From Lentisphaerota bacterium (GTDB lineage Bacteria > Verrucomicrobiota > Kiritimatiellia > PWTM01): DNA of 32,069 nt. Numbering within the stretch: the stretch's first letter is position 1; the number at the start of each line of letters is the position of its first letter. Below are positions 1 through 32,069 of the stretch, piece after piece. A program made the position numbers and the translations under genes. The notes beneath the pieces were generated by a model. That model saw only the letters and a list, made by a program, of their open reading frames with translations, searched no databases and was not told the DNA's origin. The stretch is from contig VGWF01000052.1 in assembly GCA_016873715.1 (NCBI GenBank), positions 1 through 32,069 on the forward strand. The letters run 5' to 3'.

Positions 1-15
1 GCTCCGGCGCGGCCG

Positions 16-44
16 TTGCGCGGAGGGTCGGGATCGGGTATCTT
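16..44 (+). promoter_or_regulatory. Candidate sigma70-type promoter of ahcY
   Basis: TTGCGC (16-21) and TATCTT (39-44) are separated by 17 bp. Predicted transcription start is near 51, giving a leader of about 48 nt to the ATG at 99. Found by eye; it matches the -35/-10 pattern in front of several other genes here. Confidence 0.45.
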
Positions 45-50
45 CTCAGC

Positions 51-66
51 CCCGTCCGCGGACGGG
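51..66 (+). promoter_or_regulatory. Perfect 16-bp palindrome at the predicted ahcY transcript start
   Basis: CCCGTCCG is followed directly by its reverse complement CGGACGGG. It lies 7 bp after the -10 box, so it would be an operator over the start site or a hairpin at the mRNA 5' end. No SAH or SAM riboswitch consensus could be recognised in the 98 bp upstream of the gene. Confidence 0.35.
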
Positions 67-98
67 ATCAACCGACCGGAACAGTCAACGGTGCAACC

Positions 99-1511
99 AT
101 GAAGACGATGGCGAAGAAGGGCGATTTCCACGTGGCCGACCTTTCCCTGGCCGCGTTCGGCCGGCGCGAGATGAAGCTGGCCGAGCACGAGATGCCGGGG
201 CTCATGGCCCTGCGCGAGAAGTTCGGCCGCGCGAAGCCCCTGAAGGGCGCCCGGATCACCGGTTCGCTCCACATGACCATCCAGACCGCGATGCTCGTCG
301 AGACCCTCCAGGCCCTCGGCGCGAAGGTCCGCTGGGCCAGCTGCAACATCTTCTCGACGCAGGACCACGCGGCCGCCGCGCTCGCCGCGGCCGGAACCCC
401 CGTCTTCGCCGTCAAGGGCGAGACGCTGGAGGAGTACTGGGACTACACCGACCGCATCCTCGACTGGGGCGGCGGCAGGGGCCCGAACATGATCCTCGAC
501 GACGGCGGCGATGCGACGCTCTTCGTCCACCTCGGCGTCCAGGCCGTGGACAACCCCGCCATCCTCCGCGGCCCCTTCGGCAGCGAGGAGGAGCGCGTCC
601 TGAAGGCCCAGATCCGCAAGGCCCTGAAGAAGGACCCCACCCGCTTCGTCCGCATGGCGAAGGAGATCCGCGGCGTCAGCGAGGAGACCACCACCGGCGT
701 CCACCGCCTCTACCAGATGTTCGAGAAGGGCCAGCTCCTCTTCCCCGCCTTCAACGTCAACGACTCGGTCACGAAGTCGAAGTTCGACAACATCTACGGC
801 TGCCGCCACTCGCTCGTCGACGGCATCCTGCGCGCAACCGACGTCATGCTCTCGGGCAAGGTCGCGGTGGTCGCCGGCTACGGCGACGTCGGCAAGGGCT
901 CCTGCCAGAGCCTCCGCTCCCAGTGCGCGCGCGTCATCGTCACCGAGATCGATCCCATCTGCGCCCTCCAGGCCGCGATGGAGGGCTACGAGGTGATGAC
1001 GATGGACCGAGCCTGCGAGATCGGCGACGTGTTCGTCACCGCCACCGGCTGCTGCGACGTCATCACCGAGAAGCACATGCGCCGCATGAAGCACCAGGCG
1101 ATCGTCTGCAACATCGGCCACTTCGACAGCGAGATCCAGGTCGACGCCCTCCGCAAGTACCCGTGGGAGGAGATCAAGCCGCAGGTCCACAAGATCACCT
1201 TCCCCTCCGGCCGCTCCATCCTGATGCTCGCCGAGGGCCGCCTCGTGAACCTCGGCTGCGCGACCGGCCACCCGAGCTTCGTGATGTCGAACAGCTTCAC
1301 GAACCAGGTGCTCGCCCAGATCGAGCTCTACTGCAATCCCGGCAAGTACAAGATCGGCGTCTACCGCCTGCCGAAGGCCCTCGATGAGGAAGTCGCCCGC
1401 CTCCACATCGAGCGCGTCGGCATCCAGCTCGAGAAGCTCAGCCGCAAGCAGGCGAAGTATCTCGGGATCCGGGCCGCCGGGCCGTTCAAGCCGGAGCACT
1501 ACCGGTACTAG
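99..1511 (+). CDS. ahcY: Adenosylhomocysteinase (S-adenosyl-L-homocysteine hydrolase)
   Basis: This cytosolic NAD-dependent enzyme reversibly splits S-adenosylhomocysteine into adenosine and homocysteine, relieving product inhibition of methyltransferases in the activated methyl cycle. The 470-residue product has the family features in order: HMT near 58, [12 protein letters not shown] near 82, the [13 protein letters not shown] substrate loop near 219, the NAD-binding GYGDVGKGS at about 260, [11 protein letters not shown] near 346 and the conserved C-terminal PFKPEHYRY. It contains the roughly 40-residue insertion typical of many bacterial and plant forms. A second in-frame ATG lies at 108; neither start has a strong Shine-Dalgarno. 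The downstream spacer is a heptamer array, so co-transcription with the next gene is uncertain. The family call is secure. Confidence 0.98.
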
Positions 1512-1645
1512 GTGCCGGGTGTCGGGTGCCAGGTTCCAGGCGTCAGGCATCCGGAGTCCTCCAAGGACGGGAAGCCCCGTCCCGGGCTCCGCGCGCTCCT
1601 CGGAACCGGTCCCGCTCCGGCCTGAAACCTGACACCTGACACCTC
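1512..1645 (+). repeat. Intergenic 7-bp-period arrays in inverted orientation
   Basis: Immediately after the ahcY stop come GTGCCGG, GTGTCGG, GTGCCAG, GTTCCAG and GCGTCAG (1512-1546). The spacer ends with CCTGAAA, CCTGACA, CCTGACA, CCT (1621-1644), which is the reverse complement of the same GGTGTCAGG family. The two flanks are therefore inverted copies around about 75 bp that include GACGGG-AAGC-CCCGTC, a small hairpin. The array ends 3 bp before the next ATG. Confidence 0.75.
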
Positions 1646-1647
1646 CC

Positions 1648-2334
1648 ATGCGCTGGCTCGTCACAACGTCGGACTACCGGGGCGACCGGATCCGGAATTA
1701 CGAGACGTGGATCGAGTCCGCCGGGATCGCCCCGGTGACTCTCGACGCCGTGCGCCCCGAGCCGGCCGGCGCCGCCTCCTGCGCCGCGCTGCTCCTGAGC
1801 GGCGGCGGGGACATCGCACCGGAGGCCTATGGCGCGCTGCCGCACCCCCGGACGGAATCGGTCATGCCGGACCGCGACCGCATGGAGTTCGACTGGATCC
1901 GCCGCTTCCGCGAGGCGTGCAAGCCGGTCTTCGGCATCTGCCGGGGGCTGCAGGTCCTCCACGTCGCCTTCGGCGGCGGCATGATCCAGCACATCCCGGA
2001 CCTCCCGGCGGCGGCGGACGAACCGCACGGCACGGGCAGCGACGACGTCACGCACGGAATCCGTTGGATGGCGGGAACGCACCTGGCCGACGCCTGCAGG
2101 TCCGCAACCACCGTCAACAGCCACCACAACCAAGCGGCCGATCCGGCGCATCCGGCAGCCGGGCTGCGCATCGCCGCCCTGTCCCCCGCCGGCATCATCG
2201 AGGCGTTCGAGTCGACGGAGGGCCCCCCGGTCTCCGCCGTCCAGTGGCACCCCGAACGGCTTCTTCCGCGGGAGCATCCCGCCTCCGGCGCCCTGCTCCG
2301 CCACTGGATCGCCCTCGTCCGCTCTCCGGTGTAG
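1648..2334 (+). CDS. Gamma-glutamyl-gamma-aminobutyrate hydrolase-like class I glutamine amidotransferase (peptidase C26)
   Basis: The product is 228 residues, about the usual size of free-standing C26 hydrolases such as PuuD, which cleave gamma-glutamyl bonds. The oxyanion strand SGGGDIAPEAYG lies near 51, the nucleophile elbow GICRGLQ places the catalytic Cys at 98, and VQWHPE supplies His201 and Glu203. NSHHNQ near 157 is also typical. No signal peptide is visible, so it is probably cytosolic. No polyamine or GABA genes are nearby, so the true substrate is open. The ATG sits directly behind a heptamer array and lacks a clear Shine-Dalgarno. Confidence 0.85.
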   Translation: MRWLVTTSDYRGDRIRNYETWIESAGIAPVTLDAVRPEPAGAASCAALLLSGGGDIAPEAYGALPHPRTESVMPDRDRMEFDWIRRFREACKPVFGICRGLQVLHVAFGGGMIQHIPDLPAAADEPHGTGSDDVTHGIRWMAGTHLADACRSATTVNSHHNQAADPAHPAAGLRIAALSPAGIIEAFESTEGPPVSAVQWHPERLLPREHPASGALLRHWIALVRSPV

Positions 2335-2436
2335 GCCCCGCCGGGCACTTTGCCGTTGTTTGATCCTGCCGCCGCGGGTATTGTCGCCGTGGTCCGCGCG
2401 CGGGGTTCCCGGTGGGGGGCGCGGACCGGAGAGACC

Positions 2437-4923
2437 GTGGCGAACGACGACGTCATCCTGCAGATCGCCGAGCCCGTCAGCACGATCGCCTGTCGGAAGT
2501 GCGGCCAGGCGATCGACATCGCGGGGCAGCCGGTCTTCGAGGTCATCCTCTGCCCCTCGTGCACGACCGCGCAGAAGGTCCCCGTCCAGCTCGGCCACTT
2601 CCTGCTGTTCGACGTCCTCGGCCGCGGCGGCATGGCGGCGGTCTACCGCGCGCTCGACCGCACGCTCGGCCGGCAGGTGGCGATCAAGGTGATGCGCGGG
2701 GAGATGAGCGAGGATCCGCAGTTCGTCGCGAACTTCCTCCGCGAGGCGCGGTCGGCCGCCCAGATCAACCACCCGAACATCGTCCAGATCTACGCGGTCG
2801 ACGAGTCGGGCGGCCATCCCTACATCGTGATGGAACTGCTCGACGGCGGCCGCATGGACGAGATGATCTCGAAGGGCGACCCGCTCGACGAGATGTTCGT
2901 CCTCAAGAGCGGCCTGGACGCCGCGGAGGGACTCGGCGCCGCCACGGACCGCGGCCTCATCCACGGCGACGTCAAGCCGGCCAACATCCTCTACGACCGC
3001 GCCGGCACGGCGAAGATCGCCGACTTCGGCCTCGCACGTTTCCAGCAGAAGCCGATGGCGAAGGGCGAGATCTGGGGCACCCCCTACTACATCGCGCCGG
3101 AGAAGGTCCGCGACCGGAAGGAGGACCACCGGTCGGACATCTACAGCCTCGGCGCGACGCTCTACCACGCCCTCGCCCTCAAGCCGCCGTTCGAGGGGCA
3201 GACGGCGACCGACGTCGTGCTGGCGCGGCTGAAGGAACCTCCGCCGTCCCTGGAGACGGTCCGGCCGGATCTCCATCCGGCGACGCGCGACCTCATCCTC
3301 CGGATGCTCGAACCCGACCCCTTCCGCCGGTATCCGACATACGCATCGCTGATCAGCGACATCCGCGAGACGATGGAGAAGGTGAAGTCCGCGCGCGAGG
3401 CGCCCGTGGCGGCCCGGAAGCCGCACACGAGCCGGAAGGGACTCTGGATCGGGCTGGCCGTGGTCGCGGTCCTCGCGCTCGCGGCGGCCGGCACGGCGAT
3501 CGCCCTGCGCAGCAAGAGACGCCCCGCCCCGACCCCGCCCCCGGCGGCGACAGGGACGGTGCAGCAGGTCACCCAGGTCCGCACCCCCGCCGTGCAGCCC
3601 GTCCAGCCCTTCTCGGCGGCGGAACAGGACAAGCTGGCGAAGGCGTTCGAGGCCTTCGCGGGCGGCGACGTCCGGGACGGCGAGCAGATCCTCGTCGGCA
3701 TGGTCAAGGACATGCCGATCGAGCACGGCGGCCGCGCATGGATCGCGCTCCTCCTTGCGGTCCCGCCGTGGACGGACGGCAACGCCGACGAGGTCTACCG
3801 CCGCGTCTCCAAGCTCGTCCAGGCGAAGTACGACGCGCAATCCGACGGCAGCCCCCACCCCTCGCTGCTGCCGCAGTCCCTCGCCGCCGTGGCCACGGGC
3901 CAGCCGTTCCGCGAGCCCGCGCCGGCCCCCGGGGCGCCGTGGCCGGCCTGGTACGGACCCCTGGCGCGGTTCTTCCAGAGCGGATCCTCGCTCGCGGCAG
4001 GGAAGATCGACCAGGGCCTGGAGCACCTGGACGCCTACCTGGCGTTGCAGACCGCCGATCCCCGGTGGCCGGCCGGACTGCAGCCGGTGGCGCGGAAGCT
4101 GCGCCAGCAGGCCGTCGATTGGAAGACGTTCCGCGGTGCCACGCTCGACCGGGTCAGGAAGGGACAGGGCGAGGCCGTCTTCGGCGAACTGCAGCGGAAG
4201 ATGGCCGAGGGCCGCACCGGGATCCTGAAGCCCGACCTGAGCCGGCTGGTCGACGACGCCCGGAAGGCCCACACGGAGTGGAAGAAGGGCGAGGACAAGC
4301 GCAAGAAGACCGAGGCCGAGAAGCGGCAACAGGCCGAGGCGGCGGAGCGGAAGAAGAAGGCCGAGGACGACCTCCAGAAGGTGGCCGACTACCGCGGATC
4401 CCTCGCCGGCTGGATGGCCCGCCGCGACTTCCGCGGGGCGCTGGACGCGGCGCGGACCCTGGAATCGTCCGTGGGCGGCGAGGCGAAGGAAGGCGCGCTG
4501 TTCTGGGTCGAAACGGCCGAGGCCCTGAACGGCCTGCGCGACTTCCTCGCCGAGCGCATCAAGGCTTCGCCCATGCGCGGCCCGCAGGCCAAGCGTGATT
4601 TCGGCGGCGACGTCATCGCGGCATCGGCCGCGGGCCTCGCGATCCTCATCGGCGGCGGTGCGGGCACCGCCGAGCGCTCATGGGACAGCATCCATCCCCG
4701 CGTCTACGCCGAGCTCTGCGCGCACTACATCCGCCAGGCGGGGGATGCGGACAAGGCCCGCTACTCCCGCGCGCTGGCCGTGTACACCCACAACGTTCCG
4801 GCGCTCCGCCCGATGGCCGGCCACTTCGCCGCCGCCGCCTTCCGGGCGCAACCCGCCATGGAAGCCGCGTTCAGGAAGCACGCGCCCGACCTGCTGCCCA
4901 AGGAAGCGGAAAAGCCGAAGTAG
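2437..4923 (+). CDS. Membrane-anchored Ser/Thr protein kinase with N-terminal zinc ribbon
   Basis: I chose the GTG at 2437 (828 residues) because GGAGAG lies just upstream; a TTG at 2350 would add 29 unconserved residues. Order of parts: CxxC...CxxC zinc ribbon (Cys19, 22, 39, 42); PknB-like kinase with glycine loop GRGGMAAVY (62), VAIK lysine (84), HGDVKPAN catalytic loop (Asp178, Asn183), DFG (196) and GTPYYIAPE; proline-rich linker; one transmembrane helix at about 335-358; and a long C-terminal region with a charged coiled coil rich in K, E, R and A. HGD replaces the usual HRD, so activation-loop control may differ. The C-terminal region is presumably the sensory or protein-binding part on the far side of the membrane. 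Its ligand and targets cannot be inferred from neighbours. Confidence 0.92.
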   Translation: MANDDVILQIAEPVSTIACRKCGQAIDIAGQPVFEVILCPSCTTAQKVPVQLGHFLLFDVLGRGGMAAVYRALDRTLGRQVAIKVMRGEMSEDPQFVANFLREARSAAQINHPNIVQIYAVDESGGHPYIVMELLDGGRMDEMISKGDPLDEMFVLKSGLDAAEGLGAATDRGLIHGDVKPANILYDRAGTAKIADFGLARFQQKPMAKGEIWGTPYYIAPEKVRDRKEDHRSDIYSLGATLYHALALKPPFEGQTATDVVLARLKEPPPSLETVRPDLHPATRDLILRMLEPDPFRRYPTYASLISDIRETMEKVKSAREAPVAARKPHTSRKGLWIGLAVVAVLALAAAGTAIALRSKRRPAPTPPPAATGTVQQVTQVRTPAVQPVQPFSAAEQDKLAKAFEAFAGGDVRDGEQILVGMVKDMPIEHGGRAWIALLLAVPPWTDGNADEVYRRVSKLVQAKYDAQSDGSPHPSLLPQSLAAVATGQPFREPAPAPGAPWPAWYGPLARFFQSGSSLAAGKIDQGLEHLDAYLALQTADPRWPAGLQPVARKLRQQAVDWKTFRGATLDRVRKGQGEAVFGELQRKMAEGRTGILKPDLSRLVDDARKAHTEWKKGEDKRKKTEAEKRQQAEAAERKKKAEDDLQKVADYRGSLAGWMARRDFRGALDAARTLESSVGGEAKEGALFWVETAEALNGLRDFLAERIKASPMRGPQAKRDFGGDVIAASAAGLAILIGGGAGTAERSWDSIHPRVYAELCAHYIRQAGDADKARYSRALAVYTHNVPALRPMAGHFAAAAFRAQPAMEAAFRKHAPDLLPKEAEKPK

Positions 4924-4930
4924 CGCCGCC

Positions 4931-5743
4931 TCACTGGCGGTTCCACCAGCCCCACGCGTTGTCGTCGCTTCGCAGCGGCGTCCCCTCGGTGTTGAGGGCG
5001 ATCTCGGTGCCCTTGGGCGTGCGAGCCCGGAAGTCCAGCGCCCGCGGGTTCCGCCAGACCCCCTTCGTGCGGGTCTTGGCCGTGAAGGCGACGACCGAGC
5101 CGTCGGCGGTGCCCACGTTGGCCCGCCCGCTGTGCCACGCGCCCATGCGGTCCGTGGAAAGATGGAACGGCTGGATGTACGTCCGATTCAGATACTCCGA
5201 CGGATCCTCCTCCGTCAGCCAGGGACACGGAACGCTCTCGACGCCCGCCCCGAAGTTCGCGGTCGCGCGGGCGGGCATGTAGGTCTGCTTCGCGCCGGCG
5301 AAGATCTCGTACATCACGTAGTCGAAGTAGCCGTTGCTGCCGTTCCCCGAGTACAGGAGGCCCCGGCGCAATCCCGGGCAGCGGTAGAGCCGCGGACCGA
5401 TCTGCCCGCCGCCGACATAGCTCAGAAGCGAGCCGTACTTGTTCTTCGGCCACTCGGAGTTCAGCGTCACGTCGTCCGGGATGGCCTCCTTGCCGACGAA
5501 ACACATCTGCCACGCGTTGGAGGAACTCGATCCGCGGCTCCACGCGGAGGCCAGGACGCCGTTGTTGTCCGTCGCGAACGCCGCCGCCGCCGTGAGGATC
5601 TGCTTCATGTTGCTCTTGCAGGCGGTGTCGCGGGCCTTCGACAGCGCCGAGCCGATCTGCGGGGCGATCAGCATCATGAGGATCGCGATGATCGCGATCA
5701 CGACGAGCAATTCGACCAGCGTGAACCCGCTTCTCCGCTTCAT
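4931..5743 (-). CDS. Type II secretion pseudopilin-like protein with prepilin methylation motif (DUF1559-like)
   Basis: The start at 5743 gives 270 residues beginning [19 protein letters not shown], a textbook prepilin leader: cleavage after Gly, then Phe and the conserved Glu5. The mature helix runs on through [16 protein letters not shown]. Near the C-terminus [12 protein letters not shown] matches the H-X9-DG pattern of secreted pseudopilin families that are heavily expanded in PVC bacteria. A GGGGGAG ribosome site precedes the start and overlaps the end of the upstream gene, from which it is separated by 2 bp, so the two are probably co-translated. It would be exported and inserted by a type II or type IV pilus-like machine that is not in this window; its own role is unknown. 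Confidence 0.88.
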
Positions 5744-5745
5744 GC

Positions 5746-6033
5746 TCACGGCTCCCCCTTCAGCTCCTGCATCGCTTCCAGCTTCCCGCACCGGGCGCAC
5801 TTGAACAGGTCGACGCCGGTGCCCGAGCCCCGCACCTCGCCGGCCTGGTAGGCGGCCGCGATGGCCTTCGGCGGGAGTTGGAATTCGTGCTTGCAGGCCC
5901 GGCAGCGGAACACAGCCTCGACCCCCGTCGCCAGTCCCTGGCCCCCGGACGCCCGCTGCGAACAGGAGCGGATGCTCCATCCCATCGCGCCGAGCAGCAG
6001 CACCACCGCGACCACGACCAGGATCTGTTTCAT
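5746..6033 (-). CDS. Small single-pass membrane protein with zinc-ribbon domain
   Basis: Starting at the ATG at 6033, the 95-residue product has an N-terminal transmembrane helix (about 3-20) and two cysteine knuckles, [10 protein letters not shown] and FKCARCGK, which form a likely zinc ribbon. A start 36 bp further upstream is possible but would place extra residues before the helix. It is immediately upstream of the pseudopilin gene with 2 bp between them, and a promoter ends 7 nt before the ATG, so the message may be leaderless. No family name is recognised. Confidence 0.7.
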
Positions 6034-6040
6034 GCCGCCC

Positions 6041-6069
6041 ACGCTACCCGCAATCGCCCCCAGCGGCAA
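6041..6069 (-). promoter_or_regulatory. Candidate promoter of the zinc-ribbon/pseudopilin pair
   Basis: On the minus strand TTGCCG (6069-6064), 17 bp, then TAGCGT (6046-6041). The ATG begins at 6033, about where transcription would start, so a leaderless mRNA is likely. Confidence 0.45.
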
Positions 6070-6090
6070 GCCTGCTCCGGCCCGTGCCGC

Positions 6091-7563
6091 TCACGGCGCC
6101 ACCGGCACCCGCACCACGATCGAACGGCGGAAGGCGGGAAGGACGACGCGCCCGCCCGCGACCTCCGCGGTCTCCGATGCGTCGCGCCAGGGATCGTAGG
6201 CCGTCGCGCGCCCTGCGGCGCGTCCCCGAAGGAGCCCGGCCAGGTCGAGCGCGGCGCCGGACACCGCCTCCGGCTCGCGCCCCTGCTCCAGGTCGCTCCT
6301 CCAGTCGGACCGGCCGTCGCGGCACCACAGCAGCAGGGTCCGCTTCCCGTCCAGCGCATGGACCCGCAGCGGCCCGTTCGTCGCCACCGCCGCCGGCCGG
6401 AAGCCCTCGGCGGCGGGGTCGAGCCCGGCCACCGCCCTGGCGAACCGGCCGAACTGCCACCACAGGCCGTTCGAATCGATGTACGGGTGCCAGTGCCAGC
6501 ATTGCCCCGCCCCCGCGGCGCCGGCGAAGAACGGCGCGAAGAGGACGTCGTGCAGCAGGACGCCGTCGCGGTCCTTCGCGTAGAGCCTGAACGGGCCGGT
6601 GTGGTTCGGCTCGACCGCGCCGCCCTCCGCCAGCACCACCGGGCGCCGCGGGTCGAACGCCAGGAGTTCCGAGGTCGCATCCGCCGCGAGGACATCCATC
6701 GGCCCCTTGCACACGTCGAGCGCCGCCCCGAGATCGAGGTAGCGGTGCACCTGCGCGACATCGTTGCCCGGCATCGTCATGTACGTCCGGTAACCGTCGC
6801 GCGCCGAGGGCCGGTCGAAGCTGCCGAGGCTCTGCATCGCCAGGTGGTTCGGAAACCGCGAGCGCGGCTCGGCCAGCATGTCGCGGGTCCACGCAAGATG
6901 GCTGTCCGCCCCGCCGCCCGCGGCGTTGATCTCGTTCCAGAGCTCCCAGCCGAAGATCTCCGGACGGTCGCGGAAGCGCTCCGCGAGCCAGTCGAGCCGC
7001 TTCACGAAGAGCGCGCGGCCCGCGGGCGAATCCCAGAACTCCTTCATCGAGGCCACGGGGCCGCCCTTCGAGACGTGGTACGCCTCGCGCATCGCCCACG
7101 TCTTGCCGGGATTCGCCGGGTTGATGTCCCGGAAGTAATCGAGCGTCAGCTTGACCCGGACGCCGCGGGGCCCGCAGAAGTCGAGCAGCGACCGCAGCCG
7201 GCGCGCGCCCTCCTCGTCGAACACGCCGGGCGCCCGCTCCGGGCACCACCACGAATGCCAGAGCCAGACGCGGATGAAGTTCCCGCCGTTCGTCGAGAGC
7301 GCCGTGACCCAGCGCTCCATGCAGGCCTGCTCCTGCCCCTTCGGTCCGCCGGGATGGACCATGTTCAGGCCGTTCGGGATCCAGGGCGAACCGTCGGACA
7401 GCTCGAAGTACCGCGCGTCGCGGGGACTGACCCGCACCCAGGAACGGTCGGCCGCGGCGGCCGGCAGCGCGCAGGCGGCCGCGAGAACGGCGGCCGGAAG
7501 GAGGAACGTCCAACCCCTGGACGGCCGGCGGCCCCCGGGTTCCAACCCCTGGACGGCGTTCAC
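6091..7563 (-). CDS. Secreted (beta/alpha)8 glycoside hydrolase, clan GH-A (GH5-like)
   Basis: The 490-residue product has a signal peptide (hydrophobic stretch about 18-37, AAAA cleavage region) and a catalytic barrel. GWELWNEIN near 205 carries the acid/base Glu211 of clan GH-A, and VVLAEGGA places a candidate nucleophile Glu at 313. GLNMVHP, FIRVWLWHSWW and the C-terminal all-beta part, perhaps a DUF5060/DUF5605-like accessory domain, fit secreted beta-mannanase or cellulase-like enzymes; the exact substrate is unknown. The GTG start at 7563 overlaps the argF stop by 4 bp (GTGA). The first 20 codons contain a paired inverted-repeat motif (separate entry). A catabolic exported enzyme coupled to argF is odd. 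Confidence 0.78.
   Translation of the reverse strand: MNAVQGLEPGGRRPSRGWTFLLPAAVLAAACALPAAAADRSWVRVSPRDARYFELSDGSPWIPNGLNMVHPGGPKGQEQACMERWVTALSTNGGNFIRVWLWHSWWCPERAPGVFDEEGARRLRSLLDFCGPRGVRVKLTLDYFRDINPANPGKTWAMREAYHVSKGGPVASMKEFWDSPAGRALFVKRLDWLAERFRDRPEIFGWELWNEINAAGGGADSHLAWTRDMLAEPRSRFPNHLAMQSLGSFDRPSARDGYRTYMTMPGNDVAQVHRYLDLGAALDVCKGPMDVLAADATSELLAFDPRRPVVLAEGGAVEPNHTGPFRLYAKDRDGVLLHDVLFAPFFAGAAGAGQCWHWHPYIDSNGLWWQFGRFARAVAGLDPAAEGFRPAAVATNGPLRVHALDGKRTLLLWCRDGRSDWRSDLEQGREPEAVSGAALDLAGLLRGRAAGRATAYDPWRDASETAEVAGGRVVLPAFRRSIVVRVPVAP
7509..7553 (-). promoter_or_regulatory. Paired inverted-repeat motif, copy 1 (two sites 32 bp apart)
   Basis: TCCAACCCCTGGACGG occurs at 7509-7524 and again at 7541-7556, exactly 32 bp apart. 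The core is a near-palindrome, TCCAA-CCC-CTGGA. It lies inside the first codons of the glycoside hydrolase gene, ahead of the hydrophobic part of its signal peptide. The same arrangement and spacing recur at 21526-21570. Confidence 0.5.
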
Positions 7564-8501
7564 GCCCCGGCCTGCTCCCGCAGCAGGTGCAGCATGATCG
7601 CCTTGTGGATGTGCAGGCGGTTCTCGGCCTCGTCGAACACGACCGACTGCGGGCCGTCGATGACCTCGTCGGTCACCTCGCACCCGCGGACCGCCGGCAG
7701 GCAATGCATGAAGATCGCGCCCCTGCGCGCGCGCTTCATCAGCGCGGCGTTGACCTGGAACGGCGCGAAGCGCGCCTTCCGTCCGGCCATCTGCTCCTCC
7801 GGGATGTGGTAGGACATCCACGAATCGGTGTAGACGACGTCGGCCCCCTTGACCGCCGCCGCCGGCCCCGCGGTGATCTCGACCGCCGAACCGCTCTTCC
7901 CGGCGCAGAGCGCGGTGCGGCGGACGACGGCGGGATCGGGCCGGTAGGCGGGATCGTCGGGGCAGCCGACGCGCACGTTCATGCCGACCTTCGCGGCGGC
8001 GAGCATCAGCGAGTGCGTCACGTTGTTGAGGCCGTCGCCGACGTACGACAGCGTGAGCCCTTGGAGCCGGCCCTTCCTCTCGAGAATCGTCATCAGGTCG
8101 GCGAGGATCTGCGTGGGATGCTCGTCGTTCGTCAGGCCGTTGATGACCGGCACGGTGGCGTGCCGCGCGAGGGCGACGATCGTTCCGTGCTCGAAGAGCC
8201 GGGCCATGATGACGTCCGCGTAGCGGCTGAGCACGCGCGCGGTGTCCTCGGGGCTCTCCTTGCCCTTCCCCAGCGGCGAGGTGCCCAGGTCGTAGTAGAT
8301 CGCGTGGCCGCCCATCTGCGTGGTGCCGGCCTCGAACGAGACGCGGGTGCGCAGGCTGGGCTTCTCGAAGAGCATGACGAGGGTGCGGTCGCGCATCGCG
8401 TCGCGGTACTTCGCCGGGTCGCGCTTCAGGTCGAGGCCGAGCGCGAGGATCGAGTGGATGCGGGCGGGGGTCAGGTCGGTGATGGAAAGCAGGTCTTTCA
8501 T
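7560..8501 (-). CDS. argF: Ornithine carbamoyltransferase-family protein
   Basis: Family reaction: carbamoyl phosphate plus ornithine to citrulline in arginine synthesis, in the cytosol. The 313-residue protein has the carbamoyl-phosphate site FEKPSLRTR (45-53), HPTQ (128-131) and the OTCase signature MHCLPA (265-270). Two features depart from classic ArgF: HPTQ in place of HPCQ, and SWMSYHIPEE (227-236) where the ornithine-binding SMG loop is expected. Ornithine remains most likely, but another amino substrate is possible. It lies 38 bp downstream of pyrB, so the two carbamoyl-phosphate users probably share a transcript; the next gene starts within its stop codon. Confidence 0.86.
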   Translation of the reverse strand: MKDLLSITDLTPARIHSILALGLDLKRDPAKYRDAMRDRTLVMLFEKPSLRTRVSFEAGTTQMGGHAIYYDLGTSPLGKGKESPEDTARVLSRYADVIMARLFEHGTIVALARHATVPVINGLTNDEHPTQILADLMTILERKGRLQGLTLSYVGDGLNNVTHSLMLAAAKVGMNVRVGCPDDPAYRPDPAVVRRTALCAGKSGSAVEITAGPAAAVKGADVVYTDSWMSYHIPEEQMAGRKARFAPFQVNAALMKRARRGAIFMHCLPAVRGCEVTDEVIDGPQSVVFDEAENRLHIHKAIMLHLLREQAGA

Positions 8502-8539
8502 GGCGTCGTTTCCGCCCGCGCCGCGCGCGGGCCGTGGGT

Positions 8540-9619
8540 TCAGCGGACCAGGTCCGCGTAGTACTGGTGGATCTCGGACTCCTTCGCGAAGATGTTCAGG
8601 ATCAGCGCCACGCGGATCCACATGCCGTTGCGCGCCTGGCGCCAGTACATCGCGCGCGGGTCGCTGTCGACCTCGACGGCGATCTCGTGGCGGCGGGGCA
8701 GCGGATGCATCAGGATGGCCTCGGGACGGAGGACCTTCAGGTGCGCGGGCGTGAAGCAGAAGCGGCTGATGTCGACCGGGCGGCTCTCGCCGGGCTTGTC
8801 CCACTCGTCCTGGATGCGCGTCATGTAGATCGCGTCCGCCTCGCCGACGACGCGGTTGAAGTCATCCGTCAGCTCGAACTCCACCCCGGCGGCGGAGAGC
8901 TGGGCGAGGATGTCCTGCCCGATCTGCAGGCTCGGCGGGGCGACGAAGCGCATGCGGACGCCCGGGTAGAGCGTGAGCACCTGCGCGAGCGAGCGGACCG
9001 TGCGGCCGCGGAGCAGGTCGCCGACGAACGCGATGGTCCTGCCCTCGATGCCGCCGCGCGCCTCGAAGCTGCGCTGCAGCGTGTAGACGTCCAGCAGCGC
9101 CTGCGTCGGATGCTGGTCCTTGCCGGAGCCCGCGTTGATCACGGGCACCTCGCGCTCGGTGTTCGAGAGCAGCCACGCGATCTTCTCGGCGAAGCCGCCC
9201 TCGGGATGGCGCATGATGATCAGGTCGAAGTAGGAGCTGAACGTGCGGACGGAATCCTCCGGCGACTCGCCCTTCAGCTCGCTCGACGTGCTCGTGTCGC
9301 GCACCTCCGCCGGGTGGAGGCCGACGATCTGGCACGCCGCGTAGAACGAGAGGAACGTGCGCGTCGACGGCTGCGCGAAGTAGAGCATCGCGCGGCGGTC
9401 CTGCAGCAGGCTCTGCAGGAACATCCGGCCGCCCTTCGTCTTCGCGATGCGGCGCGTCCGGGTGGCGGTCTCGCAGAGGGCGTCGAGGAACGCGCGGCCG
9501 AACTGCTGCGCGAACAGCGCGTGGTAGACCCGGCCGTCCCCCGACTGGAACAGGCGGGCCTTCTCGGACGGGCCGAGCGCCTTGAACTCCTCCCACGGCG
9601 GCATGACGCGGTCTTCCAT
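8540..9619 (-). CDS. pyrB: Aspartate carbamoyltransferase catalytic subunit
   Basis: This enzyme condenses carbamoyl phosphate with aspartate in the committed step of pyrimidine synthesis. The product from the ATG at 9619 has 359 residues, about 50 more than the common catalytic chain, mostly as an N-terminal extension. Signatures are PSTRT (84-88), a lysine loop SSELKGESPEDSVRT, HPTQALLD (170) and MHPLPR. A second ATG at 9604 is an alternative start. No pyrI regulatory chain is nearby. The gene is divergent from the lipase gene and leads the pyrB-argF run. Confidence 0.95.
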   Translation of the reverse strand: MEDRVMPPWEEFKALGPSEKARLFQSGDGRVYHALFAQQFGRAFLDALCETATRTRRIAKTKGGRMFLQSLLQDRRAMLYFAQPSTRTFLSFYAACQIVGLHPAEVRDTSTSSELKGESPEDSVRTFSSYFDLIIMRHPEGGFAEKIAWLLSNTEREVPVINAGSGKDQHPTQALLDVYTLQRSFEARGGIEGRTIAFVGDLLRGRTVRSLAQVLTLYPGVRMRFVAPPSLQIGQDILAQLSAAGVEFELTDDFNRVVGEADAIYMTRIQDEWDKPGESRPVDISRFCFTPAHLKVLRPEAILMHPLPRRHEIAVEVDSDPRAMYWRQARNGMWIRVALILNIFAKESEIHQYYADLVR

Positions 9620-9651
9620 AGGCGTTCCCCACTTCGGTTGGCAGGCGGGCG

Positions 9652-9681
9652 ATGCTAGCCCCGCCCCCCGCCCCCGCGCAA
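9652..9681 (-). promoter_or_regulatory. Candidate promoter of pyrB
   Basis: On the minus strand TTGCGC (9681-9676), 18 bp, then TAGCAT (9657-9652), leaving a leader of roughly 25 nt before the ATG at 9619. Confidence 0.4.
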
Positions 9682-9701
9682 GCGCGGGTTTCGGAAGCCG
9701 G

Positions 9702-9860
9702 GCGCGGAGGGCGGAGAGCCGGGCGAGGCCCGAGGTTCGGGGTCCGAAGGCCGAGGTCCGGGATCCGAAGTCCGGGATCCGAGACTCGAAACCCCTCCTC
9801 CCCGACACCTGAACCCTGGCACCCTCTCCGCGACGCCTGGAGCGTGGAACTTGGAACACA
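9702..9860 (-). repeat. Modular 7-bp-period array between pyrB and the lipase gene
   Basis: From 9728 to 9790 consecutive heptamers read GCCCGAG, GTTCGGG, GTCCGAA, GGCCGAG, GTCCGGG, ATCCGAA, GTCCGGG, ATCCGAG, ACTCGAA. From 9805 to 9860 they read ACACCTG, AACCCTG, GCACCCT, CTCCGCG, ACGCCTG, GAGCGTG, GAACTTG, GAACACA. The left edge (9702-9722) holds GCGCGGA and GGGCGGA units. On the minus strand the link between blocks contains GTGTCGGGGAGGAGG, which is identical to 15 nt in the array at 31200-31316. Confidence 0.8.
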
Positions 9861-9873
9861 TCCGCGGTAGGAT
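9844..9873 (+). promoter_or_regulatory. Candidate promoter of the lipase gene
   Basis: GTGGAA (9844-9849), 18 bp, then TAGGAT (9868-9873). The ATG at 9880 begins 6 nt after the -10 box, so the mRNA may be leaderless. The -35 box falls inside the heptamer array. Confidence 0.4.
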
Positions 9874-9879
9874 GCCGCC

Positions 9880-10578
9880 ATGAAGACGCCCGTTCTCGCC
9901 ATCCTCGCGGCCCTGGCGCTCACGGCCGGCGCGGGGGCCGCCGAGCGCGTCGTGCTGCTCCACGGCATGGGGCGAACCCCGCGCTCGATGGCCCGCATGG
10001 AGCACGGCCTGCGCGACGCCGGTTTCGACGTCGTGAACCTCGGCTATCCGTCGACGAGCCGCGGGGTCGAGGACCTCGCCCGGGAGACGCTGGAGCCGGT
10101 CTTCGCCGCGGCGGGCGCGACGCAGCGCGTACACTTCGTCACGCATTCCCTCGGGGGCATCATGGTGCGGGTCTACGCGACGGCCCGCCGCCCGCCGGCC
10201 CTCGGACGCGTCGTCATGCTCGCCCCGCCGAACGAGGGCAGCGAGCTGGCCGACGCGCTGGCCTCGAACATCCTCTACCGCGCCGCGACCGGTCCCGCCG
10301 GACAGCAGCTCGGCACGGGCTCCAACTCCGTGCCGCTCCGGCTCGGCCCCGTGGAATTCGAACTCGGCGTGATCGCGGGAAGCCGGACGCTCAACCCCCT
10401 CTTCTCGCACATCGTCCCCGGCCTCGACGACGGCAAGGTGTCGGTCGACCGCGCCCGCGTGGGGGGGATGAAGGACTTCCTCGTCGTCCCCTCCAGCCAC
10501 ACCTGGATCATGAGCGACGACGTGGTCATCGCGCAGACGGTCCGGTTCCTGCGCGAAGGGAAGTTCGCGAAGGAGTAG
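9880..10578 (+). CDS. Secreted alpha/beta-hydrolase, lipase/esterase family
   Basis: The 232-residue product starts with a signal peptide (MKTPVLAILAALALTAGAGA) and so acts outside the cytoplasm. VVLLHGMGRTPRSM is the oxyanion-hole region, VTHSLGG places the nucleophile Ser at 90, the DDGKVSV segment near 173 offers the acid and PSSHTW the His at 197. The shape resembles LipA/EstA-type carboxylesterases and PGAP1-like hydrolases; the ester substrate is unknown. It stands alone between a divergent pyrB and a convergent PEP-CTERM gene, and the stop codons of the convergent pair are only 7 bp apart. Confidence 0.86.
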   Translation: MKTPVLAILAALALTAGAGAAERVVLLHGMGRTPRSMARMEHGLRDAGFDVVNLGYPSTSRGVEDLARETLEPVFAAAGATQRVHFVTHSLGGIMVRVYATARRPPALGRVVMLAPPNEGSELADALASNILYRAATGPAGQQLGTGSNSVPLRLGPVEFELGVIAGSRTLNPLFSHIVPGLDDGKVSVDRARVGGMKDFLVVPSSHTWIMSDDVVIAQTVRFLREGKFAKE

Positions 10579-10585
10579 GCGTCGG

Positions 10586-11227
10586 TCACTGCCTGCGACG
10601 ACGGACGGCCAGGATCAGCGCACCGCCGATCAACAGCACCGCCGCGCCCGGCTCCGGCACCGTGCTCACACCGGCATTCCCACCGAAGAAGAAGTTGCGG
10701 GAATCGCCGGTCAGCTGATTGGTCGGGAACGCCAGGGTGGCCGTGCCGAACAGGTACCGCGAAGGCAGGCTCCCGGCGGTCACATGGGGGTCGATGGTGA
10801 GCCCGCCCACCACGTGCTCCTCTTCGTTGATGAACCGGTCGGTGAGGGCCGGTACCGTCGCCGCCACCGTGTAGGTCGTGTTCGGATCGAGCGCCACGGC
10901 GGGACCGATGCTGACCTCACGGAAACGCCCGTTCAGCGTCGCCCCGGTTCCGGCCCCGATCGTCGCCGAGGCGACCAGCTGCGTGGTGCCGGTCCTGTAG
11001 ACCCCCACCCGGTGGGACACCTGCAGGCCATCGGCGCCGTCATCATAGAACGAAAGTGCCGTGAGATAGAGCGGCGTGATCCCGGTTGTGAAATCCCAAC
11101 CGACCACCCGGTCGTCGTAATCCCGGAACCCCATATAAGCCGAGCCGAAACTGGCCACCAAGTCCGCGCGGGCGGTCATGACCGCCGCCGCGGCAAGCCC
11201 CATCAGCCCAAACAGACTCTTCCTCAT
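10586..11227 (-). CDS. PEP-CTERM sorting domain protein, DUF4082-like
   Basis: The 213-residue exported protein has a signal peptide (to about residue 21), a beta-rich body with GWDFTTGITPLYLTALSFYDD and HRVGVY that resembles DUF4082, and a C-terminal sorting signal: VPEPG, a hydrophobic helix, then VRRRRQ. Such proteins are processed by exosortase and usually end up in the envelope or an extracellular matrix with exopolysaccharide; no exosortase is in the window. The start at 11227 is preceded by GGAGG at a good distance. Its base composition looks slightly less GC-rich than its neighbours. Confidence 0.88.
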   Translation of the reverse strand: MRKSLFGLMGLAAAAVMTARADLVASFGSAYMGFRDYDDRVVGWDFTTGITPLYLTALSFYDDGADGLQVSHRVGVYRTGTTQLVASATIGAGTGATLNGRFREVSIGPAVALDPNTTYTVAATVPALTDRFINEEEHVVGGLTIDPHVTAGSLPSRYLFGTATLAFPTNQLTGDSRNFFFGGNAGVSTVPEPGAAVLLIGGALILAVRRRRQ

Positions 11228-11269
11228 CTTGCGATCCTCCAAGCGCGTAGGTTCAAACGCGACCACAGG

Positions 11270-11298
11270 AGGATGCCGATCTTCCTTCGCAACGTCAA
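11270..11298 (-). promoter_or_regulatory. Candidate promoter of the PEP-CTERM gene
   Basis: On the minus strand TTGACG (11298-11293), 17 bp, then CATCCT (11275-11270), about 40 nt before the ATG at 11227. Confidence 0.45.
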
Positions 11299-11402
11299 CC
11301 ACGGAAGAACATTGCGGAGCACGACAACGAGAGCCACCCTCTCCCCGCGGTCCGTGGGCCGCTCCGCGATCCCCACGTCCGCGCACGGCCCAACTTGAAA
11401 CC

Positions 11403-11434
11403 GCGGACCGCGCGGCGGGCTCCGCCGGGTCCGC
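11403..11434 (-). terminator. GC-rich hairpin downstream of zwf
   Basis: GCGGACC (11403-11409) pairs with GGTCCGC (11428-11434), enclosing CGGCGG-GCT-CCGCCG. It begins 4 nt past the zwf stop. No clear T tract follows, so it may be a weak or Rho-assisted terminator. The rest of the 11228-11437 spacer shows no gene. Confidence 0.45.
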
Positions 11435-11437
11435 GCC

Positions 11438-12996
11438 TCAGGCTTCCGGGTTATGCCAGTCGGTGTCGTAGTTCGCGAAGATCGAGGCGGCCTCGGACGG
11501 CCCCCAGGACCCCGCCGGGTAGAAGGCGACGGGAGCGCAATCGTCGAGGCCCTCCCACGCGCGGAGGACGGGCTGGACGACGCGCCACTGGGCCTCGACC
11601 TCGTCGGAACGGGTGAAGAGGGTCGAGTCGCCGCGGATCGCGTCGAGCAGCAGGCGCTCGTAGGCCTCCGGCAGGGCGCCGGGCCACTGGCCGGAGTAGA
11701 GGAAGTCCATCACGACGTCCTCGACGAGCACCTGCAGCGCCGGCCGCTTGGCCGAGAAGCGCAGCGAGATGCCCTCCTCCGGCTGGATGCGGAAGATCAG
11801 CCGGTTCGGCTTCGCGCCGGTGAGGTCGCACATGTCGCCCACGCACTCGACGGTCTGGAAGAGTTGCAGCGGCGGGATCTTGAACTGGACCGTGATCTCC
11901 GTCACCCGGCGGCGAAGCCGCTTGCCGGTGCGCAGGTAGATCGGCACGCCCTTCCACCGCCAGTTCTCGATGTCGACGCGCATCGCAACGTAGGTCGGCG
12001 TGGAGGACTCCGGCTGGATGCGCTCCTCCTGCCGGTAGCCCGGGACGGCCTTCCCGGCGACCTCGCCCCCGACGTACTGCGCGCGCACGGCCACGCCGTC
12101 GACGCAGCCGGGCGAAACGGGCACGACGGATTGCAGCACCTTGACCTTCTCGTTGCGGATCGCGTCGGCCGTCATCCTCGACGGCGGCTCCATCGTCACC
12201 AGGCACAGCAGCTGCATCAGGTGGTTCTGGACCATGTCGCGCAGCGCGCCGGTCTCGTCGTAGAAGGCGCCGCGCCCGCTCTCCATGCCGACCGTCTCCG
12301 CCGCGGTGATCTGGATGTGGTCGACGTAGCGGTGGTTGAAGATCGGCTCGAAGATCGCGTTGGCGAAGCGGAAGGAGAGGATGTTCTGGACCGTCTCCTT
12401 GCCGAGGTAGTGGTCGATCCGGTAGATCTGCGACTCGTTCAGGTAGTTCAGGCACGCGCGGTTGAGCGCCAGCGCGCTCTCGAGGTCGCGGCCGAACGGC
12501 TTCTCGATCACGACGCGCGTCCACAGCGGATCGAACGGCCCGTGCACCATGCCGTACTCGCTCAGGTGGCGGATGATCACCTCGAACAGCTCGGCCTTCA
12601 CGGACAGGTAGAAGAGGTGGTTGCGCGGCAGGCGCGGGTCGGAGTCGAGACGGCCCTTGAACCCGGCGAAGGTGCGCGGGTCGGCCTCGACGTCGCCGAG
12701 GTGGTAGTAGATGTGCGGCAGGAAGGCCTCGAGCTCCCCGGGCTGGGGGGGCGTGTGGGCGAACTTCCCCCGATCGACTCGCCCATCCAGGCGCGGAACG
12801 ACTCGTCGGTGTAGTCGCGCCGCGCGAAGCCGACCACGGCGAACTGGTCGGGCAGCAGCCCCTGGCGGAACAGCGAGAACAGGGCCGGCATCAGCTTGCG
12901 GTGGGTCAGGTCGCCGGTGGCCCCGAAGATCGTGAGGGTGAAGGGATCGCGGACACGAAAACCGCCCGACGCAATCCCGGCATGCTGTACGGCCAT
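11438..12996 (-). CDS. zwf: Glucose-6-phosphate 1-dehydrogenase (frameshifted in this sequence)
   Basis: This enzyme oxidises glucose 6-phosphate to 6-phosphogluconolactone with NAD(P), the entry to the pentose phosphate pathway. From the ATG at 12996 (Shine-Dalgarno AAGGG upstream) the N-terminal part has the dinucleotide site FGATGDLTHRK; the rest has VIEKPFGRD, the active-site RIDHYLGKE, RWKGVPIYLRTGKRL and the normal C-terminus. Frame is lost between 12744 and 12771, where homology moves to the next frame. Adding one base, in either the 7-G run (12745-12751) or the 5-C run (12767-12771), restores one 519-residue protein of normal length. A missed homopolymer base is the simplest explanation; a real mutation is possible. 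Confidence 0.9.
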
Positions 12997-13048
12997 GGCC
13001 ACACCCTTCCCTTGGGACCGGCCGCCGGAGCGGCGGCGCATTGCCGAC

Positions 13049-13076
13049 AGTGTACGCGGCGTCGCGCGGGCGTCAA
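13049..13076 (-). promoter_or_regulatory. Candidate strong promoter of zwf
   Basis: On the minus strand TTGACG (13076-13071), 16 bp, then TACACT (13054-13049), with a leader of about 45 nt to the ATG at 12996. It is divergent from the trpD promoter. Confidence 0.5.
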
Positions 13077-13139
13077 ATGCCGGCGCCACGTCCGGGAACC
13101 GCCGATGCGCCCCCGCGTGCCGCCGCGGCCGCATTCCCG

Positions 13140-13168
13140 TTGCCGCGCCCGGCGGGCTGCCGTATCCT
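13140..13168 (+). promoter_or_regulatory. Candidate promoter of trpD
   Basis: TTGCCG (13140-13145), 17 bp, then TATCCT (13163-13168), 25 nt before the ATG at 13194. Confidence 0.45.
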
Positions 13169-13193
13169 TGCCCCCAGCACGGGGGATCCGACG

Positions 13194-14219
13194 ATGATCC
13201 GGGAATCGATTGCGGGGCTGGCGGAGGGGCGGGTCCCGTCGCGGGACCAGGCGCGCGACGTGATGCGCGAGATCATGTCGGGCGCGGCGACGCCCGCGCA
13301 GATCTCCGCCTACATCACCGCGCTTCGGATCCGCGGCGAGACCGCCGAGGTCATCGCCGGCAGCGCCGAGGCGATGCGCGAGCACTTCACCCCCGTCCCG
13401 GCGCCCGAGGGCGTCGTCGTCGACACCTGCGGCACCGGCGGCGACGGCGCGAAGACCTTCAACATCTCCACCGCCGCCGCGTTCGTCGCGGCCGGCGCGG
13501 GCGCGGTGGTCGCCAAGCACGGCAACCGCAGCGTCTCCAGCGCGTGCGGCAGCGCGGACGTCCTCGCCGCGCTCGGCGTCAACCTCGACGTGACCCCGTC
13601 GGTCATGGCGCGCTGCCTCCGCGAGATCGGCATCGCCTTCCTCTTCGCCCCGGCGCTCCACCCGGCGATGAAGCACGCGATCGGCCCGCGCCGCGAGATC
13701 GGCATCCGCACCATCTTCAACATCCTCGGCCCCCTCTCGAATCCCGCCGGCGCCCGGCACGGCGTCCTCGGCGTCTACCACGAGGCCCTGGTCCCCGTCC
13801 TCGCCCGCGCGGCGGCGGACCTCGGCGCCGCCCGGCTCTACATCGTCCACGGCTCCGACGGCCTCGACGAGATCACCCTCACCGGCCCCTCGACCATCGG
13901 CGAGGTGCGCGACGGGAACGTCCGGGTCTCGACCTTCCACCCGCGCGAGGCCGGCCTTGCGCCGTGCGATCCGGCCGACCTCGCCGGCGGCGACGCCGCG
14001 ATGAACGCGGCGATCCTGCGCGAGATCCTCGCCGGCGGCGAGGGGCCTCGCCGCGACATCGTCCGGCTCAACGCCGCCGCCGCCATCGCGGCCGCCGGCC
14101 TGGCGGAGGGCCTCAGGGATGGCGTGACGAAGGCCGCCGCCGCGATCGACTCCGGCGCCGCGCTGGCCAAGCTCGACGCCCTGGTCCGCATGACCGCCCC
14201 CTCGAACCCTCCCCGATGA
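13194..14219 (+). CDS. trpD: Anthranilate phosphoribosyltransferase
   Basis: This enzyme transfers phosphoribose from PRPP to anthranilate in tryptophan synthesis. The 341-residue product has the PRPP/Mg loop CGTGGDGAKTFNIST (from 79), the glycine-rich KHGNRSVSSACGSADVL and FNILGPLSNP, all diagnostic. The ATG at 13194 follows a GGGGGAT ribosome site; upstream codons in the same frame lie in the promoter region and are not coding. No other trp gene is present, so it is a stand-alone copy here. Confidence 0.96.
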   Translation: MIRESIAGLAEGRVPSRDQARDVMREIMSGAATPAQISAYITALRIRGETAEVIAGSAEAMREHFTPVPAPEGVVVDTCGTGGDGAKTFNISTAAAFVAAGAGAVVAKHGNRSVSSACGSADVLAALGVNLDVTPSVMARCLREIGIAFLFAPALHPAMKHAIGPRREIGIRTIFNILGPLSNPAGARHGVLGVYHEALVPVLARAAADLGAARLYIVHGSDGLDEITLTGPSTIGEVRDGNVRVSTFHPREAGLAPCDPADLAGGDAAMNAAILREILAGGEGPRRDIVRLNAAAAIAAAGLAEGLRDGVTKAAAAIDSGAALAKLDALVRMTAPSNPPR

Positions 14220-14247
14220 ACGCCCGACCCACCCCGCAGGAGCGCCC

Positions 14248-15198
14248 ATGACCGCCCATCTGACCCGACGCCGCTTCACCGGCTGCGCCCTCGCCCTGGC
14301 CAGCTGGACCGCCGCCACCCGTTCCGCCCGCGCCGCGGCCGCGCCGCCCGCCGCCCGGCCGGGCGCGTTCCGCTTCGCCCTCAACGCGGCGACGATCCGC
14401 GGGCAGAAGCTCCCGCTCCCCGACCAGCTCCGCGCCGCCGCGGCGGCCGGCTTCGAGGGCTACGAGCCCTGGACCTCCGACCTGCTCGCCTTCCGCGACG
14501 GCGGCGGATCGCTGAAGGACCTCGGCAGGGAATGCGCCGGCCGCGGACTGCGCATCGTCAGCGCCATCGGCTTCGCGAAGTGGATCGTCGACGACGACGC
14601 CGAGCGCGCCAAGGGAGTCGAGCAGCTCAAGCGCGAGATGGAGGCCCTCGCCGAGCTCGGCGGCACCCACATCGCCGCGCCGCCCTCCGGGGCGACCAAG
14701 GCGGACGTGAAGCTCGACCTCGACCGCGTCGCCGAGCGCTACCGCGCCATCCTGACGATCGGCCGCGGCATCGGCGTCCTCCCCCAGATCGAGACGTGGG
14801 GCGCCTCCGCGAACCTGAGCCGCGTCTCCGAGGCCGCCTACGTCGCCGCCCAGGCGGGCGACCCCGACGCCTGCGTCCTGGCCGACGCCTACCACATGTA
14901 CAAGGGCGGCAGCGTCCCTGCCTCGCTGCGCCTGTTCTCCCCGCGCGCCCTCCACTGCTTCCACCTGAACGACTACCCCGCCCAGCCGCCGCGGGAGACC
15001 ATCAAGGACTCCGACCGCGTCTGGCCGGGCGACGGCGTCGCGCCGCTGGGCGAGATTCTCGGCGCGCTCGCCGCGGGCGGCGGCACCGTCTGGCTCTCGC
15101 TCGAACTCTTCAACGCGGCGTACTGGAGGCTCCCGGCCGACGAGGCCTGCCGCACCGGGCTGGCGAAAATGAAGGCCGTCGTCGCGGCCGCGGGCTGA
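14248..15198 (+). CDS. Tat-exported TIM-barrel protein, sugar phosphate isomerase/epimerase (xylose isomerase-like) family
   Basis: The 316-residue product begins with a Tat leader (TRRRF, then a hydrophobic stretch and an ARA-type cleavage region). The remainder fits an AP-endonuclease-2-like TIM barrel: FALNAATIRG at the first strand, repeated barrel strands such as LPQIETWG and VLADAYHMYKGG, and CFHLNDYPAQP near the end. Glu, Asp and His residues at the strand ends would bind a divalent metal. Such exported barrel proteins are numerous in PVC bacteria and probably act on sugars or inositol-like compounds; the substrate is unknown. GCAGGAGC lies upstream as a ribosome site, 28 bp after trpD. 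Confidence 0.85.
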   Translation: MTAHLTRRRFTGCALALASWTAATRSARAAAAPPAARPGAFRFALNAATIRGQKLPLPDQLRAAAAAGFEGYEPWTSDLLAFRDGGGSLKDLGRECAGRGLRIVSAIGFAKWIVDDDAERAKGVEQLKREMEALAELGGTHIAAPPSGATKADVKLDLDRVAERYRAILTIGRGIGVLPQIETWGASANLSRVSEAAYVAAQAGDPDACVLADAYHMYKGGSVPASLRLFSPRALHCFHLNDYPAQPPRETIKDSDRVWPGDGVAPLGEILGALAAGGGTVWLSLELFNAAYWRLPADEACRTGLAKMKAVVAAAG

Positions 15199-15321
15199 GG
15201 TTCGCAGGTTCACAGGTTCAGAGGTTCCGCGTTGGTTGTTGGATGTTGGGTGTTGGTTGTTGGATGTTCGATGTTCGGTGTTCGATGTTCGGTGTTCGCT
15301 TTTCGCTGTTCGATGTTCGCA
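15199..15321 (+). repeat. 8-bp then 7-bp period array abutting a start codon
   Basis: The spacer starts with an 8-bp period (AGGTTCGC, AGGTTCAC, AGGTTCAG, AGGTTCCG). From 15231 there are 13 contiguous heptamers: five GTTGGNT units, then GTTCGAT, GTTCGGT, GTTCGAT, GTTCGGT, GTTCGCT, TTTCGCT, GTTCGAT and GTTCGCA. The last base of the last unit is the A of the next gene's ATG (15321). No Shine-Dalgarno is present. Confidence 0.9.
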
Positions 15322-16043
15322 TGCGCTTTCTGCTCTACAACATCCGGTACGGGACGGGCGGCACGCCCGGCCGCGGGCCCTTCCAGTTCTTCCGCCGGAC
15401 CCAGGGCAACCTGGCGGCGATCATCGAGTTCATCCGCTCGGTGAATCCCGACGTGGCGGGGCTGGTGGAGGTCGACGCCGGATCCTACCGCTCGCACCGC
15501 CTGAACCAGGCGAAGGCAATCGCCGACGCGCTCGGCCACCACCACGCCTACCGGTCGAAGTACGGGGCCTCGTCGGTCGCGCACCGCATCCCGGTGATGC
15601 GCCAGCAGGGCAACGCCTTCGTCGTGCGCGACTCGACCGGCGACATGCGGTTCCACTACTTCACCAAGGGCGTGAAGAAGCTGGTGATCGAGCTGGAACT
15701 CGAGGAGGTCGTGATCTTCCTCGTCCACCTCGCGCTGGGCGGGCGGGTCCGGTCGCACCAGTTGCACGACCTCTACGCGCTCGTCAAGGCGTCGCGCAAG
15801 CCGGTGATCGTCGCCGGCGACTTCAACACGCTGTGGGGCGAGCACGAGATCCGCCTCTTCCTCGCCGCCTGCGGGCTGACGTCGGCCGATGCCCGCAACC
15901 ACCCGTCGTTCCCGAGCTGGAAGCCGAGGCGGCACCTGGACTTCATCCTCCACGGCCCGGGCATCATGATCGACCGGTTCGAGATCCCGAAGGTGCAGCT
16001 CTCCGACCACCTGCCGCTCGTCTGCGACTTCCACGTCGGATGA
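15321..16043 (+). CDS. Endonuclease/exonuclease/phosphatase (EEP) family protein
   Basis: The 240-residue product has the EEP metal-hydrolase landmarks: MRFLLYNIRYG at strand 1, PDVAGLVEVD with metal ligand Glu50, GDFNT at 166-170 and SDHLPL at 228-233. The fold hydrolyses phosphodiesters or phosphate esters in nucleic acids, inositol lipids or sugars; the real substrate cannot be told. It has no signal peptide. The start abuts a heptamer array and has no ribosome site, so translation may begin in an unusual way. The stop overlaps the next ATG by 4 bp (ATGA), so the pair is probably coupled. Confidence 0.87.
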   Translation: MRFLLYNIRYGTGGTPGRGPFQFFRRTQGNLAAIIEFIRSVNPDVAGLVEVDAGSYRSHRLNQAKAIADALGHHHAYRSKYGASSVAHRIPVMRQQGNAFVVRDSTGDMRFHYFTKGVKKLVIELELEEVVIFLVHLALGGRVRSHQLHDLYALVKASRKPVIVAGDFNTLWGEHEIRLFLAACGLTSADARNHPSFPSWKPRRHLDFILHGPGIMIDRFEIPKVQLSDHLPLVCDFHVG

Positions 16044-17077
16044 GCGCGCCCTCCCCGAGCCCCGCTCCTCCGGCCGGCCCGCGCATGCTGGCGCTGGCGG
16101 CGGGCGCCGCCGCCCTGCTCGACGCGGACGCCGCGGACGGCCTCCGCCGCTTCCTCCGCGGGTGCCGCACGGCGGACGGCGCCTTCCGCGGCCGCACCGC
16201 GGCATCGGACCTCTACTACACCTCCTTCGGCCTGGCCCTCGCCCGCCTCTTCGGCGAGACCCCGGACGCCCGCGAGGCCGCGTGGCTCCGCGGGTTCGGC
16301 GACGGCGCGGGGCTCGACCTCGTCCACTTCGCGTCGCTCGTCCGCTGCCTCGCGCTCGCCGACGCCCTGCCCGACCCCGCCGCATGGCGCAGGCGGCTGG
16401 CCGGCTTCCGCCTCCCCGACGGGTCGTGGGCCGCCTCGCGCGGCGGCCCGTCCGGCGGCCCCTACGCCGCGTTCCTGGCGCTCCTCGCGATGGAGGACCT
16501 CGGCGGCGCGGACGACCCCGACGCAACGGCCCGGTCCGTCCTCGCCTGCCGGTCGCCCGACGGCGGCTTCCGCGGCGCCCCTTCGAACCCCGCTTCCGCG
16601 CCGAGGGTGGGGCCGGGCGGCTCGCCCGGCCGCGCGCAGGATTCAGAGGGCATCTCCCCACCTGCCGATCAGGCTCTGGACGCCCCTCCCCTCGGCGGGG
16701 CGAGCCGCCCCGCCCTACCCATCGTCTCCGCGGGGGCCACGTCCGTCACCGCCGCGGCGGTCGTCGTTCTCTCCGCTGCAGGACGCGCCGCGCCACGGGA
16801 AATCCTGGATTGGCTGCTCGCCCGGCGCGATCCGCGCGGCGGATGGCTCGGGGGCGCGGACGCGCCCGCGCCGGACCTGCTCTCGACCGCGGTCGCCCTC
16901 GCCGCGCTTCGCATCGCCGGCCGGACGGCGCCCGACCCCGTCGAGCCGGACGTCGACTTCATCGAGCGCCACATGCGCCCCGGGGGCGGTTTCGCGGGAC
17001 ACCCCGCCGACCCGGTCGCGGACGTCGAGTACACCTGGTACGCCCTCCTCGCCCTCGGCGCGATCTTCGCCGCGTAG
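16040..17077 (+). CDS. Prenyltransferase/squalene-cyclase beta-subunit-like repeat protein
   Basis: The 345-residue product consists of alpha-alpha barrel repeats of the prenyltransferase beta-subunit/terpene-cyclase type: LPDGSWAASRGGPSGGPYAAFLALLAMEDLG, SPDGGFRG...SVTAAAVVVL, RGGWLGG...LLSTAVALAALR and GGGFAGHPADPVADVEYTWYALLALG. No catalytic DXDD or zinc ligands are obvious, so enzyme activity is doubtful; it may be a scaffold or binding protein. Between DGGFRG and the following helix there are about 45 extra residues rich in P, G, S and A, encoded largely by a REP-like element (16605-16720). It overlaps the EEP gene by 4 bp. Confidence 0.72.
   Translation: MSAPSPSPAPPAGPRMLALAAGAAALLDADAADGLRRFLRGCRTADGAFRGRTAASDLYYTSFGLALARLFGETPDAREAAWLRGFGDGAGLDLVHFASLVRCLALADALPDPAAWRRRLAGFRLPDGSWAASRGGPSGGPYAAFLALLAMEDLGGADDPDATARSVLACRSPDGGFRGAPSNPASAPRVGPGGSPGRAQDSEGISPPADQALDAPPLGGASRPALPIVSAGATSVTAAAVVVLSAAGRAAPREILDWLLARRDPRGGWLGGADAPAPDLLSTAVALAALRIAGRTAPDPVEPDVDFIERHMRPGGGFAGHPADPVADVEYTWYALLALGAIFAA
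16605..16720 (+). repeat. REP-like hairpin pair inserted in a coding region
   Basis: Two 27-bp ends (16605-16631 and 16694-16720) are inverted copies with 24 of 27 matches. Each end is itself a hairpin: GGCCGGGCG-GCT-CGCCCGGCC and GGCGGGGCG-AGC-CGCCCCGCC. Loops GCT and AGC are complementary, and the stem differences (C to G opposite G to C) are compensatory. No target-site duplication is obvious. The reading frame of the host gene stays open through it. Confidence 0.75.
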
Positions 17078-17109
17078 CAGACGAGGGGCGGGGGACGGGA
17101 CGCGGGAAC

Positions 17110-17197
17110 GAGTGTCGAGTGGCCGGTGTCGAGTGTCGCAACCCGCACATTGGGTTTTTGGTATTGGATGTTGGATGTTGGATGTTGGATGTTGAAT
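17110..17197 (+). repeat. Two short heptamer arrays upstream of the GH105 gene
   Basis: GAGTGTC, GAGTGGC, CGGTGTC and GAGTGTC (17110-17137) are followed, after about 25 bp, by ATTGGAT, GTTGGAT three times and GTTGAAT (17163-17197). The final unit supplies the GTTGAA -35 box of the next promoter. Confidence 0.8.
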
Positions 17198-17219
17198 CCG
17201 CCCCGCCATCGGCCATACT
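17191..17219 (+). promoter_or_regulatory. Candidate promoter of the GH105-kduI-kduD locus
   Basis: GTTGAA (17191-17196), 17 bp, then CATACT (17214-17219). The predicted start, near 17226, coincides with an in-frame ATG at 17226; the better start with a ribosome site is at 17247. Confidence 0.4.
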
Positions 17220-17246
17220 TGGCGGATGCAATCGAAGGAGTTCCCG

Positions 17247-19241
17247 ATGCACAGGTCCCTCGCGTTTGCCGGAATGGTGTGCGCAATGTCCGTCGCGGTC
17301 GCGGCCCGGGCGGCGGCCGTGTCCGCCGCGGTCGAGAAGGATGCCGTCCTCGCCGCGATGACCACGGTGGCCGACTGGCAGCACGATTCGCCGTCGAAGC
17401 ACGCCCCGACCGACTGGACCAAGGGCGCCCTCTTCGCGGGCATGATGGAGCTGGCCCGCATGGCGCCGTCGCCGAAGTACCACGACGCGATGCTCGCGAT
17501 GGGCCAGTCCACGGAATGGAAGCTCGGGCGCCGCACCTACCACGCCGACGACCACTGCGTCGGCCAGACCTACTGCGAGCTGTTCCTTGCGCACCGCAAC
17601 CCCGCGATGATCGCGCCGATGCGCGAGCAGTTCGACTTCCTGATGGCCAACCCGAAGGACGACAACCTCGGCTTCAAGCAGAAGGGCGCCACCGACCGCT
17701 GGTCCTGGTGCGACTCGCTCTTCATGGCGCCGCCCGCCTGGGTGCGCCTCTCTGTCGCCACCGGCGAACGCAAGTACCTCGACCACGCCAACCGCCTCTG
17801 GTGGGTCACATCCGACTACCTGTACGACAAGGAGGAGCATCTCTACTTTCGCGACGACAACTTCTTCGGAAAGAAGGAGGCCAACGGCCGAAAGGTCTTC
17901 TGGAGCCGAGGCAACGGGTGGGTCATGGGCGGACTGGTCCGCGTCATCTCCCTTCTTCCGAAGGACTACCCCGACCGCGCGAAGTACGTGCAGCAGTTCA
18001 AGGAGATGGCGGCGGCGGTGCTCAAGGCGCAGCAGCCCGACGGCCTGTGGCGGTCGAGCCTGCTCGACCCCGACTCCTACCCGCTCAAGGAGACCAGCGG
18101 CACCGGCTTCTTCACCTACGCGCTCGCGTGGGGCGTCAACGAGGGCCTGCTCGACCGCGCCGTCTTCGAGCCCGCCGCCCGCAAGGGATGGGCCGGCCTC
18201 GTCGGCTGCATCCGCGACGACGGCAAGCTCGCCCACGTCCAGCCGATCGGCGCCGACCCGAGGAAGTTCGATGCCGAGCTGAGCGAGGTCTACGGCGTCG
18301 GCGCGTTCCTGCTCGCCGGCAGCGAGATGTTCCGGATCGCCGGCGGCGTGAAGCCGGCGATCGACGCCAAGCCCGCCGGCGCCGCGGCGCCGGGCGCGAA
18401 GCTGCCCCTGCCCGCCATGATCCCCGGCGGCCCGCCGAAGGGCAGCGCCGGCGCGATGACCGGCGAGGGCCGCGCGTTCGGCCGGCACGTGCCCGAACGC
18501 AAGGACGACTTCGCGTGGGAGAACGACCGCATCGTCTTCCGGATGTACGGCCCGGCGCTGGAGGCGACCGGCGAGATCAGCAGCGGCATCGACGTCTGGG
18601 TCAAGAACGTCCGGAAGCCGGTCATCGACGACTGGTTCAAGGGCGGCGACTACCACAAGGACCACGGCGAGGGCGGCGACTTCTACAAGGTCGGCCCGAC
18701 CTGCGGCTGCGGCGGGATCGCGATCCGCGACGGCGCGGCGCTGCATTACTCGAAGAACTGGACGAAGCACCGCGTGATCGAGAACGGCCCCGACAAGGTC
18801 GTCTTCGAACTCGAGTACGCGCCGTGGAAGGCCGGCGGACGGACGGTCCGCGAGACCAAGCGCATCTGCCTCGAGAAGGGCTCGAACCTGAACCGCATCG
18901 AAAGCCGCTTCGAGGTCGAACCGGCCGGCGACCTGCCCGTCGCGATCGGCATCGTCGAGCGGCCCGGCGAGGGGAAGGCGCTGATGGACAAGGCCGCCGG
19001 CGTGCTCACCTACGGCGAGCCCGAGGCGAAGCCCAACGGCCGCATCCTCTGCGCGGTCGTCGCGAACCCGGCGCAGATCACCGACATCGTCCGCGCCACC
19101 GGCCACCACCTGGTCCACGTGACCGTGAAGCCGGGCGAGCCGCTCGTCTACTACGCCGGCGCCGGCTGGTCGAAGGGCGATTTCCCGACGATCAAGTCGT
19201 GGGAGACGTACGTGCAGGAGTTCGCGAAGAAGGCGTTTTGA
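17247..19241 (+). CDS. GH105 unsaturated rhamnogalacturonyl hydrolase-like protein fused to a DUF4861-like domain
   Basis: I chose the ATG at 17247 because AAGGAG lies 6 nt upstream and a signal peptide (MHRSLAFAGMVCAMSVAVAARA) follows directly; an ATG at 17226 would add 7 residues. The 664-residue product has an N-terminal GH88/GH105 alpha/alpha barrel to about 385 (DWTKGALFAGMMELA, YHADDHCVGQTY, WSWCDSLFMAPPAW with candidate acid Asp156, SRGNGWVMGGLVRV, GTGFFTYALAWGVN), then a C-terminal all-beta region from about 410 beginning FGRHVPERKDDFAWENDR, which resembles DUF4861. GH105 enzymes remove 4,5-unsaturated uronic acid from oligosaccharides made by polysaccharide lyases. kduI and kduD just downstream handle the released sugar, so this starts a polyuronide-use operon in the periplasm. 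Confidence 0.88.
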   Translation: MHRSLAFAGMVCAMSVAVAARAAAVSAAVEKDAVLAAMTTVADWQHDSPSKHAPTDWTKGALFAGMMELARMAPSPKYHDAMLAMGQSTEWKLGRRTYHADDHCVGQTYCELFLAHRNPAMIAPMREQFDFLMANPKDDNLGFKQKGATDRWSWCDSLFMAPPAWVRLSVATGERKYLDHANRLWWVTSDYLYDKEEHLYFRDDNFFGKKEANGRKVFWSRGNGWVMGGLVRVISLLPKDYPDRAKYVQQFKEMAAAVLKAQQPDGLWRSSLLDPDSYPLKETSGTGFFTYALAWGVNEGLLDRAVFEPAARKGWAGLVGCIRDDGKLAHVQPIGADPRKFDAELSEVYGVGAFLLAGSEMFRIAGGVKPAIDAKPAGAAAPGAKLPLPAMIPGGPPKGSAGAMTGEGRAFGRHVPERKDDFAWENDRIVFRMYGPALEATGEISSGIDVWVKNVRKPVIDDWFKGGDYHKDHGEGGDFYKVGPTCGCGGIAIRDGAALHYSKNWTKHRVIENGPDKVVFELEYAPWKAGGRTVRETKRICLEKGSNLNRIESRFEVEPAGDLPVAIGIVERPGEGKALMDKAAGVLTYGEPEAKPNGRILCAVVANPAQITDIVRATGHHLVHVTVKPGEPLVYYAGAGWSKGDFPTIKSWETYVQEFAKKAF

Positions 19242-19242
19242 C

Positions 19243-20073
19243 ATGAAGACCATCCGCGCCGCCGACGACATCCGCTACCGCCGCATGACCACCGACGAGA
19301 TGCGGGGGCATTTCCTGATTCCCGGCCTTTTCCGCCCGGGCGCGGCGGAGCTGGTCTACACGGACGTCGACCGCGCGGTCGTCGGCGGACTCGTTCCGAC
19401 CACCGCCCCGCTTCGGCTCGAGGGCGGGCGCGAGATGGCCTGCACCCACTTCTGCGACCGGCGCGAGGCGGGCGTGCTGAACCTCGGCGCGCCGGGGACC
19501 GTCACCGTGGACGGCCGCGCCTTCCGCATGGCGCCTCGCGAGTGCCTCTACATCGGCCGCGGCAGCCGCGAGATCGTCTTCGCGAGCGACGGCCCCGCCG
19601 CCCCGGCGCAGTTCTACCTGCTCTCCTACCCCGCCCACGCCGCGCATCCGACGGCGCACGCCGGCATCGACAAGGCCAACCGCGTCGAACTGGGATCGGC
19701 GAAGGACGCCAACCGCCGCACGATCTTCCAGTTCATCCACGAGAAGGGCATCCCGAGCTGCCAGCTCGTCATGGGCTTCACGGAACTCCACGAGGGCAGC
19801 GTGTGGAACACCTACCCGCCCCACACCCACGACCGGCGCACCGAGGTCTACTGCTATTTCGACCTGCCCGCCGGCGGCGCGGTGCTGCACCTCTTCGGCC
19901 GGCCCGAGGAGACGCGCCACCTCGTCGTGCGCGAGAAGGACGCCGTCCTCTCCCCGCCCTGGTCCATCCACTCCGGCGTCGGCACCGGCGCCTACCGCTT
20001 CGCCTGGGGCATGGGCGGCGAGAACCAGGTGTTCGACGACATGGACAAGGTGGGAGACGGAACCTTGAAGTGA
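19243..20073 (+). CDS. kduI: 5-dehydro-4-deoxy-D-glucuronate isomerase
   Basis: KduI isomerises 5-keto-4-deoxyuronate (DKI) to 3-deoxy-D-glycero-2,5-hexodiulosonate (DKII) in uronate breakdown, in the cytosol. The 276 residues match the usual length. The cupin zinc site is visible: PPHTHDRRTEVYCYFD gives His194, His196 and Glu201, and WSIHSGVG gives His243; the ending AYRFAWGMGGENQVFDDMD is conserved. The ATG lies 1 bp after the GH105 stop, so the genes are probably co-translated. Its partner kduD is 614 bp away, separated by an inserted four-helix-bundle gene and two arrays. Confidence 0.96.
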   Translation: MKTIRAADDIRYRRMTTDEMRGHFLIPGLFRPGAAELVYTDVDRAVVGGLVPTTAPLRLEGGREMACTHFCDRREAGVLNLGAPGTVTVDGRAFRMAPRECLYIGRGSREIVFASDGPAAPAQFYLLSYPAHAAHPTAHAGIDKANRVELGSAKDANRRTIFQFIHEKGIPSCQLVMGFTELHEGSVWNTYPPHTHDRRTEVYCYFDLPAGGAVLHLFGRPEETRHLVVREKDAVLSPPWSIHSGVGTGAYRFAWGMGGENQVFDDMDKVGDGTLK

Positions 20074-20160
20074 ACGCCGAACACCGAACATCGAACACCG
20101 AACGGGGAGCGGCGGAGTCAACATCCAACCTCCAACGTCCAACAACCAACATCCAACAGC
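20074..20160 (-). repeat. Heptamer array in reverse orientation, left of the four-helix-bundle gene
   Basis: ACGCCGA, ACACCGA, ACATCGA, ACACCGA (from 20074), a non-repeat spacer, then CAACATC, CAACCTC, CAACGTC, CAACAAC, CAACATC and CAACAGC (20119-20160). Read on the minus strand this is a GTTGGNT block followed by a GTTCGNT block, the same order as at 15231 and 22918. It starts right after the kduI stop and ends 1 bp before the next gene's start codon. Confidence 0.85.
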
Positions 20161-20161
20161 C

Positions 20162-20575
20162 TTGAAGGCGGTGTTTGATCTGGGCGAGCGGCTCTTGAAC
20201 TATGGAGCCGCGGTCATCCGCGTCTGCAATCAGGTGCGTCCTTCCCGGGCAGGCCAGCACGTCGCAGATCAGCTGCTGCGTGCCGGGACGTCGCCGCTCT
20301 TCAATCATGGGGAGGCCGACGCAGCCGAATCGCCGGCTGACTTCGTTCACAAGATGTCGATCTGCCTGAAGGAACTCCGCGAGTCCCGCCGCGCACTTCA
20401 ACTCATCCGGCGCGTCCCACTGGTCGACAAGTTCGAGCCGGTCGACGATCTCCTTTCCGAGACCGAGGAGTTGATCCGCATCTTCTTCACGAGTATCCGC
20501 ACGGCGAAGTCCAAGGTCCTTCGGGAACCCGGCGCAGACTACGTCACGCCGCCGGACACCGGAGGCTCCGATTGA
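20162..20575 (+). CDS. Four-helix bundle protein (23S rRNA-intervening-sequence / S23 family)
   Basis: The TTG at 20162 gives 137 residues; a GTG at 20171 is an alternative and neither has a good ribosome site. The FDLGERLLNYGAAVIRVCNQV opening, HVADQLLRAGTSPLFNHGEADAAESPADFVHKM and LKELRESRRALQLI match the small four-helix-bundle family first described from 23S rRNA intervening sequences, to which the Avd accessory protein of diversity-generating retroelements is related. Such proteins form pentameric basic barrels and are thought to bind nucleic acid; the function is unknown. It interrupts kduI and kduD, is flanked by heptamer arrays in opposite orientation and looks less GC-rich than its neighbours, which suggests a mobile cassette. 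Confidence 0.85.
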   Translation: MKAVFDLGERLLNYGAAVIRVCNQVRPSRAGQHVADQLLRAGTSPLFNHGEADAAESPADFVHKMSICLKELRESRRALQLIRRVPLVDKFEPVDDLLSETEELIRIFFTSIRTAKSKVLREPGADYVTPPDTGGSD

Positions 20576-20609
20576 ATCCGTCCTTGGGCTGGCGTTCGAT
20601 GGCTGCATC

Positions 20610-20679
20610 GTTGGATGTTGGGTGTTGAATGCTCGGTGTTGGATGGTGGATGTTGGCTGTTGGATATTGGATGTTGAAA
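20610..20679 (+). repeat. Heptamer array in forward orientation, right of the four-helix-bundle gene
   Basis: Ten contiguous units: GTTGGAT, GTTGGGT, GTTGAAT, GCTCGGT, GTTGGAT, GGTGGAT, GTTGGCT, GTTGGAT, ATTGGAT, GTTGAAA. The last unit plus the next GGA forms the AAAGGA ribosome site of kduD. Confidence 0.88.
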
Positions 20680-20687
20680 GGAAACCA

Positions 20688-21460
20688 ATGATTCTGGAGC
20701 AGTTCTCTCTGGGCAAGCGCGTGGCCCTGGTCACCGGCGCCGGCCGCGGTCTCGGGCAGGGCATGGCGCTCGCACTCGCCGAGGCGGGGGCCGACGTGGC
20801 GGCGGTGGATGTGATCGACTGCGCCGACACCGCGGCGGCCCCGCGGCGCAGATCCGCGCGATGGGCCGGCGGTGCGAACCGATCGCGGCGGACCTGACCG
20901 CGCCGGGCGCGCCGGCGAAGGCCGTCGAGACCGCGGTCGCCGCCCTCGGCCGGCTCGATATCCTCGTCAACAACGCCGGGATCATCCGCCGGACCGACTT
21001 CCTCGACTTCTCCGAGAAGGACTGGGACGACGTGATGAACCTCAACATCCGCGCGGTCTTCCTGCTCAGCCAGGCCGCCGCGCGGCAGATGGTGAAGCAG
21101 GGCGGCGGCGGCAAGATCGTCAGCGTCGCCTCGATGCTCTCGTTCCAGGGCGGCATCCGCGTGCCGTCCTACACCGCGTCGAAGAGCGGCGTGATGGGCC
21201 TGACCCGCCTGATGGCCTGCGAGCTGGGGCCGAAGGGCATCCAGTGCAACGCGATCGCGCCGGGCTACATGGCGACCGACAACACCGTCGCGCTGCGGGC
21301 GGACGAGAAGCGCAACGCCGCGATCCTCGAGCGAATCCCGGCCGGGCGCTGGGGCACGCCGGACGACCTCAAGGGGACGGTCGTCTTCCTGGCCTCCCGG
21401 GCCTCCGACTACGTCAACGGCTACACGATCGCGGTGGACGGCGGATGGCTCGCGCGATGA
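20688..21460 (+). CDS. kduD: 2-dehydro-3-deoxy-D-gluconate 5-dehydrogenase (frameshifted in this sequence)
   Basis: KduD is a short-chain dehydrogenase that reduces DKII to 2-keto-3-deoxygluconate with NAD(P)H, the step after KduI. It has the Rossmann motif TGAGRGLGQG, NNAGIIRR, the catalytic Ser and YTASK (Tyr-x-x-x-Lys), and a C-terminus SDYVNGYTIAVDGGWLAR nearly identical to known KduD. Frame is lost near 20838-20848. Removing the 11 bases there, a near-copy of the preceding ACCGCGGCG, rejoins the frames and gives exactly 253 residues colinear with Escherichia coli KduD as I recall it. So an 11-bp insertion or assembly error is likely. AAAGGA lies 5 nt before the ATG. The stop overlaps the next ATG (ATGA). 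Confidence 0.92.
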
Positions 21461-22899
21461 CAGGGCCGCGGGCATCGTTCGAGCGGCCGGGCCGGCCGAA
21501 CGCGGGACCCGCACGCGCGTCTTTTTCCAACCCTTGGACATCCTCCTCCGCGTCCCGTCCAACCCTTGGAAGCCGTCCTTGGCGATCAGCGATTGCCGGT
21601 TGGCTATCCGCCGCCGCCTCGGCGGCGGCCGCGGCGGATTACACGGTGGTGCTCTCCGAAACGACCGCCCGCGATCCCGGCTGGGCCGCGGTCGCCGCGG
21701 CGCTGCAGGCGAAGCACGGCGGCCGGCGGATCACCTGGGGCGGTTCCGTCACGAACGCGCTGCCGGCCCTCCGCGCGGCCTTCCCGCGCCGCGCCTGCTT
21801 CGTCACGCGGCCGCAGGAGGCGACGCGCGAGTACGTCGCCCAGGTGCATCGCCTGATGCGCGCGCTCGACGACGACCCCTGGGGCGACTGCCTGGGGGGC
21901 ATCCTGACCGGCCACGACGCCTCCAACGCTCTGGCGATCGCGCAGACCGCGGCCCCGCTGACCATCCGCAAGGGCGCGGGCGGCACCTCGATCCCGCTCG
22001 GCCGCATGCCGGAGGGGATCTGGTACGACGAGGGCCGCAGGGGCCACGCGGTGGAGAAGCGCGCGGGCGGCGAGCCGCGCGACGTCGAGGCGCCGGGCGA
22101 CACGACGAGTACGCTGGTCGACCTGCTCAACGGCGGCACGGTCGACCTCTTCGTCACCTCCGGCCACGCGACGGAGCGCGACTGGCAGATCGGCTACAGC
22201 TACCGCAACGGGCACTTCCGCTCGAAGGCCGGCCGGATGCGCGGGGTCGATACCTTCGGCGGCGAGCACGAGGTCCGCTCGACGAACCCCAAGGTGTACC
22301 TGCCGGTCGGCAACTGCCTGATGGGCCACATCGACGGCCCCGACGCCATGGCGCTGGCCTGGATGAACGCGGCGGGCGTCCGCCAGATGATCGGCTACAC
22401 GGTGCCGACGTGGTTCGGCTACATGGGCTGGGGCGTGCTCGACTACTTCGTCGACCAACCCGGCCGCTTCACGCTCGCCGAAGCCTTCTTTGTTAACCAG
22501 CAGGCGCTGCTCGCGGAGCTGCAGCGGAACCCGGCGTCGAAGGGCCACCGCTTCGACCGCGACGTCGTGGCCTTCTACGGCGACCCCGGCTGGGAGGCCC
22601 GCATGGCCGACGGCCCCCGCAACTGGGAGCAGGCGCTCGATCGCGCGGGCAACCGCTTCACGTTCACGATCCGCCCGAACCTCGGCGCCGCCTCGTTCGG
22701 CGTGGCCGACGGCAACGGATCCCAGCGCGGCGGGCGCCCCTTCGTCCAACTCCTGCCCGTCCGCATCGGCCCGGCGACGGTGGTCGAGGGCGCCGACTTC
22801 GCCCCGGTCATCACGGACGACTTCCTCCTCGTCCCCCACCCCGGCGCCTGCGACACGAACCGCGCCTACCGCATCGTCTTCGACGCCGCGCCTCGCTGA
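21457..22899 (+). CDS. Exported caspase/gingipain-like (clan CD) protein, putative
   Basis: The 480-residue product has a 44-residue polar N-terminus, then a signal-peptide-like stretch ([17 protein letters not shown]) and a body I do not recognise as a named family. LFVTSGHATERDW places a His at 237 after a hydrophobic strand, and VYLPVGNCLMG places a Cys at 287 after another, with MIGYTVPTWFGYMGWGV following. This strand-HG/strand-NC order resembles the catalytic dyad of clan CD cysteine peptidases (caspases, gingipains), so a secreted peptidase is possible but unproven. It lies in the uronate locus and overlaps the kduD stop by 4 bp. No other in-frame start exists before the signal sequence, so the paired motif at 21526-21570 is translated. 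Confidence 0.55.
   Translation: MTGPRASFERPGRPNAGPARASFSNPWTSSSASRPTLGSRPWRSAIAGWLSAAASAAAAADYTVVLSETTARDPGWAAVAAALQAKHGGRRITWGGSVTNALPALRAAFPRRACFVTRPQEATREYVAQVHRLMRALDDDPWGDCLGGILTGHDASNALAIAQTAAPLTIRKGAGGTSIPLGRMPEGIWYDEGRRGHAVEKRAGGEPRDVEAPGDTTSTLVDLLNGGTVDLFVTSGHATERDWQIGYSYRNGHFRSKAGRMRGVDTFGGEHEVRSTNPKVYLPVGNCLMGHIDGPDAMALAWMNAAGVRQMIGYTVPTWFGYMGWGVLDYFVDQPGRFTLAEAFFVNQQALLAELQRNPASKGHRFDRDVVAFYGDPGWEARMADGPRNWEQALDRAGNRFTFTIRPNLGAASFGVADGNGSQRGGRPFVQLLPVRIGPATVVEGADFAPVITDDFLLVPHPGACDTNRAYRIVFDAAPR
21526..21570 (+). promoter_or_regulatory. Paired inverted-repeat motif, copy 2 (two sites 32 bp apart)
   Basis: TCCAACCCTTGGA, a palindrome of TCCAA and TTGGA around CCC, lies at 21526-21538 and 21558-21570, exactly 32 bp apart, as in the copy at 7509-7556. 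It is in the 5' coding part of an exported-protein gene, before the hydrophobic core of its signal peptide. Confidence 0.55.
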
Positions 22900-22917
22900 C
22901 CGGATTGGATGCCTGAC

Positions 22918-23021
22918 GTTGGGCGTTGGCTGTTGAGTCCTCCTGTTCGGCGTTCGGTGTCCGTCGTTCGGTGTTCGATGTTCGATGTTCGATGTTCGGT
23001 GTTCGATGTTCGGTGTTCGCT
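22918..23021 (+). repeat. Composite heptamer array upstream of the sulfatase gene
   Basis: GTTGGGC, GTTGGCT, GTTGAGT, then CCTCCT, then 11 contiguous units: GTTCGGC, GTTCGGT, GTCCGTC, GTTCGGT, GTTCGAT three times, GTTCGGT, GTTCGAT, GTTCGGT, GTTCGCT. The GTTGG block precedes the GTTCG block, as in other arrays here. Confidence 0.9.
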
Positions 23022-23082
23022 GTCCCCTTTGGGGTTTCCGCCATCCGTCCGATCGCCTACAGTCGCCCCCGGAGGCTTGCGC

Positions 23083-24888
23083 ATGACGAAACGGACGATC
23101 GGCTGGGCGGCGGCGGTGGCGGCATGGATCGGCGGGGCGGCGATGGCGGCCGGACCGTCGGAGCGGCCGAACATCCTGTTCTGCATCGCGGACGACATGT
23201 CCTTCCCGCACGCGGGCGCCTACGGCTGCGCGTGGGTGAAGACGCCGGCGTTCGACCGGGTGGCCCGCGAGGGCCTTCTGTTCACGCGCTGCTACACGCC
23301 GAACGCGAAGTGCGCGCCGTCGCGCTCCTGCGTGCTGACCGGCCGCAACTCGTGGCAGCTCGGCGCCGCGGCGAACCACGTGCCGCACTTCCCGAAGGAG
23401 TTCCGCACCTACGCCGAGGCGCTGGCGTCGAACGGATGGCACGTCGGCTGCACCGCGAAGGGCTGGGCGCCGGGCAACCCGGGCGGACGGCAGCTCACCG
23501 GCGCGCCGTTCAACCGGCGGACGGCCCCGCCGCCGACCCCGGGCATCGGGAGGAACGACTACGCCGGGAACTTCCGCGACTTCCTCGACGCTCGGCCGGC
23601 CGGCACGCCGTTCTGTTTCTGGTACGGCTCGACCGAGCCCCACCGGGCCTACACATACGGATCGTCCGTCGCCAAGGGCGGGAAGAAGCCCGCGGAAGTC
23701 GACCGCGTTCCGGCGTTCTGGCCCGACACGGAGGTCACGCGCACGGACCTGCTGGACTACGCCTTCGAGATCGAGCACTTCGACCGCCACCTCGGCCGGA
23801 TGCTCGACCTGCTCGCCGAGCGCGGCGAACTGGACACCACGCTCGTCGTCGTCACGGCGGACAACGGCCTCCCCTTCCCGCGCTGCAAGGGCAACGCCTA
23901 CGAGCTGTCCAACCACATGCCGCTCGCGGTCCGCTGGGCGAAGGGCATCCGCAACCCGGGCCGGCGCGTGGAGGCCTACGTCAGCTTCATCGACTTCGCC
24001 CCGACCTTCCTCGACGTCGCCGGCCTCGCGCCCGCCGCCGCCGGGATGGCGCCGGTCGCCGGACGCAGCCTGACCGACCTGTTCCGCGACGCGCCCTCCG
24101 GCCCGCCCCGCGACCGCGTGCTGATCGGGATGGAGCGCCACGACATGGGGCGCCCGCACGACTGGGGCTATCCCGCACGCGGGATCTTCCAGGATGGCTG
24201 GCTCTACCTGCGCAACCACGAGCCGATGCGCTGGCCGGCCGGCAACCCGGAGACCGGCTATCTCAACGCCGACGGCGGCGCGACGAAGACCCTCCTGCTC
24301 GACGCGCGTCGCGCCGGCGGCGCCGAGGCGTGGCGGCTCTGGGAGATGAACTTCGGCCGGCGGCCCGCGGAGGAGGTCTACCACGTCGACGCCGACCCCG
24401 ACTGCATCACCAACCTCGCCGGACAGGCCGGCTGCGCCGCGCGGGTCGATGCGATGCGGTCGCGGATGGAGCGCGAGTTGAAGGACCAGGGCGACCTCCG
24501 CATGGAGGGCCGCGGCCGGGAGTACGAGGCCTTCCCCTACGCCGAGGCGGCCCACCTCGATTTCTACGCGCGGTGGTTCGCGACCCGCGACGTCAAGGCC
24601 GGATGGGTCGAGCCGGCGGACGCGGAGACGGACTTCTACCGCGCGGCGCCGTCGATCGCCCGCTTCGAGGCGTCGTCCGCGCCGGACGGCGGCACGGCGC
24701 TTTCGTGGTCCGTCGGCGGCGCGCCGGAATCGTGCGCGACCGAGCTTCGGATCGATCCGGACGTCGGCTTCCTCGCCGACGACTCCGGCACCGTCACCGT
24801 GCGGCCGGCCGCCGGCGCGCGCTACACGCTGACCGCCCTCAACCCGCGCGGGACGAACACCGCGACGGTCACCGTGCGGCCCCGGTAG
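23083..24888 (+). CDS. Secreted arylsulfatase-family sulfatase
   Basis: The 601-residue protein has a signal peptide (to about 23) and a sulfatase fold: [13 protein letters not shown] with metal-binding Asp37 and Asp38, the CAPSR motif (Cys77) in [15 protein letters not shown], which is the site modified to formylglycine by a maturase, and [12 protein letters not shown] with metal-binding Asp and Asn. About 100 C-terminal residues form an added beta-sandwich (fibronectin III or Ig-like) with [19 protein letters not shown]. It hydrolyses sulfate esters, here probably from a uronate-rich polysaccharide, given the GH105-kdu neighbours. GGAGG lies before the ATG; a weak -10 TACAGT is at 23058. 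Confidence 0.94.
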
Positions 24889-24894
24889 GCGCCG

Positions 24895-25065
24895 TCACAG
24901 CAGGAAGTAGGTCACGAGCAGGATCGTGGCCACCCCCGCCTCGGCGCGAGCGATGCGTCCGATGGGAATGCCGGGGATCGCCTTCTGCCAGTACGCCAGG
25001 CCGAGAAGGCCGACGAGCGCGTCGACGGCCAGGGCCACGCCCAGCCAGAAGACGAGCGTCTTCAC
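24895..25065 (-). CDS. Small two-helix membrane protein coupled to obg
   Basis: This 56-residue ORF from a GTG at 25065 encodes two hydrophobic helices (about 3-25 and 40-56) joined by a short turn with [15 protein letters not shown]. The GTG shares 4 bp (GTGA) with the obg stop, so it is probably translated by re-initiation. It matches no family I recognise. The ORF fits exactly between obg and the convergent sulfatase gene, and both helices are uninterrupted, which supports it being real. Confidence 0.6.
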
Positions 25066-26158
25066 GGCGCCCCGGAGCCGGCCGCCGCGCCCCCGCCCAC
25101 CGGCGGCAGGAGCCGCGCGGCGAGCGCGGCCTTGAAGGCCTCGACGCCGTCGCCCGTCGCGGCGGCCATTTCCACCGGCGTCACGCCGGTCCGCACGACG
25201 AACTCCCGGAGGAACTGCGCCGACTCGGGCACGTCCATCTTGTTCGCGACGGTCATGAACCCGCGGTCCGCGAGATCGCGGCTGTAGAGCTCGAGCTCGC
25301 GGCGGAGGCTGAAGTAGTCGTCCGCCGGGTGCCGCCCGTCGGTGCCGGCCATGTCGATCAGGATCACGAGGAACTTCGTGCGCTCGATGTGCCGCAGGAA
25401 GTCGTGGCCGAGGCCGACGCCCTGGTGCGCCCCGGCGATCAACCCGGGGATGTCGGCGATGCGGAGCGTCCGGTAGTCGTCGTACTCGATGATGCCGATG
25501 TTCGGGTGGAGCGTGGTGAACGGGTACGGGGCGACCTTCGGGCGCGCCCGGCTCACGCGGCCGATCAGCGTGGACTTCCCGGCGTTCGGGAAGCCGACGA
25601 GGCCGATGTCCGAGATCAGCTTGAGCTCGAGGCGCAGCTTCCGCTCCTCGCCCTCCTCGCCCGGCGTGCACTCGCGCGGCGCCTGGTGGGTCGAGGTCTT
25701 GAAGTGCATGTTCCCCAGGCCGCCCTTGCCGCCCTTGGCGCCTGGTGGGTCGAGGTCTTGAAGTGCATGTTCCCCAGGCCGCCCTTGCCGCCCTTGCCGA
25801 CCACGAGCGTCTGGCCGGGCTCGAGGATCTCGCCGATCCACTCCTCGGACTGCAGGTCCGTCACCTCGGTGCCGCACGGAACCTTGATGAGACAGTCCGC
25901 GCCGGCGTGGCCGTACTGCTGCTTGCCGCGGCCGGGCTCCCCCGGCTGCGCGCGATGGTTGGGCTGGTAGTAGAGATGGAGGAGCGAGTCGACGTCCTTG
26001 TCGCCGACCAGGATCACGTCGCCCCCGCGGCCCCCGTCGCCGCCGTCCGGCCCGCCGTACGGGACGAATTTCTCGCGCCGGAACGTGGCAACCCCGTTGC
26101 CGCCCCCGCCGGCGCGCACGTGGATCTGCACGCGGTCGATGAAGGTCGGGGCTTTCAT
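25062..26158 (-). CDS. obg: GTPase Obg (frame broken by a 59-bp tandem duplication)
   Basis: Obg (CgtA) is a ribosome-associated GTPase needed for 50S assembly and usually essential. The N-terminal glycine-rich Obg fold ([31 protein letters not shown]) is followed by the G domain with [25 protein letters not shown] and NKMD. Frame is lost inside [21 protein letters not shown], where 25678-25736 is repeated exactly at 25737-25795. Removing one 59-bp copy gives an intact 345-residue protein of normal length. Because the gene is usually essential, an assembly artefact or a minority variant is more likely than a fixed mutation. It sits downstream of rplU and rpmA as in most bacteria. Confidence 0.94.
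25678..25795. repeat. Exact 59-bp tandem duplication within obg
   Basis: The block 25678-25736, starting GGCGCCTGGTGGG, recurs without a mismatch at 25737-25795. 59 is not a multiple of 3, so it breaks the frame. Confidence 0.95.
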
Positions 26159-26206
26159 GGGGATCGGGGGAGTTCGGGACGGTCGGACGCGGTCACCGCA
26201 AACGAA

Positions 26207-26230
26207 GCGGGCGGGCCGACGCCCGCCCGC
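26207..26230 (-). terminator. Hairpin between rpmA and obg
   Basis: GCGGGCGGGC (26207-26216) pairs perfectly with GCCCGCCCGC (26221-26230) around CGAC. On the minus strand it is followed by TTCGTTTG, a weak T-rich tail. It may attenuate transcription from the ribosomal genes into obg. Confidence 0.5.
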
Positions 26231-26252
26231 AGGTGGTCCGGCCCGCGATGCG

Positions 26253-26504
26253 TCAGCCCGCGGCGGCCACGATGTTGACGCGGCGGCCCTCGCGGTCGAA
26301 CGCGACGGTGCCGTCGATCTTCGCGAAAAGCGAGAAATCGCGGCCCATCCCGACGTTGCTGCCCGCGTTGATCTTCGTGCCGCGCTGGCGGACGAGGATG
26401 CTGCCCGCCGTGACGGTCTGGCCCGAGAACCGCTTCACGCCGAGGCGATGGCTGTTGCTGTCGCGGCCGTTCCGACTTGTGCCTTGACCCTTCTTGTGTG
26501 CCAT
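26253..26504 (-). CDS. rpmA: 50S ribosomal protein L27
   Basis: The 83-residue protein reads [18 protein letters not shown] at the start and contains [23 protein letters not shown] and the G-rich GSNVGMGRD, all diagnostic of bacterial L27, whose N-terminus reaches the peptidyl-transferase centre. No cleavable N-terminal extension is present. GGGAG precedes the ATG. It lies 16 bp downstream of rplU, in the usual rplU-rpmA-obg order. Confidence 0.98.
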
Positions 26505-26520
26505 GGTCGTCTCCCGGGGT

Positions 26521-26843
26521 TCAGCCCGCGCGGATCGCCGCGACCTTGACCGCCGTGAGGCTCTGGCGGTGCCCGATCGTCTTCGTGTAACCCTTGCGGC
26601 GTTTCTTCTTGAACGACAGAACCTTGCGGTCACGGAACTGCTCGATCACGTCGAGGTCCACCGCGGCTCCGGCGACACGCGGCGTGCCGACCCCCTGAGG
26701 GTGGTCCCGTCCGAGACGGCCAGCACGGTGTCCACCGTGATCTTCGCCCCGGCCTCGGCGCCCACCTTCTCGATGTCGAGGGTGTCGCCCTTCTGAACGC
26801 GGTACTGCTTCCCGCCCGTTTCGATCACCGCATAGGGTTCCAT
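26521..26843 (-). CDS. rplU: 50S ribosomal protein L21 (frameshifted in this sequence)
   Basis: L21 binds 23S rRNA in the large subunit. The start [20 protein letters not shown] and the end [24 protein letters not shown] are typical, but they lie in different frames. The break falls at a run of five C (26691-26695; G on the coding strand); adding one base gives one 107-residue protein with [20 protein letters not shown] across the joint. A missed homopolymer base is the likely cause, because the gene is nearly always essential. AGAGGA lies before the ATG. Confidence 0.94.
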
Positions 26844-26887
26844 TGGATCGTCCTCTGTCGCGCGCGACCCTGCGCGCAAAGCCAAGC

Positions 26888-26916
26888 ATCCTATTCGATG
26901 CCCCGGCGGCTGTCAA
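26888..26916 (-). promoter_or_regulatory. Promoter of the rplU-rpmA-obg operon
   Basis: On the minus strand the consensus TTGACA (26916-26911), 17 bp, then TAGGAT (26893-26888), leaving a leader of about 38 nt. This is the best promoter in the window and it overlaps the stop codon of the upstream PQQ gene. Confidence 0.65.
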
Positions 26917-28165
26917 TCCGCGATGCGATAGACATGCGTCTTGGTGCGCAGGATCAACGCCCGGCCGTCGACCGCCGGCGAGGCCATGAACCCCTCGTCC
27001 AGCCGGTTCGTGGCGACCGGGACGAACGAGCGGCCCGCCTTCGCCACCGTGGTCTTGCCCTGCTGGCTGCAGAAGTAGAGGAGCCCGTCCGCGAGGATCG
27101 GCGAAGCGGCGTAGTTGCCCCCGATGCGCTCCTTCCAGACCTCCTCGCCCGTCGCGGCCTCGAGGCACTGGATCCCGCCGTCCTCGCCGGTCAGGACAAT
27201 CCGGTCGTCGACGACGATCGGCGACGGGATGCGCGGGATGTTCTTCACGGCCTTCCACGCGACGTGGCTCGAGGTGACGTCGCCCTGGCCGTCCGGCCGG
27301 ACCGCCCACAACTCCGACTTGCCCGCCCCCGAACTGAGGAAGACCAGGCCCTGGTGGAAGACGGGCCGCGCCGCGGCCGAGTACTGCGGATAGACGATCT
27401 TCCACAGCTCGCGCCCCGTCTCCGCGTCGTAGCCGTAGGCGGCCTTCGCGCCGACGGTGAAGAGCTGCGGCCGCCCGCCGACGTCCCCGACGAACGGCGT
27501 CGAGTAGGCCTTGCGGAGGTCGCCCTCCTTGAACGGCAGCCCGTCCGGCCCGAGGTCGTTCCACTCGGCCGTGCGGTCGGTCTTCCAGACCGTGCGTTTT
27601 CGACGTACTGCACGTCGACGCCGTCCATCGTCAGGATCAGCCGATCGCGGAACATCACCGGCGACGACCCGGGGCCCCGGTAGTGCCGGCACGGAAGGTC
27701 GGTGCGCTGCCAGATCACGGCGCCCGTGTCCGCATCGAGGCACGCGGTGCCGTAGCTGCCGAAATGGACGTAGACGCGGCCGGGCTCGATCGCGGGCGAC
27801 GGCGAGGCGTAACCGTTCATCTCGTTGCCGAGGGGCTCGGGGTTGTCGCTGTGGAAGATGCGGCCGTTGAAGCGGACCGCCCCCGTCGCGGCGTCGAGGC
27901 AGACGGCGAAGAAGTCGTGCCCATCGACCGACGCCGTGGTCAGCCAGATGCGGCCGTCGAGGACGACCGGCGTCGACCAGCCCTTGTGCGGGATCGGCGT
28001 CTTCCAGGCGACGTTGTGGGTCTCGCTCCATTCGACCGGGAGCCGCCCCGCCCCCTTCGGCACGTGACCGTCGCCCGTCGGCCCGCGGAACTCGGGCCAC
28101 GCCGCCGACGCGCCCGCCGCCCACCCCCACGCCACCACCGCAAGAACGGCCGATGTCCGGATCAT
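26913..28165 (-). CDS. Secreted PQQ-like beta-propeller repeat protein (frameshifted in this sequence)
   Basis: The N-terminal signal peptide (MIRTSAVLAVVAWGWAAGASA) is followed by outer-membrane-type propeller repeats with the PQQ-binding-like pattern: WPEFRGPTGDG, LDAATGAV, LDADTGAVIWQ, YDAETGRELWKIV and LEAATGEEVWKERIGG. Such proteins are abundant in PVC bacteria and mostly of unknown function; some bind PQQ, others only share the fold. Frame is lost at about 27591-27605, between DGVDVQYV and RTVWKTDR. In relatives this stretch usually reads like VxALDKxTGxxVWKTDR, so a few codons appear to be missing as well as the frame. Start 28165 is preceded by GGGAGGAG. Confidence 0.85.
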
Positions 28166-28207
28166 CCGTGTCTCCTCCCGTCCGGCCCGCCGCCGGACGG
28201 CGCGGCC

Positions 28208-28236
28208 ATCCTAGCGGCCGCGCACACCGCCGTCCA
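28208..28236 (-). promoter_or_regulatory. Candidate promoter of the PQQ-like gene
   Basis: On the minus strand TGGACG (28236-28231), 17 bp, then TAGGAT (28213-28208), about 42 nt before the ATG at 28165. Confidence 0.45.
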
Positions 28237-28260
28237 CCCGGACGGCGAAAGGCCCCCGAT

Positions 28261-28540
28261 CCGGCCATCACCCCGCGCAGGATCGGCGGTGGCCCCGCAG
28301 GGTGGTCATCACGCTCCGCGTGATGACCATCCGGATTGTGGAGATGTCCTCACGCGGAGCGTGAGGACTACGTTGGCGCCCGCCCCTCCGGCCATCACCC
28401 CGCGCAGGATCGGCGGTGGCCCCGCAGGGTGGTCATCACGCTCCGCGTGATGACCATATCCGGATTGTGGAGATGTCCTCACGCAGAGCGTGAGGACTAC
28501 GTTGGCGCCCGCCCCCGGCCGTCACCCTGCGCAGGACCGG
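28261..28540. repeat. REP-like tandem units with paired hairpins (two full, one partial)
   Basis: Unit 1 (28261-28387) and unit 2 (28388-about 28514) are nearly identical; a third (28515-28540) keeps only the head CCGGCCGTCACCCTGCGC. Each full unit has hairpin A (stem GGTCATCACGC, loop TCC; 28304-28328 and 28431-28455) and hairpin B (stem GTCCTCACGC, loop GGA in unit 1, AGA in unit 2; 28346-28368 and 28475-28497). B is the reverse complement of A with a compensatory A-T to C-G stem change. Unit 2 has 2 extra bases in the linker. This fills the 410-bp gap between cdd and the PQQ gene; no ORF is supported there. Confidence 0.85.
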
Positions 28541-28575
28541 AGATGCGCCCCTCGCACACGGCTCCGCGGGCGCGA

Positions 28576-28977
28576 TCAGCCCGCCAACCGGAACGTGTCG
28601 GGCAGCAGCGTGCCCAGGCGGCGGAGGACGGTACGCGCGCCGCGGCGCGACGGACGGATCCAGACCGGCGTCGCCGGTCCGGCGAACTCGGCCAGAACCT
28701 GCCGACACGCCCCGCACGGGAACGGCGACTGCGGCCCGGATGCCGTGATCGCGACCGCGGTGATCCGCTTCGCGCCGGCGGCGACCGCGGCGAAGACCGC
28801 GTTGCGCTCGGCGCAGATCGTCAGACCGTAGGACGCATTCTCGACGTTGCAGCCGGCGAAGATGCGGCCGTCCTCCGTCCGCACCGCCGCGCCGACGCGG
28901 AACTTCGAGTACGGCGCGTGCGCGTTGCGCATCGCCGCCGAAGCCGCCGCGAGCAGGGTCTCCCTCTCCGTCCTCAC
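28576..28977 (-). CDS. cdd: Cytidine deaminase
   Basis: This zinc enzyme converts cytidine and deoxycytidine to uridine and deoxyuridine in pyrimidine salvage. The 133-residue product, from a GTG at 28977, has APYSKFRVGAAV near 21, the CAE motif (Cys55, catalytic Glu57) and PCGACRQ (Cys88, Cys91), which complete the zinc site. Length matches the homotetrameric small type. The GTG overlaps the punA stop by 4 bp (GTGA), so it is the last gene of the deoA-punA-cdd operon. Confidence 0.95.
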   Translation of the reverse strand: MRTERETLLAAASAAMRNAHAPYSKFRVGAAVRTEDGRIFAGCNVENASYGLTICAERNAVFAAVAAGAKRITAVAITASGPQSPFPCGACRQVLAEFAGPATPVWIRPSRRGARTVLRRLGTLLPDTFRLAG

Positions 28978-29819
28978 GTCCGTCCTCCCTCTCCCTTCGC
29001 GAACGCCTTCTGCCAGAACGCCGCCACCAGGGCGCGGATGTTGGACATCGCGTCCTCGGCGACCGTCGTCACCTCGGCGTGGTCCAGGTCGCCGGAGCCC
29101 AGCCCGGCCGCGGCGTTCGTGATGCACGTCAGGCCCGCGACCTCGATCCCGGCCGCGTGGGCCAGCACCGCCTCGGGAACGGTGGACATGCCCACCGCGT
29201 CCGCGCCCAGCCGCCCGTAGGCATGCACCTCGGACGGCGTCTCATAGGCGGGCCCCGACACGGCCAGGTAGACGCCCTCGAGAACCGACAGCCCGGCCGT
29301 CTGCGCCGCCGCGTGCAGCGCCTTGCGGAGACGCGGTCCGTAGACCCGCGTCATGTCGGGGAAGCGCGGCCCCCATCCCGGATGGTGCGGCCCGACGAGC
29401 GGGCTCGCGCCCATCAGGTTGATGTGGTCGCGGACGATCATCAGGTCGCCCGGCCGGAAGCCCTCGGCGATGCCGCCGGCCGCGTTGGTGAGCAGAAGCA
29501 TGCGGGCGCCGGCGTGCTTCAGGATGGCGACGGGGGCCGCGATGGGCGTCCACCCGAGCCCCTCGTAGTAGTGGCGGCGCCCCTGGAAGACGAACAGCTC
29601 GCCCGCCGCGCACCGCGCCCGGGCCAGCCGCCCCGCGTGGCCGACGACGCCCGGCTCGCCGAGGCCCGGGATCTCGGCGTAGCTCATCGTGTCGAGGATC
29701 TCGCACGCCTCGACCGCCCCGCTCCACCCGGAGCCGAGGATCATGCCGCCGACGGGCTTCGCGTCCGGCCAGCGAGCCGCCACGGCCTCGGCGGACTTCT
29801 CCAGGAGATCCATGTTCAT
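28974..29819 (-). CDS. punA: Purine-nucleoside phosphorylase (PunA/PNP type)
   Basis: It phosphorolyses guanosine and inosine (and deoxy forms) to base and ribose 1-phosphate. The 281-residue product has GSGWSG (phosphate loop), GRRHYYEG, LLLTNAAGGI, DHINLMG, GPAYETPSE and VGMSTVPE, which identify the trimeric NP-II family rather than hexameric DeoD. The start ATG at 29819 overlaps the deoA stop by 4 bp (ATGA); a second ATG at 29813 is an alternative. It is co-translated with deoA and cdd. Confidence 0.95.
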   Translation of the reverse strand: MNMDLLEKSAEAVAARWPDAKPVGGMILGSGWSGAVEACEILDTMSYAEIPGLGEPGVVGHAGRLARARCAAGELFVFQGRRHYYEGLGWTPIAAPVAILKHAGARMLLLTNAAGGIAEGFRPGDLMIVRDHINLMGASPLVGPHHPGWGPRFPDMTRVYGPRLRKALHAAAQTAGLSVLEGVYLAVSGPAYETPSEVHAYGRLGADAVGMSTVPEAVLAHAAGIEVAGLTCITNAAAGLGSGDLDHAEVTTVAEDAMSNIRALVAAFWQKAFAKGEGGRT

Positions 29820-31120
29820 GCGATCCGCTCGATGATCAGCGCCGGCGGTTCCACCGGCCGGTCGGAGAAGATGAAGGCCCCCGAGAGCAGCCGCTTCGCC
29901 TCCGCGAGGCGTCCCTCGTCGTTGGCGTGCACGACCGCGAGGATCCGGCCCTTCTCGACTCGTTCGCCGATCTTCGCAAGACCCGACACGCCGACGGCCG
30001 GGTCGACGCGGTCCTCGGTCCGCGTCCGCCCCGCCCCCAGCACGACGCAGGCGCGGCCGACGCGCTCGGCGTCGACGCCGCCGATCCAGCCGGTCGTCGG
30101 CGCGGCGAGCGGGGCCTGGATCGACGCGGCGGGCAGGCGGTTGAAGTCATCGAGCGCCTCCGCATCGCCGCCCTGCGCCCGCACCATGGCCCGGAACTTC
30201 GCCATCGCCGCCCCGCTGCGGATCGCCTCGCGCAGCCGGTCGACCGCCTCCGCCGGCGACGCGGCGACGCCGGCCATCTGCAGCAGCTCCGCGCCGAGCG
30301 TCAGCGTCAGCAGCTCGACGTCCGCCGGTCCTCGGCCCAGCAGCACCTCGACGCTCTCGACGATCTCCAGCGCGTTGCCCGCGGCGCGCCCCAGCGGCTG
30401 GTTCATGTCCGTGACCAGCGCGCGGACCGACTTCCCCATCGCGCGGGCCGTCCGCACCAGCGCCCCGGCCAGCTCGCGCGCCGACTCCGGCGTCTTCATG
30501 AACGCCCCGCGGCCGCACTTCACGTCCAGCACGAGATGATCGACGCCCTCGGCCAGCTTCTTCGACAGGATGCTGGAGACGATCAGGGGGACCGACGGCA
30601 CCGTCGCCGTGACGTCGCGCAGCGCGTAGAGCTTGCGGTCCGCCGGCGCCAGCCGCGCGGTCTGGCCGGACATCGCGCAGCCGACGTCCCGCAGCACGGC
30701 GAGGAACTGCTCCTCCGGCAGACGCACGTTGAAGCCGGGGATCGACTCGAGCTTGTCGAGCGTGCCGCCGGTGATGCCCAAGCCCCGGCCGGAGATCATC
30801 GGGACGGCCACGCCGCACGCGGCGAGCAGCGGGGCGAGCGGAAGCGAGATCTTGTCGCCCACGCCGCCGGTGGAGTGCTTGTCGACCTTCGGCAGCGGGA
30901 TCGCGGACGTGTCGAGGATGTCGCCGGACCGCATCATCGCGTCGGTGAGGATCGCGGTCTCGTCCTCGCTCATGCCGCGGAAGAAGACGGCCATGGCGAA
31001 CGCGGCCATCTGGTAGTCGGGAATGTCGCCGCGGGTGTAGCCCTCGACGAATTCGCGGATCTCGTCCCCCGTCAGCCCCTGCCCGTCGCGCTTCTTCTCG
31101 ATGATCCACTGCGGTATCAC
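29816..31120 (-). CDS. deoA: Thymidine/pyrimidine-nucleoside phosphorylase
   Basis: It splits thymidine, deoxyuridine or uridine with phosphate. The 434-residue product has the phosphate site [18 protein letters not shown] from Lys81, the family signature [17 protein letters not shown] near 110 and a C-terminal alpha/beta domain. Length equals Bacillus-type Pdp (about 433), so broad pyrimidine specificity is as likely as strict thymidine use. It begins with GTG at 31120, preceded by GGAGGT at a good distance. First gene of the deoA-punA-cdd salvage operon. Confidence 0.95.
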
Positions 31121-31147
31121 GCCGGCACCTCCGCGCGTTGCGCCGCG

Positions 31148-31176
31148 ACTATGTCACAGTCGCCCGCCCCGCGCCA
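31148..31176 (-). promoter_or_regulatory. Weak candidate promoter of deoA-punA-cdd
   Basis: On the minus strand TGGCGC (31176-31171), 17 bp, then CATAGT (31153-31148), leaving a leader of about 27 nt. The -35 box is poor. Confidence 0.3.
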
Positions 31177-31502
31177 CACTCCCCGCAGGCAGGAAGGGCA
31201 AGTGTCAGGTGTCGAGTGTCGGGGAGGAGGAGTTCCGGGCCTTCGCCCTCCGCTCTCCGCCCTTCGCTCTCCGCTCTCCGCTCTTCGCTCTGTGCTCTCC
31301 GCTCTCCGCTCGCGCGGCGGGCGGGCGCCTGGATTCGGGCGGTCGCGGCAGGGAATTCTCGACGACGGGGCACGCCCCGGTCCGCCTGGGGGCAGTCGCA
31401 GGCGCAGCCGCCGCCCGCGCTCGGGCGCACCTCGCGTCGGATCGAGACCACGGCGTACGCCAGGGCCCCGACCACCAGCAGCGCGATCACGATCGTTTCC
31501 AC
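31149..31502 (-). CDS. Possible small Cys-rich membrane protein whose 3' end is made of a heptamer array
   Basis: From a GTG at 31502 the first 18 residues ([18 protein letters not shown] if GTG is read as Met) form a membrane helix, followed by a basic stretch and GGGCACDCP. That order resembles the FeoB-associated Cys-rich membrane proteins, usually 50-70 residues. Here the frame stays open through the array at 31200-31316, giving a repetitive tail ([21 protein letters not shown]) and 117 residues in all. Either the array replaced the original 3' end or the gene is a chance ORF. A TAGGGT sits 8 nt before the GTG. Confidence 0.35.
31200..31316 (+). repeat. Composite heptamer array upstream of the superoxide dismutase gene
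   Basis: AAGTGTC, AGGTGTC, GAGTGTC (31200-31220), then a linker with GGGGAGGAGG, then 11 contiguous units (31240-31316) such as CCTTCGC, CCTCCGC and TCTCCGC (five of these). The GTGTCGGGGAGGAGG at the first junction is identical to 15 nt on the minus strand of the array at 9702-9860. Confidence 0.85.
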
Positions 31503-31553
31503 GCCCCACCCTACCGCCGAACGGCCCCCCCGCAAGCCCCCGGCGCGCGCCGA

Positions 31554-31582
31554 CTGGAAACTCCGCGGTCCGGCCGTAGATT
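31554..31582 (+). promoter_or_regulatory. Candidate promoter ahead of the Tat-leader ORF
   Basis: CTGGAA (31554-31559), 17 bp, then TAGATT (31577-31582), 26 nt before the ATG at 31609. Confidence 0.4.
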
Positions 31583-31608
31583 GGCGGACCAACGAGAGGA
31601 AACCGACA

Positions 31609-31758
31609 ATGACACTGAACCGACGCACATTCCTGACCCTTGCCGGCGCGGGCGCGGCCCTCGCTCCCCAATTCCCGTCGATGAACTGGAAATCGACGGG
31701 ACCCGGTGTAGGTTGCGCGCAGACGACGACAACGAACAACGAACAAAGGAGAACTACC
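31609..31758 (+). other. Twin-arginine leader in frame with, and open into, the superoxide dismutase gene
   Basis: An ATG at 31609, preceded by GAGAGGA, begins [19 protein letters not shown], a good Tat signal (RRTFL, then a hydrophobic stretch). The frame has no stop and joins the superoxide dismutase ATG 50 codons later. It could be an alternative exported form of the enzyme, or the remains of a Tat-protein gene whose body was lost. Residues 20-50 (including [14 protein letters not shown]) look non-conserved and contain the second promoter. Confidence 0.45.
31686..31714 (+). promoter_or_regulatory. Second candidate promoter, nearer the superoxide dismutase start
   Basis: CTGGAA (31686-31691), 17 bp, then TAGGTT (31709-31714). 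ACTGGAAA and TAGRTT have the same 24-bp phase as in the promoter at 31554, so the two may be duplicates. Confidence 0.4.
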
Positions 31759-32069
31759 ATGGCCCACGAACTGCCCAAGCTTCCGTACGCGGTGGATGCG
31801 CTCGAGCCCCACGTCGACGCGAAGACGATGGAGATCCACCACGGGAAGCACCACGCGACCTACGTGACCAACCTCAACGCGGCGCTGGACAAGCATCCGG
31901 CGCTCAAGGACAAGTCGCTCGAGGCCCTGCTCGGCAACCTCGCCGCGGTCCCGGAGGACATTCGCGCCGTGGTCCGAAACAGCGGCGGCGGCGTGCTCAA
32001 CCACAACCACTTCTGGCAGTGGATGACGCCCAAGAGCGCCGGCAAGCCGTCGGGCGAGCTGGCGAAAAA
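31759..32069 (+). CDS. Superoxide dismutase, Fe/Mn family (cut by window end)
   Basis: It dismutates superoxide to oxygen and hydrogen peroxide. The ATG at 31759 has AAAGGAG 7 nt upstream. The first 103 residues are seen: [28 protein letters not shown] holds the first metal His and the Tyr region, and [13 protein letters not shown] holds the second metal His. The C-terminal half with the remaining Asp and His ligands lies beyond the window, so iron or manganese use cannot be judged. An in-frame Tat leader upstream could give an exported form. Confidence 0.93.

Follow-up and report, generated by a model that had tools for sequence, protein, structure and literature searches.

Positions 20070-20678 of the analysed DNA (a stretch of 32,069 nucleotides, hereafter the window) were interpreted as a small mobile element, in which one gene for an S23/Avd-type four-helix-bundle (FHB) protein lies between terminal inverted repeats built of heptamers, and which has non-autonomous, REPIN/MITE-like copies without the gene (probability of approximately 0.7). 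The initial annotation had noticed this gene between inverted arrays inside a kdu operon and had proposed a candidate mobile cassette. The observation was confirmed, and the proposal was supported and came through the attempts to refute it.

The host operon is devoted to uronate and sulfated-glycan catabolism and encodes GH88, KduI, a KduD-like short-chain dehydrogenase, and a sulfatase. As had been proposed, kduI (KduI/IolB family, PF04962 match; 19243-20073, plus strand) and the kduD-like gene (20688-21460, plus strand) are split by a single S23/Avd-like FHB gene, which matches PF05635 and TIGR02436, occupies 20162-20575 on the plus strand, and encodes 137 aa. The inverted orientation of the arrays was likewise reproduced, with bounds now placed at 20070-20158 (minus) and 20609-20678 (plus). 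The left array overlaps the kduI stop codon, and the right array ends approximately 10 bp ahead of the kduD start. Both are composite, with TTGG-type units inside and TTCG-type units outside; in the left array, the two blocks are separated by a linker. Within them, an in-register inverted repeat was delimited, the left arm of which (20118-20158, 41 nt) is 85% complementary to the right arm (20637-20677, 41 nt). The FHB gene starts close to the left array as described, but the distance is 3-12 bp, depending on whether TTG at 20162 or GTG at 20171 is used, rather than 1 bp. The GC content of the gene region was 0.61 against approximately 0.70 in its surroundings, which bears out the lower GC content reported for it. 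No Rfam match was found within 19900-20900. The kduD-like gene lies in two frames near 20840-20880, where its homologue in genome G013 (L072) reads through; this frameshift marks either a pseudogene or a sequence error in the MAG. Other tandem repeats of the window are a perfect 59-bp duplicate (25678-25796), a 127-bp unit in 2.2 copies (28260-28540), and a CGCTCTC heptamer array (31244-31311).

The encoded protein belongs to the S23/IVP four-helix-bundle family, both by profile and by fold. It scored 37.9 bits against PF05635, above the curated cut-off of 33.8, and 70 bits against TIGR02436. The AlphaFold2 model has four helices (pLDDT 88.9), and Foldseek placed 2RLD and 2GSC nearest to it, followed by Avd (4dwl, TM 0.79; 8ub7, TM 0.76; normalised by target). 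Pfam and TIGRFAM profiles detected no transposase domain in the protein, and we know of no transposase motif or catalytic site for this fold. Relatives of the protein are oligomers. As judged from substitution ratios, FHB genes are under purifying selection (dN/dS of 0.02-0.18 for most gene pairs and 0.32 for one).

The window arrays have many relatives in the genome. The 21-mer of three TGTTSGR units (up to 3 mismatches) matched 1350 times, while the reversed control matched 5 times; the window arrays are thus not a product of chance. The motif is patchy across the class. A sample of 819 kb contained 71 arrays, most of them intergenic. Neighbouring pairs were head-to-head in eight cases and tail-to-tail in one, with loops of 51-177 bp except for the 451-bp loop of the window, which holds the FHB gene; no other pair of head-to-head arrays of the motif in that sample encloses a loop of gene size. 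Three dispersed arrays without a gene lie on the plus strand in operon gaps of the window itself, two with the flavour of the cassette (15223-15320 and 17155-17196) and one a TTGG/TTCG composite (22917-23027). When the ten PF05635 genes of the genome were scanned with the TGTTSGR motif, the window gene alone was bracketed. The view of the window as a lone case was dropped once flanking repeats were scored with no assumed motif, since the repeat flavour differs from element to element and a single-motif scan therefore made the window look unique.

The motif-free flank test, in which an inverted-repeat score of at least 20 was taken as positive, detected flanking inverted repeats at 144 of 193 unique FHB loci in many phyla, compared with 3/171 and 2/177 background pairs (5/348). 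The excess of arrays at other FHB genes that the initial annotation had called for is therefore present. It holds outside the class, in Bacteroidota, Desulfobacterota, Planctomycetota, Balneolaeota, Cloacimonadota, and others (60/76 against 2/177), and scores were also above background within the class. The closest FHB relatives (50-64% identity, many families) are bracketed, and relatives in which no array had been apparent have arrays with a different sequence. Repeat units are mostly 7 bp long, with 8 bp in some clades. Beyond shared flavour, the order of units was in register at 85 of 135 loci (p ≤ 0.05). The median element spans 524 bp, and its left outer end lies a median of 9 bp past the upstream stop codon. 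Approximately one quarter of the FHB loci, including six of the ten in this genome, have no clear inverted repeat.

Several local features were seen beside these elements. In genus g38 (L143, L150, L294-L313), the arrays are of octamers rather than heptamers, and the inner motif GAACTACGAAGTGGGG is conserved. An extra outer motif, CATAAGCGCTAA(C/G)(C/T)T, accompanies FHB elements of Desulfobacterota and of one planctomycete (L201, L225, L234, and L236), with an inverted copy on the right side in L225, L234, and L236. In genus g89 (L277, L279, and L292), a dispersed leader-like repeat (CCCATGAAACAATTTGCACG...CTCTGCGTAGGGG) adjoins the elements.

Plasmids of Cyanobacteria and Chloroflexi carry FHB genes inside cas2-cas1, csx2-cas1, drmD-pglX, helicase-methylase, and DUF1156-HEPN loci (L363, L365, L366, L369, L370, and L371). 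FHB proteins could accordingly be working parts of host operons, for example in CRISPR adaptation or in DISARM/BREX, given their position between cas2 and cas1 or between drmD and pglX and the listing of the 23S rRNA IVP among adaptation-module associations in a CRISPR survey (PMC10910872). This was judged to be very unlikely because the operons that host FHB genes are unrelated in function and most of these plasmid copies lie between inverted heptamer arrays. The score reached 20 in seven of ten plasmid genes, strong 7-bp periodicity was present on both sides in eight of ten, as in the (ATTCGTA)n arrays of Nostoc, and arrays bound FHB genes on Nostoc, Dolichospermum, and Planktothrix plasmids. 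As most copies in CRISPR and defence loci are bounded in this way, the reported CRISPR association of the S23/IVP family may reflect insertion.

The initial annotation had also suggested a relation between the protein and the arrays, and support for it came from co-variation. The flavour of the left and right repeats was similar within a locus (cosine 0.59), compared with 0.10 between loci and 0.09 between different FHB elements of one genome. Across families, FHB protein identity was correlated with flavour (Mantel rho 0.535; permutation maximum 0.199). These sequence comparisons show that repeat flavour is tied to the FHB clade, not to the host, although simple co-inheritance would produce such a correlation as well, and it is not by itself proof of binding.

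Gene-less arrays with the flavour of the resident FHB element are dispersed by the hundred in genomes, many of them as short palindromes. The octamer CGAACAKY, which flanks FHB genes in G324 and G325, matched 208 and 99 times in these two genomes, respectively, and at most twice in 32 other genomes. The link between resident FHB and dispersed arrays held for two more flavours (pattern P1, p = 2e-5; pattern P2, p = 5e-4); for P2, genomes G176 and G180 are rich in arrays yet have no matching FHB in the sample. The dispersed units of G324 are palindromic, being made up of (GAACAKYC)n-GAACTACGAAGTGGGG, a variable loop, and an inverted copy; FHB cassettes share this pair of arms, but their loop contains the gene. 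In congeners, the corresponding gene pairs lack four of the dispersed units that occupy operon gaps. These units bear on the idea that the arrays are ordinary simple-sequence repeats produced by replication slippage, with the FHB gene between two of them by chance. Several bacteria have an excess of heptamer repeats, for which slippage was proposed (Mrazek 2007, as related in PMC4679880). Such an origin is highly improbable here: the inverted repeats of matching flavour at FHB loci in many phyla already contradict it, and it does not fit the head-to-head bias of 8 vs 1, the defined palindromic units with their conserved inner motif, or the presence and absence of units between congeners.

The arrays might instead be moved in trans by another transposase, a RAYT or an IS, with the FHB gene as cargo or regulator. 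REPINs closely resemble the dispersed units (PMC3116915), and these genomes commonly encode PF01797 (Y1/RAYT-type) transposases. However, the number of PF01797 genes was unrelated to the number of array matches (rho -0.03), and heptamer arrays were present at 0 of 17 testable PF01797 loci. The genome richest in arrays (G000) has just three weak PF01797 matches, and G104 and G233 have none. Neither counts nor loci thus supported a RAYT as the partner of the arrays, and flavour tracks the FHB gene; the transposase comparison covered PF01797. Mobilisation in trans is accordingly considered improbable, though less so than slippage or a host-operon role.

The mobility proposed for the cassette was corroborated by near-identical copies with different flanks. 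One genome (G183) has three copies with 88-90% identity confined to the element, and L277 and L279 share 97% identity across 698 bp but lie in differing contexts. Cassettes with 83-94% identity are common to MAGs of different families and phyla, with homology mostly stopping near the array ends. Those of L231, L240, and L245, from MAGs of Neomarinimicrobiota, Cloacimonadota, and Armatimonadota, are 85-87% identical. Misbinning is a possibility for several cross-phylum pairs, the MAGs of which stem from a single project. The suggested comparison with empty sites was also informative: in G013 and G033, kduI and kduD are paired with no FHB gene between them, and close FHB relatives occupy unrelated sites, so the cassette is not fixed at kduI-kduD across distant species. 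The FHB-free gap of G013 (L072, near 2325-2375) holds a short hexamer array (GATTAM). In L286-L288 (genera g99 and g86), an FHB element lies beside or within an AAA-type ATPase gene, part of which is missing. A clear target-site duplication was not found among the G183 copies, L277/L279, L286-L288, or four congener sites. The four congener empty sites have diverged by 17-33% from the filled ones and show no clear duplication; at this divergence, neither a duplication nor an exact junction is definable. The boundaries of L277 are blurred by the dispersed leader repeat of genus g89. A phage vehicle was considered and rejected, as phage records gave no match and only three weak viral contigs were found.

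FHB elements are biased to sense insertion in operons, as the upstream gene was on the same strand in 144 of 150 cases, compared with 263 of 332 for other genes. The bias may reflect a need for host transcription or for an RNA step. An element acting only at the RNA level, like an rRNA intervening sequence (IVS), would also account for it. In such a case, the stem of the arms in the polycistronic mRNA would be cut, for example by RNase III, so that the insert is insulated, and the FHB protein would bind or protect RNA and not serve as a mobility factor. S23 ORFs are located in 23S rRNA IVSs with complementary ends that are excised by RNase III (PMC4990558), and the predicted minimum-free-energy structure of the cassette RNA has the arms paired (z -4.1). 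Mismatches compatible with G.U pairing were slightly in excess (389 vs 322, p 0.013), but when counted by locus, the asymmetry lacked significance (61 vs 45, p 0.14). Moreover, two cyanobacterial copies are antisense to cas1/cas2, and the hundreds of dispersed gene-less palindromes are not explained by an RNA-level role alone. We regard this as unlikely, although it is the strongest of the alternatives.

Under the mobile-element reading, the element would have inserted in sense into the kduI-kduD gap, from the kduI stop codon onward, and presumably owes its transcription to the host operon. The FHB protein may recognise the folded arms as single-stranded DNA or as an RNA hairpin and enable them to be copied or inserted, possibly in concert with a host polymerase, reverse transcriptase, or nuclease. 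The protein itself would in that case move the repeats, through DNA or RNA. The other TGTTSGR arrays of the genome would then be non-autonomous relatives of the REPIN/MITE kind, either copies or remnants, that share the ends of the element but lack its gene.

A wider reading, to which we give slightly less than even odds, is that S23/Avd-type FHB proteins are dedicated dispersal factors of tiny pan-bacterial mobile elements with iteron-like inverted ends of 7- or 8-bp units. Unexplained heptamer repeats, such as cyanobacterial STRRs and the Xanthomonas GGGAATC repeats, would be gene-less offspring of these elements, and the same class of insertion would include rRNA IVSs and the FHB genes located in CRISPR/DISARM loci. 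If this is true, a protein family with solved structures (2RLD and 2GSC) but little known function outside retroelements gains a role, bacterial heptamer repeats that have been unexplained for decades gain an origin, FHB genes counted as CRISPR- or defence-associated are recast as insertions, and a mobile-element class with no recognised recombinase becomes testable. Direct tests are feasible, since such loci occur in cultured hosts (Flavobacterium, Nostoc, and Anabaena).

The window element falls outside the definitions of the rRNA IVS, REPIN-RAYT, and diversity-generating retroelement (DGR) systems. S23 ORFs of rRNA IVSs have been called selfish and horizontally acquired, and lie in inserts of approximately 430 bp with complementary ends that form a stem (PMC4990558). 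The window element shares the S23-family ORF and the complementary stem-forming ends with the IVSs of Leptospira and Coxiella. However, it lies between kduI and kduD instead of in a 23S rRNA gene, its ends are heptamer arrays, and it has many sites and hundreds of gene-less relatives in the genome. With DGRs, it shares the fold common to Avd and the window FHB protein; a scan of the eight operon genes and the flanks revealed no reverse transcriptase family, and no template or variable repeats were recognised at the window locus. Terminal inverted repeats are shared with insertion sequences and MITEs, whereas the protein has the S23/Avd fold in place of a transposase.

REPIN-RAYT systems combine a protein gene flanked by inverted repeats with many dispersed, gene-less intergenic inverted doublets (PMC3116915). 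Dispersed inverted doublets of the repeats that flank the partner gene are present here as well, but the sole gene encodes a PF05635 FHB protein, not a Y1 (HUH) tyrosine transposase, and the arms are tandem arrays of 7-8 bp units, unlike the short REP palindromes of REPINs. The element, as an FHB gene with its repeats, was described nowhere in the open-access PMC literature searched; its parts were already known, and the link between FHB genes and heptamer arrays appears to be new within that literature. Heptamer arrays have been described with no proposed partner gene in Xanthomonas and Nostoc (PMC4692102) and in Beggiatoaceae, where TAACTGA arrays lie near gene starts (PMC4679880). For X. 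campestris, 186 GGGAATC arrays with 70 inverted pairs have been reported (PMC4692102), and the solved FHB protein XCC0516 (2GSC) comes from this species as well. Like these heptanucleotide repeats and the cyanobacterial STRRs, the arrays reported here are dispersed and intergenic, but they differ in that they bound FHB genes.
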